From positions 1,902,001 to 1,966,000 of the forward strand of contig NZ_CP060404.1 of NCBI RefSeq assembly GCF_014295035.1: a stretch of 64,000 nt of DNA. The letters run 5' to 3'. The translations under genes were made by a program, and so were the position numbers. Below are positions 1-64,000 of this stretch, piece after piece. How positions within the stretch are numbered: the first letter of the stretch is position 1; every line of letters begins with the position of its first letter. Below the pieces are notes generated by a model that searched no databases, was not told where the DNA came from, and saw only the letters and a list, made by a program, of their open reading frames with translations. This DNA is from Streptomyces buecherae (lineage in GTDB: Bacteria; Actinomycetota; Actinomycetes; Streptomycetales; Streptomycetaceae).

Positions 1-1087
1 CCAGCGACATGCCCACGCAGAAGTGCACGCCGTGCCCGAAGGAGACGTGGTCCTTGTTGGGCCGGGTCGCGTCGAACTGGTCGGCGTCCGGGCCGTGCAC
101 CTCCGGGTCGCGCCCGGCGGCGGCGTACGAGACGAGGATGGCCTCGCCCTTGCGGATGGTCACCCCGGCCAGCTCGATGTCCTCCACCGCGTAGCGCAGC
201 GGGAGGTTGGCCACCGGGGCCTGGACCCGCAGCGTCTCGTCGATGATGTCGTCCCAGCTCACCTCGCCGGAGCGGACGAGCGCGAGCTGCCCCGGATGGG
301 TGAGCAGCGCGTGCAGGGCGTTGTCGAGCAGGTTGACGGTCGTCTCGTGTCCGGCGCTGAGCATCAGCAGCAGGGTGTCGAGCAGTTCCTGCTCGCTCAG
401 TCGCGAGTCGCCGTCCTCGTCGCGGGCGGCGATCAGCCCGCTGGTCATGTCGTCGGCGGGCGCGGTGCGCTTGGCGGTGATCAGCTCGCCGAGCAACTGG
501 TAGATCTCGGCGTAGGTGCGGGTGACCTCATCGGGGTCGGCCGAGGTGTGGAAGATGGAGTCCACGCAGGCGTGCAGGCGATCGCGCATGCCGGTGTCCG
601 TGACGCCGAACAGCTCGCAGATGACCTGGATCGGGATCGGGTAGGCGTAGCCCTCGCGCAGGTCCACGACGCCGCCCGGCGGGGTGTCGGCGAACCCGTC
701 GAGCAGGTCCGTGGTGATCTGCTCGATGCGCGGGCGCAGCGCGTTGGAGCGGCGCAGCGTGAACGCCTTGGAGACCAGCGTGCGCAGCCGCGTGTGGTCG
801 CTGCCGTACGCGGTGAACATGTTCTGCACCGCGACCCAGGTGAACAGCGGCCACTCAGGGGATATCTCACCGTTGACCCACGCGGGCCAGTGTTGGCGCG
901 GGTCCTTGGAGACGCGGGGGTCGGCCAGCAGGTCCTTGAGCATGGCCTGCTGCGTTACTGCCCACGCCACCACCCCGCCAGGGAGTTCCACCAGCGTCGC
1001 CGGCCCCCGGGCGCGGAGCCGGGCTCCCTCCCCGTGGATGTCGCGGCCGGTGGGGTCGATGGCGACGGGGCAGGACTGGGCTTCCAT
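1..1087 (-). CDS. Cytochrome P450, CYP154-like (3' end outside window)
   Basis: Heme-thiolate monooxygenase, last gene of the conservon transcript; the C-terminus lies beyond base 1. Visible motifs are the I-helix AGHETT, the K-helix ETLR (ExxR) and the heme-binding loop [10 protein letters not shown] close to the edge, so this P450 looks catalytically complete. The ATG at 1087 has GGAG seven bases upstream, and the N-terminal stretch [20 protein letters not shown] is typical of CYP154-type enzymes. Its first 133 bases overlap the 3' end of the preceding P450 gene in another frame. In Streptomyces, CYP154 and CYP157 genes often sit together at the end of conservons; the substrate cannot be told from sequence. 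Confidence 0.9.
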
Positions 1088-2394
1088 GAGGTCTCTCCAG
1101 AGGTCGCGTCGAAAGTGGCGGGCGCTGAACTGACGGATGCGTGCGAAGTGGCCACGGGAACCGGCGGGAAGCGGACGGGCAGCGCGCTGAGCGCGCGGTG
1201 GAACGGCCCCGGCCGCCACTCCAACGCGTCGACGGGAACGGCGAGTTCGATGTCCGGCAGCCGGTCGAGCAGCTTCTCGACGGCGACCGAGGCGGCCAGC
1301 CGGGCGCTGCTCTGCGCCGGGCAGGCGTGCGGGCCCGCGCTCCAGGCCAGGTGGGCGCGGTTGCCCGCGCGCTGGTCGGAGGCGAGGGAGGAGTCGGTGT
1401 TGGCGGCGGCGAAGCTGATGACGACCGGCTCGCCCTCGCGCAGCCGCAGCCCGTCCAGGTCCACGTCGTGCACCGGGTAGTGGACGGCGTAGTTGGCCAT
1501 CGGCGGGTCGGTCCAGAGCACCTCGTCCAGGGCGTCGTCCACCGGCAGGCTGCCGCCGGCCAGGCTGCCGGCGAACCGGTCGTCGGACAGCAGCAGCCGC
1601 AGCCCGTTGGCGATGAGGTTCTGCTCGGGCTCGGTGCCCGCGCCCATGAGCACCACCAACTGGTGGAGCATCTCCTCGTCGGTCAGCTCCGCGGGGTGGG
1701 CCATCATCCAGGAGATGACGTCCGCGCCCGGCTTGGCGCGCTTGAGCGCCACCAGTTCGACGATGGCCTCGGTGAGCTGGGCGTTGGCCTGCTCGGCGTT
1801 GACTCCGTCGAAGATCCCGGACATGCCCGCGAGAAGGCGCTCACCGATCTCGGGCGGGCAGCCGAACATGCGGTTGGAGACGAGCATCGGGATGACCCGC
1901 GCGTACTCGACCAGCAGGTCCGCCTCGCCGCGCGCGCAGAACCGGTCGATGAGGGTGTCCGCGCTCTCCTCGACGTAGCCGCGCAGCGCGTTGGGGTCCA
2001 CGCGCTCCAGGGAGTCGGTGACGGCCTGGCGCAGCCGGCGGTGTTCCTCGCCGTCGGCGAACAGGCAGTTGGGCCGGTACATCATCATCGGCACGACCGG
2101 GCTGTCCATCGGCACCGTGCCGTCGGCCAGGGCCCGCCAGCGGCGCGGGTCCTTGACGAAGGTCTCCGGGCTGCGCAGCACGCTCAGGGCCGCCTGGTAG
2201 CCGATGACCAGCGTGGCGTCCACGCCGGGGGCGAGCTGGACCGGGGCCGCCGAGCCGAAGCGGCGCATCCGTTCGTAGGCGGCGGTCGGGTCGGTGGCGA
2301 AGTCGGGACCGTAGATCGGCTCGCCGGTGGGCCGGCCAGCGTGCGCGGGGCAGCCTGGCGGCGGCCCGGTGCCGACATCGGGGTGAGAGGTCAC
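955..2394 (-). CDS. Atypical cytochrome P450, CYP157-like, lacking ExxR
   Basis: P450-fold protein of 479 residues from a GTG with AGGAG upstream. The normally invariant K-helix ExxR reads EVLW, the I-helix AGxDTT region reads AGTEPEQN, and the heme loop is [11 protein letters not shown], which keeps the cysteine but not the usual glycine after it. CYP157 members of Streptomyces are known to lack the ExxR arginine, so this is probably a family trait and not damage. The fold appears to end near LPVRFPP, yet the frame stays open for about 75 further Ser/Pro/Thr-rich residues that overlap the next P450 gene by 133 bases. Redox activity and substrate are unknown; a role with the conservon G-protein module is inferred from position. 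Confidence 0.87.
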
Positions 2395-2638
2395 TCGTGC
2401 TCCTGATCGGAACGGGAGGGGCGGGTGGTACGGAAGCGGGGCGGGGAAGTGGGGCGGGGAACGGTGGGCGGCGCCGGCCGACCGCTCGGCGCGGACGCGG
2501 GGGGTGAGCGGTCGGGTACCGGCAGCAGCGGGTGGTGGGCGCGTCGCGGGGCCGGCGGTGTGGGTCGCCGCGGTGGGCGCGCGGTGGGGGTGCGCGTCCG
2601 CCGGGCGGTCCGGCGCCGGCTGGTCGCCGCGACGGGGG

Positions 2639-3241
2639 CTAGACGTGCGTGCGGTGCGCGTTGCGGACCTGGAGGTACTGCACGAGCGCGATCAGCGCGT
2701 GGGTGGAGGAGATGCGGTCCCGGGCGTCGCAGGTGACCAGCGGTGTGTCGGGCAGCAGGTCGAGCGCCTCGCGTATCTCGTCCTCGTGGTAGCTGGGCGC
2801 GCCGTCGAAGTGGTTGACGGCGACCGCGTACGGCAGGTCGTGCTCCTCCAACAGGCCCATGACGTCGAAGGACTGGTCGAGGCGGCGGGTGTCGGCGAGC
2901 ACCAGGGCGCCGAGCGCCCCCTGTGTCATGTCCTGCCACAGGCGGGTGAACCGCTTCTGGCCCGGCGCGCCGAACAGGTAGAGCACCAGTTGGTCGCTGA
3001 GGGTCAGCCGGCCGAAGTCCATGGCGACGGTGGTCGTGGACTTGCCGTCGATCCCGGCCAGGTCGTCCACCAGGGCGCCGGCCTGCGTCATGGTCTCCTC
3101 GGTGCGCAGCGGCTTGATCTCCGAGAGGGACCCGACGAACGTGGTCTTGCCGACCGCGAAGTGGCCCACGACCAGGAGCTTGGCCGCGGTGCGGACCGTC
3201 TGCCGCAAGTAGACGTCCTCAGAGGCTGGCGCGGAGCCCAT
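2639..3241 (-). CDS. cvnD: Conservon small GTPase CvnD
   Basis: Ras-like GTP-binding protein of 200 residues, the switch component of a Streptomyces conservon. Walker A is GHFAVGKTT near residue 26, the G3 region is LFGAPGQKRF, and NHFD lies where the NKxD base-recognition motif is expected. The ATG has AGGAGG upstream and lies inside the end of cvnC (23-base overlap), implying coupled translation. In the studied conservons CvnA-D form a membrane-associated complex resembling eukaryotic G-protein signalling that affects development and antibiotic production. A 244-base GC-rich gap separates it from the downstream P450 gene, with no separate gene visible in it. Confidence 0.93.
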   Translation of the reverse strand: MGSAPASEDVYLRQTVRTAAKLLVVGHFAVGKTTFVGSLSEIKPLRTEETMTQAGALVDDLAGIDGKSTTTVAMDFGRLTLSDQLVLYLFGAPGQKRFTRLWQDMTQGALGALVLADTRRLDQSFDVMGLLEEHDLPYAVAVNHFDGAPSYHEDEIREALDLLPDTPLVTCDARDRISSTHALIALVQYLQVRNAHRTHV

Positions 3242-3575
3242 CGAGCACCTCCTGCAAGAGCTGGGATTCGGGGAGTTGGGCCTTGGGGATGGGGGCCCGG
3301 GTGACGATGTGCCCGCTGTCGACCAGGTCGCCGAGGAGCACCTTGGTGACGCTGACCGCCAGCTCCAGGTGCCCCGCGACCTCGGCGACCGACAGGGCGC
3401 CGCCCCGGCACAGCTCCACGAGCCGCCGTTGCTCCGGGTTCAGCTCGCTGAGCGGCCGGTCGTGCTGCGCGATGACGAGCGTGACCAGGTCGAAGGTGTT
3501 GCGGGTCGGGTAGGCCCGGCCGCCGGTGACGACGTAGGGCCGTACTAAACCCCGCTCGCGCCGAGGCGGGGTCAT
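3219..3575 (-). CDS. cvnC: Conservon protein CvnC (DUF742)
   Basis: DUF742 family protein of 118 residues. The start VRPYVVTGGRAYPT and the winged-helix-like middle (RLVELCRGGALSVAEVAGHL, then VLLGDLVDSGHI) are characteristic. It is the third conservon component, thought to connect the roadblock protein and the GTPase. Its ATG overlaps the cvnB stop as ATGA at 3572-3575 and its 3' end overlaps cvnD, so all four cvn genes are coupled. It has no membrane segment and no catalytic motif. Confidence 0.93.
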   Translation of the reverse strand: MTPPRRERGLVRPYVVTGGRAYPTRNTFDLVTLVIAQHDRPLSELNPEQRRLVELCRGGALSVAEVAGHLELAVSVTKVLLGDLVDSGHIVTRAPIPKAQLPESQLLQEVLDGLRASL

Positions 3576-3988
3576 GCCGAACTACCAAGCCGGGGCGGGC
3601 TGGTGAGCTCCTTGCCGAGCCGGTCCACCAGCTTCTGCATGCGGTACGTCACGGCCTCCATGTCGACCTCGGCCGTGGCCGAGACCGCCAGGTAGGCGCC
3701 CTGCCCGGCGGCCACCAGGAAGACGTAGCCGTCGGCGAACTCGACGAGCGTCTGCTGCCAGGGGGTGTTCTCCTCGGCGCAGAACTCGGCGGTGCTGCGG
3801 CTGATCGACTGGAGCCCGGACAGCGCGGCGGCCTGTCGCTCCGCCTCGTCCCTGCCGATGCCCTGCGAGTGCGCCCGCAGCATGCCGTCGGACGAGAGCA
3901 GGATCGCGTGGCTCGCCTCCGGCATTCGCACGGCCTCGTCGAGCATCCAGCCCAGGTCGTTGGTCATGTGATCGTTCACGCTGGTCAT
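3572..3988 (-). CDS. cvnB: Conservon roadblock/LC7 protein CvnB
   Basis: Roadblock/LC7-domain protein of 138 residues. The N-terminal NDLGWMLDEAVRMPEASHAI and the central YVFLVAAGQGAYLAVSA strand pattern fit the fold, which in conservons and in MglB-like proteins regulates a partner small GTPase. It overlaps cvnA by four bases (ATGA, 3985-3988) and cvnC by four bases. It should be soluble and is expected to bind CvnA and CvnD. Confidence 0.94.
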   Translation of the reverse strand: MTSVNDHMTNDLGWMLDEAVRMPEASHAILLSSDGMLRAHSQGIGRDEAERQAAALSGLQSISRSTAEFCAEENTPWQQTLVEFADGYVFLVAAGQGAYLAVSATAEVDMEAVTYRMQKLVDRLGKELTSPPRLGSSA

Positions 3989-5385
3989 GCCGGGGAGTTC
4001 CCTTCCTCGTCGTTGGGGTTGGTGGCGCGCCCTGACCTGGTACCGCGGGCGAAGGCACCCATGCGGCGCGCCGTCTCCTCCGCCGTCCGCGCCGGTGCCT
4101 GCTCGGCTGGGGGCAGCGGGGCGGCGGGCGTGGCGGCGGTGGTCGCGCGGCCCGGGGCCGGCTGCCGGCGGCGGCGCTTGGGGAGGCCGCCCGCCGTCGA
4201 ACCGTGGATGACCGGCTCTCCGTCCTCGTGGTCGGTCGGCGTACGCGGTGCGGCGGGTCGCGCCGCGGCGGCCTGCGGGCCGGCCTGGGTGGGGGTGCGG
4301 GTGTGGGTGGGGGCCGCTCCGGCCGCGGTGGTGATCGAGGGGACGGCGGGCGGGGTGGCCGCCGCTACCGTGCTCGGCCCGTCCTCGGTGACGTGCGTGA
4401 GCAGCACGCTCGGCAGGAAGAGCACCGCGCGCACGCCACCGTACGGGGAACGGGTGTCCACCGAGACGTTGAAGCCGTAGCGGGCGGCGAGGATGCCGAT
4501 GGCGGCGAAGCCGAACTGCGGCGGGTCACCGAGCCGGGAGACGTCCACGGACTGGCGGCCGGACAGCAGCCGGGTGGCGCGCTCGATCTCCTGGCCGTCC
4601 ATGCCGACCCCGGCGTCGTCGATGACGACGCAGGCGCCGTTGTGCGCGGGCTGGAGGTTGACCTCGACGGCGGTGTTGGGCTGCGAGTGGCGCGCCGCGT
4701 TGTCCAGGAGCTCGGCCACGGCGAGCACGACGGGCTCGACCGCCCGGCTGGCGACAGCGATGTCAACCTGGGCGTGCACGCGCACCCGTCGGTAGTCCCT
4801 GATCCGCGAGGTGGCGCCGCGCACCACGTCGAGCAGCGGCGACGCCGCGCGCTGGCGGCCCGGCCAGGAGCCGCACAGGACGGCGATGGCCTGGGCCCGG
4901 CGGCCGAACTGGGAGTTGGCGTGGTCGATCTCCAGCAGGTCACGCAGCACGTCGGGGTTGTCGTGCCGGTCCTGCATGCGGGAGATGGAGAGCTGCTGCT
5001 CGTGCGCGAGGCCCTGCAGGGCCCGCATGGACGCCTTGAGCGCGGCCTTCGCGGCCTGGTCCGCGCGGGTCTGCGCCTTCTCCACGGCCCCGGCGAACTG
5101 CTCGGTGGCCTGCTGGAGGTGCCAGGCGTAGGCGGTGCCGGTCAACTGCTCGTCCAGGAGGCCGGGCGCCGGCAGCGACTGGTGTCCGGAGTCCTCGGCC
5201 GCCGGCAGCCTGACCTCGACCAGGTGGCGCGCCTCCTCGTCCCGGGCCCGCAGGCTGGTTTCCAGGGCGGCGTTGTGCTTACGCAGACCGGTCGTGATCT
5301 GCCGCTGGCGGAGCAGCAGCACGGCGACGATCAGCAGCGCGGCGGCCACACACCAGAACACCACCTCCGATATGTGTTGTGTCAT
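3985..5385 (-). CDS. cvnA: Conservon sensor-kinase-like protein CvnA
   Basis: First gene of the conservon, 466 residues. One N-terminal membrane segment (about residues 7-25) is followed by a coiled-coil region, a dimerisation-like block around LLEIDHANSQFGRRAQAI, a GHKL ATPase domain with N-box ELLDNAARHS and G-box DDAGVGMD, and a disordered Pro/Ala-rich tail of roughly 130 residues. The periplasmic sensing domain common in sensor kinases is absent, so sensing may be through partners. The ATG at 5385 has GAGG upstream; a TTG directly before it is a less likely start. Such proteins resemble the RarA/CvnA proteins that restrain aerial development, by family analogy only. Confidence 0.92.
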   Translation of the reverse strand: MTQHISEVVFWCVAAALLIVAVLLLRQRQITTGLRKHNAALETSLRARDEEARHLVEVRLPAAEDSGHQSLPAPGLLDEQLTGTAYAWHLQQATEQFAGAVEKAQTRADQAAKAALKASMRALQGLAHEQQLSISRMQDRHDNPDVLRDLLEIDHANSQFGRRAQAIAVLCGSWPGRQRAASPLLDVVRGATSRIRDYRRVRVHAQVDIAVASRAVEPVVLAVAELLDNAARHSQPNTAVEVNLQPAHNGACVVIDDAGVGMDGQEIERATRLLSGRQSVDVSRLGDPPQFGFAAIGILAARYGFNVSVDTRSPYGGVRAVLFLPSVLLTHVTEDGPSTVAAATPPAVPSITTAAGAAPTHTRTPTQAGPQAAAARPAAPRTPTDHEDGEPVIHGSTAGGLPKRRRRQPAPGRATTAATPAAPLPPAEQAPARTAEETARRMGAFARGTRSGRATNPNDEEGNSPA

Positions 5386-5482
5386 CAAGTCCTCATGCTA
5401 CGGGGGTGGGTAACGCGTCCGCCGAAGCGGAATACGGGCGATCATCCTAGCCAGAACGATCTCCGGCAAGGTGGCCTTCTGG

Positions 5483-5517
5483 CGGGATCGGGCACGGGAA
5501 TTCCGGGATCGGGCACG
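5483..5517. repeat. Paired 14-bp direct repeat upstream of conservon
   Basis: CGGGATCGGGCACG occurs exactly at 5483-5496 and 5504-5517, 21 bases apart start to start, about two helical turns. The pair lies about 100-130 bases upstream of the cvnA start codon. The spacing suits a dimeric regulator binding one face of the DNA, but that is inference. Confidence 0.7.
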
Positions 5518-5889
5518 CGTCGGTGCCGCCCTCGACACAGGCGCGGGAGCGGGGTGCGCTCCCCCGTCGGGTGACGGGGCCGGTCGGCCCCGCTCGGCCC
5601 GTCCGCGCGCGGCCGACCGGAGACGCCCCGATACGCGAGGTGGCGGCCGGCGCGCGCCGGCGGGTGGGACGGCGGGTGGAGCGGCGCGCGGCGGGCCCGG
5701 CCGGACGGCGTACGCCGGGCCGGGGCGGCGCCGGGCGCGGGGGGCCAGGCACAGGGGCAGCGCCGGGGCCCTGGGCGGTGCGGCTACCGTTGTGCCGGAC
5801 GTCTGGCCGGACGACACTCGCTCCTGCCGCGTACCGTCATCGCCGGGGCCAGCCGCCTCGTTGTCGCCCCGGATGCCTGGAAGGAAGAT

Positions 5890-5940
5890 ATGAGCAGGGT
5901 TTTCACGCAGGACAGCGCGCCGACCAGGAGTGCGGGGTAA
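5890..5940 (+). CDS. Putative 16-residue leader peptide upstream of trkA
   Basis: A short frame starting ATG with a strong ribosome site (AAGGAAG, four bases before the ATG) and reading MSRVFTQDSAPTRSAG. It stops six bases before the trkA ATG, so a ribosome finishing here would be placed to start trkA. It shows no attenuator-type run of one amino acid. It may be a coupling leader or coincidence; comparison with relatives would decide. Confidence 0.4.
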   Translation: MSRVFTQDSAPTRSAG

Positions 5941-5946
5941 GGGCCG

Positions 5947-6612
5947 ATGCACATCGTCATCATGGGCTGCGGTCGGGTGGGGGCCGCGCTCGCCCAGAGA
6001 CTGGAGCGGCAGGGGCACACGGTCGCCGTCGTGGACCAGGACCCGACGGCCTTCCGGCGGCTCGGCGCGGGCTTCAGCGGGCGCCGGGTGACCGGCGTGG
6101 GCTTCGACCAGGACACGCTGCGCGAGGCGGGCATCGAGGAGGCCGGGGCGTTCGCCGCGGTCAGCAGCGGTGACAACTCCAACATCATCGCCGCCCGGGT
6201 GGCCCGCGAGATGTTCAGCGTCGAGAACGTCGCCGCCCGCATCTACGACCCCCGCCGCGCCGAGGTCTACCAGCGCCTCGGCATCCCCACCGTGGCCACC
6301 GTCCGCTGGACGGCCGACCAGATGCTGCGCCGGCTGCTGCCCTCGGGCGCGGAGACGCTGTGGCGCGACCCGAGCGGCGGCGTGCAGCTCGCTGAGGTGC
6401 ACACCTCGCCCGCGTGGGTGGGCCACAAGGTGAGCCGCCTCCAGGAGGAGACCGGGGTCCGGGTGGCCTTCCTCACCCGGTTGGGCGAGGCGATCCTGCC
6501 GACCTCGCAGACGGTGCTCCAGGAGGGCGACCTCGTCCACGTGATGATGCGCACCAACGAGGTCGAGACGGTCGAGGCGGCGTTCGCCAAGGGGCCGGAG
6601 GCCGGCTCGTGA
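5947..6612 (+). CDS. trkA: TrkA family potassium uptake regulatory protein (first copy)
   Basis: Cytoplasmic RCK-domain protein of 221 residues. It starts with the Rossmann nucleotide motif GCGRVGAALA, has a conserved acidic residue at the end of the second strand (VDQD), and carries a C-terminal TrkA-C segment (EGDLVHVMM). Such proteins gate Trk/Ktr potassium channels by binding NAD(H), ATP or c-di-AMP. No membrane channel gene is adjacent. A second, distinct trkA lies 100 bases downstream and the two probably share a transcript. A perfect 20-base palindrome at 6613-6632 directly follows the stop. Confidence 0.93.
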   Translation: MHIVIMGCGRVGAALAQRLERQGHTVAVVDQDPTAFRRLGAGFSGRRVTGVGFDQDTLREAGIEEAGAFAAVSSGDNSNIIAARVAREMFSVENVAARIYDPRRAEVYQRLGIPTVATVRWTADQMLRRLLPSGAETLWRDPSGGVQLAEVHTSPAWVGHKVSRLQEETGVRVAFLTRLGEAILPTSQTVLQEGDLVHVMMRTNEVETVEAAFAKGPEAGS

Positions 6613-6632
6613 GCCCCGGGCGCGCCCGGGGC
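6613..6632 (+). terminator. Palindrome between the trkA genes
   Basis: The perfect palindrome GCCCCGGGCGCGCCCGGGGC begins immediately after the first trkA stop. It has no T-tract, so it is more likely an attenuator or RNA-stability hairpin than a full terminator. Confidence 0.45.
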
Positions 6633-6712
6633 GCGGGCGAGGCGGGCCGCGGCGCGACCGCTGGCGGGATCGGCAGCCGCTGGCGCGGCGAGGCGGACAA
6701 GGAGGCGGCGGC

Positions 6713-7390
6713 ATGAGGGTCGCTATCGCCGGAGCGGGCGCCGTGGGGCGCTCCATCGCGGGGGAACTGCTGGAGAACGGGCACGAGGTGCTGCTCATCG
6801 ACAAGGCGCCCACCGCCATCTCGGTGGAGCGGGTGCCGCAGGCCGAGTGGCTGCTCGCCGACGCCTGTGAGATCACCTCGCTGGACGAGGCCGCGCTCCA
6901 GCGCTGCAACGTGGTCATCGCCGCCACCGGCGACGACAAGGTCAACCTGGTGGTGTCGCTGCTCGCCAAGACCGAGTACGGCGTGCCCCGGGTGGTGGCC
7001 CGGGTGAACAACCCGAAGAACGAGTGGCTGTTCACCGAGGCGTGGGGCGTCGACGTCGCCGTCTCCACGCCGCGCCTGATGTCGGCGCTGGTCGAGGAGG
7101 CCGTGAGCGTCGGCGACCTGGTGCGGCTGCTGCGCTTCAGCCACGGCGACGCCAACCTGGTGGAGCTGACGCTGCCGCCCGAGGCCGCGCTCGCGGGCAC
7201 CCGGGTCGGCGACGTGGCCTGGCCCGAGGACACGTCCCTGGTCACGATCATCCGCGGCACGCGGGTGCTCACGCCCAGCGGGGACGACGTCCTGGAGGCC
7301 GGCGACGAGCTGCTGTTCGTCGCGGCCCAGGCCCGCGAGGAGCAGCTTGAGGACCTGCTGTCGCTGCGCCGCGAGGACGCGGTGGACTAG
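6713..7390 (+). CDS. trkA: TrkA family potassium uptake regulatory protein (second copy)
   Basis: RCK-domain protein of 225 residues with an N-terminal Rossmann motif (GAGAVGRSIAGELLENGHEV) and C-terminal TrkA-C domain (LEAGDELLFVAA). It differs clearly from the upstream copy, consistent with a hetero-oligomeric pair such as CeoB/CeoC of mycobacteria. The ATG is preceded by AAGGAGG. A strong terminator follows at 7475-7523. Its channel partner is not in this window; the Kdp system 3-13 kb away is the other potassium system here. Confidence 0.93.
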   Translation: MRVAIAGAGAVGRSIAGELLENGHEVLLIDKAPTAISVERVPQAEWLLADACEITSLDEAALQRCNVVIAATGDDKVNLVVSLLAKTEYGVPRVVARVNNPKNEWLFTEAWGVDVAVSTPRLMSALVEEAVSVGDLVRLLRFSHGDANLVELTLPPEAALAGTRVGDVAWPEDTSLVTIIRGTRVLTPSGDDVLEAGDELLFVAAQAREEQLEDLLSLRREDAVD

Positions 7391-7474
7391 GCACGGGCCG
7401 GCCGCCCCCACCGGGGTCACGCCCACCGGGCCCACCCCGCCGGGGCCGCGCCCCGGAGCGCGCGCGGTACGACG

Positions 7475-7523
7475 AAGGCGCCGGGCGGAGCGGAGTTGCG
7501 TACTCCGCTCCGCCCGGCGCCTT
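7475..7523. terminator. Strong bidirectional terminator hairpin
   Basis: A perfect 22-base stem (7475-7496 with 7502-7523) closes a five-base loop (TGCGT). It sits between the converging second trkA gene and the VOC gene, so it can end transcripts from both sides. Confidence 0.85.
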
Positions 7524-7668
7524 GTGCCGTCTCCTGCCCCCTCGCGAGGGCCCGCCCGGTCCGCTGCCGCCCGCGCGGCCCGTTGTCGCCGCGCGGCCCG
7601 CTGCCGAGCGGGTCGCCGCGCGAGATGCGGGGCCACGCGTTTCTCGCGTACGTCTGGCGCCGGGCCGG

Positions 7669-8097
7669 TCAGCCAGGTGGCGGGCCGGCCAAGGGCTTGC
7701 GCTGGGTGAGCCGCCAGTGGTTGCCGAACGGATCGCGGAAGGCGGCGTCGATGCCGTAGAAGCGCTCCTCCGGCGGCTCGACGAACTCCACGCCCCGGGC
7801 GCTCAGCTCGCGGTAGGTGGCCCAGCAGTCGCGGGTGGCGAACGCGCCCACGCTCGCGTGCCCGGTGGCCACCAGTGAACGAATCCGCTCGGCGATCTCC
7901 TCGTCGACCGCCGGGGCGCCCGGCACCACCAGCATGAGCGGCACCTCCGGCTGGTGCGGGGCGTGCACGACGAACCAGTGGAAACCGTCCTGGACCACGT
8001 CGACGTCGACCTCGAAGCCCAACGTGTCGACGTAGAAGTCCCGGGCCACGTCCATGTCCAGCACGTTGACGCAGATCAGGGCGAAACCGGTGATCAC
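7669..8097 (-). CDS. VOC family (glyoxalase/bleomycin-resistance-like) protein
   Basis: Protein of 142 residues with a vicinal-oxygen-chelate fold. The N-terminal strand ITGFALICVNVLDMDVARDFY and the C-terminal AAFRDPFGNHWRLTQ are the family signatures. The GTG at 8097 has GGAGG upstream and overlaps the stop of the truncated hydrolase frame (GTGA). A gene of this kind following a short AraC regulator is a recurrent pairing in actinobacteria, so it is probably the regulator's target. The substrate is unknown; lyase, dioxygenase and binding-protein roles all occur in the superfamily. Confidence 0.88.
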   Translation of the reverse strand: MITGFALICVNVLDMDVARDFYVDTLGFEVDVDVVQDGFHWFVVHAPHQPEVPLMLVVPGAPAVDEEIAERIRSLVATGHASVGAFATRDCWATYRELSARGVEFVEPPEERFYGIDAAFRDPFGNHWRLTQRKPLAGPPPG

Positions 8098-8306
8098 GGC
8101 TGCCTCCGCTCGCCAGCGCTCACGCCCGGGCCGCCGCGCCCGCGCCGGTCGTAGTTGAGCACCGTCATGTGCCGGCCCAGTGCGCCCGCGAGCGTGGCCT
8201 GCGCGCCACGGTCGCACGAGGCCCCGGCCACCACGACGACCGGCGGGCCCGCGCCCACCCGGTCGTACGCGATGACCGTGCCGTCCCTGGACGCGATCGT
8301 CTCCAT
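8094..8306 (-). pseudogene. Truncated alpha/beta hydrolase (N-terminal remnant)
   Basis: A 70-residue frame that begins like a full alpha/beta hydrolase: METIASRDGTVIAYDRVG, then strands GPPVVVVAG and the YDRRGRG element. It ends about 15 residues later. Family members run to about 250-290 residues and need a nucleophile Ser, Asp and His that would lie downstream. The ATG has GGGAGA upstream and the stop overlaps the VOC start, so it may still be translated and coupled to VOC. I read it as a deletion remnant. Confidence 0.7.
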
Positions 8307-8827
8307 CGCCGGCTCTCCCGTCTGCGCGGTCTGGATCGCGACGGTCGCGCGATCACCGCCCTCGACGATAGGGAGGCGGGGCCGGCCGGGCTTCTCGAAA
8401 ACTGCCCACTGTGCCCGCGCGGTGGTTCAGGGGCGCGGCCTGGTCCACATGCGCGGGTAGCAGCCCGGGACAACGGCAGTTCCTGGTGGCGCGACCGCTC
8501 CCGGTAGGCGCTCGGGCTCTCGCCGGTGAAGCGCCGGAACTGGGTGCTGAAGGAGCCCAGGCTGGCGAAGCCGACCGCCATGCACACCTCGGTCACGGTC
8601 CGCTCGCCGTCGCGCAGCAACGCCTTGGCCCGCTCCATCCGCCGGCTCATCAGGTACTGGTGCGGCGTCTCGCCGAACGCCGCCTTGAAGCCGCGGCTGA
8701 AGTACGCCGGCGAGAGCGACGCACCGCGGGCCAGGGCCGCCACGCTCAGCGGTTCGGCGTAGGCCCGGTCGATCAGGTCGCGCGCCCGCAGCAGGTGCCT
8801 GGCCAGCGGCGCCGCGGGACGCCTCAC
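8165..8827 (-). CDS. AraC family transcriptional regulator with altered 3' end
   Basis: The first ~120 residues form a complete AraC/XylS DNA-binding domain: two helix-turn-helix units with SVAALARGASLSPAYFSRGFKAAFG and TEVCMAVGFASLGSFSTQFRR, from a GTG start. After RSRHQELP the frame runs into about 100 Arg/Ser/Pro-rich residues unlike the family. A neighbouring frame entered near 8470-8476 reads VPGCYPRMWTRPRP and stops at 8427-8429, which resembles the usual short tail of this subfamily. A one-base change therefore seems to have extended the protein over the hydrolase remnant. DNA binding should survive. It probably regulates the VOC gene. Confidence 0.78.
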   Translation of the reverse strand: MRRPAAPLARHLLRARDLIDRAYAEPLSVAALARGASLSPAYFSRGFKAAFGETPHQYLMSRRMERAKALLRDGERTVTEVCMAVGFASLGSFSTQFRRFTGESPSAYRERSRHQELPLSRAATRACGPGRAPEPPRGHSGQFSRSPAGPASLSSRAVIARPSRSRPRRRESRRWRRSRPGTARSSRTTGWARARRSSWWPGPRATVARRPRSRAHWAGT

Positions 8828-8856
8828 CGGCTCACCGGGTCACCGGCCGCTGGCCG

Positions 8857-9789
8857 TCAGCGCGCGGAGCCGTCGCGACGGGCCCGGTCCGGGTCCGTGG
8901 CCAGGCGTTCCAGGACCGCGTCGGTGGACTGCCGCGCCACGCTCTCGGCCACCGCGTCGGTGACCGCCCGCTCCGCCTCCCGCTCCCGTTCGGCGCGCTC
9001 GCGCTCGGCCTCCTCCGCCTCCATCTCGGCGATCACGTCGATCGGCGGCGGCGCCTTGGCCAGGAAGATCCAGGTCAGGTACACGCAGAGCAGGAAGGGC
9101 GGGATGCCGAGGGCGACCTTGACCCAGCCGAGCTGGGTGGCGTCCCCCCACCAGTACAGCGGGAAGAGGATCGCCGACTTGCCGAGCAGGATCAGACCCC
9201 ACGCCCAGGTCGCCTTGGTGTACGCGCGCAGCCGGCCCGGGTTGCGCGTGCGCCAGGACAGGTTCTCCTTCAGGATCGGCCCGAGCAGCACGCCGATCAG
9301 CGGGAACCGGAAGATCGCGGAGAGCACGTACGCCACGGCCAGCCCGAGCGTGTACAGCATGCCCGGCAGGTAGAAGTTCTTCGCGTCGCCGGACATCATC
9401 GCGAAGACGGCGCCGAAGGCCACCCCGAAGACGCCGCTGAAGGCGTGCTTGAGGGTCTCCTTGCGGGCCAGCCGGGCCACCGCGAGCAGCACCGTCAGCG
9501 CGAGCGCCGCGATGGCCGCGACGTGGATGTCCCGCTTGATCGTGTAGATCAGGACGAAGACCAGTCCGGGCACGGTGGTGTCCACCATGCCGCGCACCCC
9601 GCCGAACGCCTCGAGGAGCGCGGTGTCGGCGGCTGCCTTGCTGCGCGCCGCCTCCCCCCCGTCGGCTGCCTCGCTCGCGTCGGTCGCGTCCGGGGAGTCC
9701 CCGGCCCGCGCCGGGGCGTGCTCCGCCCCGCGTGCGGCCCCGCCGGGAGGTCCGGCCCCGTTGGAGGCCCACTTGTCGTCAGACGTCAC
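8857..9789 (-). CDS. DUF3159 family membrane protein
   Basis: Membrane protein of 310 residues starting at a GTG. After a disordered, Ala/Asp-rich N-terminus (about 55 residues) come at least five hydrophobic segments (for example VPGLVFVLIYTI, IAALALTVLLAVARL and LGLAVAYVLSAIF), then a charged Glu/Arg-rich helical tail. The family is restricted to actinobacteria and has no assigned function. It follows the OB-fold gene after three bases, so the two form one transcript, an arrangement common in Streptomyces. Confidence 0.88.
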   Translation of the reverse strand: MTSDDKWASNGAGPPGGAARGAEHAPARAGDSPDATDASEAADGGEAARSKAAADTALLEAFGGVRGMVDTTVPGLVFVLIYTIKRDIHVAAIAALALTVLLAVARLARKETLKHAFSGVFGVAFGAVFAMMSGDAKNFYLPGMLYTLGLAVAYVLSAIFRFPLIGVLLGPILKENLSWRTRNPGRLRAYTKATWAWGLILLGKSAILFPLYWWGDATQLGWVKVALGIPPFLLCVYLTWIFLAKAPPPIDVIAEMEAEEAERERAEREREAERAVTDAVAESVARQSTDAVLERLATDPDRARRDGSAR

Positions 9790-9792
9790 CCG

Positions 9793-10191
9793 CTACTCCT
9801 GTCCGAGCGGTCGGAGTTCGTACTTGGGGTTGAACAGCACGCGGCGGCCGTGGCTCATCGATATCCGACCGGAGGCGATCAGCCTGCGGCCCGGCTCGAC
9901 GCCGACGATGGAGCGCCTGCCGAGCCAGACCACGTCCAGCGCGGCCGTCCCGTCGAACAGCTCCGCCTCCAGCGCGGGGACGCCCGCGCGGGGCCGCAGC
10001 GTGACGGTGCGTAGCGTACCGGTGACCTTGACGACCTGGCGGTCGCCGCACTCGCCGATCTTGACGCACCCGGCGTCCTCGGCGTCCTGCCGCAGCTCCG
10101 CGGAGTGCAGGTCGTCCTGCGACGTCGACAGCCGGTCGAGCAGCCGGCGCAGCGGGCCGGCCGGCTTCTCGGGGCGGGATGGGGCACTCAT
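9793..10191 (-). CDS. OB-fold nucleic-acid-binding protein
   Basis: Protein of 132 residues from an ATG at 10191. Residues ~48-130 form an OB-fold: VVKVTGTLRTVTLRP, VPALEAELFDGTAALDVVWL, and VEPGRRLIASGRISMSHGRRV, as in anti-codon-type and RecG-wedge-like OB domains. A basic, helical N-terminus (PLRRLLDRLSTSQDDLHS) precedes it. It probably binds RNA or DNA; the partner is unknown. Cotranscribed with the DUF3159 gene. Confidence 0.86.
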   Translation of the reverse strand: MSAPSRPEKPAGPLRRLLDRLSTSQDDLHSAELRQDAEDAGCVKIGECGDRQVVKVTGTLRTVTLRPRAGVPALEAELFDGTAALDVVWLGRRSIVGVEPGRRLIASGRISMSHGRRVLFNPKYELRPLGQE

Positions 10192-10223
10192 ACGGCCCAG
10201 GGTACCCGCGGCCCGTGGGCCGC

Positions 10224-10940
10224 TCACCGCTCGAAGCGGTACCCCATGCCCGGCTCGGTGATGAAGTGCCGCGGGTGCGAGGGGTCGCGCTCCAGCTTGC
10301 GGCGCAGTTGCGCCATGTAGACCCGCAGGTAGTTGGTCTCGGTGCCGTACGAGGGCCCCCAGACCTCCTGGAGCAGCTGCTTCTGGCTGACCAGCCGGCC
10401 CGCGTTGCGGACCAGCACCTCGAGGAGGTGCCACTCGGTGGGCGTGAGGCGGACGTCCGCGCCCTCGCGGTGCGCCTTCTTGGCGGCCAGGTCGATGGAG
10501 AAGCTGTCGGTCTCGATGACCACCGCGTCCTCGCCGCGCCCGGTGGGCTCGGCGCGCCGGACGGCGGCCCGCAGCCTGGCCAGCAACTCGTCCATGCCGA
10601 ACGGCTTGGTGACGTAGTCGTCGGCCCCGGCGTCCAGCGCCTCCACCTTCTCGTCCGAGGTCTGGCGCGCGGACAGCACCAGGATCGGCACCCGGGTCCA
10701 GCCGCGCAGCCCCTTGATCACCTCGACGCCGTCCATGTCGGGCAGGCCCAGGTCGAGGACGATGACGTCGGGGTGGCGGGCGGCGGCCAGTTGCAGGGCC
10801 GTCGCGCCGTCGGGGGCGGCGTCGACCTCGTACTTGCGCGCCTTCAGGTTGATGACCAGGGCGCGCACGATCTGCGGCTCGTCGTCGACGACGAGCACCC
10901 GACCGGGGGTCCGGGGTTGCCCCTCGGAGGAGCTCAGCAT
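10224..10940 (-). CDS. kdpE: Two-component response regulator KdpE
   Basis: OmpR/PhoB-type regulator of 238 residues: receiver domain with VVDDEP, phospho-acceptor Asp in VIVLDLGLPD and Lys in YVTKPF, then a winged helix with RLTPTEWHLLEVLVRN and YLRVYMAQLRRKLE. Located 55 bases downstream of kdpD on the same strand. KdpE activates the high-affinity potassium ATPase genes kdpFABC at low potassium or high osmolarity; those genes lie about 5 kb away in this window. Confidence 0.95.
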   Translation of the reverse strand: MLSSSEGQPRTPGRVLVVDDEPQIVRALVINLKARKYEVDAAPDGATALQLAAARHPDVIVLDLGLPDMDGVEVIKGLRGWTRVPILVLSARQTSDEKVEALDAGADDYVTKPFGMDELLARLRAAVRRAEPTGRGEDAVVIETDSFSIDLAAKKAHREGADVRLTPTEWHLLEVLVRNAGRLVSQKQLLQEVWGPSYGTETNYLRVYMAQLRRKLERDPSHPRHFITEPGMGYRFER

Positions 10941-10995
10941 GGTGCCTGCCTTTCTGGCCGGGTGCGTACGCGGGTACGCACGGAGCGCGTGCGGG

Positions 10996-13686
10996 TCATG
11001 AGGTGACCTGGGCCGGGAGGTCGGGGGCGGCCGGCGGGCGGGCGGCGGCGGTGCTCAGGGTGAGGACCATCGTCATGCCGCCGCCCGGGGTGTCCTCGGC
11101 GGTCAGGGTGCCGCCCATCGCCTCGGCGAAGCCGCGCGCGACGGCGAGGCCGAGGCCCACGCCGGCGCCGCGCGGGACGTCGCCGTAGCGCTGGAAGGGC
11201 TCGAAGATGCGGTCCTTGGCGCTGTCGGGGACGCCGGGTCCGCGGTCGGCGACGCGCACCTCGACCCGGGTGCCCAGCGCGCTCGCCGCCACCAGGACGG
11301 GCTGGCCCGGCGGGCTGTACTTCACGGCGTTCTCGACGATGTTGGCGACGCTGCGCTCCAGGAGCCCCGGGTCGACGGCGACCATCGGCAACTCCTCGGG
11401 GACGTCCAGGGTGACGCTGCCCTCGGGGACGCCGCCGAGCGCCATCGGGACCACCTCGTCGAGGTCGATCTCGCGGATCAGCGGGGTGACGGTGCCGGTC
11501 TGCAGGCGCGACATGTCGAGCAGATTGCCCACGAGGTGGTCGAGCCGGTCGGCGCCGTCCTCGATGCCGGCCAGCAGCTCCGCCTCGTCCTCGTCCGACC
11601 AGGCGACGTCGTCCGAGCGCAGCGAGGTCACCGCGGCCTTGATCCCGGCCAGCGGGGTGCGCAGGTCGTGGCTGACGGCGGCGAGCAGCGCGGTGCGGAT
11701 GCGGTTGCCCTCGGCCAGCTCGCGCGCCTGCTCGGCCTCGCCCATCAGGCGCTGCCGGTCCAGGACGACGGCGGCCTGGGCGGCGAACGCGGCGAGCACG
11801 CGCCGGTCCTCGGCCGGCAGCACCCGGCCGTTGAGGGCCAGCGCCAGGTGGTCGCCCACGGGCATGTCCACGTCGGCGTCCTCGGGCCGCAGCGGCACGC
11901 GGGCGCCGGGGGCCGCGGCGCTCGCGGCCGGCGCGCCCTCCGGGGAGGCGGCCGGGCCCTCGGAGGAGGTGGCCGGGCCTTCGCGAGAGGCGGCCGGGCC
12001 CTCTCGGGTGGTGGCCGGCTCGCCGTCGGCGGTGGGCGCGGCCGGGGTGGCGGCGGCGCTGCCCGCGCAGGTCCACGGGGCGGTGTCGGACTCCCGCTCA
12101 AGAAGCGCCACCGACTCCATGCCGAAGGTCTCCCGCACCCGCTCCAGCAGGGCCTCCAGGCTGGTCTCCCCGCGCAGCACGCTGCCCGCGAGGTAGGACA
12201 GGATCTCGGACTCGGCCCGCAGCCTGGCCGCCTGGTGGGTGCGGCGGGCCGCCAGGTCCACCACGGAGGCCACCGCGACGGCCACCGCGAAGAAGATCAC
12301 GATGGCGACGAGGTTCTTCGGGTCCTGCACGGTCAGGGTGTGCTTGGGCGGCGTGAAGTAGAAGTTGAGCAGCATCGAGCCGACGGCCGCCGAGGCCAGC
12401 GCGGGCAGCAGGCCACCGAGCAGCGCGGCCAGCACCGTCAGGAACAGGAACAGCAGCACGTCGTTGGCGAGCCCCGGGCCGTCGTGCAGGGCCGTGAGCA
12501 GCAGGGTGAGCAGCGCCGGCCCGCCGACCCCGGTCAGCCAGCCCGCCAGGATGCGGGACCGGCCGAGCCGCGCGCCCCGGGCCAGCGGCAGCCCGCGGCC
12601 CTTGGCCACCTCGCTGTGGGTGACGATGTGTACGTCGAGGTCGGGCCCCGACTCCCGGGCCACGGTCGCGCCGACGCCGGGGCCGAAGACGTACTGCCAG
12701 GTCTTGCGGCGGCTGGAGCCGAGCACGATCTGGGTCGCGTTGACGCCGCGCGCGAACTCGAGGAGGGCGCTCGGGACGTCCTCGCCGATCACGTGGTGGA
12801 AGGTGCCGCCGAGGTCCTCGACCAGGGTGCGCTGGACGGCCAGTTCCTTGGGCGAGGCGGAGGTCAGCCCGTCGCTGCGGGCGATGTAGACGGCGAGCAC
12901 CTCGCTGCCCGAGCCCTTGGCCGCCATCCGGGACGCCCGGCGGATCAGCGTGCGGCCCTCGGGCCCGCCGGTCAGGCCCACCACGATGCGTTCGCGCGCC
13001 TGCCAGGTGGAGCGGATGCGGTGCTCGGAGCGGTACTGCTGGAGGTACTCGTCGACCCGGTCAGCGGTCCACAGCAGCGCCAGCTCGCGCAGCGCGGTCA
13101 GGTTCCCGGGGCGGAAGTAGTTGGACAGGGCCGCGTTGACCTTGTCGGGCGCGTAGATGTTGCCGTGCGCCATGCGGCGGCGCAGCGCCTGGGGCGACAT
13201 GTCGACCAGTTCTATCTGGTCGGCGCGGCGTACGACCTCGTCGGGCACCGTCTCCCGTTGCCGCACGCCCGTTATCGACTCCACCACGTCACCCAGCGAT
13301 TCCAGGTGCTGGATGTTGACGGCGGATACGACGTCGATGCCGGCCCGCAGCAACTCCTCGACGTCCTGCCACCGCTTGGCGTTGCGCGACCCTGGCACGT
13401 TGGTGTGCGCGAGTTCGTCGACCAGCGCGACGGCCGGCCGCCTGGCGAGCACGGCGTCCACGTCCATCTCGGTGAACGTGGCGTCCCGGTAGGTGAGCTC
13501 ACGACGGGGTACCGCCTCCAAGCCGTGCAGCATCACCTCGGTACGCGGCCGACCGTGGTCCTCGACGAAGCCCACCACGAGGTCCGTGCCGCGCTCGACC
13601 CGCCGGTGCCCCTCGGAGAGCATCGCGTACGTCTTGCCGACGCCGGGTGCCGCACCGAGGTAGATCCGAAGCTTGCCGCGTGCCAT
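10996..13686 (-). CDS. kdpD: Sensor histidine kinase KdpD
   Basis: Sensor kinase of about 896 residues. Order: KdpD domain with Walker A GAAPGVGKTYAML, a universal-stress-protein-like domain (RERIVVGLTGGPEGRTLIRR), four clustered membrane segments, a GAF-like region, HisKA with phospho-acceptor His in AVSHDLRTPLAGIK, and a HATPase domain (NIVENAVKYSPPG, DRGPGVP). The ATG at 13686 matches the family start MARGKLRIYLG, although its GAGG lies very close; a GTG at 13713 is an alternative. Unusual: the GAF-like region carries a tandem run of seven-residue units, EGPAASR-like, encoded by 21-base repeats (11945-12028). KdpD phosphorylates KdpE; the N-terminal domain is a c-di-AMP receptor in some Firmicutes. 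Confidence 0.95.
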   Translation of the reverse strand: MARGKLRIYLGAAPGVGKTYAMLSEGHRRVERGTDLVVGFVEDHGRPRTEVMLHGLEAVPRRELTYRDATFTEMDVDAVLARRPAVALVDELAHTNVPGSRNAKRWQDVEELLRAGIDVVSAVNIQHLESLGDVVESITGVRQRETVPDEVVRRADQIELVDMSPQALRRRMAHGNIYAPDKVNAALSNYFRPGNLTALRELALLWTADRVDEYLQQYRSEHRIRSTWQARERIVVGLTGGPEGRTLIRRASRMAAKGSGSEVLAVYIARSDGLTSASPKELAVQRTLVEDLGGTFHHVIGEDVPSALLEFARGVNATQIVLGSSRRKTWQYVFGPGVGATVARESGPDLDVHIVTHSEVAKGRGLPLARGARLGRSRILAGWLTGVGGPALLTLLLTALHDGPGLANDVLLFLFLTVLAALLGGLLPALASAAVGSMLLNFYFTPPKHTLTVQDPKNLVAIVIFFAVAVAVASVVDLAARRTHQAARLRAESEILSYLAGSVLRGETSLEALLERVRETFGMESVALLERESDTAPWTCAGSAAATPAAPTADGEPATTREGPAASREGPATSSEGPAASPEGAPAASAAAPGARVPLRPEDADVDMPVGDHLALALNGRVLPAEDRRVLAAFAAQAAVVLDRQRLMGEAEQARELAEGNRIRTALLAAVSHDLRTPLAGIKAAVTSLRSDDVAWSDEDEAELLAGIEDGADRLDHLVGNLLDMSRLQTGTVTPLIREIDLDEVVPMALGGVPEGSVTLDVPEELPMVAVDPGLLERSVANIVENAVKYSPPGQPVLVAASALGTRVEVRVADRGPGVPDSAKDRIFEPFQRYGDVPRGAGVGLGLAVARGFAEAMGGTLTAEDTPGGGMTMVLTLSTAAARPPAAPDLPAQVTS
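11945..12028. repeat. 21-bp tandem repeat inside kdpD
   Basis: Four consecutive 21-base units start at 11945, 11966, 11987 and 12008; the first three are nearly identical (GAGGCGGCCGGGCCCTCG-type) and the fourth is degenerate. They encode heptapeptides of the form EGPAASx in KdpD. Length polymorphism by slippage would stay in frame. Confidence 0.85.
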
Positions 13687-13901
13687 GTCCTCATTGTCTT
13701 TCGTGCCGCGCACCGTACGTGCGCTCTGTTGACTCTACGACCAGCGAATCGGACAAACGTCGCGGACATCGCCGCGCGGATTTGTCTTGACACGGCTCTG
13801 ACGCCGCCCCGCGCCGGACCCCACCCGCCCCGCCGTGCGGCGTCGCCCGTTGACTCGTAAACCACGCGACGGACCGGCCGCGCCCTGCGAACATCGCCCG
13901 T
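13687..13901. promoter_or_regulatory. Divergent kdpD / aac(2') promoter region
   Basis: This 215-base gap must hold promoters for kdpDE (leftward) and the acetyltransferase gene (rightward). GTTGAC at 13728-13733 matches the core of the CGTTGACGG repeats in front of the kdpFABC operon and is a candidate shared site. No unambiguous -10/-35 pair was recognised. Confidence 0.4.
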
Positions 13902-14435
13902 ATGGCAGACGTACGTGTGACACACACCTCGGGGCTGGACTCCGCCGCGTTGGCGGCCGTGCGGGCCCTGCTCGACGACGCCTTCGATGGCGACTTCGAC
14001 GACGCCGACTGGGACCACACGGTCGGTGGGATGCACGCCCTCCTGTGGGAGGGCAGCGAGTTGATCGCGCACGGCGCCGTGGTGCAGCGGCGTCTGCTGC
14101 ACGGCGGTCGGGCGCTGCGCGCCGGCTACGTGGAGGGCGTGGCGGTGCGGGCCGACCGGCGCGGGGTCGGCAAGGGGACGGCCGTGATGGCGGCCCTGGG
14201 TCCGGTGCTGCGCGGCGGCTACGAGGTGGGCGCCCTGTCCGCGGCCGACGGCGCCGACGTGTTCTACCAGCGCCTGGGCTGGCAGCGGTGGCAGGGCCGC
14301 ACGTCGGTGCTGGCGCCCACCGGCGTGCTGCGCACCGAGGAGGACGACGACAGCACCTTCGTCCTCCCCCTCGGGGTGCCGCTTGACCTGGCCGGCGAGC
14401 TGACCTGCGACTGGCGCGAAGGCGACGTGTGGTGA
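13902..14435 (+). CDS. aac(2'): Aminoglycoside 2'-N-acetyltransferase, AAC(2')
   Basis: GNAT-fold enzyme of 177 residues, about the full length of the AAC(2') family. Motifs characteristic of mycobacterial AAC(2')-I enzymes are present in order: WDHTVGGMHALLW, IAHGAVVQRRLL, LRAGYVEGVAVRADRRG (acetyl-CoA site), TSVLAPTG, and the C-terminal CDWREGDVW. It would transfer acetyl to the 2'-amino group of aminoglycosides; in mycobacteria such enzymes are chromosomal and may have other physiological substrates. It stands alone, divergent from kdpD, with no antibiotic-biosynthesis genes nearby. Confidence 0.9.
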   Translation: MADVRVTHTSGLDSAALAAVRALLDDAFDGDFDDADWDHTVGGMHALLWEGSELIAHGAVVQRRLLHGGRALRAGYVEGVAVRADRRGVGKGTAVMAALGPVLRGGYEVGALSAADGADVFYQRLGWQRWQGRTSVLAPTGVLRTEEDDDSTFVLPLGVPLDLAGELTCDWREGDVW

Positions 14436-14470
14436 CCGGGCGCCCGTGACCGCTCTCCGGGCCGCCGACC

Positions 14471-14510
14471 GCCGGGCGGGCCCACGTACGGGGGTCGTGG
14501 GCCGCCCGGC
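14471..14510. terminator. Terminator between aac(2') and ABC ATPase gene
   Basis: GCCGGGCGGGCCCACG (14471-14486) pairs with CGTGGGCCGCCCGGC (14496-14510) apart from one bulged base. It lies between converging genes. Confidence 0.7.
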
Positions 14511-14601
14511 TCCCGGGCGCGCGGCCCCGGGGAGCCGAGCGGGCCTGGGGGTCAGGCGGGGCCGGGCCGGTCAGGCAGCCAGACGGTCAGACGGCCAGGT
14601 G

Positions 14602-15315
14602 TCAGCCGGTCTGGCTGCGGTCCTCGGTGATGTGCCCGTCGCTCAGCTCCAGGACCCGGTCGGCGAGGCCGAGCAGGTTGGCGTCGTGCGTGGCGACCAG
14701 GGCGGTGACGTCCTCGCTGCGCACCACCGCGCGCAGCAGCTCCATCACCGCGAGCCCGGTCTCCGCGTCCAACTGTCCGGTCGGCTCGTCCGCGATCAAC
14801 AGCGCCGGTCGGTTGGCCAGCGCGCGGGCGATGGCCACCCGCTGCTGCTGCCCGCCGGACAGTTCGCCGGGCCGCTGCTCCGCGTGGTCGGCCAGGCCCA
14901 CCAGGGACAGCAGCAGGGCGACCCGCTCCTCCCGCTCGGCCGCCGGCGCCTTGCGCAGCCGCATCGGGACGCCGACGTTCTCGGCGGCGCTCAGGATCGG
15001 GATCAGGCCGAAGGACTGGAAGACGAAGCCGATCCGGTCTCGCCGCAACTGGAGCAGACCGCTCTCGCCAAGGCCGACGACATCGGTGTCGTCCACGAGG
15101 ATCTCGCCCGCGTCGGGGGTGTCGAGCCCGCCGATGAGGTTGAGCAGCGTGGTCTTCCCGGAGCCGGACCGGCCCTTGAGCGCGACGAGTTCGCCGCGCG
15201 GCACGTCGAAGGAGACCCCGCGCAACGCGTGCACGGCGGCCGGGCCGCTGCCGTAGGTCCGCCGCAGGTCCCGCACCCGCACCATGTCCGCCCGCTGTAG
15301 CGTCCGCTCGCTCAT
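14602..15315 (-). CDS. ABC transporter ATP-binding protein, LolD/MacB type
   Basis: ATPase subunit of 237 residues: Walker A GRSGSGKTT, Q-loop FVFQSFGLIP, signature LSGGQQQRVAIARAL, Walker B LLIADEPTG and switch His in ATHD. LolD/MacB-type ATPases normally pair with an FtsX-like permease, but no permease is next to it, so it is an orphan here. The DEPTGQLDAETG block is typical of the type. It faces aac(2') convergently and lies downstream of the kdp operon terminator. Confidence 0.9.
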   Translation of the reverse strand: MSERTLQRADMVRVRDLRRTYGSGPAAVHALRGVSFDVPRGELVALKGRSGSGKTTLLNLIGGLDTPDAGEILVDDTDVVGLGESGLLQLRRDRIGFVFQSFGLIPILSAAENVGVPMRLRKAPAAEREERVALLLSLVGLADHAEQRPGELSGGQQQRVAIARALANRPALLIADEPTGQLDAETGLAVMELLRAVVRSEDVTALVATHDANLLGLADRVLELSDGHITEDRSQTG

Positions 15316-15481
15316 CGCCCGCCGCTCCCCTCCCGGCCCCCGGCCGGCCGTAACCGATCACGCCGACGCTACGGTACGCGCCTGGTGGCCGGAGTCCAGG
15401 CCCCGTGCGCCACCCGCCCGCCGCGCGGGGCCGCCCGTCACGGCCGCGCGAGGACGCCGGGGGCGCGGCGGCGGGCGGGCG

Positions 15482-15519
15482 GGGCGTACGCGACCGGTCT
15501 CGCCGTCCCGCGTACGCCC
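15482..15519 (-). terminator. Terminator of the kdp operon
   Basis: An 11-base perfect inverted repeat (GGGCGTACGCG / CGCGTACGCCC) with a 16-base loop, about 30 bases beyond the kdpC stop codon on the minus strand. Confidence 0.6.
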
Positions 15520-15548
15520 GGCCCCGCGCCCCGCCAGCTCGCCCCCGG

Positions 15549-16208
15549 TCAGTCGCCCCGCTCCTCCGCCGCCAGCCGTCGCACGGCCAGGTTCAGCTTC
15601 AACACGTTGACGTGCGGCTCCCCCAGGAAGCCGGCCAGGCGGCCGTCGGTGTGCCGCTCGACCAGGCGTTGTACGGCCTGCCGGGACAGGCCGTGCTCCC
15701 TGGCCACCCGGCTCACCTGGAGGTCCGCGTAGGCCGGTGAGATGTGCGGGTCGACGCCGGAGGCGGAGGCCGTGAGCGCGTCTACCGGCACGTCGCGCCG
15801 CGGGACGCCGTTGAACGTGGCGATCGCGGCGCGGCGGGCGATGACCTGCTCCTTGAGCACCTTGCTGTCGGCGGCGAGGTTGGAGGCGCCGGAGACGGTG
15901 AGGGAGTAGCGGGTGTTGTAGACGTTCTCGCCGGCCGCCGACGGGCGGGGCTGGAACCACCTGGGGTCGGGCAGCGGGTTGCCGTCCTTGTCCTTGGCGT
16001 CGAGCGTGAAGCTCTGGCCGATCAGCTCGGAGCCGACGACCTTCCCGTTCTCCTTGATCTTCGAGCCGTCGGCCTGGTCGGGGAAGAGGGCCTGGGCGAT
16101 GCCGGTGACCGCCAGCGGATAGAGCACGCCGCACACCAGGGTCAGCACCAGCAGGGCCCGCAGCCCCGCCGTCGCCAGGCGGGTCATGCCGCGGAGGGAT
16201 GAGTTCAT
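15549..16208 (-). CDS. kdpC: Potassium-transporting ATPase subunit KdpC
   Basis: Single-span subunit of 219 residues from an ATG. It has one N-terminal membrane helix (LRALLVLTLVCGVLYPLAVTGIAQALFP), then the conserved GSELIGQSF, PRWFQPRPSAAG and SGVDPHISPAYADLQVSRVA motifs. KdpC stabilises the KdpFABC complex and raises the affinity of KdpB for ATP. It starts five bases after the kdpB stop. Confidence 0.95.
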   Translation of the reverse strand: MNSSLRGMTRLATAGLRALLVLTLVCGVLYPLAVTGIAQALFPDQADGSKIKENGKVVGSELIGQSFTLDAKDKDGNPLPDPRWFQPRPSAAGENVYNTRYSLTVSGASNLAADSKVLKEQVIARRAAIATFNGVPRRDVPVDALTASASGVDPHISPAYADLQVSRVAREHGLSRQAVQRLVERHTDGRLAGFLGEPHVNVLKLNLAVRRLAAEERGD

Positions 16209-16213
16209 GAGTG

Positions 16214-18387
<2,174 letters not shown>

Positions 18388-18391
<4 letters not shown>

Positions 18392-20073
18392 GCCAGGCCC
18401 TCCGCCAGCGGTCCGAGGGCGAGCGCGGGGAAGAAGGTGAGCCCGGTGATGATCAGGATCGCGCCCACCAGGAGCCCGGCGAACAGCGGCTGCTCGGTGC
18501 GCAGGGTGCCCGCCGTCTTCGGTACGGGCTGCTGCTCGGCCAGCGAGCCGGCCAGGGCGAGGACGAAGACCATCGGCAGGAAGCGGCCGAGCAGCATGGC
18601 CAGGCCGATCGTGGTGTTGTACCACTGCGTGTTGGCGTTCAGCCCGGCGAAGGCCGAGCCGTTGTTGTTGGCGCCGGAGGTGAAGGCGTACAGGACCTCG
18701 GAGAAACCGTGCGCGCCGCTGCCGTGCACCGAGTTACCGGCGGTGTTGAGGATCGAGTCCGGCGGCGTGGCCAGGGCCAGCGACGCGGCGGTGAAGCCGA
18801 GCACGAGGGTGGGGGTGACCAGGATGTAGCAGGCGGCGAACTTGATCTCACGGGTGCCGATCTTCTTGCCCAGGTACTCGGGCGTACGGCCGACCATCAG
18901 GCCCGCGATGAACACGGCGATGACGGCCATGATCAGCATGCCGTACAGGCCGGAGCCCACGCCGCCGGGGGCGATCTCGCCCAGCATCATGCCGAGCAGG
19001 TCGAGACCGCCGCCGAGGCCGGTGTTGGAGGAGTGGAAGGAGTTGACCGCGCCGGTGGAGGTCAGCGTGGTGGTGGCGGAGAAGAGGGCGGAGCCCGCGA
19101 CGCCGAACCGGGTCTCCTTGCCCTCCATGGCGCCGCCCGCCTCCTGGAGCGCCGCGCCGCCGTGGTGGAATTCGGTCCACAGCATCAGCGCGGAGAAGCC
19201 GAGCCAGATCACGCCCATCGTGCCGAGGATGGCGTAGCCCTGCCGGGTGCTGCCGACCATGCGGCCGAAGGTGCGGGTCAGCGAGACGGGGATGACCAGG
19301 ATCAGGAAGATCTCGAAGAGGTTGGACAGGCCGTTGGGGTTCTCGAAGGGGTGCGCGGAGTTGGCGTTGAAGTAGCCGCCGCCGTTGGTTCCGAGCTCCT
19401 TGATCACCTCCTGGGACGCGACCGCTCCGCCGTTCGTCTGCTGGACGCCGCCGTCGAACTGGCCGATCTCGTGGATGCCGGCGAAGTTCTGGATGACGCC
19501 GCAGGCGACCAGCACGAGCGCGCCGATGACGGCCATCGGGATCAGCACCCGGACCAGGCCGCGCACCAGGTCGGCCCAGAAGTTGCCGAGTTCGCCGGTG
19601 CGGGACCTGGCGAAGCCGCGGACCAGCGCGATGGCCACGGCGATGCCGACGGCGGCCGAGAGGAAGTTCTGCACCGCGAGCCCGCCGGTCTGCACGACGT
19701 GGCCCATCGACTGCTCGCCCGAGTAGGACTGCCAGTTGGTGTTGGCCACGAAGGAGGCGGCGGTGTTGAACGCCTGGTGCGGCGATATGGAGGTGAAGCC
19801 GTACGACAGCGGCAGGCTGCCCTGGGCGCGCTGGAGCAGGTAGAGGAAGAGGACGCCGGCCAGCGAGAAGGCGAGGACCGAGCGCAGGTAGGCGGGCCAG
19901 CGCAGTTGCACGGACGGGTTGGCACCGATGCAGCGGTAGATCCACTTCTCCACGCGGAGGTGCCGGGTGGAGCTGTAGACGGCGGCCAGGTAGTCGCCCA
20001 GAGGCCGGTGCACCAGGGCCAGCGCCCCGACGAGGGCGGCGAGCTGGAGCACTCCCGCGAGGACAGGACTCAT
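18388..20073 (-). CDS. kdpA: Potassium-transporting ATPase subunit KdpA
   Basis: Potassium-binding channel-like subunit of 561 residues with about ten membrane helices, related to the Trk/KcsA channel superfamily. Selectivity-filter-like segments are visible, including [28 protein letters not shown] and [13 protein letters not shown]. It translocates potassium in the KdpFABC complex. It is preceded by kdpF after seven bases and overlaps kdpB. Confidence 0.96.
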
Positions 20074-20080
20074 GTCGAGC

Positions 20081-20170
20081 TCAGAACCTCTCCGGGAAGA
20101 CGAGGGCGAGGACCAGGTAGCCCAGCAGGGCGACGGCCACGATCAGGCCGACGACGTTCTCGGCGGTCAC
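20081..20170 (-). CDS. kdpF: Small Kdp subunit KdpF
   Basis: Membrane peptide of 29 residues from a [32 protein letters not shown]. It shows the single helix and the terminal FPERF typical of KdpF, which stabilises KdpFABC. Its GTG overlaps the stop of a 27-residue frame (GTGA), and kdpA starts seven bases after its stop. Confidence 0.93.
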
Positions 20171-20250
20171 AGCTTCGTCACCCCCTTGGCGACGAGTGCC
20201 ACCAACGCGAAGACCGCGATCGTGGTGACGACGAAGGCCAGGTCGGCCAT
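20167..20250 (-). CDS. 27-residue membrane micropeptide leading the kdp operon
   Basis: First translatable frame of the kdpFABC transcript: ATG at 20250 with AGGAG eight bases upstream. The product is a single hydrophobic helix (about LAFVVTTIAVFALVALVA) with a Lys-containing end, KGVTKL. Its stop overlaps the kdpF GTG (GTGA), so it is coupled to kdpF. It does not look like KdpF itself, since it lacks the FPERF end. It may be an additional Kdp accessory peptide, but its function is unknown. It is short enough to be missed by routine gene calling. Confidence 0.72.
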   Translation of the reverse strand: MADLAFVVTTIAVFALVALVAKGVTKL

Positions 20251-20323
20251 CGTGAGCTCCTAGAGGTTCGTAGAGCCGTTCGGACCCCTAGAGCAAACCC
20301 CCCGCAGCGCACGCCGAGTCGTC

Positions 20324-20364
20324 CGTTGACGGCTCTCATACGGCCATTGGCGCCGCGTTGACGG
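20324..20364. promoter_or_regulatory. CGTTGACGG direct repeat upstream of kdp operon
   Basis: CGTTGACGG occurs exactly at 20324-20332 and 20356-20364, 32 bases apart start to start (three helical turns), 75-115 bases upstream of the first start codon of the kdp operon. The core GTTGAC recurs upstream of kdpD (13728-13733). It is a candidate KdpE site; binding is inferred only from position and spacing. Confidence 0.5.
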
Positions 20365-20397
20365 ATTCCCTACGCGCACCGCCTCCACCTGCGCAAA

Positions 20398-20440
20398 AGC
20401 GGTGGGCTCCACTCCGCGAAACGGAGTGGAGCCCACCGCT
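20398..20440. terminator. Terminator downstream of DUF3710 gene
   Basis: A perfect 19-base stem (20398-20416 with 20422-20440) with loop CGAAA, about 50 bases beyond the stop of the minus-strand DUF3710 gene. It also insulates the kdp promoter region. Confidence 0.88.
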
Positions 20441-20487
20441 GAAGGTCAGTTTCCGGCCATGACCTGGGCCGTCCTTGGACGCTCGGG

Positions 20488-21273
20488 CTAGCGGACCTCG
20501 GTGATCTCGGGGCCGCGCTGGAGCTGGTCGACGCCGCCCGCGAACCGCGAGCCGGCCGCCTCGTCCTGCTGCACGCCGCCCTCGGCGACCATCTGCGCGT
20601 CGTCGGGCAGCTTGAGGACGATCGGGTCGCGCGGGGCCATCGGCGATTCGCCGCGCACCACGACGGTGTCGCGGACGATCTGCTCAAGGAGCCCGGCCGC
20701 CTCGGGCTGGACCGCGCCCTGACCCGAGATCACGCCGCGCAGGAACCAGCGCGGCCCGTCCACGCCGACGAACCGCACGAGCTGCACGCCGTTGGTGCCG
20801 TCCGGCAGTTGCACCGGGACCTGGGCCCGCAGCTCCCAGCCGAGCGGGCCCTCCACCTCGTCGATGACGCCGCCCTGCTGGGTGATGCCGCCGGCGATCT
20901 CCTCGCGCACCTCGCGCCAGATGCCCTCGTTCTTGGGGGCGGCGAAGCCCTGCAACTGCACCGCGCTGTCCCGCAGCACGACGGTCGCGGCGACGATCGA
21001 GTCCCCGGCGACCTCGACCCGCAGCTCCATGCCCTCGACCCCGGGCACGAACAGCCCGCCGAGGTCCACGCGGCCCTCACCGGGGTTGCCGACCTCGGAG
21101 ATGTCCCACGGTCCGTCGGGGCGCGGCGCGGGCGGCAGGCTTACCTGCTCCGCCTCCTCGGCCGAGTCGTCGGCCACGTCGTCCGCCGTGTCCTCGGCCA
21201 ACTCCTCGGCGGCCACGCCCTTGTCGACCTGGTCGACGGCGTCCTCACTGCGCTTGCGTCGACGTCCGAACAC
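20488..21273 (-). CDS. DUF3710 domain protein
   Basis: Actinobacterial protein of 261 residues starting at a GTG (MFGRRRKRSED-type start, GGAAGGA upstream). A basic N-terminus is followed by an acidic Ala/Asp/Glu stretch (about residues 10-45) and the DUF3710 domain with GPWDISEVG, RVDLGGLFVPGVEGMELRVEV, GWELRAQVPV and GVDGPRWFLRGVISGQ. It follows dut after one base; dut-DUF3710 is a conserved actinobacterial pair. Function unknown; soluble. Confidence 0.9.
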   Translation of the reverse strand: MFGRRRKRSEDAVDQVDKGVAAEELAEDTADDVADDSAEEAEQVSLPPAPRPDGPWDISEVGNPGEGRVDLGGLFVPGVEGMELRVEVAGDSIVAATVVLRDSAVQLQGFAAPKNEGIWREVREEIAGGITQQGGVIDEVEGPLGWELRAQVPVQLPDGTNGVQLVRFVGVDGPRWFLRGVISGQGAVQPEAAGLLEQIVRDTVVVRGESPMAPRDPIVLKLPDDAQMVAEGGVQQDEAAGSRFAGGVDQLQRGPEITEVR

Positions 21274-21274
21274 G

Positions 21275-21790
21275 TCACTGTCCTTCCCGGTCGGCACCGA
21301 CCGAAGAGTATCCATTCCCACCCGATGAGCCGCCCACCGCGGCATGGCCCCCCGTGGACCCGAAGCCCCCCTCGGCGCGCGCCGAGCCGGGAAGCTCCAC
21401 CACCTCGTGGAAGCGCACCTTCTCCACCTGCTGGACGATGAGCTGGGCGACCCGGTCGAACCGCTCGAACCGCACGCTCTCGCGCGGGTCCAGATTGACC
21501 ACGATCACCTTGATCTCCCCACGGTACCCGGCATCCACCGTGCCCGGAGCATTCACCAGGGCGACACCACAGCGGGCGGCGAGCCCCGAGCGGGGGTGCA
21601 CGAAGGCCGCGTACCCGTCCGGGAGCGCGATGGACACCCCGGTGGGCAGCACCGCGCGCTCGCCGGGGGCGAGTTCGGCCGCCTCGGTGGTGACCAGATC
21701 CGCCCCGGCGTCGCCGGGATGCCCGTAGGCGGGGAGCGGAACCGACGGGTCCACCCGCCGAATCAGGACGTCTACGGGCTCACGGCTCAC
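21275..21790 (-). CDS. dut: dUTP diphosphatase
   Basis: Trimeric dUTPase of 171 residues that converts dUTP to dUMP and keeps uracil out of DNA. All five motifs are present: GDAGADLVTTE, PRSGLAARCGVAL, NAPGTVDAGYRGEIKV, RFDRVAQLIVQ, and the C-terminal arm EGGFGSTG. Residues beyond this arm (AAVGGSSGGNGYSSVG...) extend it. The GTG at 21790 overlaps the thioesterase stop (GTGA) and has GAGGTG upstream. Confidence 0.96.
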   Translation of the reverse strand: MSREPVDVLIRRVDPSVPLPAYGHPGDAGADLVTTEAAELAPGERAVLPTGVSIALPDGYAAFVHPRSGLAARCGVALVNAPGTVDAGYRGEIKVIVVNLDPRESVRFERFDRVAQLIVQQVEKVRFHEVVELPGSARAEGGFGSTGGHAAVGGSSGGNGYSSVGADREGQ

Positions 21791-22371
21791 GGATTCACCT
21801 CGAAGGCACGCGCGACCTTGATCTGGTCCGGGTCGGAGAGGGCCGCGTTGATCTCTTCCGGCCGGCCGTTCTCGATGAAGTGGTCCACCTTCACCTCGAT
21901 GAACAGGGCGTCCGCGCGGACGGCGACCGGCCCGTCGGGCCCGCCGATCCGACCGGTCGCCGTGGAGTAGATCTTGCGCCCGTGCACCGCCACCACGTGG
22001 GCGTCCAGGTACAGCTCGGTGTCGACCGGGACCGGGCGCACGAAGTCGGTCTCCAGGCGCCCGGTCACCGCGATCACCCGCAGCAGCCAGCCGAGCGAGC
22101 CCAGCGTCTCGTCCAGGGCCGTGGCCAGCACCCCGCCGTGCGCGAGCCCGGGGGCCCCCTGGTGGGCCCGCTTGACCGTGAACCGCGCGGTGACGCCGAC
22201 GCCATCGCCCGCCCGGATCGCCAGGTGCAGGCCGTGCGGCTGTGCGTCGCCGCAGCCGAAGCACTGGTCGTAGTGCGCGCCGATCAGCTCGCCGGGCGCC
22301 GGCGCTTCGGGGTGTCGCACCGGCGCCGCGGCCTCGACCGGCGGCGTCAGCGATGTCGTTCGTCCACTCAC
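21787..22371 (-). CDS. PaaI-like hotdog-fold thioesterase
   Basis: Protein of 194 residues with a single hotdog domain: CFGCGDAQPHGLHL near the start, the helix motif HQGAPGLAHGGVLATALDETLGSL, then DFVRPVPVDTELYLDAHV. This matches acyl-CoA thioesterases of the PaaI type; the acyl substrate is unknown. GTG start, divergent from the DUF3093 gene and coupled to dut. Confidence 0.85.
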   Translation of the reverse strand: MSGRTTSLTPPVEAAAPVRHPEAPAPGELIGAHYDQCFGCGDAQPHGLHLAIRAGDGVGVTARFTVKRAHQGAPGLAHGGVLATALDETLGSLGWLLRVIAVTGRLETDFVRPVPVDTELYLDAHVVAVHGRKIYSTATGRIGGPDGPVAVRADALFIEVKVDHFIENGRPEEINAALSDPDQIKVARAFEVNP

Positions 22372-22430
22372 GGGTGCAGACCTTACCCGCGCTGGTGGGC
22401 GGCGGGCTCCGTCGTGCCAAGCTGGAAACC

Positions 22431-22877
22431 ATGCAGCCTTACGAGGAACGCCTGACCGCACCCCGTTTCTGGTGGTTCATCGCCGCCCTGACCGGTGTGG
22501 CGGGGGCGCTGATCCTGCTGCCGCTGGGAACCCTGGCCATGCTCGGCGGGCTGATCGGAGCGTCGGCCCTGGCCAGCGTCGCGATCAGCGCGTACGGCTC
22601 GGTCCGCATCCGGGTGGTGGCGGGTGCGCTGGTCGCCGGGGACGCGAAGATCCCGGTGGAGGCGCTGGGCGAGGCCCGGGTCCTCGACCCGGCGGAGGCC
22701 GTCGCCTGGCGCGGCCCCAAGGCCGACCCGCGGGCGTTCATGCTGCTGCGCAGCTACATCCCCACCGCGCTGCGGATCGAGGTCACCGACCCGGCCGACC
22801 CGACGCCGTACCTGTACCTGTCCACGCGCCACCCGAAGAAGCTGGCCGCGGCCATCGCCGCGGTACGAACGAGCTAG
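22431..22877 (+). CDS. DUF3093 domain membrane protein
   Basis: Protein of 148 residues starting MQPYEERLTAPRFWW. It has two adjacent membrane helices (about residues 14-30 and 33-50), then a soluble part with IRVVAGALVAGDAKIPVEALGEARVLD and LYLSTRHPKKLAAAI, typical of actinobacterial DUF3093, which is often beside dut. Function unknown. Confidence 0.9.
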   Translation: MQPYEERLTAPRFWWFIAALTGVAGALILLPLGTLAMLGGLIGASALASVAISAYGSVRIRVVAGALVAGDAKIPVEALGEARVLDPAEAVAWRGPKADPRAFMLLRSYIPTALRIEVTDPADPTPYLYLSTRHPKKLAAAIAAVRTS

Positions 22878-22924
22878 CCCCTGGCCGGGGCGGCACGGGT
22901 GGGGGCCGTGGCGGGTGCGCCGGC

Positions 22925-23782
22925 TCAGTCGCGGGGGCGGCGGCGGCCGAGGCGGCGCCGCTTCGCCTTGGGAGGCGGCGGAAGCTGTGCCGCCGGTCGG
23001 GGTGGGGTGAAGGTCTGAGCGGGTCCGGCGGGCGACAGCTCGCCCGCGACCTGTTCGGCCCGCTCCGGGGACGGGAGCTGGTCCCAGGGGATCTGGCGGG
23101 CCCGCAGGTCCTTGCGGACCTTCTCGGCGAGCCGCTTGGTCTCGCGCCGGTTCATCATCGCCCCGACGGCCGCGCCGATCATGAACGGTGCGAGGTTGGG
23201 CAGGTTGCGGAAGGTGCGCTTGACGATGCGCTGCCGCAGCTCGCGCTTGACGGGCCCGGACAGGGCCGCGTTGAAGCTGGCGGGCTTGACGACGTCGATG
23301 CCCCGCTCCTGGGTCCACGCCGTGAGGTAGGCGGCGCTGCGCTGGGACAGGGTGCCGGGCGCACGCACGCCGTAGACCTCGTGCAGCTCGGCGATGAGCT
23401 TGAACTCGATGGTCGCCACGCCGACGATCTCGGTGGCGAGCTCGGCGGGCATGGCGGGCGGAACGGGCAGCATGGCCGCGGCGCCCACGCCCGCGCCCAC
23501 GGTCGAGGTGGCGCCCGCGGCGCCCGCGACGAGCTTGTCCGCGATCTCCTCGGGGCCGAGCCCCGGGAACTGCGCTCGCAGCGTCGCGAGGTCCCGCACC
23601 GGAACACGGGGGGCGCTCGCGATGATCCGGTCGGCGACGGCGCTCACGCCCGCCCGTACGCCGCGACCGGTCCGCCTGAGTCCGGTGCCGGCGGCCTTCG
23701 TGCCTCGGCCGACGGCGTCCGCGAGCGAGGCCGCACGGCCCCGCTCGACGTTCGCGTCATCCCGCTGGGAAACGTCCCGCAC
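22925..23782 (-). CDS. Conserved hypothetical protein
   Basis: Protein of 285 residues from a GTG, with no family I can name securely. The middle carries moderately hydrophobic helices (GATSTVGAGVGAAAMLPVPP, FMIGAAVGAMMN) resembling membrane-associated EcsC-like proteins, and the C-terminus is a Pro-rich, strongly basic tail (KAKRRRLGRRRPRD). It lies 17 bases downstream of the DUF4193 gene on the same strand and so is probably cotranscribed with it. Confidence 0.7.
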   Translation of the reverse strand: MRDVSQRDDANVERGRAASLADAVGRGTKAAGTGLRRTGRGVRAGVSAVADRIIASAPRVPVRDLATLRAQFPGLGPEEIADKLVAGAAGATSTVGAGVGAAAMLPVPPAMPAELATEIVGVATIEFKLIAELHEVYGVRAPGTLSQRSAAYLTAWTQERGIDVVKPASFNAALSGPVKRELRQRIVKRTFRNLPNLAPFMIGAAVGAMMNRRETKRLAEKVRKDLRARQIPWDQLPSPERAEQVAGELSPAGPAQTFTPPRPAAQLPPPPKAKRRRLGRRRPRD

Positions 23783-23799
23783 CGTAAGGGAGCCGTACC

Positions 23800-24099
23800 T
23801 CAGGCCGCGCAGTCGCGGCAGATGGGCTGGCCGTTCTTCTCGGCGGCCAGCTGACTCCGGTGGTGCACGAGGAAGCAGTTCATGCAGGTGAACTCGTCCG
23901 CCTGGCGCGGCAGCACGCGCACCGACAGCTCCTCGTTCGAGAGGTCGGCACCGGGCAGCTCAAGGCCCTCCGCCTGCTCGAATTCGTCCACGTCTACGGT
24001 GGACGCGGACTTGTCGTTCCGCCGTGCCTTCAGCTCCTCAATGCTGTCCTCGTTGACGTCGTCATCGGTCTTACGTGGGGTGTCGTAGTCCGTTGCCAT
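23800..24099 (-). CDS. DUF4193 zinc-binding protein
   Basis: Acidic protein of 99 residues, widely conserved in actinobacteria. A disordered N-terminus is followed by VRVLPRQADEFTCMNCFLVHHRSQL and CRDC; the two Cys-x-x-Cys pairs should bind zinc. ATG at 24099. It probably heads a transcript with the downstream hypothetical gene. DUF4193 proteins have been linked to RNA polymerase through similarity to RbpA-like zinc proteins, but no function is assigned here. Confidence 0.9.
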   Translation of the reverse strand: MATDYDTPRKTDDDVNEDSIEELKARRNDKSASTVDVDEFEQAEGLELPGADLSNEELSVRVLPRQADEFTCMNCFLVHHRSQLAAEKNGQPICRDCAA

Positions 24100-24563
24100 G
24101 TCGCTCTCCCCCTCTGGGTATCTGCGGTGTCTCCAGCGCACGTAACGCGTGAGAGGCCGGACTTGTGCCCGACCTGAGGCGGAGATTTTGCCTCACATCA
24201 AGGTCTGTTACTCAATCGACACCCAACCGGCCCCCTGAAGAGGTGATCGGCTTGGATGGCGGTCGGACGGTACACGATGCGCGGGGGGTCCTTCACACGC
24301 GCCCTCACCGGTACTTCCCGTGATCGGCGCCCCCGGAAACCCGGATTTTCCCGGCTTTGCACCACTCTCCGCGGCTACGGAGAGTACGTGGCCGAAAATT
24401 CGTCCGTGTGATCGAAAACACATGGCGATGAATCTCGCCCCGTCGGGATAATTCCGCTAAAAGCGAACAAATTCCCAGGCTCCCGTGCGCCCCCTGGGGA
24501 GCGCCCCCACCGTTCGCCGGGGTGACGCGTCGCACGCCGCGCCCGGCCCGCGGCCCCACGCGC
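24100..24563. other. Intergenic region between DUF4193 and cutS
   Basis: About 460 bases without a gene and distinctly less GC-rich than the rest, especially 24330-24475. It contains a perfect 8-base stem (ACTCTCCG/CGGAGAGT, 24364-24385) and A/T-rich tracts. It should hold the DUF4193 promoter and the cutRS 3' end. A small RNA is possible but no known family was recognised. Confidence 0.5.
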
Positions 24564-25811
24564 TCACACCGGGAAGGAGACCTGGATCACCAGTCCACCC
24601 CCCTCGCGCGGCACGGCCGTGATCCGCCCGCCGTGCGCCCGCACCACCGACCGCACGATCGACAGGCCGAGCCCGACGCCCTTGTCGCTACCGGTCCGCT
24701 CCGTCCGCAGCCGGCGGAACGGCTCGAAGATGTTGTCCACCTCGTACGCGGGAACCACCGGGCCCGTGTTCGAGACCACCAGCACCGCCTCCGCCCGCTC
24801 CAGCACGGTGTCCACCCGCACCCAGCCGTCGGGGGCGTTGTAGCGCACCGCGTTCTGCACCAGGTTCAGCGCGACCCGCTCCAGCAGCACGCCGTTGCCC
24901 TGGAGGACCGCGGGCTGCCGCTCGCCGCGCAGCTCCACCCCCTTGGCCTGGGCCTCCGTACGCGCCTGGTCGACCGCCTGGGTGGCGACCTCGGCCAGGT
25001 CCACCGGCTTGCGGTCCACGATCTCGTTGTCGCTGCGGGCGAGCAGCAACAGCCCCTCCACCAGTTGCTCGCTGCGCTCGTTGGTGGCCAGCAGCGTCTT
25101 GCCGAGCTGGGTGAGCTCCGGCGAGGCGTCCGGGTCCGAGAGCTGCACCTCGAGGAGGGTGCGGTTGATCGCGAGGGGGGTGCGCAGCTCGTGCGAGGCG
25201 TTGGCGACGAAGCGCTGCTGGGCCGTGAAGGCCCGGCCGAGCCGCTCCAGCATCTCGTCGAAGGTGTCCGAGAGCTCCTTGAGCTCGTCGTCCGGGCCGC
25301 CCAGCTCGATGCGCCGGGACAGGTCCGAGCCGGCCACCTGGCGGGCGGTGCGCGTGATCCGGCCCAGCGGCGACAGGACGCGCCCGGCCATCGCGTACCC
25401 GAAGGCGAAGGCGACCACGGTCAGCCCGAGCAGCGCCAGCAGCGACCTGCGCAGCAGGCCGTCCAGCGCCATCTCGCGCTGCCCCTGCATGCACTGCGCC
25501 ACGGCGTGGTTGAACTGCGCGCTGTTGCCACGGTCGGGCAGGTCGCAGACGTCGCTGGTGGCCCGGTAGTCGGCGTTGATGATCTGGAACGGCAGCTCGT
25601 TGCCCTTGTGCAGGGCGTCGGCGGCCAGCAGGTAGATGATCGACAGCAGCAGGATGCCGGCCATCAGGAACATGCCGCCGTACAGCAGCGTCAGCCGTAT
25701 CCGGATGGTCGGGCGCAGCCAGGGCAGCGGGCGGCCCAGCTCTGAGGGTGACCAGTGGGGCTTGGGGGGCGCGGTGGGCAGCGGCGGGGTGGGGGGAGGG
25801 GTCGCGGCCAT
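24564..25811 (-). CDS. cutS: Sensor histidine kinase CutS
   Basis: Sensor kinase of 415 residues. A Pro-rich cytoplasmic start is followed by a membrane helix (about 39-63), an extracytoplasmic loop of ~55 residues containing Cys89 and Cys107, a second helix (~120-142), HAMP, HisKA with NASHELRTPLA, and a HATPase domain (NLVQNAVRYNAP, DKGVGLGLSIV). Paired with CutR six bases upstream. CutRS was named from copper-related melanin and antibiotic phenotypes in S. lividans. The two cysteines facing the outside could form a redox-sensitive disulfide, which fits reports of CutRS responding to protein-secretion stress. Confidence 0.93.
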   Translation of the reverse strand: MAATPPPTPPLPTAPPKPHWSPSELGRPLPWLRPTIRIRLTLLYGGMFLMAGILLLSIIYLLAADALHKGNELPFQIINADYRATSDVCDLPDRGNSAQFNHAVAQCMQGQREMALDGLLRRSLLALLGLTVVAFAFGYAMAGRVLSPLGRITRTARQVAGSDLSRRIELGGPDDELKELSDTFDEMLERLGRAFTAQQRFVANASHELRTPLAINRTLLEVQLSDPDASPELTQLGKTLLATNERSEQLVEGLLLLARSDNEIVDRKPVDLAEVATQAVDQARTEAQAKGVELRGERQPAVLQGNGVLLERVALNLVQNAVRYNAPDGWVRVDTVLERAEAVLVVSNTGPVVPAYEVDNIFEPFRRLRTERTGSDKGVGLGLSIVRSVVRAHGGRITAVPREGGGLVIQVSFPV

Positions 25812-25817
25812 ACCCGG

Positions 25818-26471
25818 TCAGATCCGGTATCCGGAGCCGGGCACGGTCACGATCACGGCGGGCTCGCCCAGTTTGCGGCGGAGCGTCATCACGGTCACCC
25901 GGACGACGTTGGTGAACGGGTCGGTGTTCTCGTCCCACGCCTTCTCCAGGAGCTGCTCCGCCGAGACCACGGCGCCCTCGCTGCGCAGCAGCACCTCCAA
26001 GACCGCGAACTCCTTCGGCGCGAGCTGGATCTCCTGGCCGTCGCGGAAGACCTCGCGGCGGTTGGGGTCCAGCTTGATCCCGGCCCGCTCCAGGACCGGC
26101 GGCAGCGCCACGGTCGTCCGGCGGCCGAGCGCCCGCACCCGGGCGATCAGCTCGCTGAACGCGAAGGGCTTGGGGAGGTAGTCGTCGGCCCCGATCTCCA
26201 GGCCCTCCACCCGGTCGCTGACGTCGCCGGAGGCGGTGAGCATCAGGACCCGGGTGGGCAGGCCGAGGTCGACGAGCTTGCGGCACACCTCGTCGCCGTG
26301 CACCAGGGGCAGGTCGCGGTCGAGTACCACCACGTCGTAGTCGTTGACGGCGATCCGCTCCAGTGCGGCGGCGCCGTCGTAGACGACGTCGACGGCCATG
26401 GCCTCGCGACGCAGCCCGGTGGCCACCGCGTCCGCGAGAAGCTGCTCGTCCTCGACGACGAGTACACGCAC
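25818..26471 (-). CDS. cutR: Response regulator CutR
   Basis: OmpR-type regulator of 217 residues, the exact length known for CutR. Receiver motifs are VVEDEQ, the phospho-acceptor in VVVLDRDLPL and the Lys in YLPKPF; the winged helix has EIQLAPKEFAVLEVLLRSEG and VVRVTVMTLRRKLG. GTG start. Three CGTTCGCCGC copies lie in the upstream region and may be autoregulatory sites. Confidence 0.94.
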   Translation of the reverse strand: MRVLVVEDEQLLADAVATGLRREAMAVDVVYDGAAALERIAVNDYDVVVLDRDLPLVHGDEVCRKLVDLGLPTRVLMLTASGDVSDRVEGLEIGADDYLPKPFAFSELIARVRALGRRTTVALPPVLERAGIKLDPNRREVFRDGQEIQLAPKEFAVLEVLLRSEGAVVSAEQLLEKAWDENTDPFTNVVRVTVMTLRRKLGEPAVIVTVPGSGYRI

Positions 26472-26941
26472 GGTGCTGTCCTTTCCCTACGCCCCGATGG
26501 GCGGCTGGCCCGCTGGGGCCGACTGAATGTGCTCGGCGTTCGCCGCCTGCTGGCCTGACGTTCGCCGCGCGCTCGCCCCACGGACATCCGCCGGTGGGCG
26601 GCACACCACGCAAACGCCTGGTGAGCGTCTCCATCCTGCCCCCAAGCCCGATAAACCGGCGGTAAGGGACGACCTGGCGGAGGCCCGGAAAAGGTCCTTC
26701 GGGCCGGAGCAAGCGCCGAGGATTTCTTTGGAAGGGCGAGGTTTCTCGGCGTGGAGGGCTGGGGAAGACGACTGCACACCCCGCGATCACGCCCTGACTG
26801 TGGCACTCGACTGCGTCTGTCGTTCTCACAGCGTTCGCCGCTTTCAGGGACGGCGTACGTGATCGTTCTCCCGCCAGCGAGCGGGGACCTCCAGGGCACA
26901 GCCCGTGCCACCGAGCCGACCCACCGACGAGGGGGCGCACC
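26472..26941. promoter_or_regulatory. Divergent control region of cutRS
   Basis: About 470 bases without a convincing gene. CGTTCGCCGC occurs at 26537-26546, 26559-26568 and 26832-26841. The first two are 22 bases apart start to start, the two-turn spacing common for OmpR-family dimers. The right part should hold the promoter of the small gene at 26942. Confidence 0.5.
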
Positions 26942-27118
26942 ATGGACGCGTTCACCGCAGGACTTCTGCAGCGCATAGAGGCCACCGAAACCGACCTGAC
27001 CCGCGCCCGCGAGACGGGCGATGACTTCCTGGTCGAGGTGGAGCAGGCGGAACTGGACGATCTCCGCCGGCTGGCCGCCGAGCACGGCGTCCAGGTCACC
27101 GCCACCGCCACCGCCTGA
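26942..27118 (+). CDS. Small conserved-type acidic protein (58 residues)
   Basis: A short gene with strong features: ATG preceded by GAGGGG at good spacing, near-uniform G/C third positions, and a terminator just after the stop. The product (starting MDAFTAGLLQRIEATETDL) is almost entirely helical and acidic with a heptad-like pattern, probably one coiled-coil hairpin. It is divergent from cutR. I recognise no family. Confidence 0.75.
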   Translation: MDAFTAGLLQRIEATETDLTRARETGDDFLVEVEQAELDDLRRLAAEHGVQVTATATA

Positions 27119-27125
27119 CCCGACC

Positions 27126-27160
27126 CGACGCCCCGGTTCCCGCCCAGTACCGGGGCGTCG
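27126..27160. terminator. Terminator after the 58-residue gene
   Basis: CGACGCCCCGG (27126-27136) pairs perfectly with CCGGGGCGTCG (27150-27160). It sits between converging genes. Confidence 0.75.
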
Positions 27161-27197
27161 TGGTGTCCGGACGCGGGGCGCGGCGCCCTCCGGGCGG

Positions 27198-28010
27198 CTA
27201 GTCGTGCCAGGCGCCCAGGGCCTCCAGGCGGCTCTGGAGGGGGCCGAAGAAGCCCGGCGTGGCGGCTACGGCCAGGTCCGGGGAGAGCGGCTCGCCCGGG
27301 CGGCCACCCGTGTGCGCGCCGGCCTCCCGGGCGATGAGGTCGCCCGCCGCGTAGTCCCAGGCGTTGAGCCCGCGCTCGTAGTAGCCGTCGAGCCGGCCGC
27401 AGGCCACGTCGCACAGGTCGATGGCGGCCGAGCCGCCCCGGCGGATGTCCCGCACCTGCGGCAGCAGCGCCCGCACGACCTCGGCCTGGGCCACCTTGCG
27501 CTCGGTGAGGTAGCTGAAGCCCGTGCCGACCAGCGACTGCTCGAAGGGGGGTGCCGGGCGGACCCGTATCGGCCGGTCGCCGAGGTGGGCGCCGGCGCCG
27601 GCCACGGCGCGGAAGGTCTCGCCGCGCATCGGCACCTCCACGACGCCGACGAGGGTCTGCCCGTGCGCCTCGGCGGCGATGCTGACGGACCACGAGGGCA
27701 GCCCGTAGAGGTAGTTCACCGTGCCGTCGATCGGGTCGATCACCCAGCGCACGCCGCTGGTGCCCGCCCGGCTCGCGCCCTCCTCGCCGAGCAACCCGTC
27801 ATCCGGGCGCCGCTCGCCGACGAAGTCGGTGATCAGCCGCTCGGCCGCGATGTCCATCTCGGTCACGACGTCGATGGGGCTGGTCTTGGTGGCGGCTACG
27901 CCCAGGTCGGCGGGGCGGCCGTCGCGCAGCAACGCGCCCGCGCGGCGGGCCGCCTCCAGGGCGACGGTCAGGAGTTCGGCCTTGAGCTGGCCGGTCGGCT
28001 GGTCGTTCAC
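27198..28010 (-). CDS. Inositol monophosphatase family protein
   Basis: Protein of 270 residues with the complete metal-dependent phosphatase signature: GEEG (metal ligand), WVIDPIDGTVNYLYGLP, and the C-terminal AWDYAAGDLIAREAGA. It should dephosphorylate inositol-1-phosphate or a related sugar phosphate; in actinobacteria inositol feeds mycothiol and phosphatidylinositol. GTG start. It lies directly downstream of the ferrochelatase gene on the same strand, 85 bases apart. Confidence 0.93.
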   Translation of the reverse strand: MNDQPTGQLKAELLTVALEAARRAGALLRDGRPADLGVAATKTSPIDVVTEMDIAAERLITDFVGERRPDDGLLGEEGASRAGTSGVRWVIDPIDGTVNYLYGLPSWSVSIAAEAHGQTLVGVVEVPMRGETFRAVAGAGAHLGDRPIRVRPAPPFEQSLVGTGFSYLTERKVAQAEVVRALLPQVRDIRRGGSAAIDLCDVACGRLDGYYERGLNAWDYAAGDLIAREAGAHTGGRPGEPLSPDLAVAATPGFFGPLQSRLEALGAWHD

Positions 28011-28095
28011 GGTGCTCCTCGCGCTGGGCTGACAACGATGTTCCTCGATGGTGGCCGCGCCGCTGGCGCCTCGGCCGGACCCGGGTGCCGGTCGG

Positions 28096-29271
28096 TCACT
28101 CGGCTCCGGCGGCGGCCGGCCGTGGGGTGCGCGCCGGGCAGCAGCCCACCGGGCAGACGTCGTGGCTGGGCCCGAGCGCGCCCAGCGCGCACCGCTCGGG
28201 CGGGGCCGAGCCCGGCGTGGGCGCCGCGGCGAACCGCTCGGTGGCGGCCCGCTCCAGGACCAGGTCCCGCACCGCGGCGGCGAACCGCGGGTCGGCCCCG
28301 ACCGTCGCCGCCCGGGTCACCGGCAGGCCCAGCTCGGCGGCCTTGGCCCGGGCCTCGGTGTCCAGGTCGAACTTGACCTCCATGTGGTCCGAGACGAATC
28401 CGATCGGGACCATCACGGCCCCGGACACCCCGGCGCCGTGCAACTCCTCCAGGTGGTCGCAGATGTCCGGTTCGAGCCAGGGGATGTGCGGGGCGCCGCT
28501 GCGCGACTGGTAGACCAGCCGCCACGGGTACTCGACGCCGGTCCGCTCGCGCACCGCGTCCACGATCACCCGGGCCACGTCCCGGTGCTGGGCCACGTAG
28601 GCGCCGCCCTCCCCGCCCTCGGTGTGCACCGGGACCGGGCCGGAGGTGTCGGCGGCGGCCGTGGGGATGGAGTGGGTGGTGAACGCCAGGTGCGCCTCGG
28701 CGCGGGCCGCCGCGGGCAGCTCGGCCAGCGCCGCGAGGGTCGCGTCCACCATCGGCTCGACGAACCCCGGGTGGTTGAAGTAGTGCCGGATCTTGTCGAT
28801 GCGCGGCGGCTCCAGGCCCTCGTCGGCGAGGGTGGCGAGCGCGTCGGCGAGGTTCTCGCGGTACTGCCGGCAGCCCGAGTAGGACGCGTACGCGCTGGTG
28901 GCCAGCGTGAGGACTCGGCGGTGCCCGTCGCGGACCATCTCGCGCAGGGTGTCGGTGAGGTACGGCGCCCAGTTGCGGTTGCCCCAGTAGACGGGCAGGT
29001 CCAGGCCGTACTGGGCGAAGTCCTCGCGCAGCGCCCGCAGCAGCTCGCGGTTCTGGTCGTTGATCGGGCTGACCCCGCCGAACAGGAAGTAGTGCTGGCC
29101 GACCTCCTTCAGCCGTTCGCGGGGGATGCCCCGGCCGCGCGTCACGTTCTCCAGGAAGGGCACCACGTCGTCCGGGCCTTCGGGGCCGCCGAAGGACAAC
29201 AGGAGCAGCGCGTCGTACGGGGCGGCGGAGGTGGTCGGAGCGGGGGGTGCGGCAGGGGGCTCGGCAGACAT
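28096..29271 (-). CDS. hemH: Ferrochelatase (coproporphyrin type)
   Basis: Heme-biosynthesis enzyme of 391 residues that inserts ferrous iron into a porphyrin. Signatures include [21 protein letters not shown], the helix [19 protein letters not shown], catalytic His in LAFTTHSIP and [16 protein letters not shown]. In actinobacteria the substrate is coproporphyrin III (name cpfC also used). The C-terminal [19 protein letters not shown] provides cysteines for the [2Fe-2S] cluster seen in actinobacterial enzymes. ATG at 29271, divergent from an MFS gene. Confidence 0.95.
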
Positions 29272-29401
29272 GTGATCGATCCTGCCACCCGGGTCTGACG
29301 GCCGGGAAATACCCCTGCGTCGCGTCGCCGCGCGCCGTAAGCTGTATGGGCTCAAGACATCCCTTACCGGCAGGTCCCCCAGCGGCCCCTCGATCGGCGG
29401 A

Positions 29402-30715
29402 GTGCGTCCCGTGCCCAACCCGTATCGCGAGATCTTCGCCGTCCCCGGCGCTGCGGGCTTCTCCGCCGCGGGGTTCCTCGGCCGCATGCCGGTGGCGATG
29501 ATGAGCATCGGCGTGGTGACGATGATCTCGGAGATCACCGGTCGGTACGGGCTGGCCGGGGCGCTCGCCGCCACGCTGGCGATGTCGGGCGCGGTGATCG
29601 GCCCGCAGGTCTCCCGGCTCGTGGACCTCCACGGCCAGCGTCGCGTGCTGCGGCCGGCCGTGCTCATCGCGCTGACCGCCATCGCCGGCCTGCTGCTGAG
29701 CGCCGAGCGCGGCTGGCCGGACTGGCTGATGTTCGTGTGCGCGGCCTGCGGCGGCTGCGTGCCCTCGCTCGGCTCCATGATCAGGTCCCGCTGGGCGAAC
29801 ATCTACCGCGGCGAGCCGCGCCGGCTGCACACCGCGTACTCCTTCGAGTCCGTCGTGGACGAGCTGTGCTTCATCCTCGGGCCCATCATCGCCATCGGCC
29901 TGTCCACCACGTGGTTCCCGGAGGCCGGGCCGCTGGTGGCCGCGTGCTTCCTGGCCAGCGGCGTGTTCTGGCTCACCGCGCAGCGGGCCACCGAGCCGAC
30001 GCCGCAGCCGCGCGGCGACGACCACTCCAGGCGGTCGGCGCTGCGCTCCCCCGCGCTGCGCATCCTGGTGACCACCGGCGTGTTCAGCGGGGTGATCTTC
30101 AGCTCGGTCGACGTGGTCACGGTGGCCTTCGCCGAGGAGCAGGGCCACAAGTCGGCGGCGAGTCTGGTCCTGGCGACCTACGCGGCGGGCTCGTGCCTGG
30201 CCGGTGCCGTCTTCGGGCTGATGCACCTCACGGGACCGCCGGCGCGCCGCTGGCTGCTCGGCGTGTGCGCGATGGCCGCGAGCGTGCTGCCGCTGCCGTT
30301 CGTGGGGGGCCTGGGCTGGCTCACCGGGGTGCTGTTCATCGCGGGCCTTGCCATCGCGCCGACGGGCGTGACCATCATGTCCCTCATCCAGCACCACGTG
30401 CCCCGCGCCAAGCTGACCGAGGGCATGACCTGGGCCAGCACCGGGATCGCGACGGGCATCGCGCTCGGCGCGTTCGTCTCGGGGCGGGTGGTGGACAGGG
30501 CGGGGGCCGAGGTGGCGTACGCGGTGCCGGGGATCGCCGGGGTGGCCGCGGTGGCGCTCGCGTTCCTGGGCTACCGCCATGTCGTACCGGCACAGCGGGC
30601 GGAGACCATACCGCCGGCACAGGGAGGGACTGATGCGGATGGCCAGGACGGCGGCGAACGGCGCGAGAACGATGGTCGCGAGGAGGACGGGCGGCACTCC
30701 CAGCCCGTGGCGTAA
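29402..30715 (+). CDS. MFS transporter
   Basis: Membrane protein of 437 residues with about twelve hydrophobic helices and the inter-helix motif [14 protein letters not shown] after helix 2, as in major-facilitator drug or metabolite exporters. The hydrophilic tail (residues ~405-437) is rich in Asp, Gly and Arg. GTG start; a second GTG at 29411 is possible. The gene overlaps the following FAD-oxidase gene by 83 bases and probably shares its transcript. Substrate unknown. Confidence 0.9.
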
Positions 30716-31994
30716 CTGGGCCGGCAACGTGACGGCCCGGCCGGCTCGGGTCGTCGCGCCGACCAGCACGGCGGAGGTCGTCGACGCGGTGCGCTCGGCG
30801 GTCGACGCGGGGCTGCCGGTCAAGGCCGTCGGCACGGGGCACTCGTTCACCGCTACGGCCGCCACCGACGGGCTGCTCATCCGCCCGGAGCGACTGACCG
30901 GGGTGCACGCCCTGGACACGGCGGCCGGCACCGTCACCGTCGCCGCCGGCACCTCACTCAAACGGCTGAACGCGACGCTGGCCGCGCACGGCCTGTCGCT
31001 GGCCAACATGGGCGACATCATGGAGCAGACGGCCGCCGGCGCCACCAGCACCGGCACGCACGGCACCGGCCGCTCCTCCGCCTCGCTCTCGGCGCAGCTC
31101 ACCGCCCTGGAGTTGGTGACGGCCGACGGCGAGGTGCTGCACTGCTCGGCCACCGAGAACCCGGACGTCTTCGCCAGCGCCCGCGTCGGGCTCGGGGCAC
31201 TCGGCGTCGTGACGGCCCTCACCTTCACGGTGGAGCCCGAGTTCCTGCTGACCGCCCGCGAGGAACCGATGACGTTCGACCAGGTCACCGAGGACTTCGA
31301 GCAGTTGGTGACCGAGAACGAGCACTTCGAGTTCTACTGGTTCCCGCACACCGGGAACTGCCTCACCAAGCGCAACAACCGCAGCGCGGGCCCCCTCGCC
31401 CCGGCCGGCCGGATCAGCGCCTGGGTGGAGGACGAACTGCTCTCCAACGGCCTCTTCCAGGCGGCGTGCGCCGTGGGCCGCGCCGTTCCGGCGACCATCC
31501 CGGGCATCGCCCAGGTCTCCAGCCGCGCGCTGTCCGCCCGCACCTACACGGACATCCCGTACAAGGTGTTCACCAGCCCGCGCCGGGTCCGGTTCGTCGA
31601 GTGCGAGTACGCGCTGCCGCGCGCGGCTGCCATCGAGGCGCTGCGCGAGCTGCGGGCGATGATCGAGCGCACGGGGGCGCGGGTCAGCTTCCCGGTGGAG
31701 GTACGCACCGCGCCCGCCGACGACATCCCGCTGTCCACCGCGTCCGGGCGCGACACGGCCTACCTGGCGGTGCACATGTACCGCGGCACCCCGCACGAGG
31801 CGTACTTCAGCGCGGCGGAGCGCATCATGACGGCGCACGGCGGCCGGCCACACTGGGGCAAGCTGCACAGTCGGGACGCGGAGTACCTGTCCGGCGTGTA
31901 TCCGCGGTTCGCCGAGTTCACCGCGGTCCGCGACCGACTCGACCCCCACCGCACGTTCGGCAACGCGTATCTGCGCCGGGTGCTCGGCGACTGA
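30633..31994 (+). CDS. FAD-linked oxidase, D-arabinono-1,4-lactone oxidase family
   Basis: Vanillyl-alcohol-oxidase-type flavoenzyme of 453 residues. The N-terminal FAD domain shows RPARVVAPTSTAEVVDAV, VKAVGTGHSFT (the His commonly binds FAD covalently) and GDIMEQTAAGATSTGTHGTG; the C-terminal ALO domain carries RFVECEYALPR and HWGKLHSRDAEYL. It probably oxidises an aldonolactone or sugar alcohol (alditol oxidase is an alternative). ATG at 30633 with GGGAGGG upstream. Confidence 0.9.
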   Translation: MRMARTAANGARTMVARRTGGTPSPWRNWAGNVTARPARVVAPTSTAEVVDAVRSAVDAGLPVKAVGTGHSFTATAATDGLLIRPERLTGVHALDTAAGTVTVAAGTSLKRLNATLAAHGLSLANMGDIMEQTAAGATSTGTHGTGRSSASLSAQLTALELVTADGEVLHCSATENPDVFASARVGLGALGVVTALTFTVEPEFLLTAREEPMTFDQVTEDFEQLVTENEHFEFYWFPHTGNCLTKRNNRSAGPLAPAGRISAWVEDELLSNGLFQAACAVGRAVPATIPGIAQVSSRALSARTYTDIPYKVFTSPRRVRFVECEYALPRAAAIEALRELRAMIERTGARVSFPVEVRTAPADDIPLSTASGRDTAYLAVHMYRGTPHEAYFSAAERIMTAHGGRPHWGKLHSRDAEYLSGVYPRFAEFTAVRDRLDPHRTFGNAYLRRVLGD

Positions 31995-32091
31995 GCCGGC
32001 CCCGACAGCGGCCCGCCCCGACCGCGAGGCCCCGCCCGACCCGCGCGGACCGGCGCCGGCGCTCGCGCTCCGGGCGGCATGCGTACGCGGC

Positions 32092-32112
32092 CGGCGCCGG
32101 GGTTCGGCGCCG
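32092..32112. terminator. Hairpin between FAD oxidase and membrane protein genes
   Basis: CGGCGCCG repeats in inverted orientation around GGGTT between two converging genes. Confidence 0.45.
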
Positions 32113-32161
32113 ACCGCGTGGTGGGGATGGGAGTACGGGACCTGACGTGTGGGCGGCGGGG

Positions 32162-33499
32162 TCAGTCGGCCTGGGACGTCGCGGGCCCGCCCTGGCCCGC
32201 GTTCTGGCCGGGGCGCTGTCCGCCGTCAACGGTGCCGTCCCCCTCCGCCGTGGCGCCCCCGCCGTCGGTGCCCGGGCCGCTCTCACCTCCGGTGCCGGGC
32301 GGCGTGGGGGCGATGGTGCCCGGCGTCGAGGGCGTGCCGGGCTTCGACGGGGTGCCGGACCCGGGACCGGGCGTCCGCTGGTCTCCGCCGCCCGTGGGGG
32401 CGGGGGCGGGCGGGGTGGTCGGCGTGCGGGTGGGGTCGGTGGCGCCGCCGCCGGGCCGCGTCTCGTCCGGCGTCGAGTCGGGGTCGCGCCCCTCCTCGTC
32501 CTGCCGGTCGTCCTCGCCGGTCGCCGGCCGCTCAGTGGTGGGCGCCGGGTCGGGCCGGGCCGGGCGGTCCACGCTCCGGGAGACGCTGTTGCTGAACGTG
32601 GTGCCTGACTTGTCGTCGCCCCACACGTTGGACACCGGCCCGCCCGCGGCCCACTCGATGCCCGTGATCAGCGCCATGGCCAGCAGGAACACGCCGAGCG
32701 CGGCCAGTGCCAGGCGCCTGCCGCCCCGCCACCTGGTGCCGTGCGTGGTGGCGTCGGTGAACTCGTCGGCGGGCGCCCCTGACGTGTCGCCCGCGTCCCG
32801 CGCCGGCGGCGGCCCGTCGGTGGTCGCCGCCTCGGGCCAACGCAGTTGCCGCGTCGCCTGGTCCACTCGCCGCAGCGCCCGGGTGCGGTTGGCGTCGGCG
32901 CCCGGTCGGGCCTCGGGCGGCCCGGCGCCGGAGGCCCGCGGCAGCGCCCGGGTGCGGTCCGCCTCCTCCGCCATCGCGGCGGCCGACGCGCGGGGCATCA
33001 TGCGCGTGCGCTCCAGGTCGGACCGCGGCAGCGGCCGGGTGCGGTCGGCGTCCGCCATGGGCAGCGGACGCGTCGCGGTCTCGTCGCGCGGAGCGTCGGC
33101 CCCACGACCATCGGCCGGCGCCGGCGCGCGATGAGCGGCGCCCGGGGCCGGCGACCGGCGCGCGCTGGTGTGCGCGTGCCGGGAGGGTGGCGCGGAGGCT
33201 CGTGTCGCCTCCGGCGCGCCGTCGCCGGTGTGGGGCACCTGTCGAGCACGCGGTCGATGGTGGACCGTGACCACGCGGAGCTGCTCCCCCGTGCGGTGGA
33301 AAAAGTGCTGGAAGACGGAGCCGCCCGCGGTGGCCACCACGCTGACCACGCCCGCGCCGATGATGGTTCCGTACACGCCGAGTCGAGAGGCGAGCACGGC
33401 GGCGGCCACGGCCGCCAGGGCACTGCCGGCGACCTGAGCGACACTCAGTTCGAGCCGCTTCGTCTTCTCTTTTGCCTCACTTTCCGTTGTGTTGCGCAT
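32162..33499 (-). CDS. Single-pass membrane protein with RTRxLPR repeats
   Basis: Protein of 445 residues without a recognised family. Two hydrophobic segments lie near the N-terminus (VAGSALAAVAAAVLAS and GTIIGAGVVSVVATAGG), then a long disordered cytoplasmic-type stretch with at least five copies of a motif like DRTRPLPR, a strong membrane helix (LALAALGVFLLAMALITGI, ~residues 265-285) and a Pro/Thr/Gly-rich outer region to the end. ATG at 33499 with AGAGG upstream; the frame is open further upstream without a good start. The Thr in each RTR motif could be a kinase target. It is divergent from sepH. Confidence 0.75.
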   Translation of the reverse strand: MRNTTESEAKEKTKRLELSVAQVAGSALAAVAAAVLASRLGVYGTIIGAGVVSVVATAGGSVFQHFFHRTGEQLRVVTVHHRPRARQVPHTGDGAPEATRASAPPSRHAHTSARRSPAPGAAHRAPAPADGRGADAPRDETATRPLPMADADRTRPLPRSDLERTRMMPRASAAAMAEEADRTRALPRASGAGPPEARPGADANRTRALRRVDQATRQLRWPEAATTDGPPPARDAGDTSGAPADEFTDATTHGTRWRGGRRLALAALGVFLLAMALITGIEWAAGGPVSNVWGDDKSGTTFSNSVSRSVDRPARPDPAPTTERPATGEDDRQDEEGRDPDSTPDETRPGGGATDPTRTPTTPPAPAPTGGGDQRTPGPGSGTPSKPGTPSTPGTIAPTPPGTGGESGPGTDGGGATAEGDGTVDGGQRPGQNAGQGGPATSQAD

Positions 33500-33998
33500 C
33501 TCCCGCCTCTGGTCACGTTTCGATCCTCCTTGCACAAAGAAGTGACATTTGGGCGAAGCTGACAGTTCCGGTTCCGTCGATTCTGTGAAACTCGACACCC
33601 GAGCGCCCGATCAGGCAGCCTTTGCGGTCCTTCAACTCCCCTGGCCCACGACAACTTCGATGGCGCGGCGGTCCTCCCACATGGCCCAAATGGAGTACTG
33701 TTGCGAACCCCGGCCTCGCCATCCCGCCCGGCCGCCCGGACCGAGCGGGAGAGGCCATCGGCGCCAACTCGACCAGCGGCGCCGCGACATGGCATGGCGC
33801 GTACTACGCAGAGTGACCTATCGTCTCTTTGGGTCGTAAACACGTCACCGTGCCATAACGGCGGATCAGAGCCTAGGCTCGACACGCCAGGCAACTCGGC
33901 AATGTTGTGGCAGGCTGCACCTGGGCAGGTCACACTCATCTAGCGGGAGAACGGCAGCGACGCACGTGACGTCGGCAGGCACCACCCGGGAGGTTCCC
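33500..33998. other. Intergenic region upstream of sepH
   Basis: About 500 bases of mixed composition (A/T-richer at 33500-33560 and 33790-33880), holding divergent promoters. A possible sepH -10 element TAGGCT lies at 33873-33878. Short frames here lack starts or normal codon use, and no gene was accepted. Confidence 0.45.
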
Positions 33999-35036
33999 AT
34001 GCCCGAACTGCGTGTCGTGGCCGTCAGCAACGACGGCACACGGCTGGTGCTCAAGGCTGCGGACAGCACGGAGTACACGCTTCCGATCGACGAGCGGCTG
34101 CGCGCTGCCGTGCGCAACGACCGTGCTCGGCTCGGCCAGATCGAGATCGAGGTCGAGAGCCACCTGCGGCCCCGGGACATCCAGGCCCGGATACGAGCCG
34201 GCGCGTCGGCCGAAGAGGTCGCCCAGCTCGCGGGCATTCCCGTCGAGCGCGTGCGCAGGTTCGAGGGCCCCGTACTGGCGGAGCGCGCGTTCATGGCCGA
34301 GCGCGCTCGCAAGACTCCCGTGCGCCGCCCCGGCGAGAACACCGGCCCGCAGCTCGGTGAGTCCGTCACCGAGCGGCTGTTGCTGCGCGGGGCGGACAAG
34401 GACGCCACGCAGTGGGACTCGTGGCGGCGCGACGACGGCACCTGGGAGGTGCTGCTCGTCTACCGCGTCGCGGGCGAGACCCACACGGCGAGCTGGACCT
34501 ACGACCCGCCGCGCCGCCTGGTGCAGGCCGTGGACGAAGAGGCCAGGTCGCTGATCGGCGAGGCCGACGACAGCCCGGAGCCGAGCTTCCCGTTCGTACC
34601 GCGCATCGCGCGGCTACCGCGCGACCGGCCGCTGGACCGCACCCCGCAGCGGCACCCGTCGGGCGCGGCCGACGATGTGGAGTCGGCACCCGCCGTGCTC
34701 GACGAGGCGCCGGCCGAGCGGGACTCGCTGACCAGCCTGTTGGAGGCCGTGCCCAGCTTCCGGGGCGACATGGTCGTGCCGGAGCCCGTGCAGGCGCCCC
34801 ACCCGCCGGATGAGCCCATCGAGGAGGCGGAGCCGGTGGAGCCGGCCCCCGCGGCGAGCGCCGGTTCGGCGTACGCGGACGTGCTGATGCCCCGGGCGGT
34901 CGCCGGCCACCGCGATCGGTTGACGGGGACGACGGACCGGCAGGCCGAGGCGGACGGCGTGCGCCCGGGTCGCCGCGCGGCCGTGCCGAGCTGGGACGAG
35001 ATCGTTTTCGGCACCCGGCGCAAGAAGCAGGAATAG
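33999..35036 (+). CDS. sepH: Cell division protein SepH
   Basis: Protein of 345 residues matching the actinobacterial division factor SepH (DUF3071). The conserved N-terminal domain begins MPELRVVAVSNDGTRLVLK and includes a helix-turn-helix (DIQARIRAGASAEEVAQLAGIPVERVRRFEG, shortened here as RDIQARIRAG...VRRFEG) and SWTYDPPRRLVQAV; a long disordered acidic/Pro-rich region leads to the basic conserved C-terminus VPSWDEIVFGTRRKKQE. In S. venezuelae SepH binds FtsZ and promotes Z-ring assembly. ATG with GGGAGG upstream. Confidence 0.95.
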   Translation: MPELRVVAVSNDGTRLVLKAADSTEYTLPIDERLRAAVRNDRARLGQIEIEVESHLRPRDIQARIRAGASAEEVAQLAGIPVERVRRFEGPVLAERAFMAERARKTPVRRPGENTGPQLGESVTERLLLRGADKDATQWDSWRRDDGTWEVLLVYRVAGETHTASWTYDPPRRLVQAVDEEARSLIGEADDSPEPSFPFVPRIARLPRDRPLDRTPQRHPSGAADDVESAPAVLDEAPAERDSLTSLLEAVPSFRGDMVVPEPVQAPHPPDEPIEEAEPVEPAPAASAGSAYADVLMPRAVAGHRDRLTGTTDRQAEADGVRPGRRAAVPSWDEIVFGTRRKKQE

Positions 35037-35401
35037 CGGCGACGGGCGCGGGCATGGGCGGAGGTGCGACGATGACCACCGCGCGCCACCGTGCCGTCCC
35101 GCGCCTGGCCACCGCGCACCCGCGCGCCTTCGCCCTGCCCCGTTCCGTCGGCCAGGCCCCGCTGGCGCGCCGGCGTTGCTGTCGCGCCGGCAGGGCCCGC
35201 TGGCCGACCGGCCGGCGGGCCGCCGTGCGTTGGCTACCCCGCACGCTCGCCGTACGGGGCGGGGCCCGGCGCGGCGCGGGCGGCGCCCGGCGCCGGGCCC
35301 GTGACCTGCCGACCGGTCGGGCCAGGGCCCCGGCGCGTACGGACGGCGGCTCCCGCGTTCCGTTAGTCACCCGGCGGGGCCCGGCCCAGGGGGTCGGGCC
35401 G
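35037..35401. other. Gene-poor GC-rich spacer
   Basis: About 365 bases between converging sepH and the sulfurtransferase gene. It is extremely GC-rich, with GCGCCGG-type inverted repeats around 35160-35210. A plus-strand frame from 35072 looks coding by third-position GC but runs antisense through the next gene and contains TTA and CTA codons; not accepted as a gene. Confidence 0.5.
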
Positions 35402-36286
35402 CTAGCCCGGTTCGGCGCCGGTGGCCACCGGGCGGGACGGGTTGCCGGACCACTCGCTCCACGATCCGACGTACAGCGCCGCCGGCACCCCGGCCACCGC
35501 CAGGGCCAGCACCTCGTGGGCGCCGGAGACGCCGGAGCCGCAGTAGACGCCGACCTCGGCCGTCTCCGTGGCGCCGAGCGCCGCGAAGCGCTCGGCGAGT
35601 TGGGCGGGCGGCAGGAAGCGGCCGTCCTCGCCCACGTTCTCGGTGGTGGGCGCGGAGAGTGCGCCCGGGATGTGTCCCGCCACCCGGTCGATGGGCTCCA
35701 CCTCGCCCCGGTAGCGGTTCCCCGCCCGCGCGTCCAGCAGCACCCCGCGGCGGGCCAGTTCGGCCGCCCCGTCCGCGTCGAGCAGCGGCAACCCGCCTGG
35801 GCGTGGCGTGAAGTCGCCTACGGCCGGCTCCGGAACCTCCACGCTGACCGGCCCGTCGGCGGCGAGCCACGCGCTCAGCCCGCCGTCCAGGACACGCACC
35901 GAGGGGTGGCCGGCCCAGCGCAGCAGCCACCAGGCGCGGGCGGCGGCCCAACCGCCGGAAGGCGACGGCGGGTCACCCGCTCCGCCGTCGTAGACGACCA
36001 CCGGATGCTGGGCACGCACCCCGGCCCGGCGCATCGCGGCGCCGAAGACCTCCAGGTCGGGCAGCGGGTGGCGGCCCGCGGGGCCGGGCGGGCCGGCGAG
36101 TTCGGCCTCCAGGTCGACGAAGACGGCACCGGGCAGGTGCCCCGCCTCGTACGCGGCGCGGCCGGACTTCTCCCCGGCGGCGCGACCGCCGGGCGGCGTC
36201 ATCTGCCAGCGGATGTCGAGCAGCAGCGGGGGCCGGGGAGCGGCCAGTTCGGCGGCGAGGTCGCGAGGCGTGATGGTGACGTTCAT
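35402..36286 (-). CDS. sseA: Sulfurtransferase (two-rhodanese, mercaptopyruvate type)
   Basis: Protein of 294 residues made of two rhodanese domains. The N-terminal one is non-catalytic (VVYDGGAGDPPSPSGG); the C-terminal one has the active-site loop CGSGVSGAHEVLAL. CGSGV matches 3-mercaptopyruvate sulfurtransferases, in contrast to the CRKGVT of thiosulfate enzymes. It moves sulfur from mercaptopyruvate to thiols or cyanide. ATG at 36286 with GAGG upstream; an in-frame ATG nine bases earlier is an alternative. Confidence 0.9.
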   Translation of the reverse strand: MNVTITPRDLAAELAAPRPPLLLDIRWQMTPPGGRAAGEKSGRAAYEAGHLPGAVFVDLEAELAGPPGPAGRHPLPDLEVFGAAMRRAGVRAQHPVVVYDGGAGDPPSPSGGWAAARAWWLLRWAGHPSVRVLDGGLSAWLAADGPVSVEVPEPAVGDFTPRPGGLPLLDADGAAELARRGVLLDARAGNRYRGEVEPIDRVAGHIPGALSAPTTENVGEDGRFLPPAQLAERFAALGATETAEVGVYCGSGVSGAHEVLALAVAGVPAALYVGSWSEWSGNPSRPVATGAEPG

Positions 36287-36561
36287 GGCTCTCATCCTCG
36301 CGTAATCGCGCCCGCGCCGTACGAATCGCGCCGAACCCGGCGTACGACCGATCGACACCGGCCCGCTACCTCGGTGCACGAGGTGCGCCATGGCGAAGCG
36401 GGCATGGTTCGAGGGGAACCCGGGCAGTGCGGCGCGGTCGGAGAGCGCACCACGACCGCTACTGCGAGCATCTGGGAAGACCCGTTCCGTAACAACCTCG
36501 CGTGCCGCGTCGGCACGGGGGTATTCAAGCCACACGACGACGTTCCAAGGAGACGAAGACG

Positions 36562-37440
36562 ATGACCGAGGCACGGCGGACCCCCGAGTGGCACCACCCC
36601 GGGGTCAGCCCGGGTGCTCCCCCCGTACGCGGCGTCCGGGAAGGCTCCGGTGGCGAGGTCGGCCTGAGCGGGCGCGAACCCGCCCGGCGCACGCCCGGCA
36701 CGCCCTGCTGGACGAGCCTGATGGTGCACGGCCTGGCCGCGACGCAGGAGTTCTACCAGGGCTTGTTCGGCTGGGAGTTCCAGCCGGGGCCCTCCCAGTT
36801 CGGCCCGTACGTGCGGGCGTTGCTCGACGGGCGTCCGGTCGCCGGGATCGGTGAGCTGGCGCCGGGGCTGCGGCTCCCCGTGGCCTGGACGACGTTCCTG
36901 GCCAGCGACGACGCGGACGCCACGGCCGAGCAGATCCGTTGCTGCGGCGGCACGGTGGCGGTCGGCCCGCTGGACTCCGGGGACGAGGGCCGGATGGCCA
37001 TCGCATCCGACCCGCTGGGCGCGGTGTTCGGCGTCTGGCAGGCGCGCGGCCACCTCGGCAGCGAGGGGGGCGGCGCGCCGGGGACGCCCGTGTGGACGGA
37101 GTTGCTGACGCCGGAGACGGCGAGCGTCGACAAGTTCTACCAGACGGTCTTCGGCTGTGAGGGCGAGCAGCTCGCGGCGTCCGACGAGGACTACGTGACG
37201 CTGACGGTGCGCGGTCGCCCGGTCGCGGGGGTGCACGGCGTCGGACAGTCCCTCCCCCGGGGCCGGGGCCCACACTGGGTGACGTACTTCGAGGTCGCGG
37301 ACCCCGAGCAGGCGGCCAATCGGGTCACGGAGCTGGGCGGACGCGTGGTGAGCGGCCCGCAGGCCACGGCGACCGGCGACTGCGTGCAGGTCACCGACCC
37401 GGAGGGCGCCGCGCTCACCCTGGTGCGGACGGAGCACTGA
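36562..37440 (+). CDS. VOC family protein with two domains
   Basis: Protein of 292 residues with tandem vicinal-oxygen-chelate domains. The first begins CWTSLMVHGLAATQEFYQGLFGWEF and the second VWTELLTPETASVDKFYQTVFGCEG; each ends with a DPxGA motif. Such proteins are common next to oxidative-metabolism genes and often annotated as putative hydroxylases (SgaA-like); no activity can be assigned. ATG with AAGGAG upstream. Confidence 0.87.
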   Translation: MTEARRTPEWHHPGVSPGAPPVRGVREGSGGEVGLSGREPARRTPGTPCWTSLMVHGLAATQEFYQGLFGWEFQPGPSQFGPYVRALLDGRPVAGIGELAPGLRLPVAWTTFLASDDADATAEQIRCCGGTVAVGPLDSGDEGRMAIASDPLGAVFGVWQARGHLGSEGGGAPGTPVWTELLTPETASVDKFYQTVFGCEGEQLAASDEDYVTLTVRGRPVAGVHGVGQSLPRGRGPHWVTYFEVADPEQAANRVTELGGRVVSGPQATATGDCVQVTDPEGAALTLVRTEH

Positions 37441-37751
37441 GCGTGGCACGGGCGCGCGGCCAACCGGCCGAGCGCACCCGGCGCGCGTACGGCGCGCAGC
37501 GCACGCTACGGCTACGGCCAGCCGGCGCGCCGGGAGATGGGGCGCGACCCCACGGGACGCGGGTGGTGGGCGCGGCGCGCCGACCGGGGTAGTCCGTGCC
37601 ACGGGCACGCGGGTGGGAGAAGGGGCCGCGCGGGCGAGGCGCAGCGACCGCGGTGGCGCGAACGGCGACGGACGGCCAGCGACGAGCCGTCACGGGGGAC
37701 GCCGTTCGCCACGGGAGGTGCGCTATGGGCGGGTGCGCTGTGGAGAGTGCG
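37441..37751. other. Spacer between converging VOC and tdk genes
   Basis: About 310 bases, GC-rich with many GCGC runs and no convincing gene. At its right end GTGCGCT occurs three times at 14-15 base intervals (37718-37753), the last overlapping the tdk stop. Confidence 0.5.
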
Positions 37752-38552
37752 CTACGGGTGGAGCCCGTTGGCGGGCGCCGCGACGACGGCACGGGTCCGG
37801 GTGGTGGGCTGGGCGCCGTCCACGGGCAGCACCTCGGGGGAGAGCGCGGCGGCGCGGGCGGCGGAGGCCGTCATGCGACGCCGGTGGTGGCGCCGGCACA
37901 GCACCTCGTAGCCCACCTCGGCCGCGCCGTCGGCGTCGGCCGCGTCGCTGTCGGCCCCGTCCCCTGCGGCGTCCGGCTCGCTGGCCGGGGCGGCGGCGTC
38001 GGCCCCCTCGCCGTGGGCCGGCTTGCGCACGTCGCCGACGACGACCTGCGCCCCCTCGACGACCATCCGGCCGCCCACGGTGCGCGCGTTGTGCGTGGCG
38101 CGGGCGCCACACCAACACAGCGCCTCGACCTGGAGCACCTCGATCCGGTCGGCGAGTTCGACCAGCCGTTGCGAGCCGGGGAAGAGTCGGCTGCGGAAGT
38201 CGGTGGTGATGCCGAAGGCGAAGACGTCGAGGCCCAGGTCGTCGACGATGCGGGCGAGTTGGTCGATCTGTTCCGCGGCGAGGAACTGGGCCTCGTCGGC
38301 GATCACGTAGTCGGCCCGGCTGCCCGCGCTCAACTGCGCGACGAGGTAGGCGTAGAAGTCGAAGCCCTCGTGCGCCTCGATCGCGTCGGTCTCCAGTCCG
38401 AGCCGCGAGGAGAGGCGGCCCTCCCCCGCCCGGTCGTCCCGGGTGAAGATCATGCCCTGGAGGCCACGTGCCGAGCGGTTGTGCTCGATCTGCAGAGCGA
38501 GCGTGGACTTTCCGCAGTCCATCGTTCCGCTGAAGAAAACCAGCTCGGGCAT
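37752..38552 (-). CDS. tdk: Thymidine kinase (type II) with extended C-terminus
   Basis: Salvage enzyme of 266 residues that phosphorylates thymidine. P-loop SGTMDCGKST, Walker B-like DEAQF and FAFGITTDFRSRLF are present. The zinc-binding part begins with CWC, but before its second half (LCRRHH) lies an acidic Ala/Asp-rich insert of about 35 residues; the tail is also long, so the protein exceeds the usual ~200-220 residues. ATG at 38552. Confidence 0.94.
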   Translation of the reverse strand: MPELVFFSGTMDCGKSTLALQIEHNRSARGLQGMIFTRDDRAGEGRLSSRLGLETDAIEAHEGFDFYAYLVAQLSAGSRADYVIADEAQFLAAEQIDQLARIVDDLGLDVFAFGITTDFRSRLFPGSQRLVELADRIEVLQVEALCWCGARATHNARTVGGRMVVEGAQVVVGDVRKPAHGEGADAAAPASEPDAAGDGADSDAADADGAAEVGYEVLCRRHHRRRMTASAARAAALSPEVLPVDGAQPTTRTRAVVAAPANGLHP

Positions 38553-38674
38553 GGGGGAACACGGGCCTTTCGGTCGTTGTGGGTCTCGCGGCGTCGCCCC
38601 GCGCTGCGTCGCCCGCTCCGGGGCGCGCGGGGGTGCCGTACGCGGGCGGGGGCGCCGGGCGCGCGGCCGACGAC

Positions 38675-39910
38675 TTACGTGCGTACCTCGAGGAGCGGCA
38701 CGAGTTGCTCGACGGGGGTCATGGAGCCGTGCAGGCCGACCATGGCCGACTCGTTCGGCTCGGTGCGGCTGGCCACGATGGCGACGTCGTCGCGGGCGGC
38801 GGCGACCACGTCCCCGATGCGCCCGTACACCCGCTCGTCCACGCCGTCCCCGGGCCTGCCGAACCAGCCGGCCGCGATCGCCTCGTCCCGGCCGGCCACC
38901 CACATCCGGTCGCCGAGCACCTCGCGCCAGACGGCGAGCACGTCCCCGGCCGCTCCCGGCACGGCGTACACATGGCGGGCCCGGCCCTCGCCGCCGAGCA
39001 GGGCGACGCCCGCGCGCAGCTCCCAGTCCTCGTCGAAGTCGATGCGCGAGTCCGGGTCGAAGGGCAGGTCGATCATGCCGTGGTCGGCGGTGACGTAGAG
39101 CGCGGAGCGCGGCGGCAACTGTTCGGCGAGCCGCTGCGCGAGGCCGTCCACGTACATCAACTGGCCGCGCCAGTCGTCGGAGTCCACGCCGAACCGGTGC
39201 CCCTTGCCGTCCACCTCGCTGTAGTACGTGTAGACCAGGGTGCGGCCGGCGGCACCGGTCTGGGCCGCGGCGAAGTCCATCCGCTCCTCGCCGGAGAGCC
39301 GGCCGTGGAAGGTGCCGCCGCTGAGCGCGATCTTGGTGAGCGGGGTGTGCTGGAAGGCGGGCGCGGACACCTGGCAGGTGTGCACGCCGGCGGCGTCGGC
39401 GAGTTGGAAGACCGTCGGGTACGGCTGCCAGGCGTGCGGGTCGGTCCACGGCTGCCAGCGGAGCTGGTTCATCAGCGCCCCGGTGGCCGGGTCGGCGACC
39501 GTGTAGCCGGGGAGGCCGTGCGCGCCGGGCGGCAGCCCCGTGCCCACCGAGGCCAGCGAGGTCGCGGTAGTGGAGGGGAACCCGGCGGTCAGCGGGCGGC
39601 CCGTGCCGTTCCGGGAGCTGGCGAGGAGCGAGGTCAGGAACGGCGCCTCGGCGGGGTGCGCCCGCAGCAGCTCCCAGCCGAGCCCGTCGATGAGGAAGAC
39701 GCACACCCGGTCGGCCGGCGCCAGGTCCAGGCCCGGCGTGCCGGCCAGGCCCGGCACCTCCTGGCCGACCACGACGGCGGGCAGCAGGTCGCTGAGCGAA
39801 CCCGTGCCGTACTGGGGCAGCGGGGCGGTCGCGGGGTCGAGGGTCGCGCCCTGGGGCTGCCACTCGGGCCAGGCCGCACTGGTGGCGGGGCCCGCGCTGG
39901 AGTCGGACAT
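38675..39910 (-). CDS. Alkaline-phosphatase-fold nucleotide pyrophosphatase/phosphodiesterase
   Basis: Enzyme of 411 residues of the NPP branch. The metal site Asp is in VCVFLIDGLGWELL, the nucleophile Thr in FPSTTATSLASVGTG, and the later ligands in TYYSEVDGKGHRFG and YVTADHGMIDLP. No signal peptide, so it acts in the cytoplasm. It hydrolyses phosphodiesters or nucleotide pyrophosphates; the natural substrate is unknown. Its ATG overlaps the DUF5998 stop (TGATG). Confidence 0.9.
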   Translation of the reverse strand: MSDSSAGPATSAAWPEWQPQGATLDPATAPLPQYGTGSLSDLLPAVVVGQEVPGLAGTPGLDLAPADRVCVFLIDGLGWELLRAHPAEAPFLTSLLASSRNGTGRPLTAGFPSTTATSLASVGTGLPPGAHGLPGYTVADPATGALMNQLRWQPWTDPHAWQPYPTVFQLADAAGVHTCQVSAPAFQHTPLTKIALSGGTFHGRLSGEERMDFAAAQTGAAGRTLVYTYYSEVDGKGHRFGVDSDDWRGQLMYVDGLAQRLAEQLPPRSALYVTADHGMIDLPFDPDSRIDFDEDWELRAGVALLGGEGRARHVYAVPGAAGDVLAVWREVLGDRMWVAGRDEAIAAGWFGRPGDGVDERVYGRIGDVVAAARDDVAIVASRTEPNESAMVGLHGSMTPVEQLVPLLEVRT

Positions 39911-40497
39911 CAGCGGCTGGTCGCCGTGGTCGCCTCGGACAGCGCCTGCGCGAACGCCAACGTCTGGCGCACGCTGTCGGGCCCGTCACCCGCCTCGCTC
40001 ACGCGCAGCGACAGGTCGTCGGCGGTGGACGAGCCGGTGTAGCCGTGGTCCGCCTCGCAGTTGGGGTCCCCACAGCTCGCGGGCTCCAGGTCGAGCCTGC
40101 TCACCGCGCCCCAGCCGATGGTGAGCACCACCTCGCGGGGCAGCGTGCCGGGCGCGTACGACTCGGGGTTGGCGACGACGCGGCTGAGCACCACCGAGGA
40201 GATCCGGTTGATCTTCACGGACTCGGTGGAGGTCGTGGCGTACGGGGTCGCGGAGCTGTCGTCGGCGGCCTGCTCGTCGGTGTGGCTCACGATGAAGCGG
40301 TTGGCGGTGAGCACGAGGACCGTGACGTGGCGGCGGACCTCGTTGGAGTCGAAGGTCGTCTCCTGGTGAACCAGGAACGCCACCACCGGTTCGCCGCCCA
40401 CGGCGGCCTCGACCGCCTCGGCAACGAGGGCCGGGTAGTAGCCGCTGCGCTCGATCGCCGCGCGCAGCCCCTGGGTCGTCGTACCGGTCTTCGCCAT
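39910..40497 (-). CDS. DUF5998 family protein
   Basis: Soluble protein of 195 residues: MAKTGTTTQGLRAAIERSGYYP at the start, then FLVHQETTFDSNEVRRHVTVLVLTANRFIVSHTDE and EPASCGDPNCEADHGY, which holds two cysteines and a His that may bind metal. Conserved in actinobacteria beside the phosphodiesterase gene, to which it is coupled by a one-base overlap. Function unknown. ATG at 40497 with GGGAGG upstream. Confidence 0.9.
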   Translation of the reverse strand: MAKTGTTTQGLRAAIERSGYYPALVAEAVEAAVGGEPVVAFLVHQETTFDSNEVRRHVTVLVLTANRFIVSHTDEQAADDSSATPYATTSTESVKINRISSVVLSRVVANPESYAPGTLPREVVLTIGWGAVSRLDLEPASCGDPNCEADHGYTGSSTADDLSLRVSEAGDGPDSVRQTLAFAQALSEATTATSR

Positions 40498-40647
40498 GCC
40501 TCCCATCCTACGGGCCCAGGCCGGTCCCCATCCCCTCCCCTGTCGCCACCCGCGTCGAGCCGCCCCCGCCGCCGGGCCACGGCCGGGCCGCCGCGCGCCC
40601 GCGCCGGGTCCGCGCCGGGCCCGCGCTGGGTCTGAGGTGGCCCGGGC

Positions 40648-43600
40648 TCAGTACGCGGGGAGGTGGCGCGGGCCGAGGTCCGTACGGACCGGGGGCGGGG
40701 CCAGCCGCAGGGACGCGCCCAGCACGGACAGCCCGTGCGGGGCCACGACCACCGGCTCCAGGTGCACGGCCACCACCTCGGGGTGGTCGCCGACCAGCCG
40801 GGAGACGCGCAGCAGCAGTTCCTCCAGGGCGGCGGTGTCCACCGGTCGCGAGCCGCGCCAGCCGAACAGTAGCGGCGCGGTGCGCACCGACCTGATCAGC
40901 TCGGCGACGTCACGGTCGGTGGCCGGTATGAGCCGGTGGGCGGTGTCGCCGAGCAGTTCGGAGGGGGCACCGGCAAGGCCGAAGGAGAGCACGGCTCCCG
41001 CGGCGGGGTCGATGGCGGCTCGGACCACCGTGTCCACGCCGCGCGGGGCCATCCGCTGGACGACCAGGCGCAGCTCGTCGGGGCCGCCGAGCAGACTGGT
41101 CAACTCGGCATAGGCCCGGCGCAGTTCCCGTTCGCCGCCGAGGTCGAGCCGGAAGGCGCCGAGATCGGCGCGGTGGCGCAGGTGGGGGGCGGTGGGCTTG
41201 AGCGCCACCGGGTAGCCGAGGCGGGCGGCGGCCCGCGTCGCGCTGTCGGGGTCCGGCGCGGGCAGGGCGGGCAGCACGCTGATGCCGTAGCGGGCCAGCA
41301 GGCGCTGGGTGTCCGGCGCGGAGAGCGCGAAGCTGCGCGCCGGCTGGGAGGCGCGCCCCCGCTCCCCGGCGGGCCGGGCGACCCGCGCGGTGTCGGGGGC
41401 GGCGGGTCCGGTGGGGTGGACGGGCTGCTGGGGCGCTCCGGCGGGCGGCGGGGGCGCGGCCCCCGCCCGGGCGGGAGGCGCCTCAGGGGCCGGGAGCGCG
41501 ACCGGGGCCGGAGGGGTGGTGGGGGGCGGAGGGGCAGTAGGGGGCGCCGGCGCGGCCGGGGACGGGGGCGTGCTCGGGGACGGGGGCGTGCTCGGGGGCG
41601 GGGGCGGGGCCTGCTCGGCGTCCTCGTGGGTGTGCGCGGCGAGCAGTACGTCGATGTCGGCCCCGGCGCCCGCCTCGTCGATGTCGTCGTACTCGGGCAC
41701 CCGGCCTGGCTCGGCCGCCTGGCGCCGCCAGTGCGCGTACCGCACGGCCTCGGCCAGCGCGCGCACCGCGCGCTCGGCCGCCGGATACGCCGGCACGCGG
41801 CACTCGGCCGCCGGGCCGTCCGACGCCGCGGGCGGCTCGGCCACGCGCTCGTCCCCGGCGGCGGGGGCGCCCGCGGGGCCTCCGGCCGGGGGCTCGCCGG
41901 TCGCGAACGCGTGGTCCCGACCCGCGTCCGGGGGGCCGGGCTGGGCCAGCGCGGCGGCCAGGCCCGGGATCTCCAGATGGACCACGACCACCGGCTTCGC
42001 CACGCCGCTCGCGGCGGCCGACCGCCGGATCGCCCGCGCCAGCTCCGTGGCGGACTCCTCGTCGACCGAGGGGATGGCCGTGACGACGACGGCGTCGCAC
42101 AGGTCGTCGGCCAGGGCCCGGTCGAGGGCCGCGCGGAAGTCGGCGGGCTGGGCCGCCGTGGTCAGGTCGAGCGGGGGCAGCGGGCGCAGGCCCTCGGTCA
42201 GGCACGCGTCGTAGCTGATCAGGCCGAGCGACTCCGAGTTGCCGAGGATCGCCACCCGGGGGCCGCGCGGCAGGGGTTGCGCGGCCAGGAACAGGCCCAC
42301 GTCGGCCAGCTCGGTGACCGTGTCCACGCGGATGACGCCCGCCTGTCGGAACAGCGCGGAGACCGTGGCGTCGGGGATGCGCGTGGTGGGCACCGCGTGC
42401 CCGGGGGGCTCGCTGCCGCTGTGCCGGGCGCCCTTGACGACCACGACCGGCTTGAGGGCCGCTGTGCGCTTGGCGAGCCGGGTGAACTTGCGGGGGTTGC
42501 CGATGGACTCCAGGTACAGCAGCGCGACGTGGGTGTCGGGGTCGTCGTGCCAGTACTGGAGCAGGTCGTTGCCGGAGACGTCGGCCCGGTTGCCGGCCGA
42601 GACGAAGGTGGAGATGCCGAAGAGGCCGGAGCCGCGCCGGTGCAGCCCCGACAGCAGGGCGATGCCGATCGCGCCGGACTGGGTGAACAGGCCCAGGTTG
42701 CCGGCCGGCGGCATCTGGGGCGACAGGGAGGCGTTCATCCGCACGCCGTCGGCCGTGTTGATGATCCCCAGGGCGCCGGGGCCGATCAGCCGCATTCCGT
42801 ACGACCTGACCTGCCGGACCAGCTCCCGCTGCCGCTCCAGGCCCGCCGGCCCGCTCTCGGCGTACCCAGAGGAGACCACCACCAGGCCCTGCACGCCACG
42901 CTCGCCACAGTCGGCGACGACGGCGGGCACCTGCTCGGCCGGGACCGCGATGACGGCCAGGTCCACCGGGTCCTCGATGTCGTGGAGCGAGCGGTAGGCG
43001 GCGACGCCCGGCGGTTCGGCGGCGTCCTCGGCGGGCGGCGCCTGGCCGGGCGGCCCGGCCGGCTCCGCGTCGGGACGGGGCAGCGGGCCCGCGCCGGCGC
43101 GCTCCGGCGCCGCAGCGCCCGCGCCGAGTGCGCCCGGTGCGCTCGCCCCCGGCGGTGGCGCGGCGTCGGCGGCGCGTCGGGCCTGGGCCAGGTCGGCGCC
43201 CGTCAGCCACGAGCGCCCGGGAGCGAAGGCGTGGTTGACCGCGCACACCCGGCCCGTGTAGCCGCCGCTGAGCAGATTCACGAGGACCGCCCGGCCGGCG
43301 CCGCCGGGCCGGCGGCTGGCCCCGACGACCGCCACCGAGCCGGGCGCGAGCAGCCGCTGCACGGAGCGGGCCTCGGCGCGCTGCTCCCGGGCGCGCATGA
43401 CGGCCAGCGACCGGGCCGTGGGTTCGAGGTCGAATTCCAGGCGGACGACGCCGTCCTCGAAGCTGCGCTGCTGGGTGTAGCCCGCGTCCGTGAACACCTT
43501 GATCATCTTGGTGTTGGCGGGGAGCACCTCGGCGGCGAAGCGGCGGATGGCGCGCTCCCTGGCGACGGCGGCGATGTGTTCGAGCAGGGCGGAGGCGACG

Positions 43601-43974
43601 CCGCGCCCCTGGTGGGCGTCCTGCACGAGGAAGGCGACCTCGGCCTCGTCCGCCGGCGCCGACGAGGGGCGACCGCGCTCGTCGATGCGGTCGTACCGCA
43701 CCGTGGCGATGAACTCGTCCCCGACCGTCGCGGCCAGGCCGACCCGGTTCACGTAGTCGTGGTGGGTGAAGCGGTGCACATCGCGGTCGGAGAGCCGGGG
43801 ATAGGGGGCGAAGAAACGGTAGTACTTGGACTCGTCCGAGACCCGCTCGTAGAAGTCGACCAGGCGCTGGCCGTCGTCGGGGGTGATGGGGCGGATCTGG
43901 GCGGTGCCGCCGTCACGGAGCACCACGTCCGCTTCCCAGTGCGTCGGATAGGCGTGCTCGGGCGGCGTTTCCAT
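40648..43974 (-). CDS. GNAT acetyltransferase fused to ADP-forming acyl-CoA synthetase (Pat type)
   Basis: Large protein of 1108 residues. Order: GNAT domain (~20-190, acetyl-CoA motif VQDAHQGRGVASALLEH), CoA-binding Rossmann domain (SVAVVGASRRPGGAGRAVLVNLL), CoA-ligase domains (GLFTQSGAIGIALLSGLHRRG, AILGNSESLGLI), then a Pro/Ala-rich linker of more than 100 residues, and a C-terminal ATP-grasp domain (LLARYGISVLP, YPVALKPTAPHLRHRADLGAFRL, shortened). Similar fusions are protein lysine acetyltransferases that control acyl-CoA synthetases. The catalytic His of active ADP-forming synthetases is not evident, so the synthetase half is probably a sensor. ATG at 43974. Confidence 0.9.
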   Translation of the reverse strand: METPPEHAYPTHWEADVVLRDGGTAQIRPITPDDGQRLVDFYERVSDESKYYRFFAPYPRLSDRDVHRFTHHDYVNRVGLAATVGDEFIATVRYDRIDERGRPSSAPADEAEVAFLVQDAHQGRGVASALLEHIAAVARERAIRRFAAEVLPANTKMIKVFTDAGYTQQRSFEDGVVRLEFDLEPTARSLAVMRAREQRAEARSVQRLLAPGSVAVVGASRRPGGAGRAVLVNLLSGGYTGRVCAVNHAFAPGRSWLTGADLAQARRAADAAPPPGASAPGALGAGAAAPERAGAGPLPRPDAEPAGPPGQAPPAEDAAEPPGVAAYRSLHDIEDPVDLAVIAVPAEQVPAVVADCGERGVQGLVVVSSGYAESGPAGLERQRELVRQVRSYGMRLIGPGALGIINTADGVRMNASLSPQMPPAGNLGLFTQSGAIGIALLSGLHRRGSGLFGISTFVSAGNRADVSGNDLLQYWHDDPDTHVALLYLESIGNPRKFTRLAKRTAALKPVVVVKGARHSGSEPPGHAVPTTRIPDATVSALFRQAGVIRVDTVTELADVGLFLAAQPLPRGPRVAILGNSESLGLISYDACLTEGLRPLPPLDLTTAAQPADFRAALDRALADDLCDAVVVTAIPSVDEESATELARAIRRSAAASGVAKPVVVVHLEIPGLAAALAQPGPPDAGRDHAFATGEPPAGGPAGAPAAGDERVAEPPAASDGPAAECRVPAYPAAERAVRALAEAVRYAHWRRQAAEPGRVPEYDDIDEAGAGADIDVLLAAHTHEDAEQAPPPPPSTPPSPSTPPSPAAPAPPTAPPPPTTPPAPVALPAPEAPPARAGAAPPPPAGAPQQPVHPTGPAAPDTARVARPAGERGRASQPARSFALSAPDTQRLLARYGISVLPALPAPDPDSATRAAARLGYPVALKPTAPHLRHRADLGAFRLDLGGERELRRAYAELTSLLGGPDELRLVVQRMAPRGVDTVVRAAIDPAAGAVLSFGLAGAPSELLGDTAHRLIPATDRDVAELIRSVRTAPLLFGWRGSRPVDTAALEELLLRVSRLVGDHPEVVAVHLEPVVVAPHGLSVLGASLRLAPPPVRTDLGPRHLPAY
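41557..41592. repeat. 18-bp tandem repeat in Pro-rich linker of the Pat-type gene
   Basis: CGGGGACGGGGGCGTGCT occurs twice in tandem (41557-41574, 41575-41592), followed by a degenerate copy. It encodes STPPSP units. Confidence 0.85.
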
Positions 43975-44120
43975 GGCTCCAGCCTAGGCGGGGGCACCGA
44001 CAACGGTCCGACTCGCGCACAGCGTTGCGGCGGGGCAGGCTGTGGAAGGGCTCCGCCAGAGCACTCCGCACCCCGTGAGAGACTGGTCTAGACAACAGCA
44101 ACCACCTGAAGGGCAACACC

Positions 44121-44402
44121 ATGGTTGAGCGCCGCGTCACCGTCGGCTGGGCAGAGGGCCTGCACGCTCGCCCCGCGTCCATCTTCGTCCGCGCCGCGAC
44201 GGCCTCCGGCGTCCCCGTGACGATCGCCAAGCCGGACGGCACCCCGGTCAACGCCGCCTCGATGCTCGCCGTGCTCGGGCTCGGCGCGCAGGGCGGCGAG
44301 GAGATCGTGCTGGCCTCGGAGGCCGACGGCGCCGAGGTCGCGCTCGACCGGCTGGCCAAGCTCGTCGCCGAGGGGCTTGAGGAGCTCCCGGAGACGGTCT
44401 GA
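44121..44402 (+). CDS. ptsH: Phosphocarrier protein HPr
   Basis: PTS phosphocarrier of 93 residues. Phosphorylatable His15 is in GLHARPAS and the regulatory-site region is VNAASMLAVLGLGAQGG with Ser47. It passes phosphate from enzyme I to sugar-specific EII proteins. Enzyme I is not adjacent, as usual in Streptomyces. ATG with a moderate upstream site; a terminator follows. Confidence 0.95.
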   Translation: MVERRVTVGWAEGLHARPASIFVRAATASGVPVTIAKPDGTPVNAASMLAVLGLGAQGGEEIVLASEADGAEVALDRLAKLVAEGLEELPETV

Positions 44403-44422
44403 CTCGCTTTTCAGCACCCTGC

Positions 44423-44461
44423 GAAGCCGCGGTGATCCCCCTGGGACGTCACCGCGGCTTC
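44423..44461 (+). terminator. Terminator of ptsH
   Basis: GAAGCCGCGGTGA (44423-44435) pairs perfectly with TCACCGCGGCTTC (44449-44461), 20 bases after the stop and followed by GTCGTTTCC. Confidence 0.88.
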
Positions 44462-44634
44462 GTCGTTTCCACTCCGGACAGGGGCGGGGACCGCCGTGCG
44501 GGCGCCGTGGCGCGAGACCGCGCGCCGGCTCCCGCTGGCCGCGCGCGGGCCGAGACGCGCCGAAGGCCCCGCGCACAGGGCGGGGCCTTCGGTGTGTGAC
44601 GTGCGGGGGCCGGGCGGGGTGGCCCGGTGTCGCC

Positions 44635-45540
44635 TCAGATGTTGACGCCGTGGGAGCGCAGGTAGGCGACGGGGTTGATGTCCGAGCCGTACTCGGGCGA
44701 CGTGCGGGCCTCGAAGTGCAGGTGCGCGCCGAAGGAGTTGCCCGTGTTGCCGGCGAGGCCGATCTGCTGGCCGGGGGCGACGCTCTGGCCGACCGAGACG
44801 GAGATCGAGTCGAGGTGCCCGTACTGGGTGTAGGTGCCGTCGTTCATCTTGATCACGACGTTGTTGCCGTACGCGCCGCCCCAGCCGGCCTCGACGATGG
44901 TGCCGGCGCCCACGGCGCGCACCGAGGTGCCGGTGCTGGCGTGGAAGTCGACGCCGGTGTGGCTGCCGGAGGACCAGGCGCCACCGGACGCCTGGTACTG
45001 CGTCGAGACGTACGAGCCCGCGACCGGCAGGACGTAGGAGCCCGCCGCCGGACGCTCGGCGGTGCGCGACGCGCGCGTGTCGACGACCTCGCTGGCGCGG
45101 GCCTGCTCGGTCTCGCGCTCGGCGGCGGCCCGTGCCTCGGCCGCCTTCTTCGCGGCGGCCTTCTTCTTCGCGGCCTCGGCGGCGGCCTTGCGCTTGGCCT
45201 CCTCCGCCTTCTTCTTCATCTCGGCGGCGTGCTCGGCGGCCTGCTGACGCGCCTCTTCCTCGGCCTGCTGCTCGGCCGCGGCCTGCTCGGCGGCGGAGTA
45301 CTGGGCGTCGGCCTGAGCGCCGATCTTGTCCGCGATGTCCTCGTTCAGGGTCGCGGCCTGACGCAGGCCGGTGTCCTGGAGCTCGGGGACGCCGTCGGCG
45401 CCCGGGGCGGCCATCGCGGGGGCGGCGATGCCGGCGACGACGCCGGTGGCCGCGAGGGTGGCCATGCCCGCCGCGTTCGCGCTGGTACGGACAAAGCGGC
45501 TGGGGCGACGGTGCCGCCCAGTGGCACGGGTGAACGCCAT
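44635..45540 (-). CDS. Secreted M23 family peptidase (cell-wall endopeptidase)
   Basis: Protein of 301 residues. A signal peptide (basic start, hydrophobic core MATLAATGVVAGIAAP, cleavage near AMA-AP) leads to a long Ala/Lys/Glu coiled coil (~60-145) and an M23 domain with zinc ligands in HTGVDFHA and HLHFEA. It should cut peptidoglycan cross-bridges; the coiled coil may regulate it as in NlpD/EnvC-like proteins. Its 5' leader is a c-di-AMP riboswitch, which fits control of wall remodelling during germination and growth. ATG with AAAGGAG upstream. Confidence 0.94.
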   Translation of the reverse strand: MAFTRATGRHRRPSRFVRTSANAAGMATLAATGVVAGIAAPAMAAPGADGVPELQDTGLRQAATLNEDIADKIGAQADAQYSAAEQAAAEQQAEEEARQQAAEHAAEMKKKAEEAKRKAAAEAAKKKAAAKKAAEARAAAERETEQARASEVVDTRASRTAERPAAGSYVLPVAGSYVSTQYQASGGAWSSGSHTGVDFHASTGTSVRAVGAGTIVEAGWGGAYGNNVVIKMNDGTYTQYGHLDSISVSVGQSVAPGQQIGLAGNTGNSFGAHLHFEARTSPEYGSDINPVAYLRSHGVNI

Positions 45541-45565
45541 GGGGAGGCGTACTCCTTTCCTTCCT

Positions 45566-45712
45566 TCTCGCCTACCGGGTTAGCTGACGGGTTCGGAGCA
45601 GGAAGGTCTCCTACGGTCACCACGCCTCTCGCGAGGATGGCGGCCGATTCACCCCAGGGGACTTGGGTCCCCGGCTCCCCTGGCTCGCGCCATAAGGGAC
45701 TCGGCGATGGTT
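45566..45712 (-). promoter_or_regulatory. c-di-AMP (ydaO/yuaA) riboswitch
   Basis: Minus-strand leader of the M23 gene with the conserved blocks of the ydaO class: GGGGAGCC, a variable hairpin (GGGGACC-type stem), GGGGTGAATCGG, and near the 3' end CCGAACCCGTCAGCTAACC (45578-45596) followed by GGTAGGCG. In Streptomyces this class controls rpf and other wall-hydrolase genes and turns expression down when c-di-AMP binds. No long T-tract terminator is visible; GGAG-TACGC-CTCC around the ribosome site could be part of the switch. Confidence 0.9.
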
Positions 45713-45858
45713 GCCCGGTGCCACGGGTGTGGCGAAGGTGTGACGGACAACGGGGCTGACGCTAAGCGGGACGTCTTTTGATCGGCAAACAGAACCGGCC
45801 ATTTGTTGCGCACGCCACACGGCAGACAGGCAGCCTCTCCCGCAAAACAGACAAACCG

Positions 45859-45894
45859 AGAGGCCCTGGCATCCCACTTGACACCAGGGCCTCT
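45859..45894 (-). terminator. Rho-independent-type terminator of the M16 operon
   Basis: Perfect 11-base stem AGAGGCCCTGG/CCAGGGCCTCT. On the minus strand it is followed by CGGTTTGTCTGTTTTG, a T-rich tail rare in this sequence. It lies ~350 bases beyond the second M16 gene and just upstream of the M23 riboswitch. Confidence 0.75.
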
Positions 45895-46244
45895 TAACGG
45901 CTCATCAGTAACAGGAGCCCCTGCCGCCGCCCCGGACACCCGGGTCAAACCGGGCGCCCACGCCGCTCTCTGGGGCACGGTCAGGTACCGGGCGGCGCCC
46001 CGCTACGTCCTGGCGTACGCCACCCGCTCCACCGCTCGCGTGCTCGCCCGCACCTCCCGGCATCTGGGGACCGCGGCAGCCGCCCCGGCCGCGAGGACCG
46101 CTCGACGCGCCTCCCGGCGCTCCGGGCGCTGACGGCACGGGCAGCGCGGGCGGCACGGCGGCACGGGCGGCGCAGGGCCGGGCCCGAGCCGGACGGCACC
46201 TGACGGCTCGCCAGCCCGGCTCGGGCCACCGGGGTGGCCCGCCG
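45895..46244. other. Long 3' region of the M16 operon
   Basis: About 350 bases between the M16 stop and the terminator. A plus-strand frame at about 45990-46132 has coding-like third-position GC but no start codon nearby. Nothing certain is encoded. Confidence 0.4.
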
Positions 46245-47672
46245 CTAGCCGCTCACCACCCGTACGTCCCCGATGCCCAGCGCCTTCACCGGCTCGGCGA
46301 TCACCGAGGCGTCGCCGACCAGCACGGTCACCAGCCGGTCGGTGGGGAAGGCGGCGACGGCCGCGGCCGTCGCCTCGACCGTGCCGGTCTCCGCGAGCCG
46401 CCGGTAGAGGTGGGCCTGGAAGTCGTCCGGCAGGTGCTGCTCGACCTGGTCCGCGAGGGTGCCCGCGACCGAGGCGGCCGTCTCGTACTTCAGCGGGGCG
46501 ATCCCCACCAGGTTCTGCACGGCCACGTCGCGCTCGTCGTCCGTGAGCCCGTCGGCGGCCAGCGTGCGCAGCACCTTCCACGCGTCCTCGAGGGCCGGCC
46601 CCGTCACCTCGGTGGCCACCGAGCCGCTGATGGCCAGGAGGGAGAGGCCGGTGCCCTCCGGCGTGGAGCGCAGCACCTGGGCGAAGGCCCGCACGCCGTA
46701 CGTGTAGCCCTTCTCCTCGCGCAGCACCCGGTCGAGCCGGGAGGTGAGGGTGCCGCCCAGGCAGTAGGTGCCGAGCGTCTGCGCGGGCCAGACCTGGTCG
46801 TGCCGGTCGGCGCCGACCCGGCCGATGAGCAGTTGGGTCTGCACCGCGCCCGGCCGGTCCACGATGACGACCCGGCCGGTGTCGTCGGCGGTGACGGTGG
46901 GCACCGGGCGGGGCGCGGCCGTGTCGCCGCTCCAGGCGCCCAGCGTGTCGGCCAGCGCCTGGTCGAGGTCGACGCCGGTGAGGTCGCCGACGACGACGGC
47001 GGTGGCCGTGGCGGGGCGCACGTGGGCCGCGTAGAAGGCGCGCACGGCGGCGGCGTCCACGCGCGCGACCGACTCCTCGGTGCCCTGGCGCGGCCGGGAC
47101 ATCCGGGAGTCGGCCGGGAAGAGCTCCCTGGAGAGCGTCATCGCGGCCCGCCGGGCGGGGTTGGCCAGCTCGTGCGGGATCTCGTCGAGCCGGTTGCGCA
47201 CCAGCCGCTCGACCTCGCCCTCCGGGAAGGCTGGGGCGCGCAGGGCGTCGGCGAGCAGCCCGAGCGCCTTCGTCAGCCGGGAGGCGGGGACCTCCAGGGA
47301 GACGCGCACGCCGGGGTGGTCCGCGTACGCGTCCAGGGTGGCGCCGCAGCGCTCCAACTCGGCGGCGAACTCCTCGGCCGAGTGCCGGTCGGTGCCCTCC
47401 GACAGCGCCCGCGCCATGATGGTCGCCACGCCTTCGAGCCCCTGCGGCTCGGCTTCCAGCGGTGCGGCGAGGCTGACCTCGACCGCGACGACCTGCTGGC
47501 CGGGGCGGTGGCAGCGCAGCACGGTCAGGCCGTTGGGCAACTGGCCGCGCTCGGGTGCGGGGAAGGCCCACGGCCTGGCCTGGCCCGGCTGCGGCTGGGG
47601 GTGGAACTGCATGCTCGTCACGGTGTCCGTCGCGTTCGTCTGCGTCGCGGTCGTGGTTGCGGCGTCGCTCAC
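46245..47672 (-). CDS. M16 family peptidase-like protein, non-catalytic partner
   Basis: Protein of 475 residues with the M16 fold but no HxxEH zinc motif: the region that should hold it reads ATIMARALSEGTDRHSAEEFAAEL. It retains the C-terminal R/Y substrate motif in EEKGYTYGVRAF, as the regulatory subunit of heterodimeric M16B enzymes does. Its GTG overlaps the stop of the catalytic gene (GTGA), so the two are made together. Confidence 0.9.
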   Translation of the reverse strand: MSDAATTTATQTNATDTVTSMQFHPQPQPGQARPWAFPAPERGQLPNGLTVLRCHRPGQQVVAVEVSLAAPLEAEPQGLEGVATIMARALSEGTDRHSAEEFAAELERCGATLDAYADHPGVRVSLEVPASRLTKALGLLADALRAPAFPEGEVERLVRNRLDEIPHELANPARRAAMTLSRELFPADSRMSRPRQGTEESVARVDAAAVRAFYAAHVRPATATAVVVGDLTGVDLDQALADTLGAWSGDTAAPRPVPTVTADDTGRVVIVDRPGAVQTQLLIGRVGADRHDQVWPAQTLGTYCLGGTLTSRLDRVLREEKGYTYGVRAFAQVLRSTPEGTGLSLLAISGSVATEVTGPALEDAWKVLRTLAADGLTDDERDVAVQNLVGIAPLKYETAASVAGTLADQVEQHLPDDFQAHLYRRLAETGTVEATAAAVAAFPTDRLVTVLVGDASVIAEPVKALGIGDVRVVSG

Positions 47673-49108
47673 CGGCCGGCCCCTTCGTCGTTGTCCTCGG
47701 TCGCTGCGTTGGCCGCGTCGGCCGCGGGCGCGGCGGGTGCCGCCCGCACGACGTCGGTCGGCTGGGTGGGCTGCGCGCCCTCGTCGCTCTCGCCGTTGTC
47801 GGCGGCCTCGATCGGCTCGTAGACGAGGACCGCGCGGTTGTCAGGGCGCAGTCGGGCCGCGGCGACGGCCCGCACCTCGTCGGCGGTGATGTCCAGGACC
47901 CGGCCCACGGCGCTCAGCGCGAGCTGCGGGTCACCGAAGAGCACCGCGTACCGGCACAGTTCGTCGGCCCGGCCGCCGACCGTGGCCAGCCGGTCCAGCC
48001 ACTCGCGCTCCAGTTGCGCCTGGGCCCGCTCCATCTCCTCCGGGCTCGGGCCCTCAGCGGCGAAGCGCGCGAGTTCCTCGTCCACCGCGGCCTCGATGGC
48101 GGGCACCTCCACGCCGCCCGAGGTCTTGACGTCCAGCCAGCCGAGCGAGGGCGCGCCGGCCAGTCGCAGCAGTCCGAAGCCGGCCGCGACGGCCGTGCGG
48201 TCGCGCCGCACCAGCCGGTTGTGCAGGCGCGAGGACTCGCCACCGCCGAGCACGGTCAGCGCCAGGTCGGCGGCGTCCGCCTCCCGGGTGCCGTCGTGCG
48301 GCAGCCGGTAGGCGGCCATCAGGGCCCGCGCGGGCACCTCCTCGCGCACCTCCTCGCGCAACTGCGCGCCGATGGTGTCGGGCAGCGCGCCGTCCCGCGG
48401 GGTGGGCTTGCCGTCGTGCGCCGGAATGCTGCCGAAGTACTTCTCGACCCAGGCCAGGGTCTGCTCGGGGTCGATGTCCCCGACGACGGCGAGTACGGCG
48501 TTGTTCGGCGCGTAGTACGTGCGGAAGAACTGCCGCGCGTCCTCCAGCGAGGCCGCGTCCAGGTCCGCCATCGAGCCGATGGGGGTGTGGTGGTACGGGT
48601 GGCCCTCCGGGTAGACCATCGCGGTCAGCCGCTCGAAGGCGGTGCCGTAGGGCACGTTGTCGTACCGCTGGCGGCGCTCGTTCTTCACCACGTCCCGCTG
48701 GTTCTCCATGCTCTCCTCGTCGAGCGCGGAGAGCAGCGAGCCCATCCGGTCGGCCTCCAGCCACAGGGCCAGCTCCACCTGGTGGGTGGGCATGGTCTCG
48801 AAGTAGTTGGTGCGCTCGAAGCTCGTGGTGCCGTTCAGCGAGCCGCCGGCGCCCTGCACCAGCTCGAAGTGGCCGTTGCCCGGGACCTGCTTCGAACCCT
48901 GGAACATCAGGTGCTCGAAGAGGTGGGCGAGCCCCGTACGCCCCTTGACCTCGTGGCGGGAGCCGACGTCGTACCAGAGGCAGACCGCGGCGACCGGGGT
49001 CAGGTGGTCCTCGGAGAGCACCACACGCAGACCGTTCGCCAGGCGGTGCTCGGTCGCTGTCAGGCCGCCGGAGCCGGCCTGTTGCGTGGCCGTGTGACCC
49101 ATGGGCAT
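47669..49108 (-). CDS. M16 family zinc metallopeptidase, catalytic subunit
   Basis: Protein of 479 residues with the inverted zinc motif HLFEH (His62, Glu65, His66) in GRTGLAHLFEHLMFQGS and the distal Glu region ENQRDVVKNERRQR. M16B peptidases degrade or process peptides inside the chamber formed with the partner subunit. No signal peptide. The ATG at 49108 has AAGGGA upstream; the frame is open further upstream but without family similarity. Divergent from parC. Confidence 0.93.
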   Translation of the reverse strand: MPMGHTATQQAGSGGLTATEHRLANGLRVVLSEDHLTPVAAVCLWYDVGSRHEVKGRTGLAHLFEHLMFQGSKQVPGNGHFELVQGAGGSLNGTTSFERTNYFETMPTHQVELALWLEADRMGSLLSALDEESMENQRDVVKNERRQRYDNVPYGTAFERLTAMVYPEGHPYHHTPIGSMADLDAASLEDARQFFRTYYAPNNAVLAVVGDIDPEQTLAWVEKYFGSIPAHDGKPTPRDGALPDTIGAQLREEVREEVPARALMAAYRLPHDGTREADAADLALTVLGGGESSRLHNRLVRRDRTAVAAGFGLLRLAGAPSLGWLDVKTSGGVEVPAIEAAVDEELARFAAEGPSPEEMERAQAQLEREWLDRLATVGGRADELCRYAVLFGDPQLALSAVGRVLDITADEVRAVAAARLRPDNRAVLVYEPIEAADNGESDEGAQPTQPTDVVRAAPAAPAADAANAATEDNDEGAGR

Positions 49109-49323
49109 GTACGTCCCTTCGATCGCGCGATCTATCGCGGGTTGAGCAGTCCTGTCACTGTATGCAAGCGGGCTGACATCTGGCGAAGTTCCCGGCGAAG
49201 CCCCCGCGCGCGGCGGCGTCGTGCGGGCTCCGCCAGCCGGGTCGTGGTCAGCGTTGTCAGTGCGGCGGTCCACAATGGTCGGCGTCAGAACTCGCACCGG
49301 CAGGAGAAGGAGCCGCAGCCGCG

Positions 49324-51777
49324 ATGGCCCGCCGCAGCACGAAGACCCCGCCACCGGAGGATTTCGAGGAGCGCATCCTCGACATCGACGTCGTCGATGA
49401 AATGCAGGGCTCCTTCCTCGAATACGCCTACTCGGTCATCTACTCCCGCGCGCTGCCCGACGCCAGGGACGGCCTCAAGCCGGTGCACCGCCGCATCCTG
49501 TACCAGATGAACGACATGGGGCTGCGCCCCGAGCGGGGGTACGTCAAGTGCGCCCGCGTCGTCGGCGAGGTGATGGGCAAGCTGCACCCGCACGGTGACG
49601 CGTCCATCTACGACGCGCTGGTGCGCATGGCCCAGCCGTTCTCGATGCGCCTGCCGCTGGTCGACGGGCACGGCAACTTCGGTTCGCTGGGCAACGACGA
49701 CCCGCCGGCCGCGATGCGGTACACCGAGTGCCGGATGGCGTCGGCGACCTCGCTGATGACCGAGTCCATCGACGAGGACACGGTCGACTTCAGCCCCAAC
49801 TACGACGGCAGCGAGCAGGAGCCCGTCGCGCTCCCGGCCGCCTACCCCAACCTGCTGGTCAACGGCTCGTCGGGGATCGCGGTCGGGATGGCGACGAACA
49901 TGCCGCCGCACAACCTCGGCGAGGTCATCGCCGCGGCGCGGCACCTGATCAAGCACCCGGGCGCCGACCTCGACACGCTGATGCGCTTCGTGCCCGGCCC
50001 CGACCTGCCCACCGGCGGGCGCGTCGTCGGCCTGTCGGGCGTGCGGGACGCGTACGAGACCGGGCGCGGCACGTTCAAGATCCGCGCGACGGTGACGGTG
50101 GACAACGTTTCACCACGCCGCAAGGGCCTGGTCGTCACGGAGCTGCCGTTCGCGGTCGGCCCGGAGAAGGTCATCGCCAAGATCAAGGACCTGGTCGGCG
50201 CGAAGAAGCTCCAGGGCATCGCCGACGTCAAGGACCTCACCGACCGCGAGCACGGGCTGCGGCTGGTCATCGAGGTGAAGAACGGCTTCAACCCGGAGGC
50301 CGTCCTCGAGCAGTTGTACAAGCTGACGCCGATGGAGGAGTCCTTCGGCATCAACAACGTCGCCCTGGTGGACGGCCAGCCGCTCACGCTCGGCCTCAAG
50401 GAACTCCTGGAGGTCTACCTCGACCACCGCTTCGAGGTCGTACGGCGGCGCAGCGAGTACCGGCGCAGGAAGCGGCAGGACCGGCTGCACCTGGTCGAGG
50501 GCCTGCTCACGGCGCTGCTCGACATCGACGAGGTCATTCGCCTCATCCGGTCCAGCGAGAACGCGGCGCAGGCCAAGGAAGCGCTGATGGGCCGGTTCGC
50601 GCTGTCGGACACCCAGACGCAGTACATCCTGGACACGCCGCTGCGCCGGCTGACCAAGTTCGACCGGATCGAGCTGGAGTCGGAGCGGGACAAGCTCACC
50701 GGGGAGATCGCCGAGCTGACCCGCATCCTGGAGTCCGACGCCGAGTTGCGGAAGCTGGTGTCGAGCGAGCTGGCGACGGTGGCGAAGAAGTTCGGCACCG
50801 ACCGGCGCACGGTTCTCCTCGAGTCGGCCGGTTCCACGGTGGCGTCGGTGCCCCTGGAGGTCCCCGACGACCCGTGCCGCGTGCTGCTCTCGTCCACGGG
50901 GCTGCTGGCCCGCACCGCCACCGGCGAGCCGCCGGTGGACGACGGGGCGGCCCGGCGCGCCAAGCACGACGTGATCGTCTCCTCGGTGCCGGCGACGGCG
51001 CGCGCCGACATCGGCGCGGTGACCTCGACCGGGCGGCTGCTGCGGATCGCGGTGATCGACCTGCCGACGCTGCCGGACACCGCGTCGGCGCCCAACGTCT
51101 CGGGCGGGGCGCCGCTCACGGAGTTCCTGACCCTGGCCGACGGTGAGCGCGTGGTGTGCCTGACCACGCTGGACGAGTCGTCGCCCGGCCTGGCGCTGGG
51201 CACGGCGCAGGGCGTGGTCAAGCGGGTGGTGCCCGACTATCCGACGAACAAGGGGGAGTTGGAGGTCATCACGCTCCGCGAGGGCGACGAGGTCGTCGGC
51301 GCCGTGGAGTTGCGCACCGGCGACGAGGACCTGGTCTTCATCACCAGCGAGGCCCAACTGCTGCGCTATCCGGCCGCGCAGGTGCGCCCGCAGGGGCGGG
51401 CCGCGGGCGGCATGGCGGGCGTGAAGCTGGGCGCCGGCGCCAGGGCGCTGTCCTTCGGCGCGGTGGACCCGGCCGTCGACGCGATGGTCTTCACGGTGGC
51501 GGGCGCGCGGGACACGCTCGACGGAGCGCTGCAAACGGCCAAGCTCACCCCGTTCGACCAGTATCCGCGCAAGGGCCGGGCCACCGGCGGAGTGCGCTGC
51601 CAGCGCTTCCTCAAGGGCGAGGACTGCCTGGTCATGGCGTGGGCGGGGGTGGCCCCGCCACGGGCCGCCAGCAACGCCGGCGCCCCGGTGCCGCTGCCCG
51701 AGCCCGACCCGCGCCGGGACGGTTCCGGTGTCCCGCTGGCCAAGCCGGTGGCGGCGATCGCGGGCCCGGCCGCGTAG
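49324..51777 (+). CDS. parC: DNA topoisomerase IV subunit A
   Basis: Type II topoisomerase A subunit of 817 residues with the catalytic Tyr133 in [10 protein letters not shown] and the quinolone region [17 protein letters not shown]. The C-terminal half forms the DNA-wrapping propeller. It lacks the GyrA box QRRGGKG, and the matching B subunit gene (parE) lies 8 kb away, so ParC fits better than GyrA. It decatenates daughter chromosomes. Position 93 is Ala and 94 Ser, the arrangement linked to low intrinsic quinolone sensitivity in mycobacterial GyrA. Confidence 0.94.
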
Positions 51778-51969
51778 CGGGAGCGCGCGTCGCCGCGCCG
51801 GGGCTTGTCCCCTGGCGCGGCACGTGCGGGCGCGCGGACCGTTCGGTGAGCGGTGTGGGGCACGGGCCACCGGGGGCTGCCTGCTTCGGGGGCTCGCGGG
51901 GCCTGGGGGTTCGCGAGCCTCAGACCCGGGCCGCCGGGCGAGCAGCCCGGGCGCGCGGGGGCGCGCGGC

Positions 51970-53199
51970 CTACTCCTCGTCCTGCTCGCGGTCCTGGTGC
52001 TGGACGTACCGCAGCACGCCCCACATGGCGCGCGCCACGGCCGCCGCCTCCGTCGGCCCGTCCGAGCCGGCCTCGGCGGCCGGGGCCGCGGTCGGCCCGA
52101 CGGGCTCGGCGGTGCGCTGGGCCGGCAGCGGGGAGCCGGCCGCGCTCGCGCCGGGCTCGCCCGACAGCGCGGCCCCGGCCACGGGCCGTGCCACCTCCGC
52201 CACCTCCGCCACCAGGGGGTCGTCCGCCCGGCAGCCGGCGAGCTGGTCGCGCAGGGCGGGGGCGTCGATGCCCGAGCCGATGAGCACGAGTTGGGTCAGC
52301 CGGGGCTCGCCCGAGGGCCAGGGCTCCGGGTAGAAGCGCAGGAAGCGCCCGACGGCGTGCAGCACGTACCGGTTGCGCGGGTCGCCGGCCCCGAAGTCGA
52401 CGAATCCCTTGATCCGGTAGAGCCCCGTCGGTCGCGCGTCGAGGAAGTCCATCAGCCGCCGCGGGTGCAGCGGTACGGACGAGGTGAACGCGAGGCTCTC
52501 GTACGCCGCGTGCGGGTGATCGGCGTGCCCGTCGCCGTCGCCGAGGTCCAACTCGTCGCGCAGGTCCTCGAAGGAGAGCTGTCGCCCGGCGCTCTCGTCG
52601 CGCGGGCGGCACGCGAAGAGCAGTTCCGGATCGACGCGGCCGTGCTCCGCGACGACGACCGCCGTGCCCCGGCTCAGCTCGTTGAGGGTCTCCCGCAGGG
52701 CGGTCAGCTCGGTCGGCGAGACCCGGTCGGCCTTGTTGAGGACGACCAGGTCGGCGATGGCCAGGTGCCGGTCGAGCTCCGGGTGGCGCTCCCGGGTGGC
52801 CGCGAATTCCGCCGCGTCGGCGACCTCGACCAGGCCACCGTAGACCACCCGCCGGTTGTCGCTGGCCAGCACCATCCGCACCAGTTCCTGCGGCTCGGCG
52901 AGCCCGCTCGCCTCGATGACGATGACGTCCAGGCGGGCGGCGGGCGCGGTCAGGGTGTCCAGGTAGCCGTCGAGTTCGCTGACGTCCACGGCGCAGCACA
53001 GGCACCCGTTGCCGAGCGAGACGGTCGATCCCACCTGCCCCGACACGCTCATGGCGTCGATCTCGATCGAGCCGAAGTCGTTGACGATGACGCCGATCCG
53101 GGTGTCGCCGCTGTGCCGGAGCAGGTGGTTGAGCAGGGTGGTCTTGCCCGACCCCAGGAAGCCCGCGAGGACGATGACCGGGATCTGCTGCTCGCTCAA
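51970..53199 (-). CDS. CobW/Nha-type G3E GTPase (metal chaperone family)
   Basis: Protein of 409 residues from a TTG start (AGAGG upstream; no ATG fits). P-loop GFLGSGKTT, the metal-binding GCLCC motif, Walker B-like VIVIEASGLAEP, and base-specific NKAD are present; the C-terminal CobW domain carries ESLAFTSSVPLHPRRLMDFLD. Such GTPases deliver zinc or cobalt to enzymes. The last ~110 residues are Ala/Pro-rich. No Zur site was found upstream; it follows the citrate synthase gene by 11 bases. Confidence 0.9.
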   Translation of the reverse strand: MSEQQIPVIVLAGFLGSGKTTLLNHLLRHSGDTRIGVIVNDFGSIEIDAMSVSGQVGSTVSLGNGCLCCAVDVSELDGYLDTLTAPAARLDVIVIEASGLAEPQELVRMVLASDNRRVVYGGLVEVADAAEFAATRERHPELDRHLAIADLVVLNKADRVSPTELTALRETLNELSRGTAVVVAEHGRVDPELLFACRPRDESAGRQLSFEDLRDELDLGDGDGHADHPHAAYESLAFTSSVPLHPRRLMDFLDARPTGLYRIKGFVDFGAGDPRNRYVLHAVGRFLRFYPEPWPSGEPRLTQLVLIGSGIDAPALRDQLAGCRADDPLVAEVAEVARPVAGAALSGEPGASAAGSPLPAQRTAEPVGPTAAPAAEAGSDGPTEAAAVARAMWGVLRYVQHQDREQDEE

Positions 53200-53210
53200 C
53201 GGGGGACCTC

Positions 53211-54452
53211 TCACACGGTGGGCACGGGCTGCGGCGGTGGCGGACCGACGTAGCGGGCCGCCGGGCGGATGATCTTCGAGTCCTCCGCCTGCTCCAGGAT
53301 ATTGGCGCTCCAGCCGACCACGCGGGCCGCCGCGAACGTCGGCGTGAACATGGCACGCGGCAGCCCGCACAGCTCCATCACGACGCCCGCGTAGAACTCG
53401 ACGTTGGTGTGCAGCTCGCGGCCCGGCTTCAGCTCCGCCAGGATCGCCTCCACCTGCGTCTCCACCTGTACGGCGAAGTCCACGAGCGGGCCGCCGAAGC
53501 TCCGCGCGACGCCGCGCAGCATCCGCGATCGCGGGTCCTCGGTGCGGTAGACGGGGTGCCCGAACCCCATGATCCGCTCCCCCGCCCGCACCCGTTCCCT
53601 GATCCAGGCGTCGATCCGGTCGGGGGTGCCGATGGCGTCGAGCGTGTCCAGGGCCCGGCTCGGCGCGCCCCCGTGCAACGGCCCCGACAGCGCGCCCACC
53701 GCGCCCACCAGACAGGCGGCGAGATCGGCGCCGGTGGAGGCGATCACGCGGGCGGTGAAGGTGGAGGCGTTGAACCCGTGGTCGACGGTGGAGATCAGAT
53801 ACCGCTCGATGGCGCGGGCGCGCTCCGGCTCCGGCTCGGTACCGCTCAGCATGTAGAGGTAGTTGGCGGCGTACGGGAGGTCGTCCCGTGGCTCGACCGG
53901 CTCCAGGCCCTCGCCGAGCCGGTGGAGCGCGGTGAGCAGGGTGGGTACGGCGGCGCACGCCGCCAGCGCGTCCGCGCGCCGGCGCTCGGTGTCGATGTCG
54001 TACAGCGGCCGGAACCCGGCGGACGCGCCGAGCAGGGAGAGAGCGGTGCGCAGACCGGCGAGCGGACCCGACGGCCCGCTGGCGCGGGCGATGCCGGGCA
54101 GCGCGGCCCGCAGCGCCTCGGGCAGCCGCCGCAGGGCGGCGGTCCGCGCGGCGAACGCGGCCCGCCGCGCGGCGTCCGGCAGCTCTCCGTAGAACATCAG
54201 GTGCCACACGTCCTCGAAGGTGCGGCTCTCGGCGAGTTCGACGGCGGAGTACTGGCCGTAGTGGTAGAAGCCCTCGCGACCGCGGACGTCGCCGAGCGCG
54301 GTGTCGGTCACGACGACCCCCGCGAGCCCGCGCGGCACCTCGATCGGCGCGCCCTCGCCCGCCCGGCCTCGGGAGGGTGACGGCTGCTCACCACCGGCCG
54401 GCAGCGGTGCCCGCGGCCCCTGCGCGACTGCTTCGGACTCCTGGATCGGCAT
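53211..54452 (-). CDS. Citrate synthase family protein with Asp-to-Glu at the active site
   Basis: Protein of 413 residues with a full citrate synthase fold. Key residues: His225 in DHGFNASTFTAR, His260 in SGPLHGGA and His299 in MGFGHPVY. The catalytic Asp, normally in NVDFY, is Glu352 (HTNVEFYAG). It may be a citrate, 2-methylcitrate or other Claisen-condensing enzyme. The first ~40 residues are Pro/Gly-rich. ATG at 54452 with GGGGAG upstream. Divergent from an HTH-citrate synthase fusion across an AT-rich gap. Confidence 0.88.
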   Translation of the reverse strand: MPIQESEAVAQGPRAPLPAGGEQPSPSRGRAGEGAPIEVPRGLAGVVVTDTALGDVRGREGFYHYGQYSAVELAESRTFEDVWHLMFYGELPDAARRAAFAARTAALRRLPEALRAALPGIARASGPSGPLAGLRTALSLLGASAGFRPLYDIDTERRRADALAACAAVPTLLTALHRLGEGLEPVEPRDDLPYAANYLYMLSGTEPEPERARAIERYLISTVDHGFNASTFTARVIASTGADLAACLVGAVGALSGPLHGGAPSRALDTLDAIGTPDRIDAWIRERVRAGERIMGFGHPVYRTEDPRSRMLRGVARSFGGPLVDFAVQVETQVEAILAELKPGRELHTNVEFYAGVVMELCGLPRAMFTPTFAAARVVGWSANILEQAEDSKIIRPAARYVGPPPPQPVPTV

Positions 54453-54476
54453 CTTCGACTCCCCTTCTCGCTTCAC

Positions 54477-54541
54477 ATTGATTTCGACTGTCCAGTACGC
54501 ATGATCGAGCTGTCAATATTGATTGGAGCAAAGTAAATCAA
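54477..54541. promoter_or_regulatory. AT-rich operator candidate between two citrate synthase genes
   Basis: In a region far less GC-rich than its surroundings, ATTGATT occurs at 54477-54483 and 54518-54524 and its inverse core AATCAA at 54536-54541. TCAATATTGA (54513-54522) is a perfect palindrome. The set sits between two divergent starts and is a good candidate binding site for the adjacent HTH-containing protein. Confidence 0.6.
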
Positions 54542-54581
54542 CATATGGAGGGGAGCTCATCAGCATGGATACGGTAAGGAC

Positions 54582-55910
54582 ATGGCGGACACGGAGTCGG
54601 ACACCGAACCAGCGACCGGCCGCGGCGAGCGCCGGCTGACCACGCGCGAGGCCGCCGACCTACTCGGCGTCAAGCCCGAGACGGTGTACGCGTACGTCAG
54701 CCGGGGCCAGCTCACCAGCCGGCGCGCGCCGGGCGCGCGGGGCAGCACCTTCGACGCCGACGAGGTCGAGGCGCTGCTCCGGCGCGGACGGCGCGAGGCC
54801 GCGACGCAGTCCCAGGGGCAACCGGCCCCGGGAGACACCGTCGTACGCACCGGCATCACCCTCATCGAGCCGGACCGCCACTACTACCGCGGCGTGGACG
54901 CCACGGCGCTGGCGCGGCGGTACGGGTACGAGGAGGTGGCCGAGTGGCTGTGGACCGGGCGGCTGAGCCCCGGCGTCCGGTTCACCGCCCCGCCGGAGAC
55001 CCGCGCCGCGGCGCGCCGGGCGGTCTCGGCGCTCCCCGCGCACAGCGGCCCGATGGACGGGCTGCGGGTCGCCGCCATCGCCGCCGCGGCCGCGGACCCG
55101 CTCCGCTTCGACCTGACCGAGCGGACGGTGCTGGCCAGCGCCCGCAGCCTGATCGCCACGCTGGTGGGCGCCCTGCCCCCGGCGCCGGGGCAGCGCGTGC
55201 CGGCGGCCGACGCGCCCCACTCCGGCGAGGACGCGCCCCCCGGCGCCGACCCGCTGCCGCCGAGCATCGCCGAGCAGCTCTGGCTGCGGCTCTCGCCGCA
55301 CCCCGCCGACCCCGCCTCGCTGCGCGCGCTCCAGAGCGCGCTCGTGCTCCTCATCGACCACGACCTGGCCGCGTCCACGCTGGCCGTCCGGGTGGCGGCC
55401 TCGGCGCGGGCCCATCCGTACGCGGCCGTGTCCGCCGGGCTCGGCGCGGCGGACGGGCCGCTGCACGGCGCGGCCAGCGGGCTCACGCACCGCATGCTGG
55501 CGGAGGTCCTGGACCGTGGGAGCGCGGCGGCCGTCGTGGCGGACCAGTTGCGCGCCGGCGGCGGGGTCCCGGGGCTCGGGCACCGGCTCTACCCGGCGCA
55601 TGACCCGCGCGCACAGGCGCTCTTCGCGCTGCTCACGGAGGTGCCCGGCGCGGCGGACGCCCTGGCCGCCGCGCGGGAGGTGACGGCGACGGCCGCCCAG
55701 CGCACCGAGTCGCACGCCAACGTGGACCTCGCGCTCGCCGTGCTGACCGTCTCGGCCGGCATGCCGCCCGAGGCCGGCGAGACGCTGTTCGCGGTGGGCC
55801 GGGTGGCGGGCTGGATCGCGCACGCGCTGGAGGAGTACGCCGAACACCCCTTGCGCATGCGCCCCCGGGGCCACTACCGGGGGCCCAAGCCGCCCCAGCC
55901 GCTGCCGTAA
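54582..55910 (+). CDS. Helix-turn-helix/citrate synthase fusion protein
   Basis: Protein of 442 residues. Residues ~17-70 form a MerR/excisionase-like DNA-binding domain (LTTREAADLLGVKPETVYAY, then a wing and DADEVEALL). Residues ~90-440 are a citrate synthase domain that keeps His295 (DGPLHGAA), His334 (GLGHRLYP) and Asp382 (SHANVDLAL). The middle holds a disordered insert (~200-228). It could be an enzyme, a metabolite-sensing transcription factor or both. ATG start; divergent from the other citrate synthase gene. Confidence 0.9.
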   Translation: MADTESDTEPATGRGERRLTTREAADLLGVKPETVYAYVSRGQLTSRRAPGARGSTFDADEVEALLRRGRREAATQSQGQPAPGDTVVRTGITLIEPDRHYYRGVDATALARRYGYEEVAEWLWTGRLSPGVRFTAPPETRAAARRAVSALPAHSGPMDGLRVAAIAAAAADPLRFDLTERTVLASARSLIATLVGALPPAPGQRVPAADAPHSGEDAPPGADPLPPSIAEQLWLRLSPHPADPASLRALQSALVLLIDHDLAASTLAVRVAASARAHPYAAVSAGLGAADGPLHGAASGLTHRMLAEVLDRGSAAAVVADQLRAGGGVPGLGHRLYPAHDPRAQALFALLTEVPGAADALAAAREVTATAAQRTESHANVDLALAVLTVSAGMPPEAGETLFAVGRVAGWIAHALEEYAEHPLRMRPRGHYRGPKPPQPLP

Positions 55911-56100
55911 CGCGCGCCCTCGGGAACCGGCGCACGCGGCGCACGGCCCGCGCGGTCCGTACGCGTCACCACCCTCCCGTCCCCCACACGGCGGAACGGG
56001 CGACATCGCCCGCGCCGCGCCAACGACCGCCTGAGGCCGCCGTCATCGCTGCTCACGGAGTGAGCAGCAAAGGTCCGTCCCGCCCGGTCGCGGCCACAGC

Positions 56101-56119
56101 TCAGGTTAGGCTCGCCTGC
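56101..56119 (+). promoter_or_regulatory. Iron box (DmdR1/IdeR-type)
   Basis: TCAGGTTAGGCTCGCCTGC closely follows the actinobacterial iron-box consensus TTAGGTTAGGCTNNCCTAA. It directly abuts the GTG at 56120. The TTAGGC core could serve as the -10 element, which would make the transcript leaderless and repressed by iron-loaded DmdR1. Confidence 0.8.
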
Positions 56120-57169
56120 GTGAGCACCTGTGCGACCAGTTCGCGGGAGCTGGCCGAGCCCCTCGCGGGCACCGCCGCCACTGCCCGCACCTGGCTCCTG
56201 ATCGAGCAGACCGGCCCCTGGGGCGCCAAGGCCCTCACCGCCAGCCACCTCGACCCCGAGGTGGGCCGCGCGCTGGAGCACGCCGCGGAGGGCACCGGCG
56301 TCCGCCTCGCCCTGATCCGACGGCCCGGGCGGCACGCCGACCGCCGCCTGCCGACGCGGCAGCGGGTGATCGCGGCGCACACCCTGCCCGGCCGGTCCTG
56401 GATGCGCACGACCCAGGTCAGCGATCCGGCGGCGCTGCTCGCGCTGGACTTCGCCGCCCTGGGCGCCGGCGACGTACGGGCGCTCCCGCTGGCCACCCAG
56501 CGCCCCTTCGCGCCGTGGGCGCCCCCCAGCTCGCCTCCGGGCGCCCCCGCCGCGCCCGCGCGGTGGAGCCCGTACGAGGGCGAGCCCCTGGCCTTCGTGT
56601 GCACCAACGGCAAGCGCGACCGCTGCTGCGCCCTGCTCGGCCGCCCACTCGCCGCGGAACTGGCCGCCAGCGCCACCGACGTCTGGGAGATCACCCACAT
56701 CGGCGGCCACCGCTTCTCGCCCACCCTGCTCGTGCTGCCCTACGGGTACGCCTACGGCCGGGCCACCGCCCACTCCGTCAAGGAGGTGCTCGCCTCCGCG
56801 CGACGGGGCCGCGTCGTCGCCGACGGCGCGCGGGGCCGCTCCGCGTGGGGCCGCCCGGGTCAGGCCGCCGACCTGGCCGTACGCCGGCACACCGGGGAGG
56901 ACCGGGCCGACGCGTTGACGGTCGCCGAGGTGCTGGCCCAGCCCGCGCGCCACGCGTCGCCCGCCGCCCACGACGCGGCACCCGCGAACGGGTCCGGCTG
57001 GACCGTCACCGTCACGCACGCCGACGGGCGCGCCTGGCGGGTCCTCCTGTCCCAGTCGCCCTCCGACCCGCCCCGCCCCGAAAGCTGCGGCGCCGCCCTC
57101 GGCACCCCCGCCCGCTTCGAGGTCGTGTCCATCCACCCCCTGCCGGCCGCGCCGCCGGCCGCCGGTTGA
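56120..57169 (+). CDS. Sucrase/ferredoxin-like protein, probably iron-regulated
   Basis: Protein of 349 residues of the sucrase/ferredoxin-like family. The C-terminal thioredoxin-like part has CTNGKRDRCCALLGRPLA and HIGGHRFSPTLLVLPYG. The cysteines could hold a [2Fe-2S] cluster. Relatives occur with siderophore genes, and the iron box at the start codon supports a role in iron limitation. I chose the GTG at 56120 because the iron box would otherwise be inside the coding region; a GTG at 56060 is possible. The sucrase label is historical. Confidence 0.85.
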   Translation: MSTCATSSRELAEPLAGTAATARTWLLIEQTGPWGAKALTASHLDPEVGRALEHAAEGTGVRLALIRRPGRHADRRLPTRQRVIAAHTLPGRSWMRTTQVSDPAALLALDFAALGAGDVRALPLATQRPFAPWAPPSSPPGAPAAPARWSPYEGEPLAFVCTNGKRDRCCALLGRPLAAELAASATDVWEITHIGGHRFSPTLLVLPYGYAYGRATAHSVKEVLASARRGRVVADGARGRSAWGRPGQAADLAVRRHTGEDRADALTVAEVLAQPARHASPAAHDAAPANGSGWTVTVTHADGRAWRVLLSQSPSDPPRPESCGAALGTPARFEVVSIHPLPAAPPAAG

Positions 57170-57417
57170 CCGCCACGGCGCTCCCCCGTGCCCCGTCACC
57201 CGGCCGCTCGCTCCGCCGGGGCCGAGCGAAAACGTTCCGCTCTCTGTTCTGCTCCTTTTGCTCACGCTAGAACGGACACTCGTCACCTCTCAGAACACGG
57301 CACCGGCAGCCGCGCCCCCGTACGTTCATCCCCATGAGCGGGTCGGCGAGGGCGGTTCCACCGGTCCGGGCCAGGGTGGGCCGCGGTGGCGACGGGGGAC
57401 GGAACGGAGGCGGACGG

Positions 57418-59010
57418 ATGCGGATCGGGTGGCCCCGGCGCGTCTTCTCACAGGTGCTGCTCATGCAGTTGGCCATCGCCACCGGCGTCACGGCCCTGGC
57501 CACCGGCCTCTTCCTCGCACCGCTCAGCTCACAACTGGACGACCAGGCCATGCGCCGGGCACTGGCCATCGCGCAGACCACCGCCACCCGCCCCCACCTC
57601 GACGACGAGCTGCGGACGGGACGCCCGTCGGCACGCGGGCCGGTACAGGCCGAGGCGGAGGCGATCCGGCGCTCCACCGGAGCCGAGTACGTCGTGATCA
57701 TGGACCGTCGGGGGGTGCGCTGGTCCCACACCTCGCCGGGCGAGATCGGCAAGCGGGTCTCCACCGACCCCAGCGAGGTGCTCGCCGGGCGCGAGCTGAT
57801 GGAGATCGACCACGGCACGCTCGGCCGCTCCGCCCGCGGCAAGGTCCCGCTGCGCGACGAGCACGGCCGCATCGTCGGCGCCGTCTCCGTCGGCATCGCG
57901 TACGAGAACGTCCGGGACCGACTCCTTTCGGCCGTGCCCGGGCTGCTGGCGTACGCGGGCGGCGCCCTCGCGGTGGGCGCCGTCGCCGCCTACCTGGTGG
58001 CCCGCCGGCTCCAGCGCCGCACCCACGACCTCGCGTTCTCGGACATCTCCGCGCTGCTGGCCGAGCGCGAGGCCATGCTGCACGGCATCCGCGAGGGCGT
58101 GCTCGCCCTCGACAAGAACGGCCGGATTCGACTGGTGAACGACGAGGCGCAACGCCTGCTCGACCTCAGCCCGGGCGACACCGGACGGCCGCTGGACGAG
58201 GTGCTTCCGCTCGGCCGTACGACGGATGTCCTCGCCGGCCGCGTCACCGGCGCCGACCTGCTCACCGTCAGCAACGGGCGGGTGCTCGTCGCCAACCGCA
58301 TGCCCACCGACGACGGCGGCGCCGTCGCCACCCTCCGCGACCGCACCGAACTCGAACGGCTCGGCCGCGAGCTGGACGGCACCCGCGGCCTGATCGACGC
58401 CCTGCGCGCCCAGGACCACGAACACGCCAACCGGCTCCACACCCTCCTCGGACTGCTGGAACTCGGGTTGTACGAGGAGGCGGCCGAGTTCATCACCGAG
58501 GCCGTCGGCGTGCACCGGGCCACGGCCGAACAGGTCACCGAGCGCGTCCACGACGCGCTGCTGGCCGCCCTGCTGGTCGGCAAGGCCACCGTCGCCACCG
58601 AGCGTGGCGTCTCGCTGCGCGTCTCCCCGGACACCTGGCTGCCGGACCGGGTGGTGGACCCGCCGGGGCTGGTCACCATCGTGGGCAACCTGGTCGACAA
58701 CGCGCTCGACGCGGCACCCGGCGCGGTGGACCCCTGGGTGGAGATCGAGCTGTGCGCGGAGGGCGACACAATCCTGGTCCGCGTCACCGACTCCGGCCCC
58801 GGCATCCCCGCCGACCAGCGCGAACTGGTCTTCACCGAAGGCTGGTCCACCAAGACGCCACCGGCCCACGGCAAGCGTGGCATCGGGCTGGCTCTCGTGC
58901 GCCGGCTCGCCGAGCGCCAGGGCGGCAGCGCACGCGTGAGCGCCCCGGCCGCCGGCGGCGCCGAGTTCACCATCATCCTGCCGGACGCACTCACCGAGGA
59001 GCCTCGATGA
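57418..59010 (+). CDS. Sensor histidine kinase, CitA/DcuS family
   Basis: Sensor kinase of 530 residues: membrane helix (~12-32), an extracytoplasmic PAS-like domain (~35-175, IRRSTGAEYVVIMDRRGVRWSH shortened to YVVIMDRRGVRWSH, and VGAVSVGIAYE), second helix (~185-205), a cytoplasmic PAS domain, the phospho-acceptor in RAQDHEHANRLHTLLGLL, and a HATPase (NLVDNALDAAP, DSGPGIP). The family detects citrate or C4-dicarboxylates. ATG with GGAGG upstream; overlaps the regulator gene by ATGA. Confidence 0.92.
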   Translation: MRIGWPRRVFSQVLLMQLAIATGVTALATGLFLAPLSSQLDDQAMRRALAIAQTTATRPHLDDELRTGRPSARGPVQAEAEAIRRSTGAEYVVIMDRRGVRWSHTSPGEIGKRVSTDPSEVLAGRELMEIDHGTLGRSARGKVPLRDEHGRIVGAVSVGIAYENVRDRLLSAVPGLLAYAGGALAVGAVAAYLVARRLQRRTHDLAFSDISALLAEREAMLHGIREGVLALDKNGRIRLVNDEAQRLLDLSPGDTGRPLDEVLPLGRTTDVLAGRVTGADLLTVSNGRVLVANRMPTDDGGAVATLRDRTELERLGRELDGTRGLIDALRAQDHEHANRLHTLLGLLELGLYEEAAEFITEAVGVHRATAEQVTERVHDALLAALLVGKATVATERGVSLRVSPDTWLPDRVVDPPGLVTIVGNLVDNALDAAPGAVDPWVEIELCAEGDTILVRVTDSGPGIPADQRELVFTEGWSTKTPPAHGKRGIGLALVRRLAERQGGSARVSAPAAGGAEFTIILPDALTEEPR

Positions 59011-59687
59011 TCGACGTACTGGTCGTGGACGACGACGTCCGGGTGGCCGACATCAACGCTGCGTACGTCACGAAGACACCGGGCTTCACCGTCGTCGGGC
59101 GCGCCCACACGGCCGCCGAGGCCCTGGCCTGCCTCGAACGCACCCATGTGGACCTGGTGCTGCTGGACCACTACCTACCGGACGAGACCGGCCTCGCCCT
59201 CGTGGCCCGACTGCGCCAACTCGGCCACCACACCGACGTGATCATGGTGACGGCCGCACGCGACATCGCCACCGTCCAGGCCGCGATGCGCCACGGCGCC
59301 CTGCAGTACCTCGTGAAGCCCTTCACCTTCGCCGGGCTGCGCGCCAAGCTCGACGGCTACGCCGCGCTGCGCCGCGCGCTGGCCACCGACGAGGAGGCCG
59401 GCCAGGACCAGGTCGACCGCATCTTCGGCGCCCTCGGCGGCGCGTCGGCCGGCCCCCCGGCACTGCCCAAGGGCCACTCCCCGCTGACCGCGGACCTCGT
59501 ACGCCAGGTCCTGCGCGGCGCCGACGGCCCGCTGTCCGCCCAGGAGGTCGCCGACCGCTCGCAGCTCAGCAGACAGACGGCCCAGCGGTACCTGAAGCTC
59601 CTTGAGCGCGCCGGCCGCGTACGCCTGAGCCTGCGCTACGGCGAAACCGGCCGCCCCGAACACCGCTACCTCTGGCGCGCCCCCTGA
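59007..59687 (+). CDS. Response regulator, CitB/DcuR family
   Basis: Regulator of 226 residues paired with the preceding kinase. Receiver motifs are VVDDDVRV, the phospho-acceptor in LVLLDHYLPD and the Lys in YLVKPF. The C-terminal DNA-binding domain has LSAQEVADRSQLSRQTAQRYLKLLERAG, typical of CitB-type regulators. Targets unknown; no transporter gene lies in the immediate vicinity. Confidence 0.93.
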   Translation: MIDVLVVDDDVRVADINAAYVTKTPGFTVVGRAHTAAEALACLERTHVDLVLLDHYLPDETGLALVARLRQLGHHTDVIMVTAARDIATVQAAMRHGALQYLVKPFTFAGLRAKLDGYAALRRALATDEEAGQDQVDRIFGALGGASAGPPALPKGHSPLTADLVRQVLRGADGPLSAQEVADRSQLSRQTAQRYLKLLERAGRVRLSLRYGETGRPEHRYLWRAP

Positions 59688-59966
59688 CCAACCCCAGCTC
59701 CCCGCCACTCCCCCACCCGGGCTCCGGCCATCCAGGCGCCCCGCCGCGCACCCCGTACGCCCCCTGGCCGGCGCTGAGCCGCCTCACCAGGCCCTCCGGG
59801 GCCTCCGCCGCGTAAGGCCCCCGACACGGACCCGCCGACGCCCTGGACGGCCGTAGAGCGCCGCCACGGCGCCAGCGAGCCGGCGTGCGGGCGCCCGCGC
59901 GCCACCGAACCCCTCGGGGCACGCGTCGGGTCCCCGGCCTCGCGCCCCCCTCCGGGCGCCTACCGG

Positions 59967-62087
<2,121 letters not shown>

Positions 62088-62518
62088 GCGGTTCGCTCCT
62101 CGCTGAATTTCGACTGGCCCTCGGCCGGGCTCACGGGTGGGCTGGGCGCCGTCAGAAGCGTACAGATGCCTGGTAGAGCCTTTGTGCCGCCACCCGTGAG
62201 AACGCCCATGCTAATCGAGAGTCGCTCGTACGTTCGATCCCTCGATGGGGTGACGCGTACATCACGTTCCCAAGGAGGCATGAACCATTTAGGCTCCGGG
62301 CACGTCCTGATGAACAACCCGGCAACCCAGCCGGCGGGACAAGACCGACAAGCGACGTGAAACCGTAAGCCAGCGAAATACGGCTCATTCGCCGCCAACC
62401 GGCACCATCCAGCCGACTTGGAAAGAAATTTCAAGGGAAAGCCACGAACGGGAACGTTTTCGGCCTGGTTGGATGTTGACCCTGGTACGACAGCTCGTCG
62501 AGCTAGAGAAGAGGCGAC
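62088..62518. other. Intergenic region between parE and the zinc-ribbon gene
   Basis: About 430 bases, less GC-rich than average at 62200-62470, holding divergent promoters. No gene was accepted. A candidate ECF-type promoter for the rightward gene lies at 62450-62477. Confidence 0.5.
62450..62477 (+). promoter_or_regulatory. Candidate ECF sigma promoter
   Basis: GGGAAC (62450-62455) and GTT (62475-62477) are 19 bases apart, resembling the GGAA(T/C)-N-GTT promoters of Streptomyces ECF sigma factors. It would give a leader of roughly 35 bases before the GTG at 62519. TTGACC at 62476-62481 is a competing -35 candidate. Confidence 0.35.
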
Positions 62519-62743
62519 GTGACTACTGTTCTGACCCCCGCGAGCCCGCTGACGGCCGCTGACCGCTGCGATCGTTGCGGCGCCCAGGCATATCTGCGCG
62601 TCGTGCTGACAAGTGGTGGCGAACTGCTCTTCTGCGCCCACCACGGGCGCAAGTTCGAGCCAGAACTCAAGAAGATCGCCGCGGAAATACAGGACGAGAC
62701 CGAGCGGCTCACCGCTGCCCCGGCATCCGCGTCCACTGACTGA
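62519..62743 (+). CDS. Small zinc-ribbon-like protein (DUF7455)
   Basis: Protein of 74 residues from a GTG with GAAGAGG upstream. Cys pairs CDRCG and CAHHGRKF could bind one zinc, and the C-terminal third is a charged helix (KIAAEIQDETERL). It is widely conserved in actinobacteria near the principal sigma factor gene. Function unknown. Confidence 0.9.
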   Translation: MTTVLTPASPLTAADRCDRCGAQAYLRVVLTSGGELLFCAHHGRKFEPELKKIAAEIQDETERLTAAPASASTD

Positions 62744-62796
62744 GGAACGCTGCCACATCGCATCCACGACGAGCGAGGACCGGCCTGGCCGGCGAC

Positions 62797-62830
62797 GGGC
62801 GGTCGCCCCCGCAGCGCGGGGGGACCGCCC
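62797..62830 (+). terminator. Terminator of the zinc-ribbon gene
   Basis: A 15-16 base GC-rich stem (62797-62812 with 62816-62830, one bulge) followed by the pyrimidine-rich TCCTCGTCTCTCCCTC. Confidence 0.75.
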
Positions 62831-62866
62831 TCCTCGTCTCTCCCTCGGTATCTCCGCGGCCCGTGA

Positions 62867-63685
62867 CTACCCGTGTCGCTCCACCAGCGGAGCCACGGCC
62901 GAGATCCGCGTATACACCCCCGGGCTGCCTGGTTGGGCGCAACCGCTCCCCCAGGAGACCAGCCCCACCAACCGTCCCCTCGCCACGAGCGGGCCGCCGC
63001 TGTCCCCCTGACACGCGTCCCGCCCACCGCTCGGGTCGCCGGCGCACACCATCGACTGCGCCACGAAGGTGCCCTCGCTGGTTCCTGGGTACGCCTCCTC
63101 GCAGCGCTTGTCATCGAGCATCTTCACCTCGGACGCCATGAGCTGCGAGGAGTAGTTGCCCGTACCCGTGGTGTCGCCCCAGCCGTAGACCTTCGCGGCC
63201 GTGCCCGGTCGATAGGCGGCGTCGCCCTCTTTCGCCATCGGAATCACCCGCTCCACGGGCTGCTCCCGTTCGAGCGTGAGCACGGCCACGTCCCCCGCGT
63301 TCGTCGCCGGATCGAAGTCCGGGTTGACCCACACGCGTCGCAGCGGGACCTCTTCGCCCAGGCCGCTCCCCAGGTCGCCACGGCCCACGATGGCCCGCAG
63401 GTCACCGACCGCGCCACGGTCCACGCCCAGCACCTCGCGACTCATACAGTGAGCCGCCGTGATCACCGTGGTCCGGGAGACGAGCACCCCACCGCAGAAC
63501 TGGCCGGAGCGTGCCTCACCGAACCGGTCGCGGCTGCCCAGCGCGACGGCCCACGGCGCGTCCGCGGCCTGCACCGGCTGGCCCCCGATGACGACCCCGT
63601 CCGCAGCCGCCGCCCCCGACAGGGCCGGGACGGTCACGAGCGCCGCGAGCAGAGAAGTGGACAGCGAAGAGAGCGGGGTACGCAT
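62867..63685 (-). CDS. Secreted trypsin-like serine protease
   Basis: S1-family protease of 272 residues. A signal peptide ends near residue 28 (GAAAADG) and the mature enzyme likely begins around VVIGGQ. Catalytic triad: His79 in ITAAHC, Asp132 in NAGDVAVLTL and Ser229 in CQGDSGGP. Asp223, six residues before the serine, predicts trypsin-like cleavage after Arg or Lys. Cys pairs suit three disulfides. ATG with AGGAGG upstream. Confidence 0.94.
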   Translation of the reverse strand: MRTPLSSLSTSLLAALVTVPALSGAAAADGVVIGGQPVQAADAPWAVALGSRDRFGEARSGQFCGGVLVSRTTVITAAHCMSREVLGVDRGAVGDLRAIVGRGDLGSGLGEEVPLRRVWVNPDFDPATNAGDVAVLTLEREQPVERVIPMAKEGDAAYRPGTAAKVYGWGDTTGTGNYSSQLMASEVKMLDDKRCEEAYPGTSEGTFVAQSMVCAGDPSGGRDACQGDSGGPLVARGRLVGLVSWGSGCAQPGSPGVYTRISAVAPLVERHG

Positions 63686-63762
63686 GCGGGCCTCCTGACC
63701 AAGCGGAGTGAGCTGTGCGCTCAGCGTCACCCAGACGGGCGCGCCCCGCATCCGGACAGCGA

Positions 63763-63797
63763 GCGGGCCGGGCCCTCCCGAGGAGGACCCGGCCCGC
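63763..63797. terminator. Terminator downstream of hrdB
   Basis: A 16-base stem (63763-63778 with 63782-63797, one mismatch or wobble) and a three-base loop, 25 bases beyond the sigma factor stop on the minus strand. Confidence 0.8.
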
Positions 63798-63821
63798 AAA
63801 CGCGCAGCGTACGGCCGCCGA

Positions 63822-64000
63822 TCAGTCCAGGTAGTCGCGCAGCACCTGGGAGCGAGACGGGTGACGTAGCTTCGACATGGTCTTCGACTCGATCTGACGG
63901 ATGCGCTCACGCGTCACCCCGTAGACCTTGCCGATCTCGTCCAGCGTCTTCGGCTGGCCGTCCGTGAGGCCGAAGCGCATGGAGACCACGCCGGCCTCTC
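63822..64000 (-). CDS. hrdB: Principal RNA polymerase sigma factor HrdB (C-terminal part only)
   Basis: The last 58-59 residues of a sigma-70 factor; the 5' part lies beyond base 64000. The visible part is region 4.2 ([27 protein letters not shown], given here as [19 protein letters not shown]) ending [17 protein letters not shown], the -35 recognition helix and C-terminus of the essential housekeeping sigma factor of Streptomyces. HrdB is preferred over HrdA, C or D because of the exact ending and the parE neighbourhood. Confidence 0.92.

Follow-up and report, generated by a model that had tools for sequence, protein, structure and literature searches.

The 64-kb stretch of Streptomyces DNA analyzed here, to which we refer throughout as the window, encodes on its minus strand a 301-aa Peptidase_M23 protein that is presumably a secreted cell-wall peptidase and whose closest named orthologue is found in Streptomyces philanthi (93% identity). 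Two other open reading frames of the window are, by eye, what we take to be a GNAT/acyl-CoA-synthetase fusion (40648 to 43974, minus strand) and a PTS HPr protein (44121 to 44402, plus strand). When the whole window was searched against Rfam with cmscan, a single match above any gathering score was recovered, namely, RF00379 (c-di-AMP, ydaO/yuaA), which spans positions 45716 to 45554 on the minus strand and model positions 1 to 134 of 134 with a score of 85.8 bits (E = 1.4 × 10−18; gathering score, 38 bits) and lies directly before the Peptidase_M23 gene. A preliminary description of this DNA had placed a c-di-AMP riboswitch with the conserved ydaO blocks before the M23 peptidase and had named a covariance-model search as a way to check it; that search has now been run and supports the claim at full length, and in the Rfam alignment P1 and the core blocks GGGGUGAAU, GUAGG, and CCGAACCCGUCAGCUAACC are all intact. 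The span originally given, 45566 to 45712, corresponds to the aptamer minus its 3′ tail, and the letters of the ribosome site fall just outside it. Membership of the ydaO/yuaA c-di-AMP class is thus confirmed at the level of sequence, and binding of the ligand by the window copy is predicted. The aptamer and its surroundings are arranged as follows.

45859 to 45894, minus strand: 15-bp inverted repeat, a terminator-like stem in the gap that separates the M16 peptidase gene from the riboswitch (scan)
45554 to 45716, minus strand: c-di-AMP riboswitch aptamer, full-length RF00379 match (cmscan, 85.8 bits)
45703 to 45706, minus strand: 5′ strand of P1, CGCC (Rfam alignment)
45595 to 45611, minus strand: final aptamer hairpin, GGAG-ACCUUCCUG-CUCC (Rfam alignment and sequence)
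45569 to 45572, minus strand: 3′ strand of P1, GGCG (Rfam alignment)
44635 to 45540, minus strand: regulated gene for the 301-aa Peptidase_M23 protein, with its ATG at 45540 (PF01551, 106.8 bits)

The AGGC of P1 and the ATG are just 29 nt apart. A consensus scan of positions 44500 to 46300 detected no stem with a T-rich tail between the aptamer and the ATG on the minus strand, and the hit that it returned at 45541 to 45560 lies on the opposite strand. The lack of a T-tract terminator in this interval, which the preliminary description had pointed out, is hence borne out, and the arrangement of the Bacillus type, in which an intrinsic terminator with a U-tract follows the aptamer, is not seen on the minus strand. 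Upstream of the riboswitch, the terminator-like stem at 45859 to 45894 points to a possible separate promoter for the M23 gene, located between this stem and the aptamer; a sigma-70 consensus scan found no promoter there.

The 8.4-Mb single-contig genome contains six RF00379 matches, five of them above the cut-off, and all six riboswitch-linked genes encode cell-wall-hydrolase domains: the M23 protein of the window, a second M23 protein, a transglycosylase-LysM protein that we read as RpfA-like (leader L003), a transglycosylase-LysM-M23 protein, and two NlpC/P60 proteins. The gene behind leader L001 is of the M23 type. One leader of this genome, L006 (5310895 to 5311084), is a sub-threshold match of 34.1 bits before an NlpC/P60 gene and has a large loop insert, yet its tail and start site are conserved. 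In a draw of Streptomycetaceae, at least one RF00379 match was present in 61 of 61 genomes, and in a draw across the phylum, where stricter filters lose weak matches, 30 of 149 genomes had one. The aptamer core precedes the orthologous gene in 35 of 35 Streptomyces loci (L007 to L041), in 34 of them as the exact 19-base core and in L015 as a one-base variant; the other 45 of the 80 loci (L042 to L086) have no exact core and lie outside this set. For comparison, leaders were divided into the window class (long tail, ATG), a second class (long tail, mostly GTG), and a short-tail class. L050 and L067 entered the later counts through a looser regular expression, seven loci (L110, L113 to L115, L179, L182, and L193) were missed by the regular expression, and L220 gave a spurious second hit. 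Counts were made on distinct sequences, several loci being repeated, and the leaders are related by descent, such that the counts are not independent. The 164 background genes were taken from 20 stretches of the same genome with a crude start-site caller, and 88 of the 164 start with GTG.

From the final aptamer hairpin to the second codon, we recognize the following elements.

45600 to 45606, minus strand: first pseudoknot strand, loop CCUUCCU, complementary to the tail (permutation test)
45559 to 45565, minus strand: second pseudoknot strand, tail AGGAAGG, 3 nt past P1 (permutation test)
45552 to 45558, minus strand: Shine-Dalgarno (SD) tract AAAGGAG, whose spacing is kept in long-tail leaders
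45543 to 45555, minus strand: hairpin GGAG-TACGC-CTCC of the preliminary description, with its letters present but not conserved in the gene family
45546 to 45549, minus strand: CGCC, spacer arm of the start-site hairpin, a conserved island that pairs with the start-codon G and codon 2
45535 to 45538, minus strand: GGCG, the start-codon G and codon 2, 3′ arm of the same hairpin (conservation; compensatory change in the NlpC paralogue)

The loop and tail strands of the window, CCUUCCU and AGGAAGG, are fully complementary over 7 bp. Across 82 distinct leaders, the pairing of each loop with its own tail averaged 16.8 versus 14.5 for swapped partners, and 0 of 2,000 permutations were as good, in a test where L006, L199, and L200 were paired with the wrong loop. 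Versions that are changed yet still paired are CCUUCCG with CGGAAGG, CUUCUUCC with GGAAGAAG, and CCUCUC with GAGAGG. The pseudoknot is a known part of the aptamer: the available text on the crystallized ydaO construct, in which its letters are printed, speaks of a well-predicted pseudoknot (PMC5393176), and by our reading of those letters the construct shows an equivalent loop-tail complementarity. What stands out is its position. The anti-SD match AAGGAG starts 1 nt after the pseudoknot strand, and a 1-nt gap between the pseudoknot end and the SD recurs in 79 of the 80 distinct leaders with a long tail (L188, L202, and L253 are unscored for this spacing). Among short-tail leaders, 47 of 59 have a pseudoknot strand that runs into the SD, as do 18 of 22 other leaders; some assignments in these counts are doubtful, and part of the overlap is expected because purines are favored in the SD search as well as in the pseudoknot strand. 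Overlap of the predicted strand with the SD is seen in three leaders of the genome under study, L003 (Rpf-like), L004 (Rpf-M23), and L005 (NlpC), whose layout is shorter than that of the window's leader. A ribosome site next to or within the aptamer pairing, combined with the lack of a canonical terminator, is among the marks of riboswitches of the RSnlpC type (see below), and both are found here.

Beyond the SD, the CGCC of the spacer can pair with the GGCG formed by the start-codon G and codon 2. In the aligned leaders, AAAGGAG, CGCC, and TGGCGT stand as fixed islands between variable bases. A 4-bp match of the spacer to the start G and codon 2 occurs in 86 of 122 distinct leaders versus 12 of 164 background genes, and GCG is the second codon in 98 of the 122 versus 4 of the 164; the 122 leave out eleven leaders with no SD call and include L040, whose start is misassigned. 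If the spacer four-mer of each leader is chosen by number of pairs instead of by contiguous run, all four bases pair in 23 of 40 window-class, 26 of 28 second-class, and 31 of 39 short-tail leaders (L188 being left out of these class counts), and the remaining leaders pair at three bases. Further evidence comes from the NlpC paralogue, for which 394 genomes were searched, 170 with and 224 without a match. By hand count of 150 rows among the matches listed, the base before GCC and the base after TTGGC are C and G in 117, U and G in 16, U and A in 17, and C and A in none. A GCA codon, which is rare in Streptomyces, thus always faces U in these rows (17/17). The patterns used to search the NlpC and M23 families themselves fix GCC and TGGC. 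The series forms a compensatory path from C-G through U·G to U-A.

This compensatory evidence derives from the NlpC paralogue and not from the window's own family, where the spacer reads AGCC rather than CGCC in 132 of 150 rows among the matches listed (hand count), and the fourth pair is therefore lost, leaving an inner start-site helix of 3 bp. The best predicted fold of the AGCC class joins GGAY of the SD to the codon 2 G and the UUC of codon 3 in three of five leaders, and an equivalent SD pairing appears in four of five strings of a second fold set; in G559, GAAU stands opposite AUUC, fitting a double change, in a fold that ranks second best there. Over 41 distinct leaders, the base after GGA covaries with the base before GCC (G with C in 17, C or U with A in 18), with exceptions of C or U with C in 2 (L027 and L118) and other states in 4, and this joint change may represent one ancient event. 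In terms of predicted stability, the start regions of the window class have the same median minimum free energy as the background (−7.5 for both; P = 0.11), while greater stability is predicted for the CGCC subclass (median, −10.5), the second class (−9.1; P = 0.00078), and short-tail leaders (−9.3; P = 0.00025).

To approximate the bound aptamer, we compared folds of the tail, starting at the 3′ strand of P1, in the free state with folds in which the P1 and pseudoknot strands were barred from other pairing (masked), a method that cannot represent the pseudoknot itself and only bars its strands. With 24 nt of the gene included, masking lowers access to the SD in 30 of 45 leaders of the window class and raises it in 12; the corresponding figures for the second class are 26 and 6 of 37. 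Masking at the same place in the background genes lowers it in 50 of 164 and raises it in 76. The direction is the same with 15 and 36 nt of the gene in the long-tail classes. An OFF switch on translation fits these results, since with masking the SD becomes less accessible in the majority of long-tail leaders, an effect that the background genes do not share. The window's own tail displays a clear fall in SD access at 24 nt and none that is clear at 30 or 36 nt, and at 12, 15, 18, and 60 nt the first two SD bases are already largely paired, whether masked or free. When the whole leader is folded, both states show the start hairpin and SD access falls only partly, with GGAG unpaired at 0.67 to 0.76 in the free state and at 0.42, 0.38, 0.99, and 0.56 in bound-like folds.

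The preliminary description had hinted at a ribosome-site switch of another form, in which GGAG (45555 to 45552) and CTCC (45546 to 45543) flank TACGC (45551 to 45547) on the minus strand. These letters are indeed present, and the pairing and that of the CGCC arm exclude each other because they overlap by one base. That GGAG-UACGC-CUCC is the main sequestering element, with pairing of P1 GGCG to spacer CGCC as the open state, nevertheless appears improbable to us. Folds of the window's tail with 24 nt of the gene do switch in this manner, from P1 GGCG with CGCC at 0.91 unmasked to GGAG with CUCC as the leading pairing at 0.58 masked, a similar trend appears in a second fold run, and CUCC recurs in NlpC-type leaders, 91 of 150 of which have GGAG followed by CTCC (hand count among the matches listed). 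With 12, 15, 18, 30, 36, or 60 nt of the gene, however, the GGAG-CUCC pairing never exceeds 0.24, masked or unmasked, and stays at or below 0.08 when masked, and the overlapping CGCC-GGCG pairing prevails in the majority of folds of this tail. Among distinct leaders, the SD-complementary stretch is found in just 5 of 40 in the window class, 2 of 28 in the second class, and 6 of 39 in the short-tail class; genus-wide, a pattern search of 246 genomes (152 matched, 94 without a match) gave GGAG with CTCC in 3 of 150 rows among the matches listed (hand count). Being rare in leaders of these classes and leading at one length only, the hairpin does not count as conserved in the leader of this gene, and we set it lower as a conserved switch, although it may play a part in the RNA of the window itself. 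Ribosome-site control, which the hairpin had been proposed to effect, is still what we judge the likelier mode; it is this particular means that fares poorly.

The P1 GGCG-spacer CGCC anti-sequestor was also set lower. In the window it fits, with a value of 0.91 at 24 nt and at most 0.11 at the six other lengths. Five leaders (L112, L125, L144, L152, and L171) have a changed P1 and keep the start-site CGCC and GGCG, six further AGCG leaders carry other arms, and UGCC/GGCA leaders retain the P1 GGCG. The start-site pair thus tracks the changes better than the anti-sequestor does, its arms persisting despite changes in P1; four anti-sequestor pairs are still possible in 24 of 40 distinct leaders of the window class.

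Taking these observations together, we favor the reading, to which we assign a probability of roughly 0.6, that the element is a c-di-AMP riboswitch acting most likely as an OFF switch on translation of the M23 cell-wall peptidase. Under this reading, binding of c-di-AMP would let P1 and the CCUUCCU-AGGAAGG pseudoknot form, and the latter would put the purine tract upstream of the SD into a helix that ends one base before AAGGAG. The bound state would also withdraw the 3′ strand of P1 from the competition for the spacer, and the freed spacer would then close the start site, mainly through CGCC and the GGCG of the start G and codon 2, drawing in bases of the SD. At low c-di-AMP, P1 and the pseudoknot would loosen, and the long purine tract would be open to the 30S subunit. 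Aptamer and start site would presumably be coupled in this way in the RNA of the window as well.

Several published systems bear on this reading. The nlpC (cg2402) riboswitch of Corynebacterium glutamicum, RSnlpC, is described as translational on the basis of reporter and RT-qPCR data, and the same work proposes that CTCC forms a pseudoknot with the ribosome-site GGAG (PMC9960051, in the text available). Like the window's element, RSnlpC is actinobacterial, precedes a cell-wall peptidase, and has no canonical terminator. It differs in that control of translation was measured there, whereas we infer it here, and in that the proposed pairing involves GGAG itself, whereas the window's pseudoknot sits just upstream of GGAG. 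For hydrolases of Streptomyces coelicolor, an accessible passage states that the riboswitch seems to block the ribosome-binding site by a stem-loop, citing Haiser 2009 and Block 2010 (PMC8079986). The excerpted literature counts seven riboswitch-bearing hydrolases in S. coelicolor and six in Streptomyces venezuelae (PMC10117811), and six are listed for S. venezuelae in a further source (PMC11481543, likewise in part); these are of the same genus and the same kind of target as the six RF00379 matches here. In the kdp riboswitch of Bacillus thuringiensis, as described in the available part of the report, a canonical hairpin with a U-tract serves as the terminator (PMC6488665). The window shares with the ydaO/yuaA class the full-length match, P1, the core blocks, and the loop-tail pseudoknot, but no counterpart of that terminator was found in its leader. 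Both c-di-AMP riboswitches of hydrolases and the translational mode are thus already published in the literature as far as it was accessible; in the same partial literature, with the likeliest sources lying outside the search, we found no description of the fixed pseudoknot-SD spacing or of the compensatory start hairpin.

Three further explanations were weighed against the favored one. The start-site pairing could be a by-product of G+C richness and shared descent of the leaders, with the aptamer as the sole functional part. Consistent with this, the members are related, the majority of the 122 distinct leaders have Ala as codon 2, and the stability of the window's start region is nothing unusual, being equaled or surpassed by 43 of 164 background genes. 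Against it, CGCC and GGCG stay fixed amid varying neighbor bases and GCA is restricted to positions opposite U in the listed NlpC rows, and we regard this explanation as somewhat unlikely. A little less probable still, in our estimate, is that c-di-AMP causes premature termination of transcription through something other than a canonical terminator, as for S. coelicolor rpfA, whose leader is reported, in the text available, to undergo premature termination with transcripts five-fold up in a disA mutant (PMC10117811). Terminated rpfA transcripts dependent on c-di-AMP were also obtained in vitro with Escherichia coli RNA polymerase, according to a citation in the available part of PMC9960051. 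The window copy differs from that case in preceding an M23 gene and in having a longer tail. Against termination, the tail of the RpfA-like leader L003 differs from the window's tail, no stem with a T-tract lies between the aptamer and the ATG on the minus strand, and in C. glutamicum, by the portion of the account at hand, transcript levels did not track c-di-AMP (PMC9960051). Finally, a degenerate riboswitch that no longer binds c-di-AMP is very hard to reconcile with a score of 85.8 bits, intact blocks, and a core kept in 35 of 35 orthologous loci.

Returning to the translational OFF switch, we tentatively extend it, as a possibility somewhat short of an even chance, to a form of c-di-AMP riboswitch in Actinobacteria that dispenses with a separate expression platform. 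In such leaders, the 3′ strand of the pseudoknot would itself be the SD or abut it at a fixed spacing, and a weakly stable start hairpin, maintained through compensatory changes, would make translation depend on landing of the ribosome there. If this is true, c-di-AMP would directly shut off a group of cell-wall hydrolases, their ribosome sites being docked into the aptamers. The accounts published for Streptomyces hydrolase riboswitches differ, in the parts accessible, as to whether transcription or translation is controlled, and the fixed spacing and the compensatory start hairpin offer specific targets for point mutations that bear on this question.

The remarks in the preliminary description on TrkA and KdpD also hold, in that domain matches locate both in the window. 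KdpD proteins can be targets of c-di-AMP; the one here (10996 to 13713, minus strand) has five Pfam domains, including a Usp-family stretch, and belongs to a kdp cluster with an E1-E2 ATPase and KdpA (10996 to 20073, minus strand). TrkA is represented by two adjacent TrkA_N/TrkA_C proteins (5947 to 6612 and 6713 to 7390, plus strand), which are candidate c-di-AMP binders via RCK_C-type domains; with regard to RCK_C, CpeA is named as a c-di-AMP-related protein in the available text of PMC10117811. These genes lie about 32 to 40 kb from the riboswitch, and nothing in this analysis ties them to it. In another genome (G055, C107), two c-di-AMP riboswitches (L150 and L153) occur about 1.5 kb apart on one strand, each with a short-tail leader and a TTG start.
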